Below the pieces are notes generated by a model, which worked only from the letters and a program-made list of their open reading frames with translations, ran no database searches and was not told where the DNA came from. From Nitrospirota bacterium (GTDB lineage: Bacteria > Nitrospirota > Thermodesulfovibrionia > Thermodesulfovibrionales > SM23-35), in NCBI GenBank assembly GCA_040754395.1, contig JBFMCL010000002.1, positions 124,001 through 188,000 of the forward strand: a DNA stretch of 64,000 bases. The letters are read 5' to 3'. Both the position numbers and the translations under genes were made by a program. This document shows, piece after piece, positions 1 to 64,000 of the stretch (positions are counted from its first letter, which is position 1; every line of letters starts with the position of its first letter).

Positions 1-23
1 TAAACGAAGGCAGTCTTTTTCAT
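1..23 (-). CDS. possible start of a further gene (cut by window edge)
   Basis: An ATG at 23-21 on the minus strand opens a frame reading MKKTAFV before the window ends. It begins 3 bases after the stop of the SspB-like gene, which fits an operon continuation. No strong ribosome binding site is visible and only seven codons can be read, so this is a guess. Confidence 0.25.
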
Positions 24-26
24 CAG

Positions 27-461
27 TCACTTCTTCTGCTTCTTGAAACTGTCAAGAGAAATGATCTTCCTTTCGGATCCCCTTCCCTCCTTAACAATAC
101 CGGGAGACACGGGATCATGCCAGGATTCCCCCTCCTCCAGAAAATCCCACCTGTCCAGTTTCACCCTTGCATCCGGAGAAAAAACTGCCACAATATCATC
201 AGCGTGAATAAAACACTTTTCCGGCTTGTTATTGACACCAAACCCCAGCGTCGCCATAATGCTTCCGTCTTCCAGCCACTGGAGTTCTTTGTGATTCCTC
301 TGATTGAATACAAGGACAAGACCCTTTTTTTTCTCCTCCTCAGTAAATCCCCTCCCTCCGATTCGTGAGTTATCGGAATACCGGATGACGATATACACCA
401 GCCCGTAATCATTCAGCAGGTCATAGAACAAATTCTGCAGATACCGCACTTGGTTTTTCAT
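27..461 (-). CDS. SspB-like ClpXP adaptor protein
   Basis: This 144-residue protein resembles stringent starvation protein B, an adaptor that hands ssrA-tagged and other substrates to the ClpXP protease. The N-terminal helix (residues 1-20) is followed by beta-rich segments. A central stretch ending FIHADDIVAVFSPDA (about residues 84-98) matches the SspB core pattern in which a small barrel ends at a 'ΦhΦddIvaiy' strand. A charged linker and a basic tail (IISLDSFKKQKK) could be the flexible ClpX-binding tail of the family. It lies about 180 bases downstream of ftsZ on the same strand, separated by a G-rich hairpin. Family assignment is from recalled sequence pattern only; the fold call is reasonable, the exact function is inferred. 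Confidence 0.6.
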   Translation of the reverse strand: MKNQVRYLQNLFYDLLNDYGLVYIVIRYSDNSRIGGRGFTEEEKKKGLVLVFNQRNHKELQWLEDGSIMATLGFGVNNKPEKCFIHADDIVAVFSPDARVKLDRWDFLEEGESWHDPVSPGIVKEGRGSERKIISLDSFKKQKK

Positions 462-594
462 ATCTCTTATCTTATCTCACATCATGCAAAAATGAAACAC
501 CGGAAGGCATGGAGACTGCCCCGTTCAAATTCTCCCGCGATGCATATGTGAAAACACCGTGCACTTTATTTTCTGGAGCGGTATATGTGAAAAT

Positions 595-640
595 GGGGGG
601 GGGGAGGGGCTTCCGGGGGGGGAAGCCCCTCGTGGGAGGG
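595..640 (-). terminator. G/C-rich hairpin after ftsZ; possible terminator or G-quadruplex
   Basis: A perfect 10-base inverted repeat (605-614 with 621-630, loop of six G) starts 15 bases after the ftsZ stop. On the transcribed minus strand it is followed by ten C and then ATTTTC, not by a U-tract, so it is not a standard intrinsic terminator. On the plus strand the segment has G-runs of 10, 4, 8, 3 and 3, which could form a G-quadruplex. It may end or attenuate the dcw transcript before the SspB-like gene. Confidence 0.5.
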
Positions 641-644
641 AAAA

Positions 645-1808
645 CTAAAGCTCCTTTTGGGGCTGGGGTGCTTTTCTCAGAAAAGTCGGCACATCCATAT
701 GATCCTCATACGACATGATCTCTGTCGGAACCGTTTCAACGCCATACTCGAATTTAAGGCTCTTTGACAAAACCCTCTCGGAACCCCTGAAATTCACGGG
801 CTGCCTGAGGGGGCTCCACTTCCTTATCTGGGGCAGATCCACTTTCTCTTTCTGCTCGTTGAATCCTGTTGCGATGACGGTAACCCTTACCTCATCGTCA
901 ATGTCTGCATCAATCACCGCACCGAATATCAGGTGGACGTCCTCGTGTGCGGAATCGTAAACATAGGAAATCGCTTCCTGCACCCCGTTGAGCGACAGTT
1001 CAAGTCCACCGGTGATATTCACAAGAATGCCTGTTGAGCCTTCAATGGATGACTCTTCGAGCAGCGGGTTTGATATCGCCTTTCTGGCCGCATCGATTGC
1101 TCCGGTTTCGCCTCTGCCCGTGCCGGAGCCCATGACCCCCCTGCCCTTATCCTGAATGATCGTTCTGACATCGGCAAAATCAACATTAATAAGGCCGGGG
1201 ATCAGGATAATGTCGGATATTCCCTGAACTGCCTGCTTCAGGACATCGTTCGCAACAGCAAAGGATTTCAGAAGAGGTGTTCCCTTCTCCACGACAAGCC
1301 CGATCTTGTCGTTCGGAATGACAATTATCGTATCGACATTTTTCTTCAGTTCCTTTATGCCTTCCTCGGCATTCGCATACCTGATCTTCCCCTCATAGAA
1401 AAACGGCTTTGTGATTACCGCGACGGTTATGGCTCCGAGTTCTTTTGCGATCCCCGCGATCACAGGACCTGCGCCGGTCCCTGTGCCGCCTCCCATTCCC
1501 GCGGTAATGAATACCATATCCGATCCCTCAAGGCTTTCTGCAATCATTGCGCTGTCCTCGAGCGCCGCGTCTCTCCCGATCTGAGGATTTGAGCCGGCAC
1601 CAAGTCCTCTGGTGAGACCGTCACCGATCTGCACCTTAATGGGGGCAAGAGATGTTTCCAGGGCCTGCATGTCCGTGTTTATCGCAATGAACTCAACACC
1701 GTGGAGGTTCGATGCAATCATGTTATTGATCGCATTGCCTCCGGCTCCTCCTACACCAACAACTTTTATTTTTGCCTGCTGACCCCTTACTTCTTCGATT
1801 TCGAACAT
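645..1808 (-). CDS. ftsZ: cell division protein FtsZ
   Basis: FtsZ is the tubulin-like GTPase that polymerises into the division ring at mid-cell. The 387-residue protein has the usual length. The N-terminal GTPase domain shows the nucleotide-binding loop VGGAGGNA (residues 18-25) and the tubulin signature GGGTGTGAG (near residue 105). The T7-type NNDK-like region and C-terminal domain follow. The conserved C-terminal peptide is present as DVPTFLRK near residues 372-379; it is the docking site for FtsA and other partners. It is the last core gene of the dcw cluster, 22 bases after ftsA on the same strand. The start ATG at 1808 has an AGGAGG-like site just upstream (GGAGGGG). Confidence 0.98.
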   Translation of the reverse strand: MFEIEEVRGQQAKIKVVGVGGAGGNAINNMIASNLHGVEFIAINTDMQALETSLAPIKVQIGDGLTRGLGAGSNPQIGRDAALEDSAMIAESLEGSDMVFITAGMGGGTGTGAGPVIAGIAKELGAITVAVITKPFFYEGKIRYANAEEGIKELKKNVDTIIVIPNDKIGLVVEKGTPLLKSFAVANDVLKQAVQGISDIILIPGLINVDFADVRTIIQDKGRGVMGSGTGRGETGAIDAARKAISNPLLEESSIEGSTGILVNITGGLELSLNGVQEAISYVYDSAHEDVHLIFGAVIDADIDDEVRVTVIATGFNEQKEKVDLPQIRKWSPLRQPVNFRGSERVLSKSLKFEYGVETVPTEIMSYEDHMDVPTFLRKAPQPQKEL

Positions 1809-1830
1809 AGTAAACCCCTCCTTTATTTTT

Positions 1831-3054
1831 CTATCTGAAAATACCTGTAACCCAATCTCTCATTTTTCCGAAGACCCCTGTTAGCGAATCAGAATACGCA
1901 CCGTTGCCTGAATCTGCCTGAAAACCGTACAGCACAAGACCCGCTCCTGTTGCATACATCGGATTGCCGCTCACCTCATGACATCCTGCAATGCCGATGG
2001 GAAGACCGATTCGGACCGGCAGCGCCAGGCTCGCCTCTGCCATCCTTTCGATTCCCTGAAGAAGCGATCCTCCTCCGGTAAGCACGACACCTGTCGCTGC
2101 AATGTCATATCCGCCGCATGCAAGGAGTTCTTTTTGCACCAGACCGAGCAACTCTTCAGTCCTCGGCTGAATAATCTCCGTAAGATGCCGCCTGAGTATT
2201 GTGCGGCTCTGTCCCGCCTGCACAATGTCGATTTCTTCAAGATCATCATCCATAGTGATGCGTGCAGAACCAAAAGTTCTCTTGATCCTTTCTGCCTCTG
2301 TCACGGATACTCTGAGACCCACCGCAACATCGTTCGTAAAATGGTTTCCGCCGACAGCGAGGACCGATGAATGCCTCAGCCATCCGTCCTTATAGATCCC
2401 GATATCGGTCGTGCCTCCCCCGATATCCACAACCGCCACACCAAGCTCCTTTTCGTCTTCAGTCAGTATGGCTTCTGCTGAAGCGAGCGGCTCAAAAATC
2501 ACGTCAATAACCTCGACTCCTGCTCTTCTGCAGCACTTCAGGAGGTTCTGCACAGATGTGACAGCCCCGGTAATAATATAGACATGTGCTTCAAGCCTTA
2601 CTCCCGCCATCCCGATCGGATCCCTTATCCCGTTCTGTCCGTCGAGGATATACCCTGTCGGGATCACATGGAGCACCTCCCTGTCAAGCGGCACGTATAC
2701 CGCCTTTGCTGAATCGATCGCACGGGCAATATCCACGTGGGTAACTTCCCTGCCTCTTACTCCGACTGCACCGTAGCTGTTGAACCCTTTGATATGACCC
2801 CCTGAAATGCCGATATTCACTGCGTGTATTTCAACCCCTGTGGTCTCTTCGACTTTTTGAAGAGCATTTTTGATTGAGTCGACCGTTGCCTCGATATCCA
2901 CGACAACCCCTTTCCTGAGGCCTGTCGAAGGAGACATGCTGACACCCCTGAACTCGAGTTCCCTGTTCACTACCTCTCCTACAACAACACAGATTTTGGT
3001 GGTACCGATATCGAGCCCAACGATAATATTTCCGGGAGAAGACCGGGGCATCAT
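1831..3054 (-). CDS. ftsA: cell division protein FtsA
   Basis: FtsA is an actin-fold ATPase that anchors FtsZ filaments to the membrane. The protein has 407 residues. The phosphate-1 motif GLDIGTTKICVVVGE lies at residues 13-27, the SHS2 insert follows, and the second phosphate motif VVDIGGGTTDIGIY lies near residues 208-221. The adenosine motif LTGGGSLLQGI is near residue 325. The C-terminus ends with MRDWVTGIFR, a short amphipathic helix as expected for the membrane targeting sequence. The start ATG at 3054 overlaps the ftsQ stop (ATGA); a second ATG directly follows. Gene order ftsQ-ftsA-ftsZ is standard. Confidence 0.97.
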   Translation of the reverse strand: MMPRSSPGNIIVGLDIGTTKICVVVGEVVNRELEFRGVSMSPSTGLRKGVVVDIEATVDSIKNALQKVEETTGVEIHAVNIGISGGHIKGFNSYGAVGVRGREVTHVDIARAIDSAKAVYVPLDREVLHVIPTGYILDGQNGIRDPIGMAGVRLEAHVYIITGAVTSVQNLLKCCRRAGVEVIDVIFEPLASAEAILTEDEKELGVAVVDIGGGTTDIGIYKDGWLRHSSVLAVGGNHFTNDVAVGLRVSVTEAERIKRTFGSARITMDDDLEEIDIVQAGQSRTILRRHLTEIIQPRTEELLGLVQKELLACGGYDIAATGVVLTGGGSLLQGIERMAEASLALPVRIGLPIGIAGCHEVSGNPMYATGAGLVLYGFQADSGNGAYSDSLTGVFGKMRDWVTGIFR

Positions 3055-3815
3055 TCCATCACCTTTTCTGTCACAGGTTTTACAATCGCCTTCTTTTCAA
3101 ACCGCAGATCGATATAATCGACAAGCAGTCCCATCTCCTTGATATCTTCCTCTATCTGAAGGAGCCTTTCGAGCTTCTCTTCATACCCTCCGGCTCCCAG
3201 CTTGAAATACGTCCCATCCATCGAAAGGCCGATTTCCTCCTGTTTGTGCGCAATCACCTCAATATGATCCCGATCTGCAGACAACCCCCTGCCGTGCATC
3301 AGTCTGACAAGCTTCATTGCTTCTGAAAAGCCCGCTTTGTTTTTCTGCGGATCACCGGCAATAATTGGCAGGAACGGGACAGAACCATCGCCGAGTTCAT
3401 CCAGAACGTCTCCATTCTCATCAATCAGATAAAGATGGTCGCACATATCGAGTAGTGCAAATGGTTCCGATTCTCTTATATCCATGGTTAAAGTATCTGG
3501 GAACTCCCTTCGCAGGCTTACGGTTTTTATCCAGGGCGATCTGAGCAGTTGCCCGGTGATTTTATCCGCCGGCACAAGCACCAGACTGTCATTCATCTGC
3601 ACATCAATCAGTGCCCGCAGCTCATCATCTGCGAGGTGCCTGTTTCCTGTGAATTTGAAATATTTGACCGGGAAAAGGGAATTCGCAGGATATGCATAAA
3701 TAATGGCAGAAAGGAGGATCGCTGCGGCGATGATGGATGCAAGCGCCGCGGTATTCCTTCCCAAGCGCACCATGCCCAACCATCCCTTGCCCCTTTTGAA
3801 TCTATTTGCTTTCAT
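3051..3815 (-). CDS. ftsQ: cell division protein FtsQ
   Basis: FtsQ (DivIB) is a bitopic membrane protein that links early and late divisome proteins. A short basic N-terminus ([14 protein letters not shown]) is followed by one membrane helix (about residues 23-45). Next come a POTRA domain starting [19 protein letters not shown] and the FtsQ beta domain. I chose ATG at 3815 because it has an AGGGGTG site 4-8 bases upstream and overlaps the ddl stop by 14 bases, as elsewhere in this operon. An earlier in-frame start at 3878 would overlap ddl by 77 bases and adds an unlikely leader. The protein is 254 residues, normal for the family. Confidence 0.92.
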
Positions 3816-4713
3816 GGATAACACCCCTGAGTATCTCTTCAACAAAACCCGGGAAGTCGAATCCTGCGAATCCGGCAATTTTCGGCAGCAGACTCGTTTC
3901 GGTCATGCCGGGGATTGTATTCACCTCAAGCACATACGGGTTCCCCTGTGTATCGATTCTGAGGTCAACCCTTGTGGCACCTCTGCATCCAAGCGACACA
4001 TGCGCCGCGAGTGCTGCCACCTGTGCCTTTTCGTATACCCTGATGTCCAGTTCAGGAGGGAGTATATACTCCGTAAGACCGGCCGTGTATTTCGCTTCAT
4101 AGCTGTAGAATTCGAGCGAGGGCCTTACCTCAACCCCGCCCAGCACACGGTTATTGAGAATCCCTATATGGACTTCCTGTCCCTCTATATACTTCTCCAG
4201 AAGCGCCCTTTCTCCATATACGAAGGCCTTCTCCAATGCATTGTCCAGGCCCGCTTCCTTCCTTACGATGTTGACTCCCACACTCGATCCTTCTGCTGCA
4301 GGCTTCACAACCCACGGCAATCCGAATCCTACATCTTCTTTCCCCTGCCCCCGGCAAAACATCACAAAGGGCGGCACCGGAATATCATGAGAGAGAAATA
4401 TTTTTTTCGATGCTTCCTTGTCCATCGAAAGGGCGGAGGCAAGAACGCCGGACCCTGTATACGGAATCCCGAGCACTTCAAGCATTCCCTGTATTGAACC
4501 GTCTTCTCCGCAGCCTCCGTGGAGGGCGAGAAACGCCAGTTCTATCCCTTCTCTTTCCAGCACAGTGCAGACATCCGGACCAACGTCTATGGAAACCGCG
4601 TGATACCCCAATGCCTTCAGGGCGGCATGGATAGCCTTTCCGCTTCTGAGGGAGACCTCCCGCTCAGACGAGGTACCACCCATCAGCACACCTATTTTTC
4701 TATTCGTTAACAC
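3802..4713 (-). CDS. ddl: D-alanine--D-alanine ligase
   Basis: Ddl joins two D-alanines with ATP to make the dipeptide that MurF adds to the peptidoglycan precursor. The sequence has the ATP-grasp layout: N-terminal [18 protein letters not shown], a central P-loop-like lid with [11 protein letters not shown], and the C-terminal metal site [23 protein letters not shown], where the E and N ligands are present. I prefer the GTG at 4713, preceded by GGGAGGG, over the TTG at 4728, which has a weaker GGAG site. Either start overlaps the end of murB. Its position between murB and ftsQ matches many Gram-negative dcw clusters. Confidence 0.95.
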
Positions 4714-5644
4714 TATCCCTCCCGACAATTCTTATCTCCGGTTCAAGGATCACGTGAAACTTTTCCCTTACCCTGCGCGCAACCTCTTTCATCAGAGCGA
4801 TAAAATCAGAGGCAGTTGCCTTCCCTTTATTTATGAAAAAATTTGCATGGAGTGTGCTGACCTCTGCGTCTCCTATCCTCATGCCCTTGCATTCTATTTC
4901 ATCAATAAGCTTTCCCGCAGCAAGACCGGGGGGATTTTTGAATACGCATCCTGCTGACGGCTCCCAGATTGGCTGCGTTTCCCGCTTGATTCTCAGGAAA
5001 GCCTCAACCCTCGACGCCACGTCCTCCCTGCTGTCCTTCCTGAGCTGCATCTCGGCGTTGATCAGCAGTTCCCTGGGCAGGATTCCTGAACTGCGGTATC
5101 CGAAACGCATGTCTTTTTTGTGCACTCTCTTTACGTTCCCTTCAGTGTCCATGATCTCAACAGCAATCAGCACGTCCTTTATTTCCTGGCCGAAGGCGCC
5201 CGCGTTTCCGCAGATCGCCCCGCCGACAGTCCCAGGGATGCCCGCAAGGCCTTCCATACCTGAATATCCTTTTTCCTGTGCATAACGGACAAGTGACTGG
5301 AGAAGGGTGCCGGCTGCAACAGACAGATTTACCCATTCGGAGTCTTCCGATAGCGTGTCGATTTTTTTCAGGGATCTGAAGGAAATGACCGCGCCTTCGA
5401 TGCCCCCGTCCCTTACCAGAATATTCGTCCCGCCTCCCAATGCAAATACAGGGATATGATTTCTTGCCAAGTGTGCATGCAGCCGATTCAGCGAGAGGAT
5501 ATCCCGGGGTATCGTAAAAATGTCCGCAGGCCCTCCGATCTTCAGGGATGTATGGTTTCTCATCGGTTCCGTGAATCTCACTTCTCCGTCAAAAATATCT
5601 CCGGATAAGATTTCTTTCATATGCGGGTGTTTCAAGCTATTCAT
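4700..5644 (-). CDS. murB: UDP-N-acetylenolpyruvoylglucosamine reductase (MurB)
   Basis: MurB reduces UDP-GlcNAc-enolpyruvate to UDP-MurNAc with NADPH and FAD in the cytoplasm. The FAD-binding part shows [12 protein letters not shown] (about residues 30-41) and [16 protein letters not shown], then [19 protein letters not shown]. The catalytic region has YRSSGI and the C-terminal [14 protein letters not shown]. The missing extra tyrosine loop suggests a type II enzyme, which is an inference. The start at 5644 forms an ATGA overlap with the murC stop; the longer frame from 5698 adds a leader unlike the family. The protein has 314 residues. Confidence 0.96.
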
Positions 5645-7044
5645 TTTATGCTGTTCCCCTGGCCCAGCCTTTCGAGCATCTCCTCTCCCAGCTTCCATAC
5701 ATTGCCTGCTCCCAGGGTAAGCACGATATCTCCTTCCCTGCTGGTTTCGACAATATAATCCACAGCTTCACCGTGGTCCGGAAGGTACACTGCATTCTCA
5801 TTCCCTGCGCCCCGAATGCGTTGTGCCAGTATCTCCGCATTCACCCCTTCAACCGGGCTCTCTCCTGCCGCATAAATGTCGAGAACCACGAGCAGATCCG
5901 CGTCAGCAAATGAGACAGAAAAATCGTCGAAAAGATCCCGAGTCCTTGTGTACCGGTGAGGCTGAAAAAGGACCAGCAGCCGGCCGGTCTTCTGGCCTGC
6001 CAGTTCCAGCCCTTCTTTCACTGCCTTCAGGGTTGCCAGTATTTCCGCAGGGTGATGGCCGTAGTCGTCATATACTTTGATGCCGGCGACCTCTCCCTTG
6101 AATTCCATTCTTCTCTGTATACCGCTGAATTCCCTCAGTGCATCCTTCACAATTTGCGGCTCCATCTTGAGAATCAGCGCGACCCCTATAGAAGCCAGGC
6201 TATTCAGCACATTGTGGACTCCAGGGATCGGAAGCTCAAATACCCCGATATTCCTTCCCTTGTACACCGCCTCAAAGCTAACTGACATGAACCCTTTTCT
6301 GATGTTCTCGGCATACAGATGCGCATTCTGGGTAAGTCCGTAGGTGACATATCTTCTGTGCACCGAGGGAAGGAGTGAACGCAGATGTGCATTTTCTATG
6401 CATACAACTGTTGTACCGTAAAACGGGACCTTATTCATAAAGGACAAAAAAGCCTCTTTCAATGAATCTATGGTCTTGAAAAAATCCATGTGTTCCCTGT
6501 CGATATTGGTGACAACCCCGATAGTCGGGGAAAGTTTCAGAAAAGAACCGTCACTCTCATCCGCTTCTGCCACGAGAAAAGCTCCCTGGCCCAGCCTTGC
6601 ATTGCTCCCGGTTGCTTTCAGACGTCCGCCTATGACCACTGTAGGATCAAGGCCGCCATAGGCGAAGATAGTCGAAATCAGGGAGGTTGTTGTTGTCTTC
6701 CCATGGGCACCTGCAACAAGCACGCTGTACTTCAGCCGCGCAAGTTCGGCGAGCATCTCTGCACGGGGGATCACCGGTATTGACTTGCGTTTTGCCTCAA
6801 TCACCTCGGGATTACTGCCCGCAACCGCCGAAGATATGACAAGAACATGGGCGTCATCTATGTTTTCCGCATAATGGCCGATATACACCTTAATCCCCAG
6901 TGTCCTCAGTTTTTTCGTCGTCTCAGAATCCCTGAGGTCTGAACCGGTAACCGTATATCCCAGGTTATGGAGGACTTCGGCGATACCTGACATCCCGATA
7001 CCCCCGATACCGACAAAATGTATTACCCTGTATCTCTCAAACAT
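5641..7044 (-). CDS. murC: UDP-N-acetylmuramate--L-alanine ligase (MurC)
   Basis: MurC adds L-alanine to UDP-MurNAc, the first step of stem peptide synthesis. The N-terminal Rossmann part begins MFERYRVIHFVGIGGIGMSG. The Mur ligase P-loop is present as AGAHGKTTTT (near residue 110), and the central domain shows EADESDGSF. The C-terminal domain has YDDYGHHPAEI and FQPHRYTRT, both typical of MurC. I chose ATG at 7044, which overlaps the murG stop by 8 bases; an upstream start at 7152 would add 36 residues lying inside murG. The protein is 467 residues. Confidence 0.97.
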   Translation of the reverse strand: MFERYRVIHFVGIGGIGMSGIAEVLHNLGYTVTGSDLRDSETTKKLRTLGIKVYIGHYAENIDDAHVLVISSAVAGSNPEVIEAKRKSIPVIPRAEMLAELARLKYSVLVAGAHGKTTTTSLISTIFAYGGLDPTVVIGGRLKATGSNARLGQGAFLVAEADESDGSFLKLSPTIGVVTNIDREHMDFFKTIDSLKEAFLSFMNKVPFYGTTVVCIENAHLRSLLPSVHRRYVTYGLTQNAHLYAENIRKGFMSVSFEAVYKGRNIGVFELPIPGVHNVLNSLASIGVALILKMEPQIVKDALREFSGIQRRMEFKGEVAGIKVYDDYGHHPAEILATLKAVKEGLELAGQKTGRLLVLFQPHRYTRTRDLFDDFSVSFADADLLVVLDIYAAGESPVEGVNAEILAQRIRGAGNENAVYLPDHGEAVDYIVETSREGDIVLTLGAGNVWKLGEEMLERLGQGNSIK

Positions 7045-8179
7045 TGTCTGTCCTGTTCTTTGGGATGCTGCCCGTTCCACCTGACTGCTGCCTAATAAGG
7101 CTCGTCGCAATATCAACAACCCTCTGGCACGCATCCGGTCTTCCGACAGCACTGCTGTTCCGCTGCATTTCAGTCCTCAGGGCCTGATTCATATATAATT
7201 CCTTGATGGTTCTGGCAAGGATCTCGCCGTTCAGCTCGCGGTCCAGGATCATCCTTGCCGCTCCCATTTCACGCAGCTTTCTTGCATTCAGTTCCTGGTG
7301 GTTTCCTGCAGCATGCGGATAAGGAATCAGAATCGCCGGTTTGCCCAGTGCGGTCAGTTCTGCAAGTGTTGTTGCCCCGGAGCGTGAGATAACGATGTCC
7401 GCTACAGCGTACGCCTCACCCATCTGATAGATAAACGGCGTTATCGTACCTTTGAATTCCCTCTTTCTGTAAGCTTCCCTGATGCCTTCATAATCTTTCA
7501 CCCCGGTCTGATGGAGGAACTGGATTTTGTCTTTGAGGTCAAGCAGGTGATTCAGGGCATCTATCATGGCAGTGTTGATACGCTTCGCCCCCGAACTGCC
7601 GCCAAAGGCAAATATGGTAAACCTCCCTTGTTCGAGGGAAAAAAGCCTGTAGGCTGATTCGATGTTTCCCTTCAGCACCTGCATCCTCACCGGGTTCCCT
7701 GTGAGAAATGTTTTTGCCCGCTGAAAAAAGGATATGCTTTCCTGGTATGTGATACAAATTGCGTTTACGAATTTTCCGAGCATCTTATTGGTAAATCCCG
7801 GGACCGAATTCTGTTCAAGGATCATCGTGGGCACCGACATCAGAAAAGCAACCAGCACAACCGCACCGGATGCGTAGCCGCCGACACCGATGACGATATC
7901 GGGCTGGATCTTTCTGATAATCCTGTAGGAATCTGCTACTGAGTAAAAAATTTTTATGCCGGCCCTCATCTTTTTCAGAAACGATACGCCCATTAACCCT
8001 TCCGCCCGTATGAACTTGATGGGATACCCTTCCCTTGGCACCACCCGTGCCTCGATGCCATATTCTGTTCCCGCGAATATCACTTCCGTAGAAGCATCCC
8101 TGTGCCTGATTTCCTCAGCAACTGCCAGACCGGGGAAGAGATGTCCCCCTGTCCCGCCGCCTGCGATGATTACCCTCAT
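7037..8179 (-). CDS. murG: UDP-GlcNAc:lipid I N-acetylglucosaminyltransferase (MurG)
   Basis: MurG adds GlcNAc to lipid I at the inner face of the membrane, making lipid II. This GT-B enzyme of 380 residues begins MRVIIAGGGTGGHLFPGLAVA, with the G-loop used for the lipid-linked acceptor. The second G-loop FGGSSGAKRIN and the donor site SRSGATTLAEL (near residue 270) are intact, followed by PYPHAAGNHQ. A 45-base gap separates it from ftsW upstream, one of the few real gaps in this operon. The C-terminal tail beyond residue 355 is poorly conserved. Confidence 0.97.
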   Translation of the reverse strand: MRVIIAGGGTGGHLFPGLAVAEEIRHRDASTEVIFAGTEYGIEARVVPREGYPIKFIRAEGLMGVSFLKKMRAGIKIFYSVADSYRIIRKIQPDIVIGVGGYASGAVVLVAFLMSVPTMILEQNSVPGFTNKMLGKFVNAICITYQESISFFQRAKTFLTGNPVRMQVLKGNIESAYRLFSLEQGRFTIFAFGGSSGAKRINTAMIDALNHLLDLKDKIQFLHQTGVKDYEGIREAYRKREFKGTITPFIYQMGEAYAVADIVISRSGATTLAELTALGKPAILIPYPHAAGNHQELNARKLREMGAARMILDRELNGEILARTIKELYMNQALRTEMQRNSSAVGRPDACQRVVDIATSLIRQQSGGTGSIPKNRTDNV

Positions 8180-8224
8180 TGCAATCGCTACCCCGCACCT
8201 TCAGTCTCTTTCGGCTGATCCGCT

Positions 8225-9403
8225 TCAACCTGCAGATGCATCATATTTCCTGTATACATTTCTTCTCGCCTTCCTCCTGACAAGTATTTCCCGGCTGCTT
8301 GTCAGATTCTCCCATTCTTTTTCGCCCTTGGAGATGTTAAGAAGTATCCCTATTGCAGCCATATTCACCAGAAGGGAAGAACCGCCGTAACTGATGAAAG
8401 GAAGAGGCAGCCCCTTTGTCGGCACCAGACCTGTGGCAACCGCAAAGTTGATAAGCGCCTGAAGGGATATCATCAGCGAAAGCCCTGTTGCCAGATAAAA
8501 AACAAAACTGTCCTTTGCTTTATTCGCAACAGATATCCCCTTAATAAACAAAATCATGAAAAACGCGACAATCACCGATACCCCTATGAAGCCGAATTCC
8601 TCCCCGATGATCGAGAAGATAAAATCTGTATGCGATTCCGGGAGATAGGCCAGTTTCTGCTTGGAACTCCCGAGACCTACCCCTGTCAGTCCTCCGCTTC
8701 CGAGGGCAATAAAAGATTGAATAAGCTGAAACCCGCTTCCGAGGGGGTCTTCCCATGGGTTCATAAATGAAGTAATTCTTTTGAGGCGGTAAGGCTCCGT
8801 CGCCAGTTTGATGATAATCGGCACTGCAGGGACCGCAAGATACCCAAAATATCTGAGTTTTGCACCGGAGAGAAAGAGCAATGCGAATGTCAGGAATGCA
8901 AGACTCATCGCCGCGCCGAAATCGGGCTGTTTAAGGATAACCGCCTGGAACAGGATCATGATACCGACCGGTTTTATGAATGATATGAAACTGTCGGTTT
9001 TGTACTCGGGCATTGACATATATCTCGCCATATATATCACCATTGCGAGCTTGGCAATCTCCGAGGGCTGGAATGTCGACGGCCACAGGCGTATCCATCT
9101 TCGTGCGCCTCCTGCGGTCACGCCGATCCCCGGGAGAAAAACAAGAATCAACAGCACAAACGACACTACCAGCAGGGGGAGCGCCATCTTCCGGATGAAT
9201 TGAGGGTTCAGCCTGTATGCGATGACAAGAAAAGTAACCCCTATCATGATCGTAAACATGTGTCGTTTGAAATAATAGAACTCCGTTATCCCTTTCTTCG
9301 CGAGAACCTGAGTGACAATAGAGGTCGAACTGTAAATCATCAGCGCACCGAACCCTACCAGAAAAGCGGTCAGAAGAAGCAGCCACTTGTCATATTTTCC
9401 CAC
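8225..9403 (-). CDS. ftsW: lipid II polymerase FtsW (SEDS family)
   Basis: FtsW is the SEDS-family glycosyltransferase that polymerises lipid II at the septum together with FtsI. The 392-residue protein has about ten hydrophobic helices. The diagnostic loop GVGLGSSKQKLAYLPESHTD lies near residues 232-251, followed by DFIFSIIGEEFGF, and the C-terminal GLPLPFISYGGSSLL motif is intact. The start is a GTG at 9403 that overlaps the murD stop by one base (TAGTG). The neighbours murD and murG are as expected, and ftsI is in the same operon. Confidence 0.96.
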   Translation of the reverse strand: MGKYDKWLLLLTAFLVGFGALMIYSSTSIVTQVLAKKGITEFYYFKRHMFTIMIGVTFLVIAYRLNPQFIRKMALPLLVVSFVLLILVFLPGIGVTAGGARRWIRLWPSTFQPSEIAKLAMVIYMARYMSMPEYKTDSFISFIKPVGIMILFQAVILKQPDFGAAMSLAFLTFALLFLSGAKLRYFGYLAVPAVPIIIKLATEPYRLKRITSFMNPWEDPLGSGFQLIQSFIALGSGGLTGVGLGSSKQKLAYLPESHTDFIFSIIGEEFGFIGVSVIVAFFMILFIKGISVANKAKDSFVFYLATGLSLMISLQALINFAVATGLVPTKGLPLPFISYGGSSLLVNMAAIGILLNISKGEKEWENLTSSREILVRRKARRNVYRKYDASAG

Positions 9404-10803
9404 TATTCCAGTTCCCCCACTATTTTCTTGAACTGCCTGCCTCTGTCCTCAAAATCTGCGAACATGTCAAAGCTCGCACATGCGGGCGAAAGGAGAACGA
9501 CATCGCCATCTGCCGCACAATCCTTCGCCTTCATCACTGCATCTCGCAAATCTCCCGCCCTGATCGTGCGGGCAGCTTCACCGACGGCCTTCTGTATCTT
9601 TTCGCTCGCCTCTCCTATCAATATGACAGCCTTCACTCTTTCTCTTATCAGCTGCTTCAACAGGGAAAAATCTCCTGACTTGTCCCTCCCTCCTGCAATC
9701 AGGATTACCGGCTCTGTAAAGCTTTCGAGCGATTTTATCACCGCTCCGACATTCGTCCCCTTGGAGTCATTGAAGTATGTCACGCCCTTCAGACTTCTCA
9801 CCGGTTCAAGCCTGTGCTCAAGGCCGGGGAATTCCCTCAGAGATGCAGTGACCGCCCCGTCACTGCATCCTGCAAGGAGCGCCATGGCAGAGGCAGCCAT
9901 GGCGTTCTCCAGGTTATGTACACCTTTAATCCGTATCTCATCCGCGTGTATCAGGGGAAAGGGGCAAGGCGAAAGAGGCAAGGCAGGGAGATTGGCATAC
10001 ACAACACCCTCCTCTGCATAGATGCCCTCGACCTTTTCTTTCCGGCTGAAATGCACAATTGCCGGGTGTCTTCCGTTGCCCCGCACTTTTTGCCTTACAA
10101 CCTGCATCGTTTGGGGGTCATCATGATTTACCACGAGGAAATCACCGGTGTCCTGGTTTTCGAATATCCTTGCCTTTGCATCGGCATATTCTTCGAGTGA
10201 ATGATATCTGTCAAGATGGTCAGGGGTAATGTTGACAATCACTGCGCCCCTTGGTTTGAAGTCTTGTATGGATTCCAGCTGAAAGCTGGACACCTCCGCA
10301 ACGATGAAATCCGCATCCGGATTTCCGGTTCCCTCTCTCTGTTTTAAGAATTCCTCAGTCAGGGCATTGCCAATATTTCCTCCGAGAACAGCCCTGAACC
10401 CGCCCTTCCTCATCATGAAGTCGAGCAGCGCTGTTGTCGTTGACTTGCCGTTAGTGCCGGTCACCGACAAAAAGGGAGTCTTGTTTCCTGCAAGCTGATA
10501 TGCGAGTTCAAGTTCCCCGATGACCGGTACCCCTTCTGCCCTCGCCCTGGCAATAGGGGGAATGTCAAGCGGAACTCCCGGGCTTACCACCAGCATGTCC
10601 GCATTCACAAAGACATTTTCAGGGTGGGCTCCCAGGACAGGTCTCACTGAAGCGCTGAGCTGCCTGACATAATGCTCCAGTTCTTCGCCTCTTCTGATAT
10701 CTGTCACCGTCACCCGTGCCCCGAGTGCGGCAAGCAGGTTTGCAGCGCCTGCCCCGCTTCTCGCAAGCCCGACAACAGTCACGTTCTTACCCTTCACGTC
10801 CAT
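9403..10803 (-). CDS. murD: UDP-N-acetylmuramoylalanine--D-glutamate ligase (MurD)
   Basis: MurD adds D-glutamate to UDP-MurNAc-L-Ala. The N-terminal domain begins MDVKGKNVTVVGLARSGAGA, the Rossmann-like UDP site. The ligase P-loop is VTGTNGKSTTTAL (near residue 115), then EVSSFQLE and NITPDHLDRY, and the C-terminal domain has NDSKGTN and ILIAGGRDKSGDF. Length is 466 residues, normal. The first 17 bases overlap the end of the D,D-carboxypeptidase gene, so translation of the two is probably coupled. Confidence 0.97.
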   Translation of the reverse strand: MDVKGKNVTVVGLARSGAGAANLLAALGARVTVTDIRRGEELEHYVRQLSASVRPVLGAHPENVFVNADMLVVSPGVPLDIPPIARARAEGVPVIGELELAYQLAGNKTPFLSVTGTNGKSTTTALLDFMMRKGGFRAVLGGNIGNALTEEFLKQREGTGNPDADFIVAEVSSFQLESIQDFKPRGAVIVNITPDHLDRYHSLEEYADAKARIFENQDTGDFLVVNHDDPQTMQVVRQKVRGNGRHPAIVHFSRKEKVEGIYAEEGVVYANLPALPLSPCPFPLIHADEIRIKGVHNLENAMAASAMALLAGCSDGAVTASLREFPGLEHRLEPVRSLKGVTYFNDSKGTNVGAVIKSLESFTEPVILIAGGRDKSGDFSLLKQLIRERVKAVILIGEASEKIQKAVGEAARTIRAGDLRDAVMKAKDCAADGDVVLLSPACASFDMFADFEDRGRQFKKIVGELE

Positions 10804-11905
10804 CGATTTTATTTTTCTCCGCTATCCGCCAATTCTTCTTCCCGCCTTTATGTTTTGCAATCGCACGTTTCTTGTTTTTGTTATTCTTTACAATCGCCTT
10901 TGTTGTCTTGTTCTTCAATCCTTTTTTTACCAGCTTCGTTTCACCCTTTGACTTCTTTTTCTTCTTTATTTTCGACCTTTTTTTCACTTCGGGCTTTTTT
11001 ACTTCCTGCTCACTGTAAACCGCTTTGGTAAAGTAGATGGTCGGCTTCTCATCGTTGCTGATTACTTCAAATCCTCTGTTGATCAGCGTTTCTGACTCCC
11101 TCCAGAGGTCGCTCCTGCTCGGGCTTCCGAGCAATGCGACAATGATGGTATCGTTCTGCCGTTCAGCAGCGCATACAAAACAATGACGCGCCTTGCGGGT
11201 ATATCCAGTTTTGCCGCCCACCAGGTCCTCATCCGACCACAGAAGCCTGTTGGTGTTTCTCAGATATATCGAATCTCCTCCCCTTGTAGAAATTTCCGTT
11301 GCACGGGTGCCGATAATCTCTTTCAGCTTCTGATATCTCAGCGCATACTCCATAATCTTTGACAGATCGGACGCAGTTGTATACTGCCCTTTCCCCGGCA
11401 GTCCGCTTGCATTAATAAATTTTGTATCAGTCGCACCGATTGACAGAGCCTTCTGGTTCATCAGCTCAACAAATTTCGGCTCTGAGCCCGCAACCGCCTC
11501 TGCGAGTGCAACAGCTGCATCATTTGCAGATCCAAGAAGCGCCGCAAACAGGAGTTTTTCTATGGTCAGCCGGTCACCCGCCCTGAACCCTGCCTTATGC
11601 GGAGATACGCGGGAGGCGTTCCTGCTTATGGTCGTAATATTGTAGAGGTCAGCATTCTCGATAACAACTATCGCCGTCATCAGCTTGGTTGTGCTTGCGG
11701 GAGGACACCTGAGATCAGGATTTTTTGCATACAGGAGTCTCCCGGTTGATGCGTCCATGACAACCGCAGCCCTTGAATGAATGCCGGCAGCAAGACAAAA
11801 CGCAGGGAGCATACAGCAGGCAATTACCAGGAAGCAAGCCCACAGCTTTTTATATCCCGGACAGATGGTCTGCATACTGTGTGCTGATTGACGCTTAGTA
11901 GTCAT
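10787..11905 (-). CDS. D-alanyl-D-alanine carboxypeptidase (S11 family) with lysine-rich tail
   Basis: This is a penicillin-binding D,D-carboxypeptidase that trims the terminal D-alanine of peptidoglycan stem peptides in the periplasm (DacA/DacF type). A signal peptide lies at about residues 18-40. The catalytic motifs are intact: SxxK as STTKL (near residue 72), SxN as SAN (near 129) and KTG as GGKTGYT (near 233). After residue ~290 comes a tail of about 75 residues rich in lysine (for example KKRSKIKKKKKSKGE) instead of the usual amphipathic anchor helix. It lies 3 bases after mraY and overlaps murD by 17 bases, so it belongs to the operon, although this is not its usual place. The tail may bind anionic wall polymers or membrane; this is inference. 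Confidence 0.93.
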   Translation of the reverse strand: MTTKRQSAHSMQTICPGYKKLWACFLVIACCMLPAFCLAAGIHSRAAVVMDASTGRLLYAKNPDLRCPPASTTKLMTAIVVIENADLYNITTISRNASRVSPHKAGFRAGDRLTIEKLLFAALLGSANDAAVALAEAVAGSEPKFVELMNQKALSIGATDTKFINASGLPGKGQYTTASDLSKIMEYALRYQKLKEIIGTRATEISTRGGDSIYLRNTNRLLWSDEDLVGGKTGYTRKARHCFVCAAERQNDTIIVALLGSPSRSDLWRESETLINRGFEVISNDEKPTIYFTKAVYSEQEVKKPEVKKRSKIKKKKKSKGETKLVKKGLKNKTTKAIVKNNKNKKRAIAKHKGGKKNWRIAEKNKIDGREG

Positions 11906-11908
11906 ACG

Positions 11909-12991
11909 TCACCTCACTTTCAACGTTGCCAGGCTTAACAGCGCAAGCATTATCCCGATTATCCAGAATCTGATGATCACCTTGGGCTCTGACCATCCCT
12001 TGAGTTCGAAGTGATGATGAACAGGTGCCATTTTGAATATCCTCTTCCCTGTGAGCTTGAAGGATGCCACCTGGAGCATCACGGAAACAGTCTCTATCAC
12101 AAAAATACCTCCTACCACCGCCAGCACTATCTCGTGTTTCGTCATCACGGCAAGGGTTCCCAGGGCGCCTCCGAGACCGAGCGACCCCACATCGCCCATG
12201 AAGACCTCTGCGGGATAGGAGTTATACCAGAGAAAGCCGAGCGCAGCACCGAACATGGCGCCGCAAAAAACCGTCAGTTCACCCGTACCCGGAAGATAGA
12301 GAACCTGAAGGTACTGTGCCAGCCCTTTATGACCGGAAAGATACACGAGCACGGCGTTGGCAAGTGCAGCAACCGCAACCAGTCCGATCGCAAGCCCGTC
12401 TATGCCATCCGTGAGATTGACCGCATTGGACGAGCCGACGATCACCATGACCGAAAACGGTATATACATCCATCCGAGATCAATGAGCCATTTTTTGAAA
12501 AACGGGATACTCAGGACATCCGCATATGGGTCCTTCGGATTCATATAAAGAAAAATTCCGATCATCAGGGCCAGAAGTATCTGCAACCCGAACTTCTGAT
12601 ATGCCCTGAGGCCCGTGTGGTTTCTCCTGTACACCTTGAGATAGTCGTCAAGAAAACCGATTCCCCCAAACCCGACGAGCGAAACGATCAGCGTCCATAT
12701 GTAGATGTTCTTCAGGTCCCCCCACATTAGCAGCGCAATGAGCATGCAGAGGATTATGAGGATCCCTCCCATGGTGGGTGTCCCTGACTTGCCCAGATGC
12801 GCCTTTGGACCGTCATCCCGTATCTGCTGCGTAAGACTCAGTTTTCTCAGTTGCCTGAAGATCCATGGACCGAGTATCAGGGAGAACACCATGGCCGTAA
12901 GCACCGCAAGGAACGTTCTGAACGTGATATACCTGAATACATTCAGTGGAGAAAACCATTCGTGCAGGCTGTAGAACAGGTTGTAGAGCAT
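11909..12991 (-). CDS. mraY: phospho-N-acetylmuramoyl-pentapeptide transferase (MraY)
   Basis: MraY moves phospho-MurNAc-pentapeptide from UDP to undecaprenyl phosphate, making lipid I in the membrane. The 360-residue protein has about ten hydrophobic helices. The family signatures are present: DDGPKAHLGKSGTPTMGG (near residues 59-76), FLDDYLK with the paired aspartates (near 114), NAVNLTDGIDGLA (near 189) and the histidine-rich loop MAPVHHHFELKGW (near 320). The start ATG overlaps the murF stop by one base (TAATG). Confidence 0.98.
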   Translation of the reverse strand: MLYNLFYSLHEWFSPLNVFRYITFRTFLAVLTAMVFSLILGPWIFRQLRKLSLTQQIRDDGPKAHLGKSGTPTMGGILIILCMLIALLMWGDLKNIYIWTLIVSLVGFGGIGFLDDYLKVYRRNHTGLRAYQKFGLQILLALMIGIFLYMNPKDPYADVLSIPFFKKWLIDLGWMYIPFSVMVIVGSSNAVNLTDGIDGLAIGLVAVAALANAVLVYLSGHKGLAQYLQVLYLPGTGELTVFCGAMFGAALGFLWYNSYPAEVFMGDVGSLGLGGALGTLAVMTKHEIVLAVVGGIFVIETVSVMLQVASFKLTGKRIFKMAPVHHHFELKGWSEPKVIIRFWIIGIMLALLSLATLKVR

Positions 12992-14358
12992 TATTCCTCC
13001 AGAACCTTTTCCATTCGCATTCCTCTTGACCCTTTTATCAAAACCGTGTCACCGTTCCTCCGGATGTCTCCCAGCACCTTCGCTGCCTCTGCGGAGGTCT
13101 GCAGCCTGTGCACTTCACCCCGGAATTCCGATGCAGCCAGGGACATGCATGGGCCAACGGCGACAAAGATATCTATGCGGAGATCCGACATCAGTCTGCC
13201 AAGCTTTCTGTGGGCTTCTTCTTCGTATGTCCCCAATTCCAGCATGTCCCCAAGCACAGCAATAACCCTGCCCTGCCTGTTTCTCACGAGCTCTTTTACC
13301 GCCTCTTCCATCGAGGCAGGATTCGCGTTGTAGACATCGCTGATAACCTTTATCCCTTCAACCTCTCTGACTTCAAGCCTCATCGGAACACCGGTAAAAG
13401 ATTCGATCGCTTCCTTTATTGACTCCGGGGCGATATCGAAGAGGAACCCGACTGCGGCAGCAGCGAGCAGGTTGGAGATATTGAACATCCCTGATATCTG
13501 CGGGGAAATCTCCATGGTTCGCCCCTGCGCATGCATGACAAACCGCGATCCCCTCTCCTTCAGTTCGATGTCAGAGGCATAAATGTCTGAGGGGTTTTTT
13601 ATCCCGTACCTGATAAGTTTCCCCTGAAATCCGGACTGTTTCAGACCTTCCATCAGAAAATCATCGTCCGCATTCACCACGGCAAGACTGACGGACTCAA
13701 GCAGTTCAAGCTTTGTTTTCCTGACTGTTGCAATGTCTCCGAAGCCCTCGAGATGGGCATGGCTGATATTCGTGATCACACCATAGTCAGGAACCGCGAT
13801 CCCGCACAATTGCCGTATTTCACCGGGACCGCTTGCTCCCATCTCGAGCACGATAACCTCATCTGCACCGGATATTCTTGTCAGGCTGAGCGGCAGCCCG
13901 ATATGATTATTGAGATTTCCCGCGTTCTTGAGCACCCTGTAACGGGTGCCCAGAATCGAAGAAATGAGTTCTTTTGTAGTCGTCTTGCCATTGGAGCCTG
14001 TTATGGCAACAGCCGGGATATTCCGCGCACACCGCATGCGGCGACCGACATCCTGGAGTGCCTTCAAAGTATCACCGACAAAGATAATGGTCTTATCCCT
14101 GAAGACTGTATCAGGGGGACGGCTGACAATGGCGCCGCTGCCGTTTCCTAATGCCTCGGGCAGAAAATCATGGCCGTCGAACCTGTCTCCCTTCAATGCG
14201 ATAAACAGTTCTCCGTGTTGTATCTTTCTTGAATCTATCGACACCCCTGTGAACGAGTCGGTTCCGGGGGAAATCAGTCTTCCCCCTGTTGCTTCAACAA
14301 TCTCTGTAACGCTGAGTGCCATCATATTTTTTCTGTCATCACAGGTAATGGTATTCAT
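12991..14358 (-). CDS. murF: UDP-MurNAc-tripeptide--D-Ala-D-Ala ligase (MurF)
   Basis: MurF attaches the D-Ala-D-Ala dipeptide to the UDP-MurNAc-tripeptide, finishing the cytoplasmic precursor. The N-terminal domain reads FTGVSIDSRKIQHGELFIALKG, then the P-loop ITGSNGKTTTKE (near residue 119), NNHIGLPLSL, EMGASGPGEI and NISHAHLEGF. The C-terminal domain has DVYNANPASM and VLGDMLELG. The ATG at 14358 overlaps the murE stop as ATGA; a second candidate (MMALSV, residue 12) lacks a better ribosome site. The protein has 455 residues. Confidence 0.97.
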   Translation of the reverse strand: MNTITCDDRKNMMALSVTEIVEATGGRLISPGTDSFTGVSIDSRKIQHGELFIALKGDRFDGHDFLPEALGNGSGAIVSRPPDTVFRDKTIIFVGDTLKALQDVGRRMRCARNIPAVAITGSNGKTTTKELISSILGTRYRVLKNAGNLNNHIGLPLSLTRISGADEVIVLEMGASGPGEIRQLCGIAVPDYGVITNISHAHLEGFGDIATVRKTKLELLESVSLAVVNADDDFLMEGLKQSGFQGKLIRYGIKNPSDIYASDIELKERGSRFVMHAQGRTMEISPQISGMFNISNLLAAAAVGFLFDIAPESIKEAIESFTGVPMRLEVREVEGIKVISDVYNANPASMEEAVKELVRNRQGRVIAVLGDMLELGTYEEEAHRKLGRLMSDLRIDIFVAVGPCMSLAASEFRGEVHRLQTSAEAAKVLGDIRRNGDTVLIKGSRGMRMEKVLEE

Positions 14359-15899
14359 TGTGCATGACGGATTTTCAGTTTATTCATGATTCCCTCTTTC
14401 AGCACTTCCCTGTCGCTGAAAGGGAATCTGATGCCCTTGATCTCCTGGTAATCCTCATGCCCCTTGCCCGCAACAAGGACAACATCTCCTTCGCCGGCCA
14501 TATCCACCGCCTTCTGTATTGCCTTTTTCCTGTCAGGTTCTCTCAGATAGTTCTTCCCGGCAATCCCGCCTTCGATATCTCTGATGATGTCGAGCGGGTC
14601 TTCAGTCCGGGGATTGTCAGAGGTTACAATCACGAAATCGCTGAGCCGTGCTGCCAACTCCCCCATCGCCGGCCTCTTTCCGCGGTACCTGTCTCCTCCG
14701 CATCCGAATACAGTGATAATACGCGGTGAACCGGCGCCACCCTGATGCCCTTCCCTGCCAGTGAGCGCTCCGTGATGCGCGAGCATTTCCCTCGCTGTGG
14801 ATATCAGCCTCTGAAGGGCGTCTTCTGTATGTGCGTAATCGACAAAGCAATAAAACGCCTGGCCGTAATCAATTCTTTCAAACCTCCCGGTTACTGTACC
14901 TGCCTTTGCCACACCATCAATAATCGCTTCCGGAGGAACACCGAGGGAAACTGCTGCCCCGGCGGCAGACAGAATGTTGTACACATTGGGCATTCCCATC
15001 AAGGAGGACGCAATATCATAGGCATGCCCCCTGAATAACAGGGTAAATGCCAGTCCGCTGAACGAATTCCGGATATTGCGGACAGTGATATCCGCTTCTT
15101 CATTCACCCCGTATGTCAATATATGCCGGTCCCTGTCCGTCGCGCGCAGCCGTGACAGCAGTCTTTTCCCGTACTGATCATCGAAATTCACGACAGATGT
15201 GCCTTCTTCATCCAGGAGTTCAAGAAATAACCTCTCTTTTGCCCTGAAATACTCATCCATGGTGTGGTGATAGTCAAGGTGGTCCCTGGTGAGGTTGGTG
15301 AAGACGGCAGCATCGAAATTCACATAATCTGTCCTGTGCTGTGCGAGGGCATGGGAAGACACTTCTGAAATAACATGTGAACATCCTGCGCGCAGCATCT
15401 CCCGCAGGAGTCCATGGAACTCAAGAGACTCAGGCGTTGTATGGAGCGCAGGGCATACAGTGTCTCTGATCATGTGCCTGATGGTCCCGATCAGCCCGAC
15501 TGCTTTGCCCCAGGACTCAAGCACGGATTTCAGGATGTAGGTAGTTGTTGTCTTGCCGTTTGTCCCTGTTATCCCCGTGAGGGTCAGGCTTTCTGACGGC
15601 CTTTCATAGAAATTGTTCGCCATGCATGCTATCGCTTTTCTGCTGTCTTTTACGAGGAGGCACGTTCCCCCGGCATGCATTTCCTTCTCCGTCACAATCA
15701 CCGCAGCGCCTCTCCTGATCGCATCCCCGACAAAATCATGCCCGTCAAATTTTTCCCCTTTCATTGCGACGAAAAGATACCTCTGCTTCACATTCCGTGA
15801 GTCATACGCCATTCCCTGTATGTCTGTGTCCAGATCCATGTCCGCGTCTGATGGGGCATCTTCATAACTGCATCCTGTCAGGATTTCTCTCAGCATCAT
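14355..15899 (-). CDS. murE: UDP-MurNAc-L-Ala-D-Glu--meso-diaminopimelate ligase (MurE)
   Basis: MurE adds the third stem-peptide residue. The P-loop is GITGTNGKTTTTY (near residue 115), followed by EVSSHALAQHRT and TNLTRDHLDYHHTM. The C-terminal domain carries the substrate motif TSDNPRTEDP (near residue 425). The DNPR form is the established signature for meso-diaminopimelate, so the wall is probably of the Gram-negative DAP type. Length is 514 residues. The start overlaps the ftsI stop (ATGATG). A short insert near residues 370-385 (LTGREGHQGGAGS) looks lineage-specific. Confidence 0.97.
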   Translation of the reverse strand: MMLREILTGCSYEDAPSDADMDLDTDIQGMAYDSRNVKQRYLFVAMKGEKFDGHDFVGDAIRRGAAVIVTEKEMHAGGTCLLVKDSRKAIACMANNFYERPSESLTLTGITGTNGKTTTTYILKSVLESWGKAVGLIGTIRHMIRDTVCPALHTTPESLEFHGLLREMLRAGCSHVISEVSSHALAQHRTDYVNFDAAVFTNLTRDHLDYHHTMDEYFRAKERLFLELLDEEGTSVVNFDDQYGKRLLSRLRATDRDRHILTYGVNEEADITVRNIRNSFSGLAFTLLFRGHAYDIASSLMGMPNVYNILSAAGAAVSLGVPPEAIIDGVAKAGTVTGRFERIDYGQAFYCFVDYAHTEDALQRLISTAREMLAHHGALTGREGHQGGAGSPRIITVFGCGGDRYRGKRPAMGELAARLSDFVIVTSDNPRTEDPLDIIRDIEGGIAGKNYLREPDRKKAIQKAVDMAGEGDVVLVAGKGHEDYQEIKGIRFPFSDREVLKEGIMNKLKIRHAQ

Positions 15900-17602
15900 C
15901 GCAACACTACCAGGGAACTCTGCTGGTATGTGTCTTCTCTTGGCACATTCAGGTAGGATAGCGCCTGATTCGCGATTTCCCTGAACACAGGAGCGGCCAC
16001 AACTCCCCCGTATATCTGTTTTTTCGGCTCATACACCACAACGATCATTGCAAGCCTCGGGGTATCAGCCGGCACAAAGCCGACAAAAGAGCTCACATAT
16101 TTTTCCTTTGAATATCTCTTTGTCGCAGGGTTTATCATCTGCGCGGTGCCGGTTTTTCCTGCTACCGGATTCCCGTCTACAGACGCCCCTCTCCCTGTGC
16201 CCCCCTCTTCTGTCACACTTTTCAGAATCTCCCTGAAAATCTCTGCAGTCCTTGCAGAGATTACCCGTTTCATTTCTTTATCCTTGAATTCAGCGATAAC
16301 CCTGCCATCCGGGGACATTATCTCTGATACGATATGCGGCGTTACGAGAAACCCTCCGTTGGCAACCGCAGCATACACCCTCAGCACCTGGAGCGGGGTC
16401 ACCGCAACCTCCTGTCCGATCGAAATGGCACCAAGCGATGTCCCGGACCACCTTTCCGGCGCATATATCCATCCCGAGACCTCTCCCGGAAGATCGATCC
16501 CTGTTTTCTCCCCTATTCCCAGGAGCTTTGCGTATTTATACACCCGCTCCTTTCCAAGTCTCATGCCCAGCATGACAGACCCGACGTTTGATGACTTCTG
16601 AATGACTTCCCTGAACGTCAGGACATTATGCGGGTGCACATCGCGGATCGTCTTCCCTCCGACCTCAATCCCGCCCTTGCTGACATCGAACAGCGTATGA
16701 GGTTTCACCAGTTTTTCCTCGAGAGACCCCAGGCCGACAATGATTTTAAACGTCGAGCCTGGCTCATAACAGTCAGTAATTGCCCTGTTTCTTCTTTCAG
16801 AGGCTCTGGCACTGCCTCCCCTGTTGGGATCGTATGCAGGCCGGTTTGCGAGCGCAAGTATCTCGCCGGAATAGGGGTCCATCATCACCACTGATGCAGC
16901 CGCCGCACTCCAGTGATGCATCGCCTTATCCAGTTCCTTCTCAACAATGCGCTGAAGGGCTTCATCTATGGTCAGGACGATATTGTTTCCTTTTGCCTCA
17001 ATATCAACCCCCGGTGACAGCGTCCTGCCGCTTGCATCCCTTTCGGTCAAGACCTTTCCTCCGGTGGTTTTCAGAAATCTGTCGTATTTCAGTTCAACTC
17101 CTTCAAGGGCCTGATTGTCAATGCCGACAAACCCGAGGATATGGGAGGCAAGTTCCCCCTTCGGATAAAACCTTTTTGCCTCGGTCACAAACCCTATTCC
17201 CTCGATATCGAGCCGCCTTATCTTGTCCGCAGTATCAAGCTCCAGCTTTCTCTCGATCCATGCAAATCTTCCCGCATCCGGAATCTTGGCAAGAACCGCC
17301 CTTGGTTCGCTCGAAATCAGTGAAGAAAGCTTTCTTATCCCTTCCTTGTTGTTATCGATATTCAGTGCTTCAGGATCGCAGTACAGGGATTCAAGTTCAA
17401 GGTTGAGTGCAAGATCTCTTCCCTTGCTGTCAAATATGGCCCCTCTTCTTACCTGGATGTCTTCAACCTTCACATGCTGCTGCTTCGCCCTCTCCGAAAG
17501 GCGCTTGTGGTTGATTATCATAAGGTCAGTCAGACGGAGGGACACAAGGACAAAACTGAAGATGATGGCCGTATTTAATATTATCGCCCTCTTTTTATTC
17601 AA
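15896..17602 (-). CDS. ftsI: septal peptidoglycan transpeptidase FtsI (PBP3)
   Basis: FtsI is the class B penicillin-binding protein that cross-links septal peptidoglycan with FtsW. It has an N-terminal membrane helix (residues 7-27), the non-catalytic domain beginning RRGAIFDSKGRDLALN, and a transpeptidase domain with SxxK as PGSTFKI (near residue 287), SxN as KSSNVG (near 340) and KTG as VAGKTGTAQ (near 490). There is no PASTA repeat at the C-terminus, unlike SpoVD-type proteins. The start is a TTG at 17602 behind an AGGGGTG site. It ends at the murE start. Confidence 0.96.
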   Translation of the reverse strand: MNKKRAIILNTAIIFSFVLVSLRLTDLMIINHKRLSERAKQQHVKVEDIQVRRGAIFDSKGRDLALNLELESLYCDPEALNIDNNKEGIRKLSSLISSEPRAVLAKIPDAGRFAWIERKLELDTADKIRRLDIEGIGFVTEAKRFYPKGELASHILGFVGIDNQALEGVELKYDRFLKTTGGKVLTERDASGRTLSPGVDIEAKGNNIVLTIDEALQRIVEKELDKAMHHWSAAAASVVMMDPYSGEILALANRPAYDPNRGGSARASERRNRAITDCYEPGSTFKIIVGLGSLEEKLVKPHTLFDVSKGGIEVGGKTIRDVHPHNVLTFREVIQKSSNVGSVMLGMRLGKERVYKYAKLLGIGEKTGIDLPGEVSGWIYAPERWSGTSLGAISIGQEVAVTPLQVLRVYAAVANGGFLVTPHIVSEIMSPDGRVIAEFKDKEMKRVISARTAEIFREILKSVTEEGGTGRGASVDGNPVAGKTGTAQMINPATKRYSKEKYVSSFVGFVPADTPRLAMIVVVYEPKKQIYGGVVAAPVFREIANQALSYLNVPREDTYQQSSLVVLR

Positions 17603-17619
17603 CCCCCCACCCCTGTTTT

Positions 17620-17964
17620 TCAGTAATCAGTCAATTGTCTGCTCTCCAGAGACGCCTTGTAAGGTAATTGTCTTTTATGCTTATTCATATGAACCACCTT
17701 CACCCTGTCCGGCAGAATAAATCCCCCGCTGCCGTTACCGGATGTTTCAAGTTTTGCAAAAGACAGAAGGCTCGTCTTTTCAGCAAGCAGCATCTTGCGC
17801 TCCCTCAGGCAGCTCATTTTCTTCTTCTCAAGATCGCCGAGGCTGTATTCCACTTTCAGATAACTTGATCTGAGATATACCACCCCAAACACACACACAA
17901 TCAGAAAGGCGATTGCGACAGGCTTAAGAATGAATGAGAATATATTTATGCCCTTGCTGTACAT
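17620..17964 (-). CDS. ftsL: FtsL-like septum protein
   Basis: This 114-residue protein sits where ftsL normally lies, between rsmH and ftsI, and has the right form: a short cytoplasmic N-terminus, one membrane helix (about residues 11-31) and a periplasmic part that starts with a heptad-like coiled coil (YLKVEYSLGDLEKKKMSCLR). FtsL forms a complex with FtsB and FtsQ that activates FtsW-FtsI. Sequence conservation in this family is very low, so the call rests on position and topology. Its start overlaps the rsmH end by 19 bases. Confidence 0.8.
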   Translation of the reverse strand: MYSKGINIFSFILKPVAIAFLIVCVFGVVYLRSSYLKVEYSLGDLEKKKMSCLRERKMLLAEKTSLLSFAKLETSGNGSGGFILPDRVKVVHMNKHKRQLPYKASLESRQLTDY

Positions 17965-18845
17965 GAAATCCTTTCTGCTGCTCTGAGCTTTGCGCTCCTG
18001 GAAGAAGGATTCGTGCGTATCTCTTCTGCAGAGGGTGTTCTCGGTTTTTTCGTCAGTTTTTTCAGCAGTCCCTTTTTTGCACTCTCTGCGATGAAATTCT
18101 TTACTATCCTGTCTTCAAGAGAATGATATGATATGACACATATTCTTCCGCCCTCTTTCAGCATCTTCAGCCCCGAGTCGAGTCCTTCCCTGAGCTCATC
18201 AAGTTCCCTGTTCACCTCGATTCTCAGCGCCTGGAAGGTTCTGGTCGCCGGATGAACCTTTCTTCTTCCCCCGTACACGCCTTCGACAAGCTCAGACAAC
18301 TCTGCACAGGTGTTGATCGGAGTTCTGCCCCTTCTGCTGACAACCGCCCGTGCGATTTTCCTTGACAGCCTCTCTTCACCAAATATCCGGAATATGCGTT
18401 CCAGCGCATGTTCCGGATATTTATTGATAACGTCCCAGGCTGACAGCGGCTGCCTCTGGTCCATCCGCATGTCAAGATGGCTGTCAGAGAGGAAACTGAA
18501 TCCCCTTTCATGGTTCTTCAGCTGCATCATCGAAACACCGAGATCGAAGAGGATTCCATCGACTTCAGAGATTCCTTCTGCGTGAAGCAGGCTTTCCATT
18601 TCCGAGAAACTCCCCTTTTTCAAAACCGCCCGTTTGTCCGAGAGCCTCTGCCCGGCTGACTTCAGGGCTGCATCGTCCCTGTCAATTCCTATCAGCCTGC
18701 CCCCGGCACCGATCATCTTCAGTATTTCTCCTGCGTGTCCCCCAAGCCCGATCGTTGCATCGACATACACTCCATTCTGCTCCGGGTTCAGCATCTGCAT
18801 GACTTCCCTCTGCATGACCGGCAGATGATGAATTTCTATGGGCAT
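17946..18845 (-). CDS. rsmH: 16S rRNA (cytosine-1402-N4)-methyltransferase RsmH (MraW)
   Basis: RsmH methylates N4 of C1402 in the 16S rRNA P site using S-adenosylmethionine. The 299-residue protein begins with HHLPVMQREVMQML and the SAM loop VDATIGLGGHAGEIL (near residues 28-42). Next are GIDRDDAAL, the FDLGVSMMQLKNHERGFSF motif and the C-terminal ISYHSLEDRIVKNF. The start ATG at 18845 has GGAG directly adjacent, an unusually short spacing, so initiation may depend on coupling with mraZ 15 bases upstream. Confidence 0.97.
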   Translation of the reverse strand: MPIEIHHLPVMQREVMQMLNPEQNGVYVDATIGLGGHAGEILKMIGAGGRLIGIDRDDAALKSAGQRLSDKRAVLKKGSFSEMESLLHAEGISEVDGILFDLGVSMMQLKNHERGFSFLSDSHLDMRMDQRQPLSAWDVINKYPEHALERIFRIFGEERLSRKIARAVVSRRGRTPINTCAELSELVEGVYGGRRKVHPATRTFQALRIEVNRELDELREGLDSGLKMLKEGGRICVISYHSLEDRIVKNFIAESAKKGLLKKLTKKPRTPSAEEIRTNPSSRSAKLRAAERISCTARA

Positions 18846-18860
18846 CTCCTGTATCTTTTT

Positions 18861-19313
18861 TTACAGCCCATAGGAAGAAAGCTTTTCCTCGATACTCTTT
18901 CTGTCGATCTTTGCGGGATCAACCAGCGCATCCCATTCGCTTCTGTCCCATAATTCAATCCGCTCTATCTGCCCTGCCATCACCACATTACTGTTGATGC
19001 GTGCATCTTCCCTGAGTGCGGCAGGGACAAGAACCCTGCCCTGTTTATCCATTTCTGTTTCGACCGCAGAAGCAATAACCCTTCGCAGAAAGAACCTGAT
19101 CGCTTCGTCAGAACGTGGTTTTGTCCGTACCTGTTCGTGGAGTTTGTTCCATTCCTCAAGGGGATAGATATACAGGCAGTTGTCAAAAGGGGCATTGGTT
19201 ATGTACAATTTTGTACTATAATTGGTGGTAATAATTTCCCTGAAAGGAGCCGGGATGATGATTCGCCCTTTTGCGTCGACTGTGTAATAATATTTCCCCG
19301 AGAAAGCAGGCAT
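18861..19313 (-). CDS. mraZ: transcriptional regulator MraZ
   Basis: MraZ is the first gene of the dcw cluster and, in E. coli and mycoplasmas, a DNA-binding regulator of its own operon. The 150-residue protein carries two SpoVT/AbrB-like halves, each with the DxxxR signature: DAKGR near residue 12 and DKQGR near residue 91, followed by IIIPAPFR and VLVPAALRE. I chose ATG at 19313, preceded by GGAGGAAAC; the GTG at 19334 lies inside the repeat operator and is less likely. Its probable binding repeats sit directly upstream. Confidence 0.95.
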   Translation of the reverse strand: MPAFSGKYYYTVDAKGRIIIPAPFREIITTNYSTKLYITNAPFDNCLYIYPLEEWNKLHEQVRTKPRSDEAIRFFLRRVIASAVETEMDKQGRVLVPAALREDARINSNVVMAGQIERIELWDRSEWDALVDPAKIDRKSIEEKLSSYGL

Positions 19314-19320
19314 GTTTCCT

Positions 19321-19347
19321 CCACTTTCTACCACTTTCTACCACTTC
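19321..19347 (-). promoter_or_regulatory. MraZ-binding repeats (operator of the dcw operon)
   Basis: On the minus strand three AAGTGG units (one starting GAAGTGG) occur exactly 10 bases apart, each separated by TAGA. Known MraZ operators are short GTGG-type repeats with a 10-base period upstream of mraZ, so the match in sequence, spacing and place is strong. The repeats lie between the -10 box and the mraZ start codon, where a bound MraZ ring could block transcription. Confidence 0.88.
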
Positions 19348-19376
19348 ATATTAGTGGGAGAAAAAACGAATGTCAA
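19348..19376 (-). promoter_or_regulatory. sigma-70 promoter of the dcw operon
   Basis: On the minus strand TTGACA (19376-19371) and TAATAT (19353-19348) are separated by 17 bases. Both hexamers are at or near consensus with ideal spacing. The start site would fall inside the MraZ repeats, about 30 bases before the mraZ start codon. Confidence 0.88.
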
Positions 19377-19801
19377 GAAAAAAATCGCATCTTCCATATT
19401 ATGTGCATGTATAAGATCCGACCCACTACATATAGGATTACCGTGATTGAACCTGGATTGCGGTCATATCGGAAGCACCCCCTGCGTACAATAACCCCAT
19501 TTTCCTGTCACTGACACTCACGCGGCAAATATGTTCTTCCGCGCAGTCACACCCGGAATACCTCCGGGACATCCTCCCTCAGGCATGAGAACAACTCTCC
19601 GTGCAATACATGATCCGGCATCTGTTTTCATGCCAAACACTTTCGCAAGACTTTATTTTTTTGCTCCGTTCGCAGACACACAATTCACGCTCCGGCATAT
19701 GACTCCGGCTCCTTTGGCATACAGCAGCAGGTGCAGAAATGTTCCCTCAGCAATCAGCAGACTGGCATGAGTTTTTCCAAGAAAGAGGTTGCATTTTTGG
19801 C
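19377..19801. other. 425-base intergenic region without a recognised gene
   Basis: This gap separates the dcw promoter (minus) from the HU promoter (plus). Short open frames exist but none has a ribosome site, composition or sequence that I recognise. I see no clear hairpin, repeat or RNA gene in it. Confidence 0.5.
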
Positions 19802-19831
19802 TTGACAAAAGGATTTCTTCCTTGATACTGT
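19802..19831 (+). promoter_or_regulatory. probable promoter of the HU gene
   Basis: TTGACA at 19802-19807 is followed after 18 bases by TACTGT (19826-19831), a 4 of 6 match to the -10 box. It lies about 60 bases before the HU start codon, giving a short leader. Confidence 0.6.
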
Positions 19832-19891
19832 TATCACAGTCTTATTTATTGCTACTAAATAATCTTTCTTACGAAAGGGGGGAAACTATAG

Positions 19892-20164
19892 ATGACAAAA
19901 GCAGAACTTATTGACAAAATTGCCTCTGGAACAGGACTGAGCAAGGCAGATGCCTCAAGGGCACTGGATTCTACTTTGAATTCCATCCGGTCAGCACTTA
20001 AAAAAGGACAAAAGGTAACTCTTGTCGGGTTCGGGACTTTCTCGGTAGTGAAAAGGAAATCACGAAAAGGCCGCAATCCAAGAACCGGTGCCGTAATCAC
20101 AATCCCTGCAGCGAAGATTCCAAAGTTCACTGCTGGCAAATCACTCAAAGATTCAGTTAAATAA
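19892..20164 (+). CDS. hup: HU-family DNA-binding protein
   Basis: HU is a small dimeric nucleoid protein that bends DNA. The 90-residue protein has the full family pattern: MTKAELIDKIA at the N-terminus, the dimer helices, VGFGTFSVVKRKSRKGRNP with the beta arm, and the RNPRTGAVITIPAAKIPKF signature in the arm and return strand. IHF differs in several arm positions, and a single copy is seen here, so HU is the better name. An AGGGGGG site lies 9 bases before the ATG. The gene stands alone between its own promoter and a strong terminator. Confidence 0.95.
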   Translation: MTKAELIDKIASGTGLSKADASRALDSTLNSIRSALKKGQKVTLVGFGTFSVVKRKSRKGRNPRTGAVITIPAAKIPKFTAGKSLKDSVK

Positions 20165-20186
20165 TTTTTCATAAATTTTTACTGTC

Positions 20187-20219
20187 GAAGGGGCAATCAC
20201 TATTGCCCCTTCTGCTTTT
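20187..20219 (+). terminator. intrinsic terminator of the HU gene
   Basis: An 11-base perfect stem (20187-20197 with 20202-20212, GAAGGGGCAAT and its complement) with the 4-base loop CACT is followed by TGCTTTT. It begins 23 bases after the HU stop codon. Confidence 0.88.
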
Positions 20220-20272
20220 CACAGACGCTTTTTCTATCAGTTGTCCGGTAAAAACAGATTACAGGAGGTGTT

Positions 20273-20578
20273 ATGCTCGCAGAATTCAGCATTATCCCGC
20301 TGGGGTCCGGCAGCAGCATTGGCGACAAGCTTGCCGAAGTCCTGAAAATCGTTGATCAAAGCGGCATCCCCTATAAGATCAACCCTATGGGGACGGTTGT
20401 GGAGGGTGACTGGGATGAGATCATGAAACTCATCAGGAAATGCCACAGGACTGTCATGAAGACCGGAGAGAGAGTTATCACGAATATCGCTATTGACGAC
20501 AGGAAAGGAAAACCGAAGAGGATCGACGAAAAAGTGAAGTCAATAGAGAGACGGATCGGTAAGTCTCTGAAAAAGTAG
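20273..20578 (+). CDS. MTH1187-family thiamine-binding protein
   Basis: The 101-residue protein matches the MTH1187/YkoF-like thiamine-binding family (formerly UPF0045), small ferredoxin-fold proteins that bind thiamine or related pyrimidines. Seen motifs are AEFSIIPLGSGSSIGDKLAE at the N-terminus, GIPYKINPMGTVVEGDWDEI in the middle, and a basic C-terminal helix after RVITNIAIDDRKGK. A strong AGGAGGTGTT site precedes the ATG. No thiamine genes or TPP riboswitch are next to it, so its ligand and pathway are not shown by context. Confidence 0.85.
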   Translation: MLAEFSIIPLGSGSSIGDKLAEVLKIVDQSGIPYKINPMGTVVEGDWDEIMKLIRKCHRTVMKTGERVITNIAIDDRKGKPKRIDEKVKSIERRIGKSLKK

Positions 20579-20696
20579 CTCCTGTCCGGAGACCGACCGG
20601 TACTCCGGTCAGACGGGGTGTGCGGAACCGTTCAGATTCTGGAGATATTCGGGCTGCTGAGTTCCGTGGAGAACGATACGACACAGGGGAAGAGAT

Positions 20697-23303
20697 TCAC
20701 TCCCGGAGAATCTTCTTCACAAACTTCTCTTCCTCATCCCTGGTCTTTAGATGGCCCCTGAGCTTTTCTTCAAGGAGCCTGTTGAGTATCTTCGAATAGA
20801 CAGGTCCCGGCTGAACTTTCATGCCCTTGAGATCATCACCCTTAAGAATCGTCTTCACATTCCTCAGTTCCGTGAGATAATGGGATATGACCCGCTGTTT
20901 TTTCCTGTCCTTGCTGAGCGCCATAAGGAAAAGAACCGTTTCAAGCCCGAGTTTACTGAGGAGCTTGTATATTTCCACAGGATCATCCGGAGGGAACCTT
21001 CTCAGGATATCCTTCGCTTGGTTCATCCCCCTGAGAATCATATCCCTTGCCCTTGGCGGGGGTGATAACCGGCTGATTGTAGCCTTCAGATCCTCATCCT
21101 TCAATCCGGAAAGCAGCGCCATAAGATACAGGATCCCCTTATCAGGCTTTTCCTCAAGAAAAAGAAGCGTAAACCACGATATGGTTTCCTGCATCGACCT
21201 GAGGGTTAACTCGAGTGCATCGGTGAAGACAATGCCTGCATGTATGACCTTGAGGAGACCGTAATCAGAGAGTTTTTTCAGGGTCTTGATCGGCTCGGTC
21301 TCCTTGAAGGCAAGGAGCAGTTCCTCGTAAAGCCTCGGTCCCGAAAGCATATTGAACAGATTCATCTCAATCGCCGACTTAATGAGATTCTCCGTATGCT
21401 TGCTGATCTTGAACCCGAACCGCTCGGAAAATCTCACCGCCCTGAACGCCCTGGTGGGATCTTCGACAAAGCTGAGGTTATGAAGAACCCGTATCGCCTT
21501 TTCTCTGAGATCCCTCTGGCCGCCGAAAAAATCTATGAGCGTCCCGAACTCCCCCGGATTCAGTTTCACCGCAAGGGTATTAATGGTAAAGTCCCTCCGG
21601 TAAAGATCCTTTTTTATCGATGAGGTCTCAACCTTCGGGAGCGCCGCAGGAGATTCATAATATTCCGTTCTTGCGGTTGCCACATCAAGCTTGATTTCCT
21701 GTGCAAATACCTGTGCGGTTCCGAATTTCTGATGCGCCCTGACCTTTGCCTTCAGACGTTCGCCCAGCGTTCGTGCAAACACAATCCCCTCGCCCTCTAT
21801 GACGATATCGATATCCAGGTTCTCTTCACCGCGCAAGAGATCCCGGACAGACCCTCCGACAAGATATGCATTGAACCCGAGTTCTCCGGCTATCTGCCCG
21901 GATTTTTTCAGGATGTCACACACTGCCGAAGGGAATTTTTCATTCAGCCAGGATGAGAGGTTTCTCCCGACTACCGGCTTTTCTCTCGTGAGCGTTTCCT
22001 CAATTTTTCTTCTCCTCAGGAATTCCTCGTAGAGCGTGCGCAGCAGGTCAGTCCTCGTGATTGCCCCGACGATCCTTCCGTTTTCGACAACGGGCATGAA
22101 CCGCTGATTCTGCTCGATCATCAATGTCTCTATCTTTCTGATAGGCGTCTGCGGGTCTACGGTTATGGCGTCTGTCGTAGAAAAATCTATGGATCTGCTT
22201 TTCCCGAACCCGTGGAACAACGCCTTCTCCACAATCTCTCTCGATATCACCCCAAGATACTTGTTTTCTTCCAGAACCGGCAGTGCGTTGACGCCGTACC
22301 TGGTCATCATCGCCTCGGCTTCCCGTATGGGCACGTTCCACTGGATGCTGATGACCGGCTTGGTCATGATGTCTGAAGCGATCTTGCCCGGCTTCACATT
22401 CGCACCGAGTATGGCTGTCAGCCTCTCTTCTACAATCTCGAGCGACGCTTCTTTTATCGTGGCTGAGGCAGCGGTAGGATGTCCTCCACCACCGAATTCC
22501 ACCATGACCCTCGATACATCAAGTTCGGGAACCTTGCTCCTTGCAACCATCAGTATCTTGCCTTCCATGCCAAGGAGCACAATCACTGCATCGATATCCT
22601 CCATGTCCATCATCCGGTGCGCAAGGTGCGCCGCATCCCCGAAATATTGTTCTCGCGATGCCTTTGCTATCTTGATCCTTATCCCCTGCATGACAACCTC
22701 CCGTGACGACTGAATCAGTTCGTTGAGGATGTCGAGTTCTTCCATGCTGAGTTCCATCTTCAGAAAACTTGACGCGATATTGAGATTTGCCCCTCTTTTG
22801 AGAAGATACGCAACCGCAAGGAGGTCGCGTTCCGTTGTCGAAGGGAAAAGAAGGCACCCTGTCTCCTCATAGATTCCCAGTGCAAGGATCGTGGCTTCCA
22901 TGGGTGTGGGGTGCAGCCTTCTGTTTTTGAGTATCTCGGCAAATATGGTAGCAGTTGCCCCTACAGTCTCTATTTTTTCCACCTCGCCCCTGATATCGCC
23001 CTTACTGAAGGGATGGTGATCATAAATATGGATCTTGATTCTCTTGTCGGAAAGCAGTTCAGCAAAGGGTCCGATCCGTCCGGGCAGTTTTGTATCAACG
23101 AGAATCAGCCGCGTGATCTTAGAGAGATCAATGTCCTTAATACGCCTGATCGTCACGGGGTGGAATGCCTGCAGGAAGTCTCTCAGTTTTTTCTCCTGGG
23201 AACCGGGGAACACGATTTCGGCATCCCGGTAGATCTTCTTTGCTGCCACCATCGATGCAAGGGAATCGAAGTCAGCGTTGATATGGGAGGTGATTATGTC
23301 CAC
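20697..23303 (-). CDS. DHH-CBS-CBS tRNA nucleotidyltransferase/poly(A) polymerase fusion
   Basis: This large protein (about 868 residues) fuses three parts. First is a DHH/DHHA1 phosphoesterase module: ITSHINADFDSLAS at the N-terminus, IYDHHPF near residue 90 and GGGGHPTAAS near residue 287. Second are two CBS domains (about residues 305-430). Third is a class II nucleotidyltransferase: YLVGGSVRDLL and NLDIDIVIEGEG, then RRDFTINTLAV and DPTRAFRAVRF. Family members of this layout act as A-adding or CCA-adding enzymes on tRNA 3' ends. The CBS pair may sense adenine nucleotides. I prefer a GTG start at 23303 next to the DHH domain; a TTG at 23342 is also open. Which activity it has cannot be read from sequence alone. 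Confidence 0.88.
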   Translation of the reverse strand: MDIITSHINADFDSLASMVAAKKIYRDAEIVFPGSQEKKLRDFLQAFHPVTIRRIKDIDLSKITRLILVDTKLPGRIGPFAELLSDKRIKIHIYDHHPFSKGDIRGEVEKIETVGATATIFAEILKNRRLHPTPMEATILALGIYEETGCLLFPSTTERDLLAVAYLLKRGANLNIASSFLKMELSMEELDILNELIQSSREVVMQGIRIKIAKASREQYFGDAAHLAHRMMDMEDIDAVIVLLGMEGKILMVARSKVPELDVSRVMVEFGGGGHPTAASATIKEASLEIVEERLTAILGANVKPGKIASDIMTKPVISIQWNVPIREAEAMMTRYGVNALPVLEENKYLGVISREIVEKALFHGFGKSRSIDFSTTDAITVDPQTPIRKIETLMIEQNQRFMPVVENGRIVGAITRTDLLRTLYEEFLRRRKIEETLTREKPVVGRNLSSWLNEKFPSAVCDILKKSGQIAGELGFNAYLVGGSVRDLLRGEENLDIDIVIEGEGIVFARTLGERLKAKVRAHQKFGTAQVFAQEIKLDVATARTEYYESPAALPKVETSSIKKDLYRRDFTINTLAVKLNPGEFGTLIDFFGGQRDLREKAIRVLHNLSFVEDPTRAFRAVRFSERFGFKISKHTENLIKSAIEMNLFNMLSGPRLYEELLLAFKETEPIKTLKKLSDYGLLKVIHAGIVFTDALELTLRSMQETISWFTLLFLEEKPDKGILYLMALLSGLKDEDLKATISRLSPPPRARDMILRGMNQAKDILRRFPPDDPVEIYKLLSKLGLETVLFLMALSKDRKKQRVISHYLTELRNVKTILKGDDLKGMKVQPGPVYSKILNRLLEEKLRGHLKTRDEEEKFVKKILRE

Positions 23304-23368
23304 AGCATATTGTACCCTACATGATTCAGAAAACTCCCGCAATCATGCAGAATTTTCATGTTCCCGTG

Positions 23369-23755
23369 TTATTTGCTGACGAAGGGGACCGAAGACCGGC
23401 TGCCGATCGGCGCTATGGCATCCCGCACTTCCTTCATGAGAGGATCTTTCTGGGCATCTTTGATAATAACCGGCTTCTTGAACGAGAGCGCGGCCCTGAT
23501 CTCAGGATATTTCTGGAGATCGATTCTCAAATGGGTTATATTCGGGTCCTCGAATGTGGAGACAATATCGGCATACCGCTGATTGTCGGGCTGATGCGCG
23601 GCAATCTCCTTCCGGAGGATCTTTTCGTTTTTCTTCATGAACCGGACTGAATACTCCGGCTTTTCACTGAAAAAAGATTTCAGGAATCTCAGGACTTCCC
23701 TGTCCTGTTCGAATATCAGGATGTCTTTCTGCCTTATCTTCTTATCAGTCGCCAT
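23369..23755 (-). CDS. truncated receiver/GAF-like protein
   Basis: This 128-residue protein starts with a receiver-like segment (DILIFEQDREVLRFLKSFF) but lacks most of a receiver domain. From about residue 75 the sequence (LRIDLQKYPEIRAAL, then KPVIIKDAQKDPLM and IGSRSSVPFV) looks like the second half of a GAF domain found in sensor kinases. It stops where GAF domains continue. No continuation is present downstream, where the DHH-CBS gene begins within about 65 bases. It overlaps the end of polX by 11 bases. It may be a small sensor subunit or the leftover of a larger kinase. Confidence 0.65.
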   Translation of the reverse strand: MATDKKIRQKDILIFEQDREVLRFLKSFFSEKPEYSVRFMKKNEKILRKEIAAHQPDNQRYADIVSTFEDPNITHLRIDLQKYPEIRAALSFKKPVIIKDAQKDPLMKEVRDAIAPIGSRSSVPFVSK

Positions 23756-25508
23756 ATGCCGAAGACAGTCCTTTCTTATCTGACATTATATCAATTTTTC
23801 TTTTCAATGCCCTCATGAGGGATTTGCAGTTCATGGTATTCAGTATGTCCTTTTTCTCAAGCCACCCTCTCCTCGCAATCGCCACGCCGAATGTCATGTA
23901 CTCAAACTGGCTGGTAGTATGGGTATCTGTGCTGATTACCATCTGCACCCCCTTTTCCTTCGCTGCCCTTGCATATGCATCATTCAGATCAAGCCTGAGG
24001 GGATAGGCGTTGATTTCAATGGCCGTGCGGGTTTCCCGCGCTGTCCTGATGATTTCGTGCATATCAATATCATAGGGGTCCCGCTCGCCGATCAGTCTGC
24101 CTGTCGGATGTGCAATGACAGATACATAAGGGTTTTTCATGGCAGACACCATCCTCCTGGTAAGCTGTTCCCGTTTCTGCCTGAACCCCGAGTGAATTGA
24201 CGCAACCACGATATCCATTTCCCTAAGGATCTCATCAGGGAAATCCAGGCGCCCGTCGCTCCTGATATCCACCTCAATCCCTGACAGCAGCCTGAATCCG
24301 CGCAGCCTCCTGTTAAGGGCATCGATTTCCCTCTTCTCTTCCATCAGTCTTTCTTCACTCAGCCCGTGTGCAATGCCGAGCCCTTTCGAATGGTCGGTAA
24401 TCGCGATATACTCATATCCCTTTTTTCTGGCAGCGTCTATCAGCTCGTCGAAATCATGGCTTCCGTCGCTTCTCTTTGTATGGACATGCAAATCTCCTCT
24501 GATATCCCCCGGGACGACGAGATCCGGCAATTTCCCGTCCAGGGCAGCCTCTATTTCACCCGAATCCTCTCTCAGTTCCGGCGGGATGAAAGGGATCCCG
24601 AGAATCCTGTAGATGTCTTTCTCATCTTTCCCGCCAAGCTTTTTATCGTCCTTTTCCCTGAAGACACCGTACTCGTTGATCTTCATTCCCGACTTCACCG
24701 CCATTTCTCTCAGCCGGATATTGTGCGCCTTGCTCCCGGTAAAATATGCAAGTGCTGCACCAAAGCTCTCCTCCTCAACAACCCTGAGGTCGACCTGAAG
24801 CCCCTCATCGAGGACAACGCTCGATTTCGTGGGTCCGCGCATCAGGACATCCTTCACATGCGGCATGCGGGCAAAAATTTTCATGACTGCGCCGGGATCG
24901 TGTGAAGTTGCCAGCAGGTCGATGTCTTTCACATTATCCTTCCATCGTCTGATGCTTCCCGCAATGCTGATCTTATTGACCGGCGCATTTTTTCTCAGAT
25001 GATCCAGGATGTCATTGGCAAGGGGGAATACCTTTCCCAGAGGCTGCCGCTCCATGCCCCTCTTCAGCATCTCTATTCCTTTCAGAATATTCTCCTCTGT
25101 CTTCTCCTTGATCCCCGGCAGGCCGCTGAGCTTACGCTCTCTCGCATAGCATTCAAGGTCTTCCAGATTCCTGACCTTCAGCCTGTCAGCGAGAAGTTTT
25201 GCAGTCCTTGGTCCAATACCCGGCACGGAGAGGAGCGTACCGAGACCTTCGGGAACCTCTTTTTTCAGGTCTTCATACGAATGCATCCTGCCTGTCTGTA
25301 CATACTCCAGTATCTTCGCGGCAAGATCCTTCCCGATACCCGGGACCTTCTGCAACGCATCCCCGGACATTCCGGCAACATCCTCTGCAAGAGTTTCGAT
25401 ATTCAGCGCCGCACGGCGGTAAGCCCTTATTCTGAAAGGATTGTCTCCTTCTATCTCGAGAAGGTCTGCAATTTCATTAAAGATCCGGGCAATTTCCTGA
25501 TTCTTCAT
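23745..25508 (-). CDS. polX: DNA polymerase/3'-5' exonuclease PolX
   Basis: Bacterial PolX is a family X polymerase used in base excision and gap repair, with an added PHP exonuclease. The 587-residue protein has N-terminal helix-hairpin-helix units ([13 protein letters not shown] near residue 55, [13 protein letters not shown] near 95), the polymerase core with [17 protein letters not shown] (near 183-199) and a C-terminal PHP domain. The PHP domain carries [15 protein letters not shown] (near 335), [28 protein letters not shown] and STDTHTTSQ, so its metal ligands look complete. I chose ATG at 25508; the longer frame adds MNTFFCYTFF only. A strong ribosome site is not obvious. Confidence 0.94.
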
Positions 25509-25799
25509 AAAAAAAGTATAGCAGAAAAAAGTATTCATTCCAGCAGCTCTTTTCCGTCATGCGGGTGCGCGCCGAATGGCGGGCAAATTATTGCTCCCTT
25601 CTCCGATGACACTTTTTCCGTATCCGTCATCAGCATGAACAGGGAACATGAGAGATTACGGGGATTGTGGTGGCATGAATGATCATACGCGGTGCGGCAA
25701 AGACACATGGAAGGGGACAGTGCGGGCCCACGGCATATACAAAAAAGGACAGCTTTTATATAATTAATACATACCATCATAGAAAGAACGGAGACCGTT

Positions 25800-26003
25800 T
25801 TGACAAAACATGCTGGAGCATACAAAAGTCAGAAGAGAAAGAAAGAACTCCTGCGTCAGCAAAAGCAGGAAAAGAAAAGGATGCGGCGTTTGAACAAAAA
25901 TACCGGCAATCCGCAGGATCCCGGTATCAGCGAATCACAGGAAGATACCGAATCAGCAGAGAAACAGGAAGATACCGAATCAGTAGAGAAACAGGAAGAA
26001 TAG
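25800..26003 (+). CDS. small basic protein with tandem acidic C-terminal repeat
   Basis: This 67-residue protein begins TKHAGAYKSQKRKKELLRQQ, a very basic helix, and ends in an acidic tail. The start codon is TTG with GGAG six bases upstream. Similar short proteins with an A-YK-KR-KEL-RQ start occur, to my memory, in deltaproteobacteria and relatives, and have no known function. The tail is built from a 27-base tandem repeat (see the repeat entry). A nucleic acid or ribosome-associated role is possible from the charge pattern but is a guess. Confidence 0.65.
   Translation: MTKHAGAYKSQKRKKELLRQQKQEKKRMRRLNKNTGNPQDPGISESQEDTESAEKQEDTESVEKQEE
25938..25997 (+). repeat. 27-base tandem repeat inside a small gene
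   Basis: Two copies of a 27-base unit (25938-25964, 25965-25991) differ at one position, and six bases of a third copy follow. Each unit keeps the reading frame and encodes QEDTESAEK or QEDTESVEK. Copy number is likely to vary by slippage without frameshift. Confidence 0.9.
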
Positions 26004-26055
26004 AATATTTGGCATACCCTCTGTGCGGGTCTGCAGCATCCGGGCTCTCAGGCCC

Positions 26056-26904
26056 TCATTCATTGAAATATTCGGAATAGAGTTTTTTCGCACATTCAGC
26101 ACATAATCCGTGACTGAATTCCGCATCGGTGTGTTCGCTGATATACGATTCGAGCTGTTGCCAGGAGCCCTTGTCATCGCGAATCTTTTTGCAGTATGAG
26201 CATATCGGGATTATCCCGTGCAATGTCCTGATTGTGGCCAGGGCTTTCTGCAGCCCGGCAATAAGCGTTTCCCTCTCCGCCTCCATCTGTTTCCGTTCAG
26301 CAATGTCTCTCTCTATGCTTATGATCATCTCGTTGGTGACATGTTTCAATGCCCGGATCAGCTCATTGTCCGATTCCCCGGATACCCGCGCGCTCAATTC
26401 TCCGTGTGATACCCTGTGCAGGACATCGAAATGTTCGGCCAACCCCATAGCAAACTCATGCGACTGATCCACAATCTCACCGATATTCTCCGCGGTCGAA
26501 TTTACCATTTTTTTCAGTTTCTCGATCAGTTCGATACGGGAAGTTTCGTCCACCCTCACAGCCGGGTCCCCTGAAGCGATCTTCTTCAATGCCTCAAAAA
26601 CCTCTGAAAGACTGAGAGCCAGTTCAAGGCTCATCTCCTCCATTTCCCTGTCCCGCGCTTCAACCAGCTGCCGGTATTCCCAGAGCTGATCCTTCACCAC
26701 ATGGAGGGTCTTCATCATCCCGGCCATATCCATGTTCGCTGCAAAGACCGTGCAGCTGATGCACATCTCTATCTTTTGGGTAAACTGTTCCTGGACACTG
26801 TTTCGGCACCGGGTTCCGGAAAACAGCCAGCACCTGAGATCCGCCGACCTGAAAGCCGGACATTCACTCTGCTCACAATGAAAAACCTCCCAGCATTTCA
26901 GCAT
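26056..26904 (-). CDS. cysteine-rich (two-CW type) sensor with HAMP-like repeats
   Basis: The 282-residue protein starts with LKCWEVFHCEQSECPAF, the pattern of the 'two-CW' cysteine domain, with further cysteines near residues 25, 33, 48 and 51, suggesting a metal or redox site. HAMP-like helices follow (about residues 85-140 and 145-200, with ASGDPAVRVDE and SHGELSARVSG). The C-terminus has the segment ALATIRTLHGIIPICSYCKKIRDD, which ends many PAS or receiver proteins and holds a CxxC plus a later CAEC pair. No membrane helix and no catalytic output domain are visible. I chose ATG at 26904 with GGAG eight bases upstream. It is probably a cytoplasmic redox-sensing signal protein. Confidence 0.7.
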   Translation of the reverse strand: MLKCWEVFHCEQSECPAFRSADLRCWLFSGTRCRNSVQEQFTQKIEMCISCTVFAANMDMAGMMKTLHVVKDQLWEYRQLVEARDREMEEMSLELALSLSEVFEALKKIASGDPAVRVDETSRIELIEKLKKMVNSTAENIGEIVDQSHEFAMGLAEHFDVLHRVSHGELSARVSGESDNELIRALKHVTNEMIISIERDIAERKQMEAERETLIAGLQKALATIRTLHGIIPICSYCKKIRDDKGSWQQLESYISEHTDAEFSHGLCAECAKKLYSEYFNE

Positions 26905-27192
26905 CTCTCCCACTCCACCTTTCTCCCTGTTCCCTGTACGCCCATAATGGAAAGCCCCATAGTATTGAGTATAGCATTAGCCTGTCTCCCCATTGCACAA
27001 TTTGTTGAGCAGGGATGGCAGACAGCGTGGCGGTGTTGCTCCGTTTTCCTGAAGCTCTTTTGACCGGCAGCAGAAACTGCACGGAGGCACCTATGGTATT
27101 ATGTTGAAACGTATATCCTCTGCCTTCTGTGAAGGAGCATATTCAATGTTCTTGGCATCAGGTAACGGCATTGCTCTCAGAGCGCGTAAACG

Positions 27193-28227
27193 GTGAATGC
27201 GCGCATGTATTCCCTCGAAATACCCATCATGCAGGTACCCGAGTGGTCCGCGCTGATGCAGGAGTTCGACGATGCGAGCATTTATCAGACATGGTCGTGC
27301 GGGGCTGCCCTCTGGGGAGCGCAGCGCCTGAGCCATCTCGTGCTCCGCTGCGGGGAAGAAGTATTCGGGCTTGCGCAGGTTGCTGCCATTCAGGCTCCTC
27401 TCTTCCGTGCCGGGACCGCGCTTGTCTTCTGGGGTCCGCTCTGGCAAAGGCACGGGAAACCTCGTGATACAGAAATTTGCGCGGTCCTCATGGCCGCGCT
27501 CCGTGACGAGTTCGTGGAAAAACGCGGTATGCTGCTGAGGATAATCCCGCATGCACTGGGATTGTATGGAACAGACGTCCGTGCGGCAGCCGAAACCGCC
27601 GGGTTTCACTGGAAAGGCTGCATTTACCGGACCTATCTGCTTGATATCTCGCAACCGCCAGGTCAGATACGAACACACCTGCGGTCAAACTGGCGCAATC
27701 ATCTGAAGCAGGCAGAACAGAAGCGCCTTACCGTCACCCGGGGAACAGGACTCGAGAGATATGATATCTTCTACGGCCTCTTTGCCGAGATGCAGAGACA
27801 AAAGCAGTTCACCGAATCGTCTTTTGATCCCGTCCGGCTGCGTGCGATTCAGCAAGACCTGCCGGACAGACTGAAGACACAGATATTTCTGTGCAGCAGG
27901 GACGAGGAGCCTGTGGCAGGTGCGGTCGTCTCTGCTGCCGGCGACACCGCGATTTTACTGCTCGCTGCGAGTTCCGGGGAGGGAAGGACACTAAAAGCTT
28001 CCTACTTCCTGCAGTGGAAAGTAATCGAGTGGCTCCAGTCGCAGGGGGTACGGTTTTATGATCTCGGGGGAACCAAACATGCAATCCCCGGGGTAAACCA
28101 TTTCAAGGAGGGGCTTGGTGGGAAAGACGTCTGCCATGCAGGGCTGTTCGAACTATGCAGGAATACCGCAAGTTCCCTTTTTGACAGATCACTGGGGATA
28201 ATGAGAAGCACCTTTGATGCCCGCTGA
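27193..28227 (+). CDS. FemAB-like GNAT-fold acyltransferase
   Basis: This 344-residue protein resembles the FemAB/FemX family: two GNAT-like domains joined by a basic stretch. Seen are YQTWSCGAALWG (about residues 31-42), the central HLRSNWRNHLKQAEQKRL region typical of the FemAB linker, and the second half with GAVVSAAGDTAILLLAASS and FYDLGGTKHAIPGVNHFKEG. Members transfer amino acids or fatty acyl groups to peptidoglycan or surface lipids, or are linked to exopolysaccharide loci. No wall genes adjoin it. Start choice lies between GTG 27193 and ATG 27205; neither has a strong ribosome site. Confidence 0.75.
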   Translation: MNARMYSLEIPIMQVPEWSALMQEFDDASIYQTWSCGAALWGAQRLSHLVLRCGEEVFGLAQVAAIQAPLFRAGTALVFWGPLWQRHGKPRDTEICAVLMAALRDEFVEKRGMLLRIIPHALGLYGTDVRAAAETAGFHWKGCIYRTYLLDISQPPGQIRTHLRSNWRNHLKQAEQKRLTVTRGTGLERYDIFYGLFAEMQRQKQFTESSFDPVRLRAIQQDLPDRLKTQIFLCSRDEEPVAGAVVSAAGDTAILLLAASSGEGRTLKASYFLQWKVIEWLQSQGVRFYDLGGTKHAIPGVNHFKEGLGGKDVCHAGLFELCRNTASSLFDRSLGIMRSTFDAR

Positions 28228-28378
28228 ATTCCGTTTGAAGAAAGCCATCCGGTAGTGCGCTTCCCTGAGACCTGATATAATTCAATTGTGCAGCACTTCT
28301 CGCATCACTTCTCTGAGTTCACATGTGCGGAGTACTACAGAATTGCGCCGCCCTCTTTGTGTGTTCCTTTTTCTCCCC

Positions 28379-29419
28379 TTACTCTTCCAGATGCCGGTAG
28401 AACTCCTTCGGCCGGAGCTCCCTGAAATCACCGTGCAGGGAAAGATGTCTTCTCATGTCCATGCAGAGGTGGCACTTTGACAGATATCCTTCCGGGGATT
28501 CAAGGAAGCCATATCTCTGCGCAAAACGGAACAGCCCCCTGAAGTCATCATCCATGAGGAATCCCAGCACAGGATGCTGCGCGATATCGATCCCATCCTT
28601 CAGGAGGGCATCGAGTTCCCTGCAGTCGCCGAAGGAGATTCCCCCGCAAAACCCCGGGATATAATTTCCGTAGTTGTCGAAGTGGTTGTGCCAGCCCCGC
28701 AGGAAAGGCGTGATGCATCGTTCCTGAAAGAAATATTCAGCCTCATGTTCGGTGACCAAATCTCTGAGCACCTTTCTCAGTGAGTAGGGTGCGCGGCCCA
28801 TGACAAAGAATTCCACATACCTGAGCAGGTCTTCCCTTCGTTCGAGCCTCAGATATTCCTCGAAAGGCACCGTGTCCTGTATTCCCCAGTCCCTGAACCG
28901 CCTGTAGTATTCAAGCTGATAGACCATTACGTTGCCGCCGAAGATATCGTGGCCGATGCGTATCGCCCTGTCCGTACGTGCGAACGGGACATACTCCAGG
29001 TAGAACGGATTTACCGAAATCATTATCCCTTTCATGCCTTTCTTCTTCAGGAGCTTCAGCTTCTCCCTTGTGGTGCGGTCATCCACGGCCCAGAAACAGT
29101 TTGTCTCCACAAAGGTCGAAGGAATGTTCAATGTGTCGGCCATTTCCACCGCCTGACACAGGAGTTCGAAGTTCAGAAACGGCTCACCCCCGGTGAAATG
29201 CAGGCCGTGGTTCAGGCCTGTAGCACGAGGGCCGTGTGTGCTTGAGATGATCCTGCCGGACAGTTGCCTGAGGATCTTTTCAAGGTCCTCAGGAGAAATC
29301 CAGTCTGCACTCCATTTCTGCGAACAGGCATAAATGCAGTGTCTGCATTCGGCGGAACACTTGTAGGAGAGGATCAGCCCTCCTGAGAACGGTTTCGGCA
29401 CCTGCCTGATTGTCGCCAT
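28379..29419 (-). CDS. radical SAM protein of unknown substrate
   Basis: The N-terminal CSAECRHC (residues 21-28) is the CxxxCxxC motif that binds the SAM-linked 4Fe-4S cluster, and the GGEP motif follows as FTGGEPFLNF (near residue 75). The second half has extra cysteines (CITPF, GFCGG, GDC and CHLC), which might hold an auxiliary cluster as in SPASM or Twitch proteins. The 346-residue protein starts MATIRQVPKPFSGGL. It is alone on its strand, facing the FemAB-like gene. The chemistry cannot be assigned from the sequence. Confidence 0.82.
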   Translation of the reverse strand: MATIRQVPKPFSGGLILSYKCSAECRHCIYACSQKWSADWISPEDLEKILRQLSGRIISSTHGPRATGLNHGLHFTGGEPFLNFELLCQAVEMADTLNIPSTFVETNCFWAVDDRTTREKLKLLKKKGMKGIMISVNPFYLEYVPFARTDRAIRIGHDIFGGNVMVYQLEYYRRFRDWGIQDTVPFEEYLRLERREDLLRYVEFFVMGRAPYSLRKVLRDLVTEHEAEYFFQERCITPFLRGWHNHFDNYGNYIPGFCGGISFGDCRELDALLKDGIDIAQHPVLGFLMDDDFRGLFRFAQRYGFLESPEGYLSKCHLCMDMRRHLSLHGDFRELRPKEFYRHLEE

Positions 29420-29592
29420 GATCTCCTATTATAGTGCAATGACGCTGGCAAAAAGAACGCGATTCAGGGCTGCGGATTGGAGAGCGCATCATGACTTTCA
29501 GAGGCGGCATTGCATCATCTGTTCCCTTTCTGTTGCATGCAATGATGATAATTTTATAGAATGAAACAGGCGCAACGAAGTATTTTACCCGT

Positions 29593-29630
29593 GAACCGCA
29601 GAGTATTCTGCTTTGCGGTTCTTTCTTTTT
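29593..29630 (+). terminator. hairpin with T-tract in the leader of the FKBP gene
   Basis: GAACCGCA (29593-29600) pairs with TGCGGTTC (29614-29621), with an inner CAGA/TCTG pairing, and is followed by TTTCTTTTT. It looks like an intrinsic terminator on the plus strand. No plus-strand gene ends just upstream; the FKBP gene starts 40 bases later, so it could be an attenuator or the end of a short transcript. Confidence 0.55.
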
Positions 29631-29670
29631 CGCGCTTTACGCGCCGAATACTAAAAAAATGAGGTGTTGA

Positions 29671-30204
29671 ATGAAGACAAAGGAAGCAACATGGTACGTC
29701 GCATTCACGGGATTTCTTCTGGTACTGTTATTACTTGCCGGCGTATCCGGCGCGGCTGAAAAGACCAAAAAGGGAACCTCTCCGGTCGTCGCTGAAGGCA
29801 AGTCTGTAAAGGTGCACTATTCTCTGACAGTCGATGGCAAGGTCGTGGACAGTTCAAAGGGGCGCGAGCCGATTCAGTTCAAGCCTGGCACCCGCCAGAT
29901 GATACCCGGGTTTGAGAAGGCGGTTATGGGCATGAAAGCAGGCCAGAAAAAATCCTTTCGCGTCAGCCCCGATGAAGGTTACGGGCGGGTGAATTTAAAA
30001 CTGAAAAAAGACGTGCCGAAAAGCCAGCTGCCTGCTGATACCCCGCCGAAGGCAGGAATGACCATCTATGCACAAACAAAGAAAGGTCAGCGTATCCCCG
30101 GCAGGATTATGGAAGTGAAAAAAGATACGGTTGTCATAGACTTCAACCATCACCTTGCAGGCAAAACCCTTCACTTTGATGTTGAGGTAATCGAGGTCAA
30201 ATAG
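29671..30204 (+). CDS. exported FKBP-type peptidyl-prolyl isomerase (SlyD-like)
   Basis: The enzyme speeds cis-trans isomerisation of prolyl bonds during protein folding. A signal peptide occupies about residues 1-29 (hydrophobic AFTGFLLVLLLLAGVSG), so it acts in the periplasm. The FKBP part has VKVHYSLTVDGKVVDSS, FKPGTRQMIPGFEKAVMGM and PDEGYGRVNLKL, then an insert-in-flap segment and HHLAGKTLHFDVEV at the end. The insert is typical of SlyD-type FKBPs, but the histidine-rich metal tail of SlyD is missing. GDPD follows 17 bases downstream, probably in the same transcript. Confidence 0.9.
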   Translation: MKTKEATWYVAFTGFLLVLLLLAGVSGAAEKTKKGTSPVVAEGKSVKVHYSLTVDGKVVDSSKGREPIQFKPGTRQMIPGFEKAVMGMKAGQKKSFRVSPDEGYGRVNLKLKKDVPKSQLPADTPPKAGMTIYAQTKKGQRIPGRIMEVKKDTVVIDFNHHLAGKTLHFDVEVIEVK

Positions 30205-30221
30205 GAGACACCGGGACAGTC

Positions 30222-30890
30222 ATGTTACTGAAAATCGGCCATCGGGGAGCAAAAGCCTATGAAACCGAGAATACCCTTGAAAGCTTCTCAAAGGCGATTG
30301 AACTGGGTGCAAACGCGATCGAACTCGACGTGCGCATGTCCGCTGATGATCAGGTAATCGTCAGTCACGACGACAGCCTGAAAAAAGTCTACGCCAAAGA
30401 TACTCTCATACGCGGTGCAACGCTGCAAGAACTGAAAGCACTTACCGGAGGCAGGATAGCCACTCTTCAGGAAGCCCTGCACGCCATCGGCAGGAAGGTC
30501 GAAAAGATCCTCGTGGAGCTCAAGGAATCAGGATATGAACACAAAGTGCTGGAGATTATCAGGCAAGAAGAACTTGAGGACAGGGTTATCCTCGTCTCGT
30601 TTCTTGGAGATGCGCTCGCACGTGTGCGGGCTCTTCACCCCACCATAGAAACCGGCCTGGTGTACAACAGACTCGGGAACCCCATTGAAGCCGCATTGAA
30701 GGTAAACGCCCGGTATCTTCTCCCTCTCTACCGGTTCGTGCACCGCAGAGACATCGCCAAGGCGCACAGGAGCAATCTGAAAGTGATCGTCTGGACTGTC
30801 AACAGCCGGGCAGAAGCGGAGAACTTTGCTGCAAAGGATGCTGACGGCATCGCCACTGACAAACCGGATATCTTTCAGGGTATTTCGTAG
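30222..30890 (+). CDS. glycerophosphodiester phosphodiesterase
   Basis: GDPD hydrolyses glycerophosphodiesters from phospholipid turnover into glycerol-3-phosphate and an alcohol. The 222-residue TIM-barrel enzyme shows IGHRGAKAYETENTLESF (residues 5-22), AIELDVRMSADDQVIVSHDD (near 32-51) with the catalytic histidines and metal-binding acids, and a C-terminal VIVWTVNS with ATDKPDIF. There is no signal peptide, so it is cytoplasmic. It follows the FKBP gene closely. Confidence 0.92.
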   Translation: MLLKIGHRGAKAYETENTLESFSKAIELGANAIELDVRMSADDQVIVSHDDSLKKVYAKDTLIRGATLQELKALTGGRIATLQEALHAIGRKVEKILVELKESGYEHKVLEIIRQEELEDRVILVSFLGDALARVRALHPTIETGLVYNRLGNPIEAALKVNARYLLPLYRFVHRRDIAKAHRSNLKVIVWTVNSRAEAENFAAKDADGIATDKPDIFQGIS

Positions 30891-31001
30891 AACATACAGA
30901 TGAAATCTCCCTCTGTCAGGACTGCATGGAACCCTCCCTGAAAGGATGCTGGAGAGGGGTACGGCGATATCTTTCCTGTTTTTTGCCTAAAATAACTACT
31001 C

Positions 31002-31034
31002 TTGATTGACAATCAAACCACTTTTTGAGATAGT
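31002..31034 (+). promoter_or_regulatory. promoter with palindromic operator before the PAS gene
   Basis: A perfect palindrome TTGATT-GAC-AATCAA (31002-31016) contains the -35 box TTGACA (31006-31011). A GATAGT -10 box lies 17 bases further (31029-31034), 9 bases before the ATG. Such an overlap suggests a repressor or activator site, and an almost leaderless transcript. Confidence 0.55.
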
Positions 31035-31043
31035 TGTGTTAAC

Positions 31044-31583
31044 ATGGCATCCTCTGAGATAAAGAAAGTTCTCCAGGCAAGCGAGGAAAGATACAAGCGT
31101 CTCTTTGATATCATAGAGCAAAGACATTTCATCTTTTCTCGGGCTGCCGATGGCAGCTTCACCTATATCAGCCCCTCAGTGACCAGACTGCTCGGCTATT
31201 CACAGGAAAACTTCATGAATCATCTTTTGGAATACCTGACCGAAAATCCGCAGAACAGGGAAGGCATGGCGAAAATGCACCTCGGCCTGCAGGGGCAACG
31301 ACAACCCCCGTTTGAGATAGAGATCTTCCACAAGGACGGGAGCAGGCAATGGCTGGAGGTAACCGCCGTTCCGGTGCGTGACACAAAAGAACAAGTAATC
31401 GCAGTCGAAGGAATCGCCCAGATCATTACCGAGCGGAAAATGGCGGAGGAAGAAGTCAGTACCAGGGTGAAGGAGCTTGAGGATTTCTACGATATCGCCA
31501 TCGGCAGGGAACTGAGGGTGATACAGCTGAAAGAGGAAAATACAGAACTGAGAGAAGCCTTAACGCAACACAAACAGACGTAA
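31044..31583 (+). CDS. single PAS-domain protein with coiled-coil tail
   Basis: The 179-residue protein holds one PAS domain (about residues 14-130: RYKRLFDIIEQ, ADGSFTYISPSVTRLLGYS, FHKDGSRQWLEVTAVPVRD) followed by a PAC segment and a charged helical tail (ELEDFYDIAIGRELRVIQLK, then a heptad-like ELREAL). Many longer kinases carry the same linker right before their histidine kinase core; here the gene stops instead. It may work as a soluble sensor that binds a partner kinase. No output domain is seen. Confidence 0.75.
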   Translation: MASSEIKKVLQASEERYKRLFDIIEQRHFIFSRAADGSFTYISPSVTRLLGYSQENFMNHLLEYLTENPQNREGMAKMHLGLQGQRQPPFEIEIFHKDGSRQWLEVTAVPVRDTKEQVIAVEGIAQIITERKMAEEEVSTRVKELEDFYDIAIGRELRVIQLKEENTELREALTQHKQT

Positions 31584-31672
31584 CGCGTTCCCCCGCAGTA
31601 ATGGCGCCACATCTTTGAGGATTCCCGCATTTCCTGCACGCGCGGAGAAAGAACAGATCTTTCATGTGCACA

Positions 31673-33058
31673 TCAGGGTTGAGTGGAAGATTTTTTTCTT
31701 GAACGGCTGTGGCCCGAGCGGCGCCTCTTCGCCTCCTGACGGGCATCACCGCTTCTGCCGGGGGTATCTCTCTGCGGTATTTCAGTCCCCTGTCGCGTCT
31801 GATGGCTCTTCTTGCGCGGCGACTGCCTTGCATGAGGCCGGAACTCTTTCTTGGCAGCCTGGACCGGCCTCCTGCGATATCCGCTTACAATCATCTCATC
31901 GGTCAGCGGCATCACCGGGATCTTCTGCCTGATATAGTCTTCAATGTCCGGCAGCGAATGCACGTATTCCTCACAGGCGAGGCTGATCGCCCTGCCACTG
32001 GCACCGGCCCTTGCTGTCCTGCCGATCCTGTGCACGTAATCCTCCGGGTCCTGGGGAAGATCATAATTGATCACATGCGTTACCCCTTCGATGTGAAGCC
32101 CCCTGCCTGCGACGTCAGTCGCCACAAGGACCTGCATCATGCCGCTCTTGAACTGTGAGAGCACTTTTATCCGCTTTTTCTGGGGGAGGTCGCCGGTAAT
32201 GGCCGCCGCGGTCAAACCATTGGCATTCAGAAGTCCTTCAAGCCGCTCGGCCGCGGCCTTCGTGTTGCAGAAGATGAGATACCTGCCGCCTGGCTCGCGC
32301 CTCAGAATCCCGAGCAGGAGGCCAGGCTTTTCAGACATGCCGACATGATATATCTCCTGCTCTATCTGTTCAACCGTGAGGCTTTCCGGGGTCACAGAAA
32401 ATTTTTCCGGCATATTCATGTGTTCGTAGCACAGTTCAAGCACCCTGTGTGACAGGGTTGCAGAAAAGAGCATGGACTGCCGCCTGTGATAGGGAGACAT
32501 CCTCCTGAGCATAAACCGGAGGTCGCTGATAAACCCCATGTCGAACATGCGGTCTGCCTCATCGATCACCAGGAACTGGGTTTTTTTCAGGCTGTACACC
32601 CTTTGCTTCAGATAGTCGATCAGCCTTCCCGGGGTACCGATGAGCATGTCAACGCCTTTGGAAATCTCTTCGCGCTGCTTCAGATAGTCGATACCGCCGA
32701 ACACGGAGAGAATTCTGAAATCCGCAAACCCGCCGAGCACTCTCGCCTCAGCCTCGATCTGGAGCACGAGCTCACGCGTGGGAGCGATGATCAGCGCCCG
32801 GGGGGAAAGTCCCTGCCCGGGAGATGGCAGACGCAGCATGCGGGAAAACAGGGCGATCAGAAAATTGGCGGTCTTGCCGGTGCCTGTTTGCGCCTGCACT
32901 GCGATGTCCTTCCCCCGCAGGGCCTCGGGCAGGGTGAGGGCCTGAACAGGGGTGCACTCAGTAAACCCTGCAGCCCGAATTCCCTGAAGGACCTGTTCGG
33001 GAATAGCAAGTTCTTCGAATTTCACTCCACTACTATACCTTAAGAGCCAAGGATTCAT
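31673..33058 (-). CDS. DEAD-box RNA helicase (RhlE/RhlB type)
   Basis: DEAD-box helicases remodel RNA and RNA-protein complexes with ATP. All main motifs are visible: the Q motif GFTECTPVQ, motif I AQTGTGKT, PTRELV, GG, TPGRL, DEAD as VIDEADRM, SAT as LFSATL, then LIFCNTK, the VATDVAGRG motif and HRIGRTAR. The C-terminal 85 residues after about residue 375 are basic and low complexity (RKKSHQTRQGTE), typical RNA-binding tails. An ATG at 33058 and a GTG at 33025 are both possible starts; the conserved part begins at the GTG. Confidence 0.93.
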   Translation of the reverse strand: MNPWLLRYSSGVKFEELAIPEQVLQGIRAAGFTECTPVQALTLPEALRGKDIAVQAQTGTGKTANFLIALFSRMLRLPSPGQGLSPRALIIAPTRELVLQIEAEARVLGGFADFRILSVFGGIDYLKQREEISKGVDMLIGTPGRLIDYLKQRVYSLKKTQFLVIDEADRMFDMGFISDLRFMLRRMSPYHRRQSMLFSATLSHRVLELCYEHMNMPEKFSVTPESLTVEQIEQEIYHVGMSEKPGLLLGILRREPGGRYLIFCNTKAAAERLEGLLNANGLTAAAITGDLPQKKRIKVLSQFKSGMMQVLVATDVAGRGLHIEGVTHVINYDLPQDPEDYVHRIGRTARAGASGRAISLACEEYVHSLPDIEDYIRQKIPVMPLTDEMIVSGYRRRPVQAAKKEFRPHARQSPRKKSHQTRQGTEIPQRDTPGRSGDARQEAKRRRSGHSRSRKKSSTQP

Positions 33059-33276
33059 AAAGCGGACGGGCAGTATTTGTTACGATTATCTTACCCCGCA
33101 TCACCCTGCATCACGGTGCATCCAGCATCGCACTGGTGAATGTCAGCAGACGCCAATGCCGGCACGCCTGAAAGGCCCCGGGGAATTATGCGCCGGATAT
33201 TTGAAAAAAATCCCTGTTGGTGTTATTTTAAATAAATACTATGTAATATTTAAATATAACTACAAAAAGGAGCGTC

Positions 33277-33633
33277 ATGATTACCACACTCGATGAGCTG
33301 AAAAAAGACAGGAAACTTATCAACGAAGTAGACTGGGACATGACACCGGAAATGGCGGTGCGGATGTATCTCGAATGGGGGAACATCTGGGCTCACGCGG
33401 ACCGGAGACATGTGGTAAGGTCAAAAAGCGATTATTCGGTCTATTTTGTCGTGAACTGCTGGGACCGGCCCTATTATATTTACCTGATCAAAAGGAACTC
33501 AGAAGAAGCGGTCGAGCTTGCGAAGATTGAACTGCCGCCGCAGTTCGAAAACCCGGTCTGCAAGCTGAAGGGGATCTACGCGGTGGACGGCGACCTCAGG
33601 GACTGGCTGAAAAAAGAAGTGCAGGCTGATTAA
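33277..33633 (+). CDS. DVU0772-like conserved hypothetical protein
   Basis: This 118-residue soluble protein has a WDMTPEMAVRMYLEWGNIW segment (residues 20-38) and a DYSVYFVVNCWDRPYYIYLI stretch (50-69). To my memory these resemble the DVU0772 family of sulfate reducers and relatives; function is unknown. A ribosome site AGGAG lies just upstream of the ATG, and an AT-rich stretch just before it could hold a promoter. The stop codon overlaps the stop of the convergent radical SAM gene within a shared TTAA. Confidence 0.65.
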   Translation: MITTLDELKKDRKLINEVDWDMTPEMAVRMYLEWGNIWAHADRRHVVRSKSDYSVYFVVNCWDRPYYIYLIKRNSEEAVELAKIELPPQFENPVCKLKGIYAVDGDLRDWLKKEVQAD

Positions 33634-35204
33634 CGCGCGGCAGCATGCCGGCGTGTTCCTGATACCGCTTCGTTTCGGTTCTTTTCCATCGCAAAAAACG
33701 GGGCGTGGTTCGAGGTGAATACCGGCGGATCATGTTTCAATATCCCGGCAACCGCCGGGTGCTTCCTGAATTCATGCTCAAGAAACAGCCGTACACGTCT
33801 CCTGTCCCATCCATTCGGATGGACAAAGTCCGTATACAGGGAAAGGTCCCCCTCGGAGAACTTCATGGTCTCCACCCCATTGACAGGTTCCCCGCAGCGC
33901 GGCATATTGAAAATGGCGAGGTTCAGGAAATCAATGCAGGTGCGATGCTTCACGGTAAATGCAAGGGTTTTCCGGGCGCCTGCCTCTGTCTCCGGGGGCG
34001 TGCCGAAGATGAGATACACATACGTTGCGATCCCTGCGTGCTTCAGGCTTCTCAGGCAGTCTCCTGCGGTTCCTACATGTATGCCTTTCTGAAGCCTGTC
34101 GAGTACCCCCTGGTCCCCTGACTCAATGCCGAGCTTGAGCATGACGCATCCGGACCGCTTCAGCGCCATGCAGAAATCCGGATCAGCAAGCTCCGGACTG
34201 ACACGCACGAACCCGTACCATGGAAATCCCCGGGTGCCGGAGGCGAGCGCACCGAGCAGCACAGGACTCATCGCATTGTCGAGAAAATGGACAAGCCGGG
34301 GATGTGTCTCTCCTGCAATGCCCTGTATGTCTTCGATCACCTGCTTCACCGGGACAGGCTGATACGGGGTGCCTTCCGCCTGCTCAGGACAAAATGTGCA
34401 CCTGTGCCAGTAGCACCCTGAGGATGCGCTGTAGGGCAGAATGCCCCCCGGGGCAAGATACCTAGCGGGTTGAAGTGAGCGATACTCCGGCCTCCATGCC
34501 CTTTTCCGGGGTGCATGCATGCCGAGGATCGACAGGAGATCGTGTTCACCCGGACCTGAGACATAATAATCCACCATTCCCTGAAAAGGGTCTTTCCATG
34601 CCGGGTTTCTGACCCACGAGGTCACAAGCCCTCCCCCGAGAATGATTTTCACATCAGGAAACCTGCGTCTGAGAACGCCGATGAGCGAAAAGGCGCATAA
34701 TGCCTGGCTCAGATAGTTCAGGGAAATGCCGGCATACGCGGGCTTTCTGCGTGAAAAGAGTGATTCAAGCCTCGCACGGAACCATGCATAGAAAGGACTG
34801 AGTTCGGGGTTTTCTGCCGCGGTCAGCAGGTCCGCACTCCGCAGAGGAGAGAGATTGTGATGCGCATAGTTTGCCAGCCCCACCCTGATCCCCGGTAGGG
34901 TGACTGCGGTGAGAGCCCTGCCGATATCACTGACCGCTCTCCTGTACCGTGCGATATTCTGATACAGCCCCGGGGTCTGCATGAGAGAAAGGTTTCGCTC
35001 GCGATTGCGGAGTGCCCTGCCCGTCCACACATCCCTGTCCTTTTCGCCGGACACCGGCAGCGAGAGGAGATGGAGAAGCCCTTCGATGTTTGCGTCCAGG
35101 AGAGCGTGCTCGATGCCGAGGCTTCCGAGCATACCTGAAAGCCGTGCGATGCCGGCAGGCGGTTCGCAGGGTTTTGCCACAGGGGGATGAATGAGCAGTA
35201 TCAA
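33630..35204 (-). CDS. B12-type radical SAM protein of unknown function
   Basis: The N-terminal half (about residues 1-210) looks like the cobalamin-binding Rossmann domain of B12 radical SAM proteins (ILLIHPPVAKPCEPPAGIAR at the start; VKIILGGGLVTS later), but no DxHxxG motif is seen. The radical SAM core starts near residue 265 with GCYWHRCTFCPEQ. The cysteine spacing there is C-x4-C-x2-C, one residue longer than the usual C-x3-C-x2-C. The later LGIESGDQGVLDRLQKG and YLIFGTPPETEAGA fit the Elp3/MiaB-like fold. The 524-residue protein is alone on its strand; the substrate is unknown. Confidence 0.8.
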   Translation of the reverse strand: MILLIHPPVAKPCEPPAGIARLSGMLGSLGIEHALLDANIEGLLHLLSLPVSGEKDRDVWTGRALRNRERNLSLMQTPGLYQNIARYRRAVSDIGRALTAVTLPGIRVGLANYAHHNLSPLRSADLLTAAENPELSPFYAWFRARLESLFSRRKPAYAGISLNYLSQALCAFSLIGVLRRRFPDVKIILGGGLVTSWVRNPAWKDPFQGMVDYYVSGPGEHDLLSILGMHAPRKRAWRPEYRSLQPARYLAPGGILPYSASSGCYWHRCTFCPEQAEGTPYQPVPVKQVIEDIQGIAGETHPRLVHFLDNAMSPVLLGALASGTRGFPWYGFVRVSPELADPDFCMALKRSGCVMLKLGIESGDQGVLDRLQKGIHVGTAGDCLRSLKHAGIATYVYLIFGTPPETEAGARKTLAFTVKHRTCIDFLNLAIFNMPRCGEPVNGVETMKFSEGDLSLYTDFVHPNGWDRRRVRLFLEHEFRKHPAVAGILKHDPPVFTSNHAPFFAMEKNRNEAVSGTRRHAAAR

Positions 35205-35324
35205 GGCGCTATGTCAGATTACGTGTGAGGTGACACGGTATCATGAGGATAATTATAACAGGTTCGGAACGGGATTTTGTTCACGCTGCGAGCCCCGTGT
35301 AATCGGAGTTCTCATCAAAACCAG

Positions 35325-35508
35325 CCCATAGTATTCATACAATTGGGGAAAACGTCTGAGGATAGCGTATTTGCGCGGATTCTTTTGCTGATAGTCAAAT
35401 ACAATATACAAAAACAAAGAAGCAAAAGCCTTGTATGAAGGAACGACCGGGAATGAGCGAAAATATGCTATCCTCAGTGGAATCAGAAGAATTTACGAAT
35501 ACTATGGG
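35325..35508. repeat. 184-base inverted-repeat element (MITE-like or long hairpin)
   Basis: The ends are perfect 12-base inverted repeats (35325-35336 CCCATAGTATTC and 35497-35508). A second inverted block of 17 bases with one mismatch (35356-35372 and 35461-35477) sits 31 bases from each end, so the element is symmetric. An inner CTTTTGCT/AGCAAAAG pair (35382-35389, 35421-35428) follows. No open frame, transposase or clear target-site duplication is visible. The gap 35205-35587 contains nothing else that I recognise. Confidence 0.75.
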
Positions 35509-35587
35509 ATAGAAAAATACGCGGGAAGATATATAATGAGGGTAGATTCTCGGATATCTGCAGAACTTGCACAGGATGGCACAACGC

Positions 35588-36235
35588 ATGCAGCACAATC
35601 TCTACAGACGCGGTGAAGAAATCGCCCATAGCGTTACCCACGGCATCGGGACAGTGCTGGCTGTCGCCGGGCTGATAATCCTCATTGTCTTTACCCCCTC
35701 ATCCGGAAGCGCTCGCCAGATCCTCAGCTACAGCATCTTTGGTGCCGCGCTTATCCTCCTCTATGCGGCTTCGACCCTGTATCACGGGCTCACACATCCG
35801 TCGGCAAAAAAGGTGCTGAGGGTCATCGACCACTCGTCGATCTATCTCCTCATTGCAGGCACCTATACCCCTTTTACCCTGGTGAATTTGAAGGGTGCAT
35901 GGGGATGGTCTCTGTTTGGGGTCGTGTGGGGGCTTGCGCTGCTCGGCATCATACTCCAGTTTACTCCCCTGCGGAGGCATTCCCTTATACGACTTGTGCT
36001 TTATCTCACGATGGGATGGACCGCGCTCGTGGCGATCAAACCCCTCGCCGCTTCACTGCCCATGAATGCACTCGCACTGATCGTGGCGGGAGGCATTGCG
36101 TATACCGTCGGCATTCTTTTTTATTTATGGCGCCGTCTGCCCTACCACCATGCGATCTGGCATCTCTTCGTGCTGTCCGGCAGCATCATGCATTATCTCG
36201 CGGTGCTCTTTTCGATGAACCGGGCCGGGGCGTAG
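35588..36235 (+). CDS. hemolysin III family membrane protein (YqfA-like)
   Basis: The 215-residue protein has seven hydrophobic helices and the metal-binding signature shared by hemolysin III and adiponectin receptor-like (PAQR) proteins: EEIAHSVTHGIG near the N-terminus, STLYHGLTH, IDHSSIYLLIAGTYTPF and HAIWHLFVLSGSIMHYLAV at the end, with conserved histidines. Family members are inner membrane proteins; a hydrolase role is suspected, and the hemolysin name is historical. Starts at TTG 35567, ATG 35576 and ATG 35588 are all open; I chose the last, closest to the conserved part. Confidence 0.88.
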   Translation: MQHNLYRRGEEIAHSVTHGIGTVLAVAGLIILIVFTPSSGSARQILSYSIFGAALILLYAASTLYHGLTHPSAKKVLRVIDHSSIYLLIAGTYTPFTLVNLKGAWGWSLFGVVWGLALLGIILQFTPLRRHSLIRLVLYLTMGWTALVAIKPLAASLPMNALALIVAGGIAYTVGILFYLWRRLPYHHAIWHLFVLSGSIMHYLAVLFSMNRAGA

Positions 36236-36243
36236 CAGGGAAA

Positions 36244-36774
36244 TTACCCGGTTTTTCTGAGTCTCGCAAAACGTGTCAGAAATCCGTTTCGCACCGCTTC
36301 TGCAGCAAAACCCCTCTGTGCGAACAATCCGGTCGTTTCCTGCATCTGGAGTTTCCCCACCTCTATGGTCGGCTCGTAGATCGAGAGAATACCCCCTGCC
36401 CTGACCGCCATGCTGATGACATCCGCAGCTTCTCTTTTCCTGTCCACCTCGTGGAAGCTGTAATAAAGGAGACAGACATCAGCAGCCTCTCTGAGCACAA
36501 GTGACGCGATATCTCCATGGATAATACTGACCAGTTCCCCGTACTGCCGGACTCGCCTGTACAGTTTTCTTATCATCTTTTCCTGCAGTTCCACCGCGTA
36601 TACCTTCCTTGCACGCTGCGCAAGGGCTTCCGTCAGGAACCCGTTCCCCGCACCTACCTCGAGCACTACCGAATCCCCGGTGATCCCGGATTCGTCCAGT
36701 ATTCTTTCCCTGTCGGTACACGCTTTTCTTATCGGATTGTAAAGGATAAACGACAGCCATGACGGGCAGACCAT
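36244..36774 (-). CDS. SAM-dependent methyltransferase
   Basis: The 176-residue protein is a small class I methyltransferase: VVLEVGAGNGFLTEAL (about residues 36-51) is motif I, VYAVELQEKMI is motif II, and IIHGDIASLVL plus ADVCLLYYSFHEVD mark the later strands. The last residues are less conserved. The start ATG at 36774 follows AAAGGGG; a longer frame upstream lacks family support. Substrate unknown. It converges with the hemolysin III gene with only 8 bases between the stops. Confidence 0.82.
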   Translation of the reverse strand: MVCPSWLSFILYNPIRKACTDRERILDESGITGDSVVLEVGAGNGFLTEALAQRARKVYAVELQEKMIRKLYRRVRQYGELVSIIHGDIASLVLREAADVCLLYYSFHEVDRKREAADVISMAVRAGGILSIYEPTIEVGKLQMQETTGLFAQRGFAAEAVRNGFLTRFARLRKTG

Positions 36775-36963
36775 GCGATCCCCTTTCCCTGAAGAATAGT
36801 ATACACAGATTGACCCTATCAAGAGAAACAGCTTTTGCATTCCGCACATCCTGTTGCGCAGGGTAAGGTATACTACCCGGAGTACCCGCGTGAGCCGGGA
36901 ACGGTGCCCCGGGACTGTGCCCGGCGAAGGAGAGAAATACCGAGGGAAGGTGCGGTGCGGCAG

Positions 36964-38154
36964 ATGACACAGGATCCTCAATCACTGATCAGGAAGGATG
37001 TGGTCATCATCGGTGCAGGGGCTGCAGGTCTGATGTGCGCCATGGAAGCCGGCAGGAGAAACCGTTCGGTCATCGTCCTTGAGCACATGAACAGAACAGG
37101 AAAAAAACTCCGGATCTCGGGAGGAGGACGGTGCAATTTCACCAACCTGCACCTGCAGCCCGGCAATTACCTCTCGAATAATCCCCACTTCTGCAAGTCC
37201 GCACTCGCCCGGTTCACCCCGCACGATTTCCTCGCCATGGTCGAACGTCACGGGATCGCGTACGCCGAGAAGGAAGACGGCCGGCTCTTTTGTGAAAGGT
37301 CTTCAGGGGATATCGTGAAGATGCTCCATGCGGAATGCCGGAATGCAGGGGTTGAGATTCGCCTGAACTGCAGGATAACCCGTATCTCGAAAGGCACCGT
37401 ATTCTCCGTCCGGACACATTCCGGAAGGATTGAGGCAGGCACGCTGGTGATCGCCACAGGCGGGCTGTCGTATCCAGAACTCGGGGCAACAGACCTCGGG
37501 TTCCGCATCGCACAGAAGTTCGGCCTGAGGGTCACGGGGCTGAGGCCTGCGCTCGTCCCGCTCCTGTTCGGCACTCGCGACCTGAAGGCGTTCGGCGGGC
37601 TGAGCGGGATCTCCCTCGACGCGGCAGTAAAATGCAAAGGGAAACAGTTCCGTGACAATGTCCTTTTTACCCACCGGGGACTGAGCGGCCCTGCGATTCT
37701 GCAGATTTCCTCATACTGGGATTCCGGAGATGCAGTCTCTCTTGATCTGTTGCCAGACCTGGACGCCCATGCGCTTCTGGCAGGAATGCGCACGAGCAGG
37801 ACAGAACTGAGCAACCTTCTCTCCGTATATCTCCCCAGAAGATTCATTCAGCAGTGGTGTACGGCACATGCGCCTTCAAGACCGGTATGCCAGTATTCTG
37901 AAAAAGAGCTCAGGGAAATTGCACATGCACTCCACCACTGGGAGATACGGTTTGCGCGCTCCGCCGGTTATGCAAAGGCAGAGGTCACTGCCGGAGGGAT
38001 CGATACCGCAGAACTCTCCTCACAGACCATGGAATCAAAGAAGGTCCCGGGGCTTTTCTTTGCGGGCGAGGTCATCGATGTGACCGGACAGCTTGGCGGA
38101 TACAACCTTCAGTGGGCATGGTCCTCAGGGTTTGCAGCAGGACAATATGCGTAA
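36964..38154 (+). CDS. HI0933/YhiN-family FAD-dependent oxidoreductase
   Basis: The 396-residue flavoprotein belongs to the HI0933 (YhiN) family, soluble FAD-binding proteins of unclear substrate. Signatures: VVIIGAGAAGLMCA (FAD dinucleotide fold, near residue 14), SGGGRCNFTN (near 50), IATGGLSYPELGATDLGF (near 162) and the C-terminal AEVTAGGIDTAEL with GLFFAGEVIDVTGQLGGYN. I chose ATG at 36964, next to the conserved start; the frame is open further upstream over the divergent promoter region. The stop overlaps the maf start by 8 bases, so the two are translated together. Confidence 0.9.
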   Translation: MTQDPQSLIRKDVVIIGAGAAGLMCAMEAGRRNRSVIVLEHMNRTGKKLRISGGGRCNFTNLHLQPGNYLSNNPHFCKSALARFTPHDFLAMVERHGIAYAEKEDGRLFCERSSGDIVKMLHAECRNAGVEIRLNCRITRISKGTVFSVRTHSGRIEAGTLVIATGGLSYPELGATDLGFRIAQKFGLRVTGLRPALVPLLFGTRDLKAFGGLSGISLDAAVKCKGKQFRDNVLFTHRGLSGPAILQISSYWDSGDAVSLDLLPDLDAHALLAGMRTSRTELSNLLSVYLPRRFIQQWCTAHAPSRPVCQYSEKELREIAHALHHWEIRFARSAGYAKAEVTAGGIDTAELSSQTMESKKVPGLFFAGEVIDVTGQLGGYNLQWAWSSGFAAGQYA

Positions 38155-38746
38155 CCCGAAGACCATCATCCTCGCTTCGGCGTCTCCGAGAAGGAGGGAG
38201 ATCCTCCGCAGGACGGGCCTGAAGTTCAGCGTTGATGAGAGCAGTTACGAAGAAGCCGACCTTCCCGGCCTGAAGCCCCGCGCACTTGCGGAATTTCATG
38301 CCCTGCACAAAGCGAGGGACGTCGCCCGGAGGCACAGAAACGCCATCGTCCTCGCAGCGGATACCATTATCGTGCTGAAGGGTAGACGCTACGGAAAACC
38401 ACGGGATACGGCACAGGCAGCAGAGATGCTGAAGGCCCTGAGCGGCAAGGCACATTCAGTCATCACGGGGTTCGCGATAATCGACACCGCAGACTCGCGG
38501 GAGCTGTCCGGGTCGGTCGAGACAAAGGTCTTTTTCAGGCGACTGACCAAGGATGAAATCACGGCATATGTGAACTCGGGAGAGCCACTCGATAAGGCGG
38601 GAGCCTACGGCATTCAGGGACTTGGCGGGGTGCTGGTCGAAAAAATCGAAGGGGATTTCTCCAATGTCGTGGGACTGCCGCTCAGCGCCGTTTCGGAAGG
38701 CCTGAAGAAGTTCGGGGTATCCGTGCTGCAAGTCCCGGCTTCCTGA
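38147..38746 (+). CDS. maf: Maf-like nucleoside triphosphate pyrophosphatase
   Basis: Maf proteins hydrolyse modified or canonical nucleotides such as dTTP, UTP or m7GTP to monophosphates. The 199-residue protein has the N-terminal signature IILASASPRRREILRR, then ADTIIVLKGRRYGKPRD, the SGKAHSVITGFAI segment and YGIQGLGGVLVEKIEGDFSNVVGLPL at the end. The pattern around GDFSNVVGLP is fully conserved. It overlaps the upstream flavoprotein gene. The residues deciding dTTP/UTP or m7GTP preference were not resolved. Confidence 0.92.
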   Translation: MRNPKTIILASASPRRREILRRTGLKFSVDESSYEEADLPGLKPRALAEFHALHKARDVARRHRNAIVLAADTIIVLKGRRYGKPRDTAQAAEMLKALSGKAHSVITGFAIIDTADSRELSGSVETKVFFRRLTKDEITAYVNSGEPLDKAGAYGIQGLGGVLVEKIEGDFSNVVGLPLSAVSEGLKKFGVSVLQVPAS

Positions 38747-39122
38747 TTTGAAAAGTCAACAACGATGAATTGCAATAAAAAAGTCTACCCCCTGACATCT
38801 AGAAAATAAACTAAAGTCTTAGATAATAAGAATAACAAGAAATCTCTTTATTAGGATTCATTTCGAGCAACTGGCTCTTCCAAAAGGCATTAAAAAAATA
38901 AGGTGGATACCTTTGCGTGACGGTTATTCTCTGAATTCAAGACCAGCGAGAAAAAGTCAACAATGCGTATTTTCAGGTGGACTTTGCAAGATCACTTCCT
39001 CACAGAAGTCCACAATTTTTGATAACCTGTTAATTTTGTGTAGTTTTTTGGGAAATCTATAACTTGAAGATAATCTGATTTCTCAATATCTGAAAATAAA
39101 TGTATAAGAATGCATATCAAGC
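38747..39122. other. AT-rich intergenic region, possible gene remnant
   Basis: This 376-base gap is much richer in A and T than its neighbours. AAAAGTCAACAA-like strings occur near 38753 and 38945. An open stretch without ATG on the plus strand runs from about 38830 to 39060; it contains a TTG at 38912-38914 preceded by AGGTGG and would encode about 49 residues. I do not recognise the product. It may be decayed inserted DNA. Confidence 0.4.
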
Positions 39123-39662
39123 TTAAGGATTATCCTCACGTTTCTTAAAATATTCAGCAATAGCTGTTTGAAGAGCTGTATCAACCTTAGATTCAAATAA
39201 CTTTCCAGTGGAAGTTTTAACTCCGATAATGATAGTTCCCTTGGGAAAGTCCGATTTAAAATTGTCAAAGTTAAATTTAAAACGCCTCTCGGCGATGAAG
39301 TATTTAGCTTCCTCTCCATCTGATAATTTAATAGGTAAATCTGAAGAACCTTGATCAAATTCAGTCCTCTCCTGCTCATAGATTGTTTTCCTAGATTTCC
39401 AATATAGAGACAAAACATTAGCGGTTCTGTGACCGATATTGGTTATATATATCGCAATATAGTGAGTATCCCTCTCAAATTTACTTTTTTTAAAAAATGC
39501 GGCTATTTTAAGTTTAATTATACGGTCTCGCATTGCAAGATATAGAGATGTTATAACAGCTGCTATAGTTCCAATAGCAGACAGCCACGGTGCAAAGGTA
39601 TTAATAAATTCCCACTGTGCTTCGGAAAGCCCTAAAAATGCATAAGAAATCTGAGCATCCAT
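39123..39662 (-). CDS. hypothetical protein with one membrane segment, AT-rich
   Basis: This 179-residue protein starts MDAQISYAFLGLSEAQWEF, has one membrane helix at about residues 25-44 (WLSAIGTIAAVITSLYLAMR), then a soluble part with beta strands (YIAIYITNIGHRTANVLSLY) and a charged C-terminus. This 'helix plus beta-domain' form recurs in small accessory proteins of unknown role. The gene is clearly richer in A and T than the core genes around it and is flanked by gene-poor AT-rich DNA, so recent transfer is likely. I do not recognise a family. Confidence 0.6.
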   Translation of the reverse strand: MDAQISYAFLGLSEAQWEFINTFAPWLSAIGTIAAVITSLYLAMRDRIIKLKIAAFFKKSKFERDTHYIAIYITNIGHRTANVLSLYWKSRKTIYEQERTEFDQGSSDLPIKLSDGEEAKYFIAERRFKFNFDNFKSDFPKGTIIIGVKTSTGKLFESKVDTALQTAIAEYFKKREDNP

Positions 39663-39813
39663 TGTTGGAGTTTATAGCACTATGAGATTATTAAGTCAAG
39701 GTCATAATATCAACAATGTCGTAATGTGAAAAACAGCGCGCATCTCAAGTGGTAATAGTTATCTCATCAGAGTATCTGTACACATTTGTGTGCAGATGTG
39801 TTACAAAGCCTCA

Positions 39814-40626
39814 CTATTTGTCGAATATTTGTTGAAGAAATTTCTTGAGTTCATTCCAGGAACTGCTGTCTGCCTCTGCATCGTAGGCAACCGGAATGTT
39901 GAATTTCTTTCCATATGCATCAGCTTCCGGATTGGTGAAACTATGGAGTGCCCCAGGATATACAATAAAGCGAAAATCAACTCCGGCATTTTCCATTTCC
40001 TTTTTGAAAGCCTCAATCTGCTCCCCTGTGATGAATTTGTCATCGGCACCATGAAGAACAAGAATTTTGGCCTTAACATCTCCCTGCTTCGCAGGTGTTA
40101 CTGCAACAAGACTCCCATGGAAGCTTGCGACTCCTCTCAGGTTGTCCACCCCTTGACGTGCCATATTGAGTACAATTCCTCCGCCAAAGCAATATCCTAT
40201 CGCTGCGATCTTATCGGAATCTACCACAGGCTGTTTTTTGAAAAACTCCATAGCGGAAATAAAACGATCTTTTGCGGTACTGAAGTTCTTCATCAGTTCT
40301 GATGAAAACTTTCCCGCTTCATCAGGATGCTCTGCTTGTTTTCCGTCTCCATACATATCGATCGCCATTGCTGCATATCCCAGTTCTGCCAGCATACGGG
40401 CACGCTTCTGTGCATAGTCGTTCAATCCCCACCATTCATGCACAACCAGCACCCCTGGTCTCTTGCCTTTGATACCCCTGTCATATGCAAGATACCCTTT
40501 CATCGACACACCTTTTGTGCTATATTCCACTGTTGTTCCCTCGATATCCGGCTCAGCCTGCACAGAAGAGTCTGCGAGAAAGAATGTCAAAAACGTCATT
40601 ATTGCTATCAGATAAAGATTTTTCAT
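39814..40626 (-). CDS. exported dienelactone hydrolase family protein
   Basis: The 270-residue alpha/beta-hydrolase has a signal peptide (residues 1-24, ending SSVQA), so it is probably periplasmic. The DLH core shows VLVVHEWWGLNDYAQKRARM (near residues 59-78), YAAMAIDMYGDGK, the nucleophile motif GYCFGGG with cysteine instead of serine (near 150), the acid GADDKF and the histidine GALHSF. This Cys-Asp-His triad matches dienelactone hydrolases. The natural substrate is not known. A good AGGAGG site precedes the ATG. Confidence 0.9.
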   Translation of the reverse strand: MKNLYLIAIMTFLTFFLADSSVQAEPDIEGTTVEYSTKGVSMKGYLAYDRGIKGKRPGVLVVHEWWGLNDYAQKRARMLAELGYAAMAIDMYGDGKQAEHPDEAGKFSSELMKNFSTAKDRFISAMEFFKKQPVVDSDKIAAIGYCFGGGIVLNMARQGVDNLRGVASFHGSLVAVTPAKQGDVKAKILVLHGADDKFITGEQIEAFKKEMENAGVDFRFIVYPGALHSFTNPEADAYGKKFNIPVAYDAEADSSSWNELKKFLQQIFDK

Positions 40627-40714
40627 AATATCCTCCTTTACTTTCTCAGATAATTAAAGTTTATCAACATAGAGAGAGGGAGACAACCGGAATGCAACAA
40701 AATTCTAAGGAACT

Positions 40715-40810
40715 GGGGTCAGCCCTTGAATATTGACAAAGATAAATAAGAGGCAGGGCCAAATCTTCAATGGTTACATAAAAAGGGGACAGGTCTCCAC
40801 TTATGACAAA
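40715..40810. repeat. pair of degenerate REP-like repeats
   Basis: Two related 26-base units, GGGGTCAGCCCTTG...TTGACAAA (40715-40740) and GGGGACAGGTCTCC...ATGACAAA (40785-40810), lie 70 bases apart. An AGGCAGGGCCAAATCTTC string sits between them. Such GGGGTCAG/GACAAA strings typically flank IS200-like REP-associated transposase (RAYT) genes in related genomes. No transposase remains here. The rest of the 40627-40949 gap holds nothing recognised. Confidence 0.5.
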
Positions 40811-40949
40811 GCAGATAAAACGAGAGGGCCATAGGAAAGCTGTGCCGAAACACATGTTTGTAACGGTAATTAAAATAGTCCATAGGCTGTCAGCAGTGTC
40901 GGCTTGCAGGTGAAACAACTTTTCAGAAATGTACCTCTTGTCCTTCTTC

Positions 40950-41855
40950 CTATCCCTCGAAATATCGCGGTGTCACTTTCTTGCGGCTGGCTATGCGCTG
41001 ATACACCTCGTCTGAATACCCGAGGGCGATGACTGCGTGAATCTCCTCTTCCGCAGGGATTCCGATGGAGCGCTGGATCGAAGGGTCTCTTTTCATCGCA
41101 GCAACAGCGTATCCGATGAGGCAGGTACCGAGCCCCATGCTGTGGGCCGCGAGCAGGATATTTTGTGTCACAAGCAGCGCGTCCTCTACCGGACAGCTTG
41201 CGCCCGGTTTCGAGCCTACGAGAATCGCAGCCGGGCTTCCGTGAAACAGCCGGTCCTTGCCCGATCCGTGCCATTCTTCAAGCGTCTCCTTCACCTTGCG
41301 GTAATATCCCCGGTAATATGCATCGAGTTCTCCTTTGCCTATCACCCTGAGGAAGTTGCGGAGCAGGGTATTCTCCGCTGTGGCGTTCAGTTTCTCGAAA
41401 AAGGAGGCGACACGCTCTGCACATGCCTGCACCGCCTTCCGGTGAGGCAGTATGGTAAAGGTCCATGCCTGGCTGTTCGTTCCTGAAGGCGCGGTGATCC
41501 CGATCTTTACAAGGTCTTCAAGTATTTCTCTTGCCACGGGCCGGTCAGTGAAGCGACGGCAGGAGCGGCGCGAGGCCATAAGCTGCACTAATAGTGGTGT
41601 ATTGTACTCCCCGGGCGGGAGCCACCGCGTTTCTGCAGTGAATGTCTGATACTTTGACATCTCAGGGTCGGTCTCGCGCACGCGGATCGCCTGCACGGGA
41701 CATACTGCTTCGCAATGTCCGCAAAAGATCGAATCCCTTCCCGAAGTAGTCGCTTTTTCATCTCTGAGCGAAAGCGTGCCTGTCGGGCACACGTCGATGC
41801 ACAGGCCGCAGCCGTTGCAAAGATCTTTGTCGATCTCTATTCCATTTCGTTCCAT
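40950..41855 (-). CDS. ferredoxin-nitroreductase fusion protein
   Basis: The first 60 residues hold two 4Fe-4S motifs (CNGCGLCIDVCPTGTL and a shortened CGHCEAVCPVQAI), and the rest is an FMN-dependent nitroreductase domain: SRRSCRRFTDRPV (near residue 90), APSGTNSQAWTF (near 118) and AHSMGLGTCLIGYA near residue 240. Such fusions occur in anaerobes and are thought to move electrons from ferredoxin pools to flavin substrates. The second cluster motif starts with only CxxC, so it may bind a modified cluster. No operon partner is seen; the quinone reductase gene diverges from it. Confidence 0.88.
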   Translation of the reverse strand: MERNGIEIDKDLCNGCGLCIDVCPTGTLSLRDEKATTSGRDSIFCGHCEAVCPVQAIRVRETDPEMSKYQTFTAETRWLPPGEYNTPLLVQLMASRRSCRRFTDRPVAREILEDLVKIGITAPSGTNSQAWTFTILPHRKAVQACAERVASFFEKLNATAENTLLRNFLRVIGKGELDAYYRGYYRKVKETLEEWHGSGKDRLFHGSPAAILVGSKPGASCPVEDALLVTQNILLAAHSMGLGTCLIGYAVAAMKRDPSIQRSIGIPAEEEIHAVIALGYSDEVYQRIASRKKVTPRYFEG

Positions 41856-41994
41856 GAGGTCTCCTTAAAAAATCGATACAGTAGAATATGATACCATTGC
41901 CGTTCAAACTTGATATAATGATGCTTTGGTATTGAACCGGTTGACCCCTGCGTTGCACCGCATGCGGGAATACAGACAAGGAGATAAGAGTGCA

Positions 41995-42588
41995 ATGAAA
42001 ATATCAGTGATCCTTGCCCACCCTCACAAGAGAAGCTTTAACCATGCCATAGCAACAACTGCCGTGGAACTGCTCACGCAGAGCGGACATGAAATCTTTT
42101 TCCATGATTTATATGAAGAGAAATTTGATCCGGTATTACCAACAGACGAAATACCGAGAGATGTTCCTTTGCCGTCTGAAATAGAGAGACACTGCAGGGA
42201 AATTGCAGAAGCCGAGGGAGTCGTGATTATTCATCCGAACTGGTGGGGACAGCCGCCCGCAATTCTCAAAGGGTGGATAGACAGGGTTATGCGTCCTGGA
42301 GTCGCATATGAATTTATCGGAGACGACAAAGGAGAGGGAGTCCCCTGCGGGTTATTGAAAATAAAAACAGCTGTTGTATTTAATACTTCCAATACAGCAA
42401 CAGAAAGAGAGAAGACAGTATTCGGGGATCCGTTGGAAGTTCTATGGAAAAACTGTATTTTCGGCCTGTGTGGAGTCAAGAGCTTTTATCGCAGAATGTT
42501 TAATATTGTCGTTATCAGCTCTGAAGAACAAAGGAAAGGGTGGTTGCAGGAAGTCAGAGACACACTTGGTCAGCATTTCCCCTCCTGA
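41995..42588 (+). CDS. NAD(P)H quinone oxidoreductase (flavodoxin-2 family)
   Basis: The 197-residue protein is a flavodoxin-fold oxidoreductase like KefF, MdaB or Ywr family enzymes: VILAHPHKRSFNHAIA at the N-terminus, IFFHDLYEEKFDPVLP, HPNWWGQPPAILKGWIDRVM (near residues 78-97) and GLLKIKTAVVFNTSN. It probably transfers two electrons from NAD(P)H to quinones. AAGGAG lies upstream of the ATG at 41995. The gene diverges from the ferredoxin-nitroreductase, and the two redox genes might share a control region. Confidence 0.87.
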   Translation: MKISVILAHPHKRSFNHAIATTAVELLTQSGHEIFFHDLYEEKFDPVLPTDEIPRDVPLPSEIERHCREIAEAEGVVIIHPNWWGQPPAILKGWIDRVMRPGVAYEFIGDDKGEGVPCGLLKIKTAVVFNTSNTATEREKTVFGDPLEVLWKNCIFGLCGVKSFYRRMFNIVVISSEEQRKGWLQEVRDTLGQHFPS

Positions 42589-42833
42589 CAACAGCATAGT
42601 TCAGGCGGTATTCATCGGTCATCGTACTACAATGAAGGGGGCAAGCTGTTTTGTGCAGTGCAGCGCCTTTGGGCAACTTCCTTTGTAAATCATGCAGATT
42701 TTACCCCGGCAATCTCCCTTTATTCCCTTCCGTACGCACAGTGAGCCATCTGTTTTCCTGTGCTATACTTATAGCAAGCAAATGATTAACTATCTCTTTT
42801 TCAAAACCTTTCACACAGTTTGAGGTGGAGCCT

Positions 42834-44534
42834 GTGGGATTCTATAATGACAGACGGCTTTTCAGACGGTACCGGCAGACGACGGATTTCTATGTAATCA
42901 TCGATGCCAATTACTACAAGGCAGCCACTGTCGATTTCTCTCTCAGCGGCCTCTGCATTTTTATCGAAGGAACTCCTCCCCTGCGCCCCAATTCCTTCAT
43001 TGATCTGAAAATCGAGGGACTGGATATCGATATACGGGGCAGGGTGATATGGGTTCAGCAGACAGACCAGAACCTTCTCGTCGGCATCGAAAAGATGGCG
43101 ATCGCCGGTCTTCTCAGGATATGCCCCCTTTCGCATATCCTTCTCGATCTGCAGAGAAGCAATGTGACCGGTGTTCTCGAGATGGAAAAGCGCCCTGTCC
43201 TGAAACGCATTTACATAAAACACGGGGTGATGGTATTCGCTGCCTCGAATCAGCATGAGGACCGCTTTGGTGAACTGCTTCTGAAGAGGGGAAGGATAAC
43301 CTCTGATCAGCTTCACCAGGCAGCAGTCCTGCTTTCTTCATCCGGGAAGCGCCTCGGAACAATTCTCGTTGAACTCGGCTACCTGAAACCCGACGAGCTC
43401 GTAAGGGCACTGAAGTATCAGGTCGAGGAGATCATCCTGAGTCTTTTCAGATGGCAGGAAGGGACAGTACGGTTCCTTGCGGGACCGTTGCCGGATGAGA
43501 TTATCACATTCAGGCTGAGCGCGGCCAATCTCATTTTTCAGGGGATCAAAAGAATAACCCAGCCGGAATATTTCAGGAATATCTGCCCTCCGCCTGACAC
43601 CATTCTGTACTTCTCGAACGACCCCCTGAACCTTTTCCAGGACGTCAGTCTTTCAGAAGAGGACAGATATGTGCTCTCCCTGCTGGATGCAAGGCTGACC
43701 CTAAAGGAAATCATTGATCTCTCTTCGCTGGAAAAGTCCAGGACAATAAAGATCATCAGTGCATTGTTCAGTATCAGCATGATAGAGAAGAAAGGGGAAA
43801 AAATACTTGCCGACAGGACTATTGTAAAAACAATAAGTGAACCGCAAAAAGCGGTTGACTCTGCCTTTCTGGAAAATGTCAGCGATCTGTGCAGAAAATT
43901 TCCCTCAATGGATTACTACAGCATCCTCGGGATCAGTAGCGGGGCATCACTCAAGCAGATACGGAAGGCCTACTATGCGATGGTAAAGGAATTTCATCCC
44001 GACAGGCATATCAGTGCAAGTTCCGGGATGCTGAAAAGCAGATTGAATGAAATATTATCCCATGTCATTAACGCGTACAGGACTCTGTCGGATTCAGAGC
44101 TGAGGGCGCACTATGATGATACGCTGAAGGTCCGCCGGCCTCCCGAGGCTCCGGACGTGACAAAGAAAGCCGTTACCGCGCGTGAACGTTTCATCCAGGG
44201 CAAAGAGGCATTGAAAAATGGCCTGTATGAGGATGCGGCAGAATTTCTGGGACAGGCCGTATATCTTGACAGTTCTATGGCAGAGTATCATAGCTGCCTC
44301 GCGATCGCATACCGAAAGCTGAAGAGACTGCGTGATGCGCAGAAAGAGATGCAGAAGGCTCTTGAAATCGATCAGACCGTCGCAGACTATTATGCAGAGA
44401 TCGGGGAAATTTACCTCGAACTCGGGCTGCCCTTAAGGGCAAGGGCATCTTTTGAGAAGGCGCTGAAGACAGATCCGTCGCACAAAAGGGCGGCTGACAG
44501 GCTCAAGATGCTGGATACCGGGAAACATGGATGA
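42834..44534 (+). CDS. PilZ-PATAN(DUF4388)-J domain-TPR protein
   Basis: This 566-residue protein combines four parts. Residues 1-90 form a PilZ domain with the c-di-GMP signature intact: an arginine-rich RRLFRRYRQ and the DFSLSG motif about 30 residues later. Residues 95-235 match a DUF4388/PATAN domain (LLLDL-like start, GVLEMEKRPVLKRIYIKHG, FGELLLKRGRIT). Residues about 360-425 are a DnaJ J domain with the HPD motif (EFHPDRH). Residues 450-560 are TPR repeats (AAEFLGQAVYLDSSMAEYHS and on). The start is GTG 42834 behind AGGTGG; an upstream GTG at 42825 lacks a ribosome site. It could couple c-di-GMP level to Hsp70-dependent assembly of surface machinery; that role is inferred. Confidence 0.85.
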   Translation: MGFYNDRRLFRRYRQTTDFYVIIDANYYKAATVDFSLSGLCIFIEGTPPLRPNSFIDLKIEGLDIDIRGRVIWVQQTDQNLLVGIEKMAIAGLLRICPLSHILLDLQRSNVTGVLEMEKRPVLKRIYIKHGVMVFAASNQHEDRFGELLLKRGRITSDQLHQAAVLLSSSGKRLGTILVELGYLKPDELVRALKYQVEEIILSLFRWQEGTVRFLAGPLPDEIITFRLSAANLIFQGIKRITQPEYFRNICPPPDTILYFSNDPLNLFQDVSLSEEDRYVLSLLDARLTLKEIIDLSSLEKSRTIKIISALFSISMIEKKGEKILADRTIVKTISEPQKAVDSAFLENVSDLCRKFPSMDYYSILGISSGASLKQIRKAYYAMVKEFHPDRHISASSGMLKSRLNEILSHVINAYRTLSDSELRAHYDDTLKVRRPPEAPDVTKKAVTARERFIQGKEALKNGLYEDAAEFLGQAVYLDSSMAEYHSCLAIAYRKLKRLRDAQKEMQKALEIDQTVADYYAEIGEIYLELGLPLRARASFEKALKTDPSHKRAADRLKMLDTGKHG

Positions 44535-44556
44535 GAAAAGACATTGCACCTCTTTC

Positions 44557-47500
44557 TTATCTAAGCCCTCTATTTTTACTGCGTTCGTACCGTTCTTCAG
44601 TATGCATGCCAGTCTGCTTATCTGGTGCAAGTGCATTAAACAGTCTTTCAACTTCTTCTGCGGGTAATGGTTTACTGAAGTAATACCCCTGTCCCATATC
44701 ACATTTCAAAAGGCGCAGGAACTTCCACTGTTCCTTAGTCTCCACCCCCTCCGCAATTATTTTCAAATTAAGCGCATGTGCCATATTGATGATAGCCATT
44801 ACGATTGATGCAGAATCAGGATCATTCACCATTTCTTTGATAAATGTTATATCTATTTTCAGATTGTCGATTGGGAATCTCTTCAGATATGCCAATGACG
44901 AGTACCCGGTCCCAAAGTCATCAATAGAGACTGAAACTCCTATATCCTTAAGTTCCTTGATAACCAGGCTGGTAATTTCCACATTCTGCATAAAGGCGCT
45001 TTCTGTTATTTCCAGGGTAAGGAGCGAAGGATAAAATCCACTTTCTCCCATTATCTTCTTCACCCTCTCAGCCAGATTCTTTTGCCTGAATTGTATTGGT
45101 GAGATATTCACCGAGACTGGTACTACAGGATACATTTTATCCTGCCATTCCTTCACCTGCCTTATCGCTTCTTTCAAACTCCACTCCCCAACCTCAAGAA
45201 TCATCCCTGTTTCTTCCAACACGGGAATAACCTTCTCCGGAGGCACTAACCCCTTGTCCTTTTTTTGCCACCTGATAAGGGCTTCCATCCCTATTATTCT
45301 ATTTGTAGTTATATCCCAGTACGGTTGATAATGGAGAATAAATTCCTTTTTCTCATGGGCTATTGCAAGTTCCTTTTCCAGCGATATTATTTCTGCTGCC
45401 CTCAAATCCATATCTTCAGTATAAAACTGGAACGATTTCCTCCCGTTCTTCTTTGCAGTTGATAGTGCCAATCCGGCTGATTTCAGAAGTTCAGCGGCAT
45501 TGTTTCCGTCTGAAGGATAAAAAGAAATACCGGTATTGAATGACAGTCTTATTTTCTCATTTTTTACCGTTATATTCTGTGTTATATCCTTTATAATCTT
45601 TTCTAAAATTAAAATAATATCATCAACGTGACCTATATTAATAAGTGCTATGCCGAATTCATCGTTACCCAGCCTTGCTGCGATATTTCCTGTTTGGATA
45701 CTATGTGATAGTCTCTCCCCGACTGCTTTTAAAATATCATCGCCAAACGCATGTCCGTATGAGCCACTGATAAGTTTAAATCGCTCAATATTAACAACTG
45801 AGACCGCAACATTCTTTGAGGTGTCCTTTGTTCGAACAATGGCCTGGTTAACCCTCTCAATGAACAGATTTCTATTGGGGAGCCCTGTTAAAGAGTCATA
45901 ATACGCGAGATACTCAAGCTGCCCCTCCATTTGTTTCCTCTCTGTGATATCTCTGAAAGTAACGACTGTTCCGGTAATCTTGTCATTTTCTTCTATAGGG
46001 GTACTGGTATATTCGACCGGGAAAAGTGTGCCATCTTTTTTCAAAAACAGTTCATGATTGACAGTTTGGACTGCGCCATCATGAAGAGACGCATGTATCG
46101 GGCAGTCTTCTTCAGGATAAGTATTTCCATCAACCTGTTGAGAGTGCCAGATACTGTGAGTGTCCTTGCCTATGAGTTCATGTGGTGCATATCCGAGCAT
46201 TCTTGCCGCAGCCGGGTTAACGAATGTGTGGTATCCATTTTTATCGAGTCCTAAGATGCCTTCTCCCGCCGAGTTCAGAATAAGCTCATTCCTGTGGCTC
46301 AGCTTTTTTATAGTCTCCTCCGAATGCTTTCGGTCAGTGACATCTCTGCCTACCCCACTAATGCCAATGGTTTTTCCCTTGTGGTCTTTCAGCACTGATC
46401 CCCTAAAATCATATGGCATATGTCTCCCGTCTTTAGTGATAAGTGCTGCCTCAACAAATCCCTCACCCTCCTTATATATTGTCTCAATTGCTTCAGTCAA
46501 TCTTTTGGCATCTTCTTCAGAAAAGAAATCAGGCACTTTCATCGAAGATACTTCTTCATCGCTTAACCCTAATACTGTATTCGCTGCCTTGTTCCACCTG
46601 AGCAACTTACCTTCCAGATCAAAAACAAAGAATAAATCCTTCAGATTATTCAATGCGTTTTCAGTAAAATGCTTTTCTTGTTTCAGCTCCTCCACCGCAC
46701 ACCGGCGCTCGTCTCTTGCATGCAATGCCATGATGCCATATGAAATTTCCTTTGAAAATTGAATAAGCAAATTGACCTCCTGTTCGTCAAATGCATAGGG
46801 ATGAGAAGCATAAATATTTAAAGTGCCAAAGACTCTTGCGTCCGCAATGAGAGGAAGTGAAATGCATGACGCATAACCGCGCTTGATCGCCTCTTTGCGC
46901 AGGAAGGCATGGTGTTCATCTGATAGCATATTGCTGATAATGACTGGTTTGCCCGTTCTGATTGCTGTACCTGCGGGATTTTTTCCTCTTTCATCGTCGG
47001 CCCGGGAAGTATTCAGGGCCGCAAGATATCCTTCGTCATATCCTGCATGGGCGACAGGATTGACACTCTCTGCCTCATCTACCCCGGCATAGCCTATCCA
47101 TGCCAGGCAATAACCTCCGGTCTCAACGAGAACCTTGCACATGCCGTTCAGCAGCTCGTTCTCTTCGGTAGCATGCACTAATATCTGATTGCATTCACCG
47201 GCGGTCTTGAGTGCCCGGTTTAAAATGTGCAAATCCTTAATTCTTTTTGCAAGCTCAGAGGTTCGTACCTGAACTTCGACTTCAAGATCGTCATGCGATT
47301 TCTTAAGTTCTGCCGACATCTGCTTTTGCTCTGTGATATCCCGCGCTACGGAAAAAATCAGCTGCTCTTCAACCAGCGGATAGCAGTTCCATGAAACCCA
47401 TTTATAAGAACCATCCTTGCATTGATAGCGGGTTTCAAATGTAACCACCGATTTGCCTTTCTTGAGTCTGTTTGCCATATCGATTGCCAATTCCCTGTCT

Positions 47501-48438
47501 TCAGGATGAATGAATTCAAGATACGGTTTAGACATCAGTTCTTTTTGTGTCCAGCCAAGGGTTTTTTCCCAGGCCGGGTTTAACTGCTTGAAGAATCCGT
47601 CGAAACCGGCAATGCAAAACATGTCGATTGAGAAGCTGAACAGGCGTTTGCGTTCCACCTCTGCACGATTGCGCTCGGCAATCTCATTCCGGATGATTAC
47701 AACAGAGACGACCACGATAATAACCGCCAGAAGCAACCCTGACATCACAATAAAAGATGTTGCACGACCCAGCAATCTCAATGTTTCATCATGCTGGTTA
47801 AGGAGCCTGGTCTCTTCAGTTACAAACTCATCAATTACCTTGTCGATATTTGTCATCAACTGCTCACCTTTTCCAGTCATAACCAGGGTTTGGGCAGCAA
47901 CTCGCCCCTGTTTCCTCCGGATTTCAATAACTTGTCCATTATGTTCGGTCATTTGCGCAATGAGGAGTTCGAGTGCTGCGATACTCTTCTGCTGTTCAGG
48001 CTCTCTTGAGGTTGATTCCCTGACAGTTTTTATCCTCCAATGAATTGTCGCAATCTTGGAATGGTAATGGGCTAAGAGTTCTTCCTGCCCGGTAATGACG
48101 TAACCTCGCTGATCGGACTGAATATCGTTAAGAAGGGAATTCACTTCGACAATATCGGCAATAACTTCATAGGTTTGCTTGCGCAAATCGGCAGAGGCAG
48201 AAAAATCAGATATAAATACTTGAGAGGCAATACTGATCATAACAAGAACGAGCAATCCCAGCCCAAAGCCGATACCCACCTTGGTTTCTATGTCGCGTTT
48301 CACTGTCAATCTGTCTTGTTGAGAATCGTCGTTATCAGTTTTCTGCCCCCTAAATGACCTGAATCCAGCGATACGCATCGCCAAACGTTTGATAAACGTG
48401 TCATTGCTTTTTGTCCGATCAATTTTTTTGTCCATCAT
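44557..48438 (-). CDS. CHASE3-PAS-GAF-PAS-PAS-GGDEF-EAL c-di-GMP phosphodiesterase
   Basis: This 1293-residue membrane sensor carries, in order: helix 1 (about residues 55-77), a CHASE3-like helical domain (80-215), helix 2 (228-250), PAS (260-385), GAF (405-560), PAS (585-700), PAS (715-840), GGDEF (850-1010) and EAL (1025-1270). The GGDEF part reads RLGNDEF and has lost acidic residues in the metal region (VNIERFKLISGSYGH), so it is probably inactive. The EAL part keeps EALIRW, VNISPIQF, LEITES, DDFGTGYS, LKID, AEGVET and GQGYYFSKP, so active hydrolysis of c-di-GMP is predicted. It is the last gene of the sigma-54 operon, 23 bases after the glycosyltransferase. Confidence 0.9.
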   Translation of the reverse strand: MMDKKIDRTKSNDTFIKRLAMRIAGFRSFRGQKTDNDDSQQDRLTVKRDIETKVGIGFGLGLLVLVMISIASQVFISDFSASADLRKQTYEVIADIVEVNSLLNDIQSDQRGYVITGQEELLAHYHSKIATIHWRIKTVRESTSREPEQQKSIAALELLIAQMTEHNGQVIEIRRKQGRVAAQTLVMTGKGEQLMTNIDKVIDEFVTEETRLLNQHDETLRLLGRATSFIVMSGLLLAVIIVVVSVVIIRNEIAERNRAEVERKRLFSFSIDMFCIAGFDGFFKQLNPAWEKTLGWTQKELMSKPYLEFIHPEDRELAIDMANRLKKGKSVVTFETRYQCKDGSYKWVSWNCYPLVEEQLIFSVARDITEQKQMSAELKKSHDDLEVEVQVRTSELAKRIKDLHILNRALKTAGECNQILVHATEENELLNGMCKVLVETGGYCLAWIGYAGVDEAESVNPVAHAGYDEGYLAALNTSRADDERGKNPAGTAIRTGKPVIISNMLSDEHHAFLRKEAIKRGYASCISLPLIADARVFGTLNIYASHPYAFDEQEVNLLIQFSKEISYGIMALHARDERRCAVEELKQEKHFTENALNNLKDLFFVFDLEGKLLRWNKAANTVLGLSDEEVSSMKVPDFFSEEDAKRLTEAIETIYKEGEGFVEAALITKDGRHMPYDFRGSVLKDHKGKTIGISGVGRDVTDRKHSEETIKKLSHRNELILNSAGEGILGLDKNGYHTFVNPAAARMLGYAPHELIGKDTHSIWHSQQVDGNTYPEEDCPIHASLHDGAVQTVNHELFLKKDGTLFPVEYTSTPIEENDKITGTVVTFRDITERKQMEGQLEYLAYYDSLTGLPNRNLFIERVNQAIVRTKDTSKNVAVSVVNIERFKLISGSYGHAFGDDILKAVGERLSHSIQTGNIAARLGNDEFGIALINIGHVDDIILILEKIIKDITQNITVKNEKIRLSFNTGISFYPSDGNNAAELLKSAGLALSTAKKNGRKSFQFYTEDMDLRAAEIISLEKELAIAHEKKEFILHYQPYWDITTNRIIGMEALIRWQKKDKGLVPPEKVIPVLEETGMILEVGEWSLKEAIRQVKEWQDKMYPVVPVSVNISPIQFRQKNLAERVKKIMGESGFYPSLLTLEITESAFMQNVEITSLVIKELKDIGVSVSIDDFGTGYSSLAYLKRFPIDNLKIDITFIKEMVNDPDSASIVMAIINMAHALNLKIIAEGVETKEQWKFLRLLKCDMGQGYYFSKPLPAEEVERLFNALAPDKQTGMHTEERYERSKNRGLR

Positions 48439-48461
48439 TGCACATGTTCAGGATTGTGATT

Positions 48462-49544
48462 CTAATGACCCTTCTCCCAAACCATCAACCTTTCTTTTGC
48501 GATCCACTCTTTCCACATGGCTTTCAAAAACATATAGTAGTTGACAGGCTTAATGATGAAATAAGCCCACAAAGACGAAATGACTTTTCCAACCATCCTG
48601 ATTCTAAATCCCGTGATAAGACACACAATGGCTACCAGAAATATTTCAATCATCAAGAATCCACCAAGGGTATAGAGCATATCTGAAGTTACCAAATAGA
48701 TACTGAGGGCAAGAAGGGGTGAGAAAAAGCTGTCAAGCAGATATCCGTAAACGAATGTGCCTAATTTCTTGTTCTTTCTGAAGCTGTGAACGCTTATATT
48801 CTGGAAGAAACTTCGATACCATCTATTCACCTGTTTTTTGAATATTGCAAATGTCGGTGGGTCTAACGGATAACAAAGGGCATTCGGGGCATAATAGATG
48901 CGAAAACCGTTCAAAAGAAAATCCCATGTAAGATCCATATCTTCGCCCATCGTTCTTGGCTGAAACCCGCCCATTTTCTGAATATGCTTGGTGCTGAAAA
49001 CCGCAAAGCACCCGGAGCAAACAAGAATTGTGCCCGCACTGTTCTGGGCAGATTTGAAGATTGTCAGGCCCAAGATATATTCTATGAATCTTCCCCTTTC
49101 CCACAGAGTTTCAATCCTCTGGGGTATGACAAACCCGCACACTGCTGCCGTAAGAGGATCATTGAAATAGGGCAGGGTGTTCTCTATTGCTTTTTTGTGG
49201 AGTATGGTGTCCGCATCTATTGAAACCATCAAATCTGTGTGAATATCATTAATTACATAGTTCTGAGCCATAGCCTTTGTTCCCTGATTCTGATGAGTCC
49301 TGACCACCCTCACCCCTTTTTCTAAGGCTATTTCTCCTGTTCTGTCTGTAGAACAATCGTCAACTACAATAATTTCATCGATATAAACTGACTGACTTCT
49401 GATACTGTCAATCGTGTCAGAGATATTTCTCTCCTCATTGTATGCGGGGATAACGACGGTTATCGTGTATTGCCTGCAGGGCGGCCCTGCAAGTATTTTC
49501 GGTTTCAATCCAAACAGTCTGCGCCAGTTCACATCGATTTTCAA
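48462..49544 (-). CDS. processive family 2 glycosyltransferase (exopolysaccharide synthase)
   Basis: The protein (360 residues) has the N-terminal GT-A fold (VVIPAYNEERNISDTI, VVDDCSTDRTG, SIDADT) and the processive synthase motifs ED (GEDMDLTWDF) and QxxRW (KQVNRWYRSF), as in PgaC, BcsA and hyaluronan synthase. Three or four membrane helices lie after residue 265. It probably polymerises a sugar chain and helps move it across the inner membrane. No PilZ domain is attached. The TTG start at 49544 follows GGAGGAG and touches the stop of the upstream gene. It sits in an operon with an EAL protein and two small envelope proteins. Confidence 0.88.
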   Translation of the reverse strand: MKIDVNWRRLFGLKPKILAGPPCRQYTITVVIPAYNEERNISDTIDSIRSQSVYIDEIIVVDDCSTDRTGEIALEKGVRVVRTHQNQGTKAMAQNYVINDIHTDLMVSIDADTILHKKAIENTLPYFNDPLTAAVCGFVIPQRIETLWERGRFIEYILGLTIFKSAQNSAGTILVCSGCFAVFSTKHIQKMGGFQPRTMGEDMDLTWDFLLNGFRIYYAPNALCYPLDPPTFAIFKKQVNRWYRSFFQNISVHSFRKNKKLGTFVYGYLLDSFFSPLLALSIYLVTSDMLYTLGGFLMIEIFLVAIVCLITGFRIRMVGKVISSLWAYFIIKPVNYYMFLKAMWKEWIAKERLMVWEKGH

Positions 49545-49940
49545 TTACTCCTCCTTTTTGGAGTTCAGGTAGTACAGATGAGATATTTCCTCTCTCAACT
49601 GTGGAGATGCCATGATCACCTGTGTTGGCATTGTGTTGCAGCACAGCAAATTCTCCAAAATGGTATTCGTCATCGCAGCCGTCAATTCGGGGGAAGCAGG
49701 TATTGTTGGATAGTTATAGCTTTTCCCTTCGGCTGAAAGTTTATCGACCTCTGCCCTGAAAGTTGAATCAGTTTCTATGACAGCCGCAGTGGGTTGTGTG
49801 TATTTCGTAACAAAATCATTTACGAATACACCAGCCCCTGTCAATCCCAAAACAGCAACCAGTATCGGATACTTGATCAATAAGTGAATAACCAGGCTGC
49901 AAGTACCCATGAGACCGCTCGTTCCTAATCCGTATGCCAT
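49545..49940 (-). CDS. small membrane protein of unknown function in the EPS operon
   Basis: This 131-residue protein has one or two hydrophobic stretches at about residues 8-42 (LMGTCSLVIHLLIKYPILVA and on), then a soluble part of about 85 residues with two adjacent cysteines (LLCCNTMP). AGGAGGTAAACA precedes the ATG. It lies 3 bases after the exported protein gene and adjoins the glycosyltransferase gene. I recognise no family. By place it may be an accessory subunit of the polysaccharide synthase, for example a partner for the glycosyltransferase; this is inference only. Confidence 0.7.
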   Translation of the reverse strand: MAYGLGTSGLMGTCSLVIHLLIKYPILVAVLGLTGAGVFVNDFVTKYTQPTAAVIETDSTFRAEVDKLSAEGKSYNYPTIPASPELTAAMTNTILENLLCCNTMPTQVIMASPQLREEISHLYYLNSKKEE

Positions 49941-49943
49941 TGT

Positions 49944-50402
49944 TTACCTCCTGTTTTTCCAATCCCCTCCAGCTGACCACTGAAGGAAGGCTACTGCTCT
50001 CCAGGCATTATTAGACGAATCATTGAAGTATCCGAAGTACTCACCGCGGATACCAAGATCAATCACCCCCCAATTGTTTAGACCGGCTTTGAGTGGATGC
50101 TTGACTTTCCCCCCGAAAACCGGCCTCCACCTGTTGTTCCAGAAATCATTGGTATGATCTGATTTTGTGAGACCGATTCCGGCAAATGTGTTTAGCACAA
50201 AATCCGACTCCCCTAATTTCATCCAGTCAATTCCCTGTTCAACGTACATGTCGAGCTTTGAACCTCTCTCTATATCGTTGCTCGGAGTAAAAGAAAGTTC
50301 TCCCCATGAATACCAGGGATAACCGAGTATCTCGGCTGTTGCTTGATGACTGAATACTGAAACTGTCATCAAGATTACCAAAACTGCCAGGCACCTTTTC
50401 AT
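49944..50402 (-). CDS. small exported protein, first gene of the EPS operon
   Basis: A signal peptide covers residues 1-23 (LAVLVILMTVSVFSHQATA). The mature part (about 128 residues) is rich in aromatic residues in short strands (GYPWYSWGELSF, NNRWRPVFGGKVK, GIRGEYFGYF), suggesting a beta-barrel or carbohydrate-binding outer membrane protein. It ends FLQWSAGGDWKNRR. AAGGGAGGTTTCA precedes the ATG. It is the first gene after the sigma-54 promoter at 50473-50488. I recalled a loose likeness to outer membrane partners of glycosyltransferases (such as NfrA-type C-terminal domains), but could not confirm it. Confidence 0.7.
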   Translation of the reverse strand: MKRCLAVLVILMTVSVFSHQATAEILGYPWYSWGELSFTPSNDIERGSKLDMYVEQGIDWMKLGESDFVLNTFAGIGLTKSDHTNDFWNNRWRPVFGGKVKHPLKAGLNNWGVIDLGIRGEYFGYFNDSSNNAWRAVAFLQWSAGGDWKNRR

Positions 50403-50472
50403 TGAAACCTCCCTTAAAAAAATTTTTAGAGATTGCCTTCAAAAGGCATTTTCTTTTATCTGACCATGTTAT

Positions 50473-50488
50473 TGCAGGAGCCATGCCA
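50473..50488 (-). promoter_or_regulatory. sigma-54 (-24/-12) promoter of the EPS operon
   Basis: On the minus strand the site reads TGGCATGGCTCCTGCA: TGGCA at -24, then exactly 10 bases between the GG and the GC of the -12 box (consensus TGGCACG-N4-TTGCA). It ends about 71 bases before the start codon of the exported protein. Enhancer-like motifs lie at fixed distance upstream (see the repeat entry). Confidence 0.8.
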
Positions 50489-50490
50489 GA

Positions 50491-50715
50491 TTGTTTAAAG
50501 CTGAAACATATTGAATTACAATGATAATTTCAAGCCGCTCAGAAATGCGGGGGAAAAGTGTTCGTTTTTAATACAGGGGATTGAAATAACAGGGAATTAT
50601 TATAAATGCTTTTAAGTTATTGTTTTTTATGAAATAATGTAGGGAAGGTTCAGAAGTGTTCGTTTCTGAACATGGTGTTCGAAATTATGCTATTTAATTG
50701 AGTATTTCTTCATTG
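50491..50715 (-). repeat. duplicated promoter-upstream module, copy A
   Basis: This segment is homologous to 56004-56225, in the same orientation, with many mismatches but long shared blocks (for example TTAATACAGGGGATTGAA and GTTCGTTTCTGAACATGGTG). Three GTGTTCG motifs lie at 50558, 50656 and 50675. Their distances to each other (98, 19) and to the -24 box (70 bases) are identical to copy B. The end of the module resembles the last codons of the NtrC-type gene (…MKKYSIK, stop). Confidence 0.85.
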
Positions 50716-50750
50716 TCCCGATCACGCTTTCGACTGTAATCCTCTATCTC
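50690..50750 (-). pseudogene. chimeric remnant of NtrC-type and HD-GYP gene ends
   Basis: On the minus strand 50722-50690 encodes a tail like the C-terminus of the NtrC-type gene (GTMKKYSIK versus LRKMKRYSIT). Directly upstream, 50721-50750 matches 55631-55660 inside the HD-GYP gene at 29 of 30 bases, in the same orientation. The two fragments are joined here but 0.5-1 kb apart at their source, so this is a rearrangement scar. It has no ribosome site of its own. Confidence 0.65.
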
Positions 50751-50757
50751 AACAGGA

Positions 50758-50792
50758 AAAGATAGGGATCAGGCTAACGCAAGCCTGATCCC
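50758..50792 (-). terminator. terminator hairpin of the subtilase gene
   Basis: An 11-base perfect stem (GGGATCAGGCT 50765-50775 with its complement 50782-50792, 6-base loop) lies 45 bases after the stop of the subtilase gene. On the minus strand TATCTTTTCC follows, a short T-tract, so termination is probable but may be partial. Confidence 0.72.
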
Positions 50793-50836
50793 ATGCTCTT
50801 TACATCATATTAATCGTGCGTCCTAATCTTTAAACA

Positions 50837-53800
50837 TTATTTAACAACTATGTCTCCCTGAGCAATTGGCATCGGTACAGTCTTGTTGGCTGACCACTTG
50901 CTGGAGAACCAAACCCCGCCTGCTTTCCTCTGCAGAGTCATGGCAATGGTATCACCATTTCCATTTGCCTGATTACCATCCTTAATGTGGATTTGCAACT
51001 GTGCCCCGCCCTCTATTGCGATAGAGTTGGCCGGATCCGTAATATCAACGAGATTAGCCTTGCTGCTGAAACTCGCTGTTCCGGATGGTTTCTGCACCGT
51101 CAATACTGCAATAGCCGTGCTCTTGATCTTATAGGTGCGAAGCACATTACCTATTGAACCGTCAGGTTTATAGTAACTGCGCACAGTGATATTGACAGCC
51201 CCCTGGGGATTCGCGCCACTCTTGTTATACTTTACGTCAAATGAAAAATCCGTTGACTGGCCTGCTGCGCCGGCAATATACCCTCTGGAGTCTGTTCCAT
51301 TTGTTGTCTTGCCGCCTCCAATAATCCATCCATTATCCAACGGTTTTGCAACCGTGACAATCGTGTCGTGAACCGGATTATTGAGAAGATAGCCGCCGCC
51401 GACAATTACAGCGATGTCAAGTGATGTTACATAGGCATTGCCCATATTGTACTGAACGATTGCACTCGCGGTTCCTACCTTCCTGTCGTCTGGATTCACA
51501 AGGCCAACAGGCAAATTTGCAGCCCCGTTGATTGGTGTATATAAACCATTTGAGTTGCGGATTGCAAATGTTACCCTTGCATTGCGGATATCACTGGTGC
51601 ATACCTGATCAACATCCTGAATCGTAGCGCTTAAGGCAAGCGAAACAGTATTGCTGTTCGTTGTTACCGTTGTCCAGAAGAATACATTGCCTGTATACAC
51701 CGCCTGACCGGCAAGTGGCCCAACTTTAGCTGCGTTAATAGTGAAGCTCTGTGATGTGGTGCTATTGGAATAGATGTCATCGGGACCGAATGAGACACTT
51801 ACCTGATACGTGCCGGGCATATTCGCAGAACTCAGCGTCATGCCTGTTGCTGCAACCCCATTGGCATCTGTTACTGCGCTGGCTGTAGCTGCACCAATCA
51901 TGAAGTTAATCGTCTTGCCCGCAATGCCTGAGCCAGAAGTGTCATCGGTTAGCCTGGCAGAGACTCTCACGCAATCAGAATACAGTCCTGCAGATTGTCC
52001 CTGATATACCAGCGTTGTCGGTCTCTTGTCTATTGTCAGCGCACCGTTATCAATCGTGACTGAATAGTTGTTCAACTTGCTGTTTGGATCATGCAAGGAC
52101 GGTGTGATCGTATACGTCCCCACAGGACTGGACTGTGTCGCAGTTGTGCTGTAGCTTGCAGTAATGCCATCGCCGTTCACAACGCCGGTAAGCGAACCGC
52201 TCAGTGCCGGGTTCGGCTCACCGTAAATCCTGTTCTTATCATGAGCAATGACAGTGAGTGATTTCTTATTGATGGCAAATGAACGGTCTACATCAGACGC
52301 CGCATTGTAATTTGCATTACCCGCCTGCGAGGCCCTTATGGTGCATGTGCCTGGCTCCACAATCGTGACCGTCGTGCCGGATACTGTGCACTTAGCCGCA
52401 GTCAAGCTGCTGAAGGCCACCGTCAATGACGATGAGGCTGTTGCGCTCACCGCAAAGGGCGCATCACCATACGTCCTGTCGGCAAGTGTGCCAAATGTGA
52501 TTGTCTGATCTGCCTTATTGATGGTTTCTGTTTGATTGGCAGATGTAAGCCCGGTAGCTGAAGCAGTGATTGTCGGCGCACCAGCATTCAAATCTTTATA
52601 GTAGAAACTCGCCGTATTGCCTGTGGAGAGGATCGTTACGCTTGTGATGGAACTTGTGCAGGAGGCATCGCTATAAAATGTTCCGCCTCCGGAGGAGCTG
52701 CTCAGATTAACTGTCATATTACTTGTCGGGTTGGTTGGCGTATTGCTGGCGTCTTGTGTTTGTACTGTTATTTGTGGTGAGCACTCTCCAACAGTCCTTG
52801 TGAATACAGTGGATGTAAAGGCAAGCTTGGTGGGATCTAAAGAATTAACAGTATATGTCGCACTTCCAACTATGTTGCCCGGGGCGCAAGCTCCGCTATT
52901 GCCAGTTTTGCAAATGAGAACTGTATGACTCGCTGCAGTTACGGGGGTATATGAGTCACACACATTGTTTGTGCCCGACGATAAATTGCCTGACACGGTG
53001 TCTCTCACCAAAGTTGAAGAATCAAATGTGGTCGTACTTTTATACCATTGCATACGATAAGCCGCGGTGCCACCTCCAGTAACTGTAACCGAGGATTTTG
53101 CACTTACCTGACTGCCCAAAATGAAAGATGTTGATTCTGATGTTGTGGGGGGACAATTAGAACTATAATTATAGATTGTTGTTGTGGCGCCACTTATACT
53201 GGCTGCTATTTTATACGGCCCCACATATGGCCCTCCGCCTGCCTCAACACCGGCCGGCTGTATTTCATCAAGCCCCGTATCCGCCATTGCCGCAGCCATA
53301 TTCACGCGGCCGTTTCCGGTCTGCTCGTGCGTGCCTGCAGGATCTGCAGTGCGCGCGAGACGCCCCACGATTACCCCATTGGTGAGGGTTGGGTCATCAG
53401 CCTTCATAAAAGCCGCGACACCTGCAACAATTGCCGCTGATGCAGATGTTCCGTTCAGGGATACAATGGAATTTTCAAGACCGGTCGTTGCAATGTCCTC
53501 TCCTGGTGCTGCGAGAAACACGCTCTGCCCAAAGTTGCTGAAAGAGGCGAGGTTGTCAGAATAATCTGTTGCTGAAACCCCGATAACTCCGCGGGCACCA
53601 GCCGGAAACGTTGGGTCGCTTATTCCTTCATTTCCCGTGGCTGCCACTAAAACGACATTCTTTGACCATGCATAGTCAACCGCTTCCTGGAGAAAAGGGC
53701 TGAAGCCGGGGTTGCTGAAACCCATCAGGATTACGTCAGCACCGTTATCTGCTGCCCAGATAATGCCACTTATGATATCGCTGTCCTGGCCTGTGCCGTC

Positions 53801-54445
53801 AGCGTTCATTACCGTAACGGGCATTATTTTCACTCTGTCCAGACCGATACCGGCTATGCCATAGTTGTTGTCAGTGATAGCGGCGATTATGCCGGCAAGC
53901 CATGTGCCATGACCATGGGAGTCGCTCAGGCCGTGAGAATCATCAAGAAAAGACCTGCCCATGATAACGTTTGCGGCAAGGTCTTCATGGTTTGCCTGAA
54001 CTCCCGTGTCAAGAATGGCAACTTTTGATGATTGCCATGGGAAAAGGATACCATAGACAAGGTCCCAGCCTATTTTCGACAGGGCCCACTGAAAGCCGTA
54101 ATCGGGGTCAGCGGGCATACCCTGCACCTCCCTGATTTTATCCTCTGCGGCACTCTCAACCCTCGGGTCAGACTGGTAGTTCTCCAGGATTGTTGAAAGT
54201 TGGTCTGCCTGAACCTCGACAACATGAAGGCGCAGCGCCGGAATCGAAGAAGTCTCAGTACCCCCGTTTGCATGAATGACGGCGGCCTGTTCATACGCAG
54301 AAAGGCCGCTTACCATCCTGATGATCAGCGATGAGGTAGAGGATGGCTGTTCGGCCATGGCGTGGGAAAATAACCCTCCCGCTATCATCAAGACCAAAAG
54401 AAAAACTGCAAATCGCCTGAGATACAAGAATTTGTTACTGAACAT
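50837..54445 (-). CDS. large secreted subtilisin-like protease with MBG/Ig-like repeats
   Basis: The 1202-residue protein starts with a signal peptide (residues 1-31, ending HAMA) and an I9-like pro-region (about 38-105). The S8 domain (115-390) has an intact triad: Asp146 in AILDTG, His179 in HGHGT and Ser near 336 in NGTSASA, with the oxyanion Asn in ATGNEG. After it come Ig-like and MBG-type domains (FGTLADRTYGDAPFAVSATA near 650; RIYGEPNPALSGSLTGVVNG near 735), an invasin-like repeat and a final unassigned domain. No LPXTG, PEP-CTERM or T9SS tag is seen. A strong AAGGAGG site precedes the ATG. The protein is likely surface-bound or secreted and may process matrix proteins. Confidence 0.9.
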   Translation of the reverse strand: MFSNKFLYLRRFAVFLLVLMIAGGLFSHAMAEQPSSTSSLIIRMVSGLSAYEQAAVIHANGGTETSSIPALRLHVVEVQADQLSTILENYQSDPRVESAAEDKIREVQGMPADPDYGFQWALSKIGWDLVYGILFPWQSSKVAILDTGVQANHEDLAANVIMGRSFLDDSHGLSDSHGHGTWLAGIIAAITDNNYGIAGIGLDRVKIMPVTVMNADGTGQDSDIISGIIWAADNGADVILMGFSNPGFSPFLQEAVDYAWSKNVVLVAATGNEGISDPTFPAGARGVIGVSATDYSDNLASFSNFGQSVFLAAPGEDIATTGLENSIVSLNGTSASAAIVAGVAAFMKADDPTLTNGVIVGRLARTADPAGTHEQTGNGRVNMAAAMADTGLDEIQPAGVEAGGGPYVGPYKIAASISGATTTIYNYSSNCPPTTSESTSFILGSQVSAKSSVTVTGGGTAAYRMQWYKSTTTFDSSTLVRDTVSGNLSSGTNNVCDSYTPVTAASHTVLICKTGNSGACAPGNIVGSATYTVNSLDPTKLAFTSTVFTRTVGECSPQITVQTQDASNTPTNPTSNMTVNLSSSSGGGTFYSDASCTSSITSVTILSTGNTASFYYKDLNAGAPTITASATGLTSANQTETINKADQTITFGTLADRTYGDAPFAVSATASSSLTVAFSSLTAAKCTVSGTTVTIVEPGTCTIRASQAGNANYNAASDVDRSFAINKKSLTVIAHDKNRIYGEPNPALSGSLTGVVNGDGITASYSTTATQSSPVGTYTITPSLHDPNSKLNNYSVTIDNGALTIDKRPTTLVYQGQSAGLYSDCVRVSARLTDDTSGSGIAGKTINFMIGAATASAVTDANGVAATGMTLSSANMPGTYQVSVSFGPDDIYSNSTTSQSFTINAAKVGPLAGQAVYTGNVFFWTTVTTNSNTVSLALSATIQDVDQVCTSDIRNARVTFAIRNSNGLYTPINGAANLPVGLVNPDDRKVGTASAIVQYNMGNAYVTSLDIAVIVGGGYLLNNPVHDTIVTVAKPLDNGWIIGGGKTTNGTDSRGYIAGAAGQSTDFSFDVKYNKSGANPQGAVNITVRSYYKPDGSIGNVLRTYKIKSTAIAVLTVQKPSGTASFSSKANLVDITDPANSIAIEGGAQLQIHIKDGNQANGNGDTIAMTLQRKAGGVWFSSKWSANKTVPMPIAQGDIVVK

Positions 54446-54490
54446 TTGTTCCTCCTTTTTAATAGTTACTAAGTTTCATGGGCTTCCCCG

Positions 54491-54521
54491 GGCATCTGCC
54501 AAATTTCGCCTGGGCATTGCC
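54491..54521 (-). promoter_or_regulatory. two palindromic sites upstream of the subtilase gene
   Basis: Two inverted repeats, GGCATCTGCC (54491-54500) and GGCATTGCC (54513-54521), lie about 21 bases apart, two helical turns, and 46-76 bases before the subtilase start codon. They look like operator half-site pairs (GGCA-N1-2-TGCC). No clear sigma-70 or sigma-54 promoter was found next to them, and the region does not match the c-di-GMP riboswitch pattern. Confidence 0.45.
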
Positions 54522-54568
54522 GATCCACCCTGCATAGAGTCTGTTCCACCTCAGTACCTTGCTCCTTA

Positions 54569-55882
54569 TTACACATACACATGCTCAAAAGTTACCTTAT
54601 CAATGAACATCCCAACAAGTTCCGGGTCAAACTGGGTTCCTGCATTGCTCTTCAGTTCCCCGACTGCCTCCTGAAATTCAACAATAAATGGATTTACACC
54701 ATTACCATGCATCTTTCCCTTGCATTTGTATGAATCCTTGCTCACCATCACATCAAATGCCTCTGCAATTGCGATAATTCTGGACTCAAGAGGGATTTCT
54801 TGACCTTTCAATCCCGAAGGATACCCTGCACCGTCATATCGTTCATGATGGTACAGGACAATTGGTGCAATGTGAGCATAAAAATTTATCGATCGCAGCA
54901 TTTCATAGCCAAGCTGGGGATGTGTTTTATAGTCATTTTTGGTATTTGAATTTTTCAGGTATAAGTTGTTGAGAAAACCAATATCGTGGAGCAGGCATGC
55001 GGTATACAACTTTTTTTTCTCACTCTCGGGCATGTTCATCGCCTGTGCAATCGAAAGACTGTATTTTGCAACTCTTTTTGAATGCCCCCGTTTTTCTATG
55101 TGACTGTCGATGGCATTCAGCAAAATATCTGTGAGATGGATCTCGAAATTCTTCTGATCCTCATAAAATTTTGCCATGTCAATCGCCAGGGCAGCCTGAT
55201 TCGCAAAATACGTGAGGACTTCTGCATCCTTCTCAGCAAATAAATTCGAATTTTTATTCAACAGTTCAATTACGCCGATCACGCCTGTGCTTAACTTCAA
55301 TGGTGCGCAAAGGATGGACTTGGTCTCATACCCTGTCAGCCTGTCTATTTCAGGATTGAACCGGACGTCCTGTCTGACATCATTAACAATTACCGGCTCG
55401 CCGATTTGCACAACCCTCCCTGCTATCCCTTCGGTTTTTGGCACAGAAACCCCTTGCAGTTTACTGCTCTCCGGTCCTTTTACATTCTTAAAGACAAGCC
55501 TGTCTTTATCAACTATCATGATAGACCCTGCATGAGCGTCAGTTATTGTTAATGCATGTCCCAGTATTTTCTCCAACAGAATATCCCCGTGTTTTTCTTC
55601 CTTTATATCCAGTGTAAAATTAAGCACGTCATCAAGCTTTCGACTGTAATCCTCTATCTCGTTTGCAGCCTGCCTCGAAACCTTGTTTGATAGATAAAGA
55701 CCTATGACACTCAGGAACGCACAAAATGAGAGCATTGCTACTATTGAAGGATTTGTAATAAAGTCCCATTCGTAGTACAAGAAGCGCAAAACGAGAAAGA
55801 GTAATGCAAGGACAATGAGCGCCACAATATAATTAAGCAGTTTGATCTTTTCCTTAATGGTATCTATTACTTTTGTTTTCAC
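54569..55882 (-). CDS. membrane GAF/HD-GYP domain protein (c-di-GMP phosphodiesterase)
   Basis: With the GTG start at 55882 (AGAGGTG upstream) the protein has 437 residues: two membrane helices (about 17-36 and 46-66), a GAF domain (105-245; DAHAGSIMIVDKDRL, AGRVVQIGEPVIV) and an HD-GYP domain (265-415). The HD-GYP part has HDIGFLNNLYL, the HHERYDGAGYPSGLKG motif and AIAEAFDVMVS. These ligands are typical of HD-GYP enzymes, which split c-di-GMP or cGAMP. The gene is next to a sigma-54 site (copy B) and the NtrC-type activator. A longer start at 55963 is also open. Confidence 0.88.
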   Translation of the reverse strand: MKTKVIDTIKEKIKLLNYIVALIVLALLFLVLRFLYYEWDFITNPSIVAMLSFCAFLSVIGLYLSNKVSRQAANEIEDYSRKLDDVLNFTLDIKEEKHGDILLEKILGHALTITDAHAGSIMIVDKDRLVFKNVKGPESSKLQGVSVPKTEGIAGRVVQIGEPVIVNDVRQDVRFNPEIDRLTGYETKSILCAPLKLSTGVIGVIELLNKNSNLFAEKDAEVLTYFANQAALAIDMAKFYEDQKNFEIHLTDILLNAIDSHIEKRGHSKRVAKYSLSIAQAMNMPESEKKKLYTACLLHDIGFLNNLYLKNSNTKNDYKTHPQLGYEMLRSINFYAHIAPIVLYHHERYDGAGYPSGLKGQEIPLESRIIAIAEAFDVMVSKDSYKCKGKMHGNGVNPFIVEFQEAVGELKSNAGTQFDPELVGMFIDKVTFEHVYV

Positions 55883-55985
55883 TAAACACCTCTTGATGCG
55901 ATTTTTTCTGACAAGCACCAGATACGATACAACGCTATATCGCCCTTCAACACTGCCAGACATCCTTTAAATCATTCATTGATAT

Positions 55986-56001
55986 ATCATTATTCGTGCC
56001 A
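55986..56001 (-). promoter_or_regulatory. probable sigma-54 promoter of the HD-GYP gene
   Basis: On the minus strand the site reads TGGCACGAATAATGAT. The -24 box TGGCACG is perfect, the -12 box is weak (GA in place of GC) at the right 10-base distance. Its position relative to the GTGTTCG motifs (70 bases) is exactly that of the promoter at 50473-50488, which supports the call. Confidence 0.6.
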
Positions 56002-56003
56002 GT

Positions 56004-56225
56004 TTGGTTAAAGCTGAAACTTTCTGAAATACAAAGATAATTTCAAGCCGTTAAAAAATGCGCGGGGAAAGTGTTCGTTATTAATACAGGGGATTGAAGG
56101 AACAGGGAATTAATATAAATACTTTTAAGTAATTGTTTTTTAATGAATAATGGCGGGAAATTTCAGAAGTGTTCGTTTCTGAACATGGTGTTCGAAATTA
56201 GGGCTAAGTAATTGAGTATCTTTTC
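56004..56225 (-). repeat. duplicated promoter-upstream module, copy B
   Basis: Copy B of the module at 50491-50715. GTGTTCG motifs lie at 56071, 56169 and 56188 (spacing 98 and 19, as in copy A), and the inverted repeat TTCAGAA-N8-TTCTGAA (56163-56184) spans the middle motif. The upstream end runs into the 3' end of the NtrC-type gene. The region probably holds the enhancer sites for that activator. Confidence 0.85.
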
Positions 56226-57511
56226 ATTTTCCTGAGCAGGGCATTTCTGTTGATGTTTAATTTTTCTGCTGCCTTGCTTCTGTTACCGTCGCAATCGCGG
56301 AGGACTTTCTCTATATGCGTCTTTATAACATCATCAAGTGATAACGGTAACGTTACTTGTTCTTCATTAGGGTTCTCGCTAATTATATACGAAGGCAGGT
56401 CTTCCAGTCGTATAAAATTTTCCTTGGTCATTATTGCCGCATGTTCAAGGACGCTTTCGAGCATTCTCACATTGCCTGGCCAGTCATGCGCAAAGAGTGC
56501 AGCCTGAGACGGTCTTGAAATGCCAAATATCTTTTTTCCGGTCTTATTGCTGAAATTCCTGAGAAAATGGCGGCAAAGGTGAGGCAACTCGTCCTTTCTC
56601 GTCCTCAATGGCGGCAACGTAATTGTTAACGGGGTAAGCCTGTAGAAAAGATCTTCTCGAAAACGTTCTTTTTTCACGTCAGCAATCAAATCCCTATTTG
56701 TTGCAGCTATAATGTTGCATTTAGCTTTTATTGTACGGGTGCTTCCGATTGGCCTGAATTCACCATCCTGCAACACCCTGAGGAGATGTGGCTGTATGGC
56801 AAGGGGAAGCTCTCCAATTTCATCAAGAAATATCGTGCCTTCGCCTGCAGCTTCAAATAAACCAGTTTTATCCGCAAGAGCTCCTGTAAAAGAACCTTTC
56901 CTGTGGCCGAAAAGTTCCGATTCGATAAGATTCTTCCCTAATGCACCGCAGTTAACCGTGATGAATGGATGTTTGGCAGCGGGACTTACTTCATGAAGCG
57001 TTTTCGCGATTTTCTCTTTCCCTGTGCCGGTCTCTCCCATGATTGTGACTACCCTGAAATAGGGTGCGATACGTCTCATGAAAGTGAATATATCAAGCAT
57101 CTGCGGGTTTTTTCCCACAACGCCCGCAAAAGTATATTTGGAGGTCAGTTGATTTTCCAATTCGGCAACCTCTGTTTTTGTCTTCACAATGTCTGATACT
57201 ATATCTATCGTCTCCTGAATCCGCCCCATGTTGTCGACTGGCAACGTGAAATACGCAAATGCACCCGCGCTTATTGCTTCAACAGCATTTGCTTCATGAT
57301 CGCCGAACAAAATCACCTCAGCCCTTGGATCTGTAGCTTTGATTTGCATAATGCTGTCGATTTCTTCTTCGAGCAGAATCAGATCATAATTGTTCTTGGA
57401 TACTGCTTCATTAAAAGATTGGTCTCCGGAAAATGCGTCTATCTGATGCCCCTTAAGAAGAGAGAGAATTTCTTCTGAGGGACTTTTGAGGGCATAAAGT
57501 ATTTTTAACAT
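56204..57511 (-). CDS. NtrC-type sigma-54 activator with degenerate receiver
   Basis: The 435-residue protein has a receiver-like N-terminus (1-115), a sigma-54 AAA+ domain (135-375) and a Fis-type helix-turn-helix (395-433, NRSKAAEKLNINRNALLRKM). The AAA+ part has Walker A GETGTGKEK, the sigma-54 loop GSFTGA, Walker B as TIFLDEIGEL and arginine finger region RFREDLFYRL, so it should activate sigma-54. In the receiver the phosphorylation aspartate is replaced (LILLEEEI), the acidic pair is absent and the KP lysine is missing, so phosphorylation control is unlikely. I chose ATG at 57511 (AGAGG upstream); TTG 57517 is also open. Confidence 0.9.
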   Translation of the reverse strand: MLKILYALKSPSEEILSLLKGHQIDAFSGDQSFNEAVSKNNYDLILLEEEIDSIMQIKATDPRAEVILFGDHEANAVEAISAGAFAYFTLPVDNMGRIQETIDIVSDIVKTKTEVAELENQLTSKYTFAGVVGKNPQMLDIFTFMRRIAPYFRVVTIMGETGTGKEKIAKTLHEVSPAAKHPFITVNCGALGKNLIESELFGHRKGSFTGALADKTGLFEAAGEGTIFLDEIGELPLAIQPHLLRVLQDGEFRPIGSTRTIKAKCNIIAATNRDLIADVKKERFREDLFYRLTPLTITLPPLRTRKDELPHLCRHFLRNFSNKTGKKIFGISRPSQAALFAHDWPGNVRMLESVLEHAAIMTKENFIRLEDLPSYIISENPNEEQVTLPLSLDDVIKTHIEKVLRDCDGNRSKAAEKLNINRNALLRKMKRYSIT

Positions 57512-57623
57512 ATTCAACCTCTACCGATTTAAAATATATCGTATAAATCAACAATTATCAATTCCGACATATGTTCTGGTCAAGGAAAAATGAAAATGTC
57601 TGGCATTCACGCTGCAACCTCAA

Positions 57624-57758
57624 TCACCTTTTTTGCTGATTTGGCCTCTTCCAAACAAAAGAGCATTCGATTTCCTCAAGGGTAATCGACAGACGGAGTG
57701 TGTCTTTTCTCTTCCGAAGCATGCAATGCTGTTTCTCCGGTCGTATGGTTATTTCCAT
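57624..57758 (-). CDS. possible small protein upstream of the NtrC-type gene
   Basis: An ATG at 57758 opens a 44-residue frame beginning MEITIRPEKQHCMLRKRKDT and ending in KRPNQQKR. The middle (LRLSITLEEIECSF) is amphipathic and looks protein-like. No ribosome site is seen and the frame may be chance. The rest of the 57512-57908 gap holds nothing recognised. Confidence 0.25.
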   Translation of the reverse strand: MEITIRPEKQHCMLRKRKDTLRLSITLEEIECSFVWKRPNQQKR

Positions 57759-57908
57759 AAACTTTATGCGCTCACCGTGATGCGTTTATCGTGCCGTTCA
57801 TAATTCCCCTTTATATTTACGCAAAAGGCGATGGCCGCCATTTATCTCAGCTTCGACATCCTCATATTTTGTCTGTTGTATGATACAGGACAGGTATAGA
57901 GGCGGAGT

Positions 57909-57994
57909 TGGTGCCGAAGGCGGGATTTGAACCCGCACAGGTTTCCCCACACGCCCCTCAAACGTGCGTGTCTACCAGGTTCCACCACTTCGGC
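57909..57994 (-). tRNA. tRNA-Leu (GAG)
   Basis: An 86-base class II tRNA on the minus strand with encoded CCA. The acceptor stem GCCGAAG pairs with CTTCGGC, the anticodon loop TTGAGGG gives anticodon GAG (codon CUC/CUU) closed by CACGT/GCGTG, the long variable arm is typical of leucine tRNA, and the T loop contains GGTTCAAATCC. Confidence 0.95.
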
Positions 57995-58052
57995 ATTGGC
58001 GTTATATGCTACTACAGGAATCGGACGGTTTTCAAGAGAGCATACTTCCGGA

Positions 58053-58727
58053 TCAGCTGATCACATCCTTATTCATCTTGATCTTTATCTGTTTTTTCAG
58101 CCCTTCAATGTACGATTCAACCGCCTTGGTTCTTTTTTCATTCAGCATCGCCTGACTCAGCATGCCGACAACCTGCTCATTCCCCGACGTCTTCGGCACC
58201 CCGACATCGACATCGGAGACGTCAACGGTGAGTTCGATCAGGTTGCGAATTTTGTCGATAGTCAGTTCCTGGCGTTTGAGGTTCTCATATAATTCAGGGG
58301 TAACCCTGTTCAGTTTCAGCCTGTTCAGATATACTTCCTTGTCAAATACGCCGTTTTTCAGAAAGAACGGTTCACGGGCAATCGATTCCTGGAGTTCCTC
58401 ATCGGTGACGGTAACGCCCATGTCCTTGGCTGCTGCCAGCAGGATGCGCTCGTTGATCATGGTATTCAGGACTTTCTCCTTGAGATTCATCTCCTTTTCC
58501 ATTTCTTCATCGAACTTCTCCCTGTAGACATCCCGGTAAAAACGGTACGCCCGGTCGTAGGTTTTCCAGTAATCGTCTGCGGTGATCTTGTATTTTCCGA
58601 CCTCTGCCACTACCTGGACCCCGCCGTTTTCGTCAAGCGGTCCAACACCCCAGAATATGAAGGAAAGTATGACAATGAAGAAAAGGACATAGAAATACTT
58701 TGCATGCGTGCGCAGCGCCTTCAGCAT
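58053..58727 (-). CDS. SurA/PpiD N-terminal-like periplasmic chaperone
   Basis: The 224-residue protein has a signal anchor (about residues 9-28, VLFFIVILSFIFWGV) and a SurA_N-like helical domain (about 40-180; KITADDYWKTYDRAYRFYRD, INERILLAAAKDMGVTVTDEEL). There is no parvulin PPIase domain, so it should act as a chaperone or anchor for outer-membrane protein folding rather than an isomerase. A GGAGG site lies 9 bases before the ATG. It ends the mutL-miaA-hfq-Nudix-chaperone run on this strand, 3 bases after the Nudix gene. Confidence 0.82.
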   Translation of the reverse strand: MLKALRTHAKYFYVLFFIVILSFIFWGVGPLDENGGVQVVAEVGKYKITADDYWKTYDRAYRFYRDVYREKFDEEMEKEMNLKEKVLNTMINERILLAAAKDMGVTVTDEELQESIAREPFFLKNGVFDKEVYLNRLKLNRVTPELYENLKRQELTIDKIRNLIELTVDVSDVDVGVPKTSGNEQVVGMLSQAMLNEKRTKAVESYIEGLKKQIKIKMNKDVIS

Positions 58728-58730
58728 AAA

Positions 58731-59138
58731 CTAATACCTCCCTGTGAAATAATCATTGATGATATCCCTGTGATCAAACGCAATCTGCTCAGGCAGATGC
58801 TGCGTGGTGAATACGCTGATATCTGCGGCATCGTCTCCTGCCACAGCATCGCCTTCAGCCTCTGCGATAAATACGGTAGTTATCGTATGGCAACGGGTAT
58901 CCCTCCCGGGGTCGGAATAGGTATGGAATTGCCTGATAAGCCGCACATCAAGCCCTGTCTCCTCTTTTGCCTCGCGGACTGCAGCAGACTCGAGGGTTTC
59001 CCCGTAGTCCACAAATCCGCCGGGCAAAGCCCATCCCTCTGGCGGGTGTTTTCTTTTTATCATTACGATGCCTCCGTGGTACTCTATGATTACGTCTATC
59101 GTCGGAACAGGATTTCTCTGGTTATGGCTGTGATTCAA
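58731..59138 (-). CDS. Nudix hydrolase
   Basis: The 135-residue protein has a complete Nudix box, [23 protein letters not shown] (pattern Gx5Ex7REUxEExGU; about residues 41-63), preceded by [14 protein letters not shown]. These enzymes split nucleoside diphosphate compounds; this one could be an ADP-ribose or 8-oxo-nucleotide hydrolase, which cannot be settled from sequence. The TTG start overlaps the hfq end by 17 bases. A shorter start may exist. Confidence 0.9.
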
Positions 59139-59361
59139 ACCTCAGCTCAATCTCTTTCTCCGGCAGAATCGTTGAGATTGCATGCTTGTAAATAAGTGAA
59201 TCGGCATTTTCCTTCAACAATATGACAAAATTATCAAACCCTTTAATCACGCCTTTCAGTCGGACGCCGTTTGTGAGGTAGATAATCACGGGTATCTTGT
59301 CTCTCCTGAGCTGATTCAGATAGGTATCCTGAAGATTCTGTCCTTTGCCGGTACTGGACAT
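59122..59361 (-). CDS. hfq: RNA-binding protein Hfq
   Basis: Hfq is the hexameric Sm-like chaperone that helps small RNAs pair with mRNAs. The 79-residue core has [19 protein letters not shown] at the N-terminus, the Sm1 region [20 protein letters not shown] with VILL, and the Sm2 motif [20 protein letters not shown] precedes the ATG at 59361; a longer frame from 59421 adds an unlikely leader. There is no long acidic tail. The order mutL-miaA-hfq is the classical one. Confidence 0.96.
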
Positions 59362-59475
59362 GATAATGTCTCCTTCATTAATTTTTCTCTTTACCATAAA
59401 GTATTTTACGCAATATTGCAAGATATGGCTGCCGCCACTGCAGAAAACAGCCCTTGCCTCCGGCTCCCATGTCTG

Positions 59476-60408
59476 TTAAAGGTCATTTTGTGACAACCGG
59501 CCTTCAAGCACATTGAAGATCCGCCTGAACACCTCGTCGTGGTCGAAGACCCCGGTGATGTCAATCCATTCGATATCTTCCTCTTTCCTGAACCAGGTAA
59601 ATTGCCTCTTTGCATAGCGTTTCGTATTTCTTTTGATGAGCCTGACCGCCTCCTCAGCAGACACCGTTCCGTTCAGATGCATTGCCATCTCTTTATACCC
59701 TATCGCCTGCAACGGCGTCCTGTCGGGGTTCATCGACATGAGAGCCCTGACTTCTTCGAGAAGCCCCTTTTCCATCATGAGGTCAACCCGCTGCTCAATC
59801 ATCCGGTACAATTCCTTCCTCTCCCGGGTAATGCCGATCTTGAGAAAATCACAGGGAAGCGGCTGCGTGAGTTTTTCCTGCATGTCGGACATGCGCATGC
59901 GGCCGGCAATGCAGACCTCAAGTGCCCTGATTATTCTCCGGGTATCATTCGGGGTTATTTTGCCCGCAGCTAAGGGATCGATGTCCTTCAGGCAGGAATA
60001 GAGCGCGCCGCGTTCTTCCTGTTCCAGGGACAGGAGTTCCTGTCTCAGCGTCCAGTCTGCGGAAGGTCCGCGGAAAATGCCGCGTGTCATCGCCCTGATA
60101 TAAAGCCCTGTACCGCCCACCACCACCGGTATCCTGTTCTGGCAGTGCAGGCGTTTGAGCACGGGAAGAACCGCAGCGATATATTTTCCGGTGCTGAATG
60201 CTTCCCATGGCCCGGCAATGCCGATCATGTGATGTGGCACCGCAGACAGCTCCTCCGCAGTCGGTTTCGCGGTCCCGATGTCCATATGCCGGTATATCTG
60301 CATTGAATCCGCACTGATGATTTCGGTATCCAGTTGTTTTGCGAGAAGTATCGAGGCACCGGTCTTGCCGACACCGGTGGGGCCGAGGAGGATGATGACC
60401 TTGTTCAT
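59476..60408 (-). CDS. miaA: tRNA dimethylallyltransferase MiaA
   Basis: MiaA adds a dimethylallyl group to N6 of A37 in tRNAs that read UNN codons. The 310-residue protein has the P-loop LLGPTGVGKT (residues 6-15), the DSMQIYRHMDIGTAKP motif, GGTGLYIRA and TPNDTRRIIRALEV, then the tRNA-binding end with YAKRQFTWFRKE. The ATG at 60408 overlaps the mutL stop (ATGA). Upstream starts in the same frame lie within mutL and are unlikely. Confidence 0.96.
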   Translation of the reverse strand: MNKVIILLGPTGVGKTGASILLAKQLDTEIISADSMQIYRHMDIGTAKPTAEELSAVPHHMIGIAGPWEAFSTGKYIAAVLPVLKRLHCQNRIPVVVGGTGLYIRAMTRGIFRGPSADWTLRQELLSLEQEERGALYSCLKDIDPLAAGKITPNDTRRIIRALEVCIAGRMRMSDMQEKLTQPLPCDFLKIGITRERKELYRMIEQRVDLMMEKGLLEEVRALMSMNPDRTPLQAIGYKEMAMHLNGTVSAEEAVRLIKRNTKRYAKRQFTWFRKEEDIEWIDITGVFDHDEVFRRIFNVLEGRLSQNDL

Positions 60409-62090
60409 TTCCTCTTGAACATTTTCTTCAGATCTTCCAACGACAGAAAGATCCTTGTCGGCCTGCCGTGGGGGCACTGGTCAGGGTGCTCGGTCTGTTC
60501 GAGGTCCGCGAGGAGCGAGGAGACCTCTTCAGGGCTCAGGATATCTCTGCCCCTGACCGAGCTGTGACAGGCGATACGTGCAGCAATCGCTTCTCTGAAC
60601 GATTTGTCGGGGGGAATACCCTCAAGGATGCATAAGGCAACATCAGAGAGAACACCCTGCATATCGGCATCTTTCAGCACGTCGGGGAGAGTGCGGACAA
60701 TAATCGTCTCCGGACCGAAGTCATCTATCTCTATTCCGAAGTTGCCGAGTATCTGCAGATTTTCAAGGATTACCCGGTATTCCCTCGGCGAAAGATGGAC
60801 CTGTTTCGGAAACAGCAGGCGGTGCGCGTTCAGGTGTATTCCCTGCAAAAATTTCTCATAGAGCACCCTCTCGCTGGCTGCATGATGGTCGATCAGTATC
60901 AGCCCCCCTTTGCCTGAAAGCGCGATAAAGGTATCGCCGAGATAGAGGAAAGGCAGCGATGGCCTGTAGGGGAGTCCAGGACTCTCGGAAACCCCGGACG
61001 CACCGGAGCGAAGGTGCTCAGGGTATGCGGCAGGATATGCTCCGGACCTCTCATGAACTGAAGCGGACTCCGGCATCTCGGAGAATTGCCGCGCATATTC
61101 CGCCCGGTCGCTTTTTACCGCCTCCGCGATGCTGCTGCGCACAAGACGGTAGATGTGTTCCCTGTCCTCGAACCTGACCTCCTGTTTTGTCGGATGCACA
61201 TTGATATCGATCTTGTCCGGATCAATGTCAAGGAAGAGAAAGTACACCGGATGCCTGTCGCGCGGCAGCACTCCTTCGTACGCAGCATAGACCGCATGCG
61301 ATAACGCCCTGTCCTTTATCGGACGCCTGTTTATGAAAATCAGCTGATGCGACTTCATGTTTCTGAAATTTTCGCCTCCTGACACATATGCCTGCATCGC
61401 GATTCCATCCGCCTCTGCACTTACCCCAATGAGGCCTTCAAGAAACTCCTCGCCATAGACCTGCATAATGCGTTCCCTGAAACCGGATGCGGGCGGAAGA
61501 AGAACAACCTCTTTTTTGTCTGAGGTGAGCCTGAACCCGATCTCCCAGTGGGAAAGGGCCTCCTTTGTAACCGTATCGATAATATGAAAAAGCTCTGTGC
61601 TGTGTGCCTTCAGGAATTTCTTCCGGGCAGGGGTGTTGAAAAAAAGGTCTCTTACCTCAACCGTGGTGCCGACTGCGGGGAAGTCCTTTATCTCCTTCAC
61701 CGCACCGCCATGTATTTCGACCGAAATCCCGGAAGGCACGCCTCTCAATCCGGTCACAAGCGTGATCTTCGAAACAGACGCGATGGAAGGAAGGGCCTCT
61801 CCCCTGAATCCCATGGTTGTTATGTGGAAAAGGTCGTCTTCGTGCGAAAGTTTGCTTGTCGCATGCCGCTCGCAGCAGAGGAGCGCGTCCTCCCGGTCCA
61901 TTCCGGTTCCGTCATCAGATATCCTAATGAGACGCTTCCCCGAGTACAGGACATCGACCCTGATATCCCTGCTGTCTGCATCGATCGAGTTTTCTATCAA
62001 CTCCTTAACCACTGACGCGGGACGTTCAATGACCTCTCCGGCGGCTATCTTGTTCCGTAAGTCAGAAGGGAGAACCTTTATCTGCGGCAT
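60405..62090 (-). CDS. mutL: DNA mismatch repair protein MutL
   Basis: MutL links mismatch recognition by MutS to strand removal. The N-terminal GHKL ATPase has ELIENSIDADS (near residue 30), ISDDGTGMDREDAL, TMGFRGEALPSI and TTVEVRDLFFNTPARKKFL. The C-terminal dimer domain (about 375-550) contains DHHAASERVLYE, close to the DQHA(X)2E(X)4E metal motif of endonuclease-type MutL, so nicking activity is likely. I chose ATG at 62090 (MPQIKVLPSDLRN); TTG 62096 is two codons upstream. Confidence 0.96.
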   Translation of the reverse strand: MPQIKVLPSDLRNKIAAGEVIERPASVVKELIENSIDADSRDIRVDVLYSGKRLIRISDDGTGMDREDALLCCERHATSKLSHEDDLFHITTMGFRGEALPSIASVSKITLVTGLRGVPSGISVEIHGGAVKEIKDFPAVGTTVEVRDLFFNTPARKKFLKAHSTELFHIIDTVTKEALSHWEIGFRLTSDKKEVVLLPPASGFRERIMQVYGEEFLEGLIGVSAEADGIAMQAYVSGGENFRNMKSHQLIFINRRPIKDRALSHAVYAAYEGVLPRDRHPVYFLFLDIDPDKIDINVHPTKQEVRFEDREHIYRLVRSSIAEAVKSDRAEYARQFSEMPESASVHERSGAYPAAYPEHLRSGASGVSESPGLPYRPSLPFLYLGDTFIALSGKGGLILIDHHAASERVLYEKFLQGIHLNAHRLLFPKQVHLSPREYRVILENLQILGNFGIEIDDFGPETIIVRTLPDVLKDADMQGVLSDVALCILEGIPPDKSFREAIAARIACHSSVRGRDILSPEEVSSLLADLEQTEHPDQCPHGRPTRIFLSLEDLKKMFKRK

Positions 62091-62227
62091 ACCCAATTGT
62101 AACTCACCTTATTTATAAAAAGCACCTGTAATACAGGCAATCGCGGGCCCTCGCCGGCATAAAATGCATGCGGACCGGTTTTCACCAGGACAGCCGCCCC
62201 GCCGATGGTGCTCAGGCAATCCGGTGA

Positions 62228-62257
62228 TGATAAAAAAACGGCTTTTTCATGTATAAT
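62228..62257 (+). promoter_or_regulatory. probable promoter of proA
   Basis: A perfect TATAAT (62252-62257) lies 31 bases before the proA start; the -35 region (TGATAA at 62228) is poor. GGAGGGAAATC before the ATG is a good ribosome site. Confidence 0.5.
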
Positions 62258-62287
62258 TTTTAGCAGATAGCGAAACGGAGGGAAATC

Positions 62288-63544
62288 ATGGATATCAAGA
62301 AATACGTGCTCAGCAAAGCACTAGAGGCAAAGGAGGGGGCGAGGTCGCTTGCGAAGGCCTCATCGCAGCAGAAGAATGACGCCCTCGTGAAAATGGCGGA
62401 AGCGCTGACAAAAAAGTCTCGGGAACTGATAACCGAAAATCGGAAGGACGTGAAATATGCGGAAGGCAAGGGTCTTTCAAAGGCGCTTGTAGACAGGCTC
62501 ACCCTCAACGAGAAGAGAATCATGGAAATGGCACAGGGGCTTGTGGAGGTTGCAGCCCTTCCGGACCCTGTCGGTGAAGTGATAAAGATGTGGACGAGGC
62601 CGAACCGCATGACGGTCGGCAAAATGCGGGTTCCCATCGGTGTGATCGGGATCATCTACGAATCAAGGCCGAATGTCACGGCAGATGCGGCAGGCCTCTG
62701 CATGAAGGCGGGAAATGCCGTTATCCTGCGGGGCGGCTCTGAAGCGATCCACTCGAATAAGGCGATCGTGAAAGTCCTGAGTGATGCTGCGAAAAAGCAG
62801 GGTCTTCACGAGGGCGCGGTCACCTTTATTGACATACCTGACCGTATCGCAATCATGGAAATGCTGAGGCTCGAAGGAATCGTTGACCTGATCATCCCGA
62901 GAGGGGGCGAGGCGCTGATAAGGGCTGTCACCGAGAATTCAAGGATCCCCGTGCTGAAGCATTACAAGGGGGTATGCCACGTTTTCGTTGACCGGGATGC
63001 AGACCTGAAAATGGCGGAAGACATCTGTTTCAACGCAAAGGTGCAGAGGCCCGGGACATGCAATGCGATGGAAACGATGCTTGTTGACAAAAAGATCGCA
63101 AGGGCATTTCTGCCGCCCATGATCAAAAGGTTGCAGCAGGCCGGAGTAAAACTCAACGCCTGCCCGTTCACGCGCCGGATCGACGCATCACTCGCAAAGG
63201 TTAAGGAAGAAGATTTTTACAGGGAGTATCTCGACCTCACTCTGAATGTCAGGGTCGTCGACGGCCTCGATGAGGCAATGTCACATATTGCGCGATACAG
63301 CTCAGCACATTCCGATGCGATTGTCACTGATAAGTATGATACGGCCATGCGGTTTCTGAAAGAGGTCGATTCGTCTGCGGTCTTTGTGAATGCCTCAACA
63401 AGGTTGAACGACGGCTTCCAGTTCGGCCTCGGCGCTGAAATCGGGATATCCACCGATAAGATCCATGCCCGGGGTCCGATGGGGCTCGAGGAACTGACCT
63501 GCACGAAATTCATCGTCCTTGGAAACGGCCAGCTGAGAGAATAG
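62288..63544 (+). CDS. proA: glutamate-5-semialdehyde dehydrogenase (ProA)
   Basis: ProA (gamma-glutamyl phosphate reductase) makes glutamate-5-semialdehyde with NADPH, second step of proline synthesis. The 418-residue protein shows KMRVPIGVIGIIYESRPNVT (near residues 117-136), LRGGSEAIHSNKAI, IIPRGGEALIRAV, the catalytic cysteine region QRPGTCNAMET (near 255) and the end STDKIHARGPMGLEELT. The length is standard. The partner proB is not next to it here. nadD begins shortly downstream on the same strand. Confidence 0.97.
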   Translation: MDIKKYVLSKALEAKEGARSLAKASSQQKNDALVKMAEALTKKSRELITENRKDVKYAEGKGLSKALVDRLTLNEKRIMEMAQGLVEVAALPDPVGEVIKMWTRPNRMTVGKMRVPIGVIGIIYESRPNVTADAAGLCMKAGNAVILRGGSEAIHSNKAIVKVLSDAAKKQGLHEGAVTFIDIPDRIAIMEMLRLEGIVDLIIPRGGEALIRAVTENSRIPVLKHYKGVCHVFVDRDADLKMAEDICFNAKVQRPGTCNAMETMLVDKKIARAFLPPMIKRLQQAGVKLNACPFTRRIDASLAKVKEEDFYREYLDLTLNVRVVDGLDEAMSHIARYSSAHSDAIVTDKYDTAMRFLKEVDSSAVFVNASTRLNDGFQFGLGAEIGISTDKIHARGPMGLEELTCTKFIVLGNGQLRE

Positions 63545-63584
63545 CACTCTGATGCGGATCATGTCGGGGAATAACACCAACCTC

Positions 63585-64000
63585 ATGAAAATCGGGATCT
63601 TCGGCGGGACATTCAACCCTATCCATCATGGCCATCTCAGGGCTGCTGAAGAGGTGAGGGAAAAACTCCGCATGGACAGGATTGTATTCATTCCTTCAGG
63701 CACACCACCGCTCAAGACAAAAGAGATCGCGGCCGCACATCACCGATATGAAATGACCAGGCTGGCAATCGCACAGAACTCCTTCTTTGAGGTCTCTGAC
63801 CTTGAATGCAGGCAGAAGGGGAAATCATATACCGTAAAGACACTGGAGATCCTGCAGCAGGCGAATCCGGATGCTGCGTTATACTTTATTCTCGGGATAG
63901 ACGCCTTCCTCGACATCCCCAACTGGTGGCAGCCGGAACGACTGACCGCAGCTGCCCATTTTATTGTCATATCAAGGCCGGAGTTCAGATTTGCAGACCT
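63585..64000 (+). CDS. nadD: nicotinate-nucleotide adenylyltransferase NadD (cut by window edge)
   Basis: NadD adenylates nicotinate mononucleotide in NAD synthesis. The frame reads MKIGIFGGTFNPIHHGHLRA (the adenylyltransferase HxGH motif), then FIPSGTPPLKTKE, RYEMTRLAI, KSYTVKTLEIL and YFILGIDAFLDIPNWWQPER before it leaves the window at 64000, so about 139 of some 200 residues are visible. I chose ATG 63585 where the conserved part starts; in-frame ATGs at 63552 and 63561 would add up to 11 residues. The proA-nadD order is common (often proB-proA-nadD-rsfS). Confidence 0.93.
   Translation, partial: MKIGIFGGTFNPIHHGHLRAAEEVREKLRMDRIVFIPSGTPPLKTKEIAAAHHRYEMTRLAIAQNSFFEVSDLECRQKGKSYTVKTLEILQQANPDAALYFILGIDAFLDIPNWWQPERLTAAAHFIVISRPEFRFAD

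Follow-up and report, generated by a model that had tools for sequence, protein, structure and literature searches.

A Nitrospirota protein joining PilZ, PATAN, J and TPR domains as a candidate c-di-GMP-responsive co-chaperone of DnaK

Introduction

Can the second messenger c-di-GMP act on the Hsp70 machine through a J-domain protein? The usual targets of c-di-GMP effectors are enzymes, motors or transcription. The question is raised by a gene in a stretch of 64,000 nucleotides from a Nitrospirota bacterium (GenBank assembly GCA_040754395.1, contig JBFMCL010000002.1, positions 124,001 to 188,000 of the forward strand; hereafter the window), in which a sequence-only reading had noticed a PilZ c-di-GMP sensor fused to a DnaJ module. 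A widespread J co-chaperone with an intact predicted c-di-GMP site would put Hsp70 directly under the messenger, and whether c-di-GMP controls chaperones could then be tested with a pair of purified proteins and one point mutant.

Gene and domain organisation

The coding sequence occupies positions 42834-44534 of the forward strand (566 codons plus stop) and begins with a GTG, directly 5' of which stands a GAGGTGG stretch. An alternative in-frame GTG is located 9 bases upstream of 42834, and the N-termini of relatives align near 42834. The gene stands alone: 245 bases separate it from the end of an upstream flavodoxin-fold gene, and the GGDEF-EAL gene downstream is convergent with it.

Domains were called with Pfam profiles, all of them above the curated gathering score. 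From the N-terminus, we found a PilZ domain (residues 6-86, positions 42849-43091; PF07238, 43.3 bits, E-value 4.8e-11, cut-off 22.5), a PATAN domain (DUF4388; residues 92-242, positions 43107-43559; PF14332, 71.3 bits, E-value 9.4e-20, cut-off 25), a J domain (residues 360-428, positions 43911-44117; PF00226, 55 bits, E-value 9.1e-15, cut-off 27.8) and TPR repeats (about residues 455-555, positions 44196-44498), for which several Pfam families exceeded their cut-offs (TPR_2 with 47.5 bits and an E-value of 1.1e-12, TPR_8 with 39.9 bits and an E-value of 2.9e-10). Every one of the four domains proposed beforehand was thus confirmed by profile search and in the proposed order, and judging from its sequence the 566-residue product is one soluble, cytosolic protein with the arrangement PilZ, PATAN, DnaJ, TPR. 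The proposal had overlooked two things, an MshEN-like insertion within PATAN and a sister family devoid of PilZ. The PATAN residues span profile positions 2-119 of PF14332 and are split by this helical insertion at residues 144-196 (positions 43263-43421), which we refer to as the clip and which was recognised with NF053729, PDB matches and hhalign. PATAN proteins include PatA and PixE, and the best studied are the PATAN-REC response regulators. The window protein resembles PatA- and PixE-type proteins in having a PATAN domain with a helical insertion, and differs from PATAN-REC regulators in that its PATAN domain sits between PilZ and the J-TPR part.

Conservation of the PilZ motif and of the J domain

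To assess conservation, we used a set of 40 PilZ-bearing proteins comprising the window protein and its relatives from the same genome and from others of the class, the relatives being approximately 30-55% identical to the window protein. The two parts of the PilZ signature, claimed to be intact, were located at R8xxxR12 (positions 42855-42869) and D34xS36xxG39 (positions 42933-42950) and are near-invariant in this set (R8 in 39/40, R12 in 40/40, D34 in 37/40, S36 in 40/40 and G39 in 39/40). Mean column entropy in the PilZ domain was 0.16 bits at these five positions versus 2.44 bits in the remaining columns. At an E-value threshold of 0.001, PilZ was matched in 30 of 33 relatives and DnaJ in all 33. 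Since the five motif residues are near-invariant and the rest of the domain has diverged, the ligand site is apparently what selection keeps, and as far as an alignment can tell, this is how a selected ligand-binding site would be expected to look. An intact motif is no proof of binding: PlpA has the residues and is reported as non-binding (PMC8316039).

The HPD motif of the J domain, likewise claimed to be intact, was found at H388-P389-D390 (positions 43995-44003) and is kept in 40/40 PilZ-bearing homologues, in which the other J-domain signatures (DYY, AKEFHPDR/K, AYxTL and RxxYD) are also kept. A structure model of the isolated J domain, built from a 5-row alignment, has a mean pLDDT of 78.9 and four helices. 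In the PDB it matches J domains best, 5nro (a J domain bound to DnaK) among them. In this model HPD falls at fragment positions 36-38, between helix II (21-34) and helix III (46-67). The sequence-only reading was to be given up if the HPD loop proved inaccessible in a predicted structure, and at the level of the isolated domain this ground does not apply; the full-length model predicted from a single sequence was unusable (mean pLDDT 36) and was set aside. Nor, at domain level, does the other ground, a failure of the PilZ or J profiles, both domains being confirmed by profile and by deep conservation.

Against the canonical DnaJ model (TIGR02349) the protein scored 49.5 bits for a cut-off of 377.2, and the match was confined to the J domain; with the G/F and zinc-finger parts missing, it is a class C type J protein. 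As for a possible partner, the host genome (2.98 Mb in 75 contigs, 99.96% complete) encodes one full-length DnaK, the remaining HSP70-family matches being short stretches.

An MshEN-like clip within PATAN

The clip matched the MshEN c-di-GMP motif model NF053729 over its full positions 1-53 (53.6 bits, cut-off 38). All 14 PDB sequence matches of residues 144-196 were to GSPII/MshEN-bearing proteins (MshE, PilF, PilB), and hhalign aligned the clip with MshEN segments of proteins from the same genome with a probability of 98.6% and an E-value of 6.5e-15. On these sequence comparisons, homology of the clip to MshEN is firm. It shares with the MshEN/GSPII domains of MshE, PilF and PilB (PMC5013675, PMC12002112) the 53-residue double motif with its exact spacing, a significant sequence and profile similarity and a nearly complete half-motif 2. 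It differs from them in being inserted in PATAN, in missing the equivalent of Gln32 and in having no MshEN_C subdomain detectable with Pfam in the window protein.

In MshEN, each 24-residue half-motif, RLGxx(LVI)(LVI)xxG(LVI)(LVI)xxxxLxxxLxxQ, holds half of c-di-GMP (PMC5013675). Half-motif 2 of the window clip deviates by a Tyr at one core position and ends with Q196. In half-motif 1, F145, A164 and L167 replace the contact residues L10, L29 and Q32 of MshE, and one core position holds an Arg. When held against the pattern of two intact half-motifs (equivalents of Gln32 and Gln61 and the Leu clusters; PMC5013675), the window protein therefore fails. Family-wide, the Gln32 equivalent is absent in 76/76 compared proteins, the Gln61 equivalent is kept in 72/76, and half-motif 1 usually has Tyr in place of Leu25. 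GSPII-A of PilF, in which both Gln are lost and the motif deviates otherwise, does not bind c-di-GMP (PMC12002112). Given this precedent and the deviations of half-motif 1 at contact positions, we decided against calling the clip a bona fide c-di-GMP receptor and treat it as an MshEN homologue rather than a proven c-di-GMP site; to judge from its residues, a clip with a partly lost first half-site may no longer bind the messenger.

PATAN proteins are numerous, and the homology of the clip to MshEN offers a structural guess for the ligand, or for a contact with a PilB-type ATPase, of other members. Separately, we noticed that L172 (contig C27 of genome G000, a 345-aa frame) carries, within about residues 140-252, a run of at least four MshEN half-motifs spaced by approximately 29 residues and followed by a Pfam MshEN match, which would make it an array of c-di-GMP motifs and not a single pair.

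Distribution of the family and the sister without PilZ

The host genome holds three full-length PilZ-bearing paralogues. Further members occur in most families of the host's order as well as in further orders of its class; among the matches listed, the PilZ-bearing form is confined to that class. This bacterial family is conserved and apparently uncharacterised, and its complete architecture has been retained over a long time. A single-protein search of genome contigs returned just one distant PATAN relative, and viral contigs gave matches only to J domains of other proteins.

A sister protein, about 480 residues long, shares the PATAN-J-TPR arrangement and has no PilZ. Other classes of the host phylum have it too, and PATAN-J-TPR matches were also obtained in the phylum of a Holophagales MAG. 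Among the matches listed outside the class, almost all start after the PilZ region, the exception being a frame with an internal stop that starts at model position 52. In most genomes examined, the sister gene adjoins mtnA-like, polyprenyl synthetase, AMMECR1-like and moaC-like genes (names read off translations, not from profile searches). A tree built from the PATAN-J-TPR part places 40/40 PilZ-bearing proteins on one side of a split with a support of 1.0 and a length of 0.60. A single PilZ-less protein, L128, is nested among them, which on the tree topology is best read as a loss of PilZ. The PilZ-less proteins (L093-L130) keep HPD in 35/36 cases but have often lost DYY in helix I and RxxYD in helix IV, so that their J domain may not be a normal activator of DnaK.

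The two forms were compared in 22 genomes carrying both. Mean pairwise identity of the clip was 0.43 in the proteins with PilZ versus 0.79 in those without, the corresponding values being 0.48 versus 0.50 for the J domain and 0.44 versus 0.48 for TPR. Compared with the J and TPR columns, the clip had an entropy excess with a P of about 1e-10 in a rank test in which neither columns nor genomes are independent. PATAN-b and the middle region are likewise relaxed in the PilZ-bearing proteins. With an E-value threshold of 1e-6, NF053729 matched 20/20 PilZ-less and 17/33 PilZ-bearing proteins, the window protein being the best among the latter. The near-equal J and TPR values in matched genomes argue against the low conservation of the clip being mere older divergence of the PilZ-bearing proteins, although the clip is not the only region that is relaxed. 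With the clip diverged and J and TPR near-equal, these sequence comparisons suggest that the sensory half was reworked upon the gain of PilZ and the J-TPR output retained. Of the two input modules, the clip is probably the older one, nearly unchanged in the PilZ-less sister and relaxed after PilZ was gained.

Proposed mechanism and alternative explanations

Taking domain content and conservation together, we predict that the window protein is a class C J-domain protein that responds to c-di-GMP and serves the cell's one full-length DnaK as a co-chaperone, a reading that we regard as evenly poised between right and wrong. The genes for c-di-GMP turnover nearby and the PilZ-DnaK chaperones of Myxococcus favour this reading; the solitary position of the gene, the PlpA and CsdK2 precedents and the Gln missing from the clip count against it. 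As the PilZ motif and its conservation suggest, c-di-GMP would bind PilZ. Binding would alter the arrangement of PilZ and PATAN, their shape or their partner, and this could in turn change the client-holding state of PATAN and TPR or the reach of the J domain. A client would be held by TPR, in line with the general role of these repeats, together with PATAN, and the J domain would then trigger ATP hydrolysis by DnaK on the client held there. Our weak guess, made by analogy, is that the client might be a surface machine controlled by c-di-GMP, of which PilB, the motor of the type IV pilus, would be one example. PilB is named first since cyanobacterial PATAN response regulators bind PilB1; DnaK1/DnaJ3 at the cyanobacterial motor and the homology of the clip to the N-terminal domain of PilB-type ATPases also point to a pilus or surface machine.

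Alternatively, c-di-GMP might set the location and not the activity of the protein. PilZ and PATAN would then dock at a machine under c-di-GMP control, the type IV pilus motor for instance, where the J domain would recruit DnaK constitutively. Such docking, which we consider possible and on the unlikely side, agrees with the binding of PilB1 by PATAN response regulators in Synechocystis (cited in PMC9090330), with the recruitment of cyanobacterial DnaK1 to active pilus motors via PilB (PMC9239167) and with the homology of the clip to the N-terminal domain of PilB/MshE ATPases, those of the host genome included. Pilus genes speak on both sides. Nearly every genome of the class has a strongly scoring PilM homologue, and family f10, which is without the PilZ-PATAN-J-TPR protein, has only weak PilM matches; yet families f3 and f12 have strong PilM matches and no such protein, and the PilZ-bearing loci have no pilus gene as a conserved neighbour. 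Dependence on type IV pili judged via PilM was set aside as a test, PilM being nearly universal and hence not discriminating.

The protein might instead be an ordinary J-TPR co-chaperone in which PilZ is merely structural, which is improbable in view of the entropy of its motif (0.16 bits versus 2.44 elsewhere in the domain), as expected if a ligand site is selected. Still more improbable is a PATAN/TPR signalling scaffold devoid of chaperone activity, in which the J domain would be a relic or serve purely as scaffold: the frequent loss of DYY and RxxYD in the PilZ-less sister despite a kept HPD would fit such a role, but the J domain is canonical throughout the PilZ-bearing family (HPD in 40/40, Pfam DnaJ in 33/33). 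The co-chaperone reading that we prefer can also be extended to a protein with two inputs, one of which was exchanged: an ancestral PATAN-J-TPR protein would have read c-di-GMP, or a PilB-like partner, via the clip, and PilZ would later have taken over sensing. This extension is rather unlikely by our own estimate. If it were true, c-di-GMP would reach the DnaK cycle directly by way of a J protein, and clip and PilZ would provide two affinity ranges in those proteins that keep most of both motifs, the window protein included.

Comparison with known systems

The four-domain order had been put forward as not known from a described system. We found no paper treating PilZ, DnaJ and PATAN together in the open-access literature, and to this extent the claim stands; fusions of PilZ to chaperones, however arranged, are already on record (PMC10313047, PMC8316039). 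CsdK1 and CsdK2 of Myxococcus xanthus are PilZ-DnaK chaperones, and the interaction of CsdK2 with its client is independent of the c-di-GMP motif in its PilZ domain (PMC10313047). Like them, the window protein has an N-terminal PilZ on a component of the Hsp70 machine and links a c-di-GMP effector to a chaperone. In CsdK1 and CsdK2, however, PilZ is carried by Hsp70 itself, whereas in the window protein it belongs to a J co-chaperone that also contains PATAN, TPRs and an MshEN-like clip; moreover, CsdK1 lacks half of the c-di-GMP motif, which is intact in the window protein. Of the M. xanthus PilZ proteins, 4/24 carry a DnaK or DnaJ domain (PMC8316039); they share with the window protein the co-occurrence of PilZ with a chaperone-machine domain, and the text consulted gave no function for the DnaJ type. 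In Nostoc punctiforme, DnaK1/DnaJ3 acts at the pilus motor through PilB, and the accessible part of the source describes no PilZ or c-di-GMP input for it (PMC9239167). The joining of PilZ to the Hsp70 machine is thus known, and the arrangement of a J domain with PATAN and the clip appears to be new.

Genomic context

We compared the gene neighbourhoods of the PilZ-bearing loci and found no conserved operon partner that is general across them. In small lineages, a RodZ-like HTH gene lies upstream and a nuclease-like gene downstream, which is uninformative. In some relatives, the gene directly upstream was read from its translation as REC with a PilZ-like tail or REC-GGDEF (L058, 7301-7960, forward strand; L075, 8274-9218, reverse strand).

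The host genome is rich in c-di-GMP components, with 38 PilZ matches and nine MshEN (Pfam) matches. Within the window, the convergent gene downstream (44557-48438, reverse strand) encodes a CHASE3-PAS-GAF-GGDEF-EAL protein whose GGDEF site reads GNDEF and whose EAL is seemingly intact, so that its product is probably a phosphodiesterase. About 10 kb from the PilZ-PATAN-J-TPR gene, a gene at 54569-55963 (reverse strand) encodes a protein with GAF and HD-GYP-type domains (HHERYDGAGYPSGLKG), from its sequence a likely second c-di-GMP phosphodiesterase. No c-di-GMP riboswitch was found within the 64-kb window, the search giving only a tRNA.

Two small proteins encoded next to a glycosyltransferase (49545-49940 and 49944-50402, both on the reverse strand) had no Pfam or NCBIfam match over the cut-off. 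The gene at 50837-54445 (reverse strand) encodes a 1202-aa subtilase with an MBG_2 domain, by its sequence probably a large surface or secreted protease.
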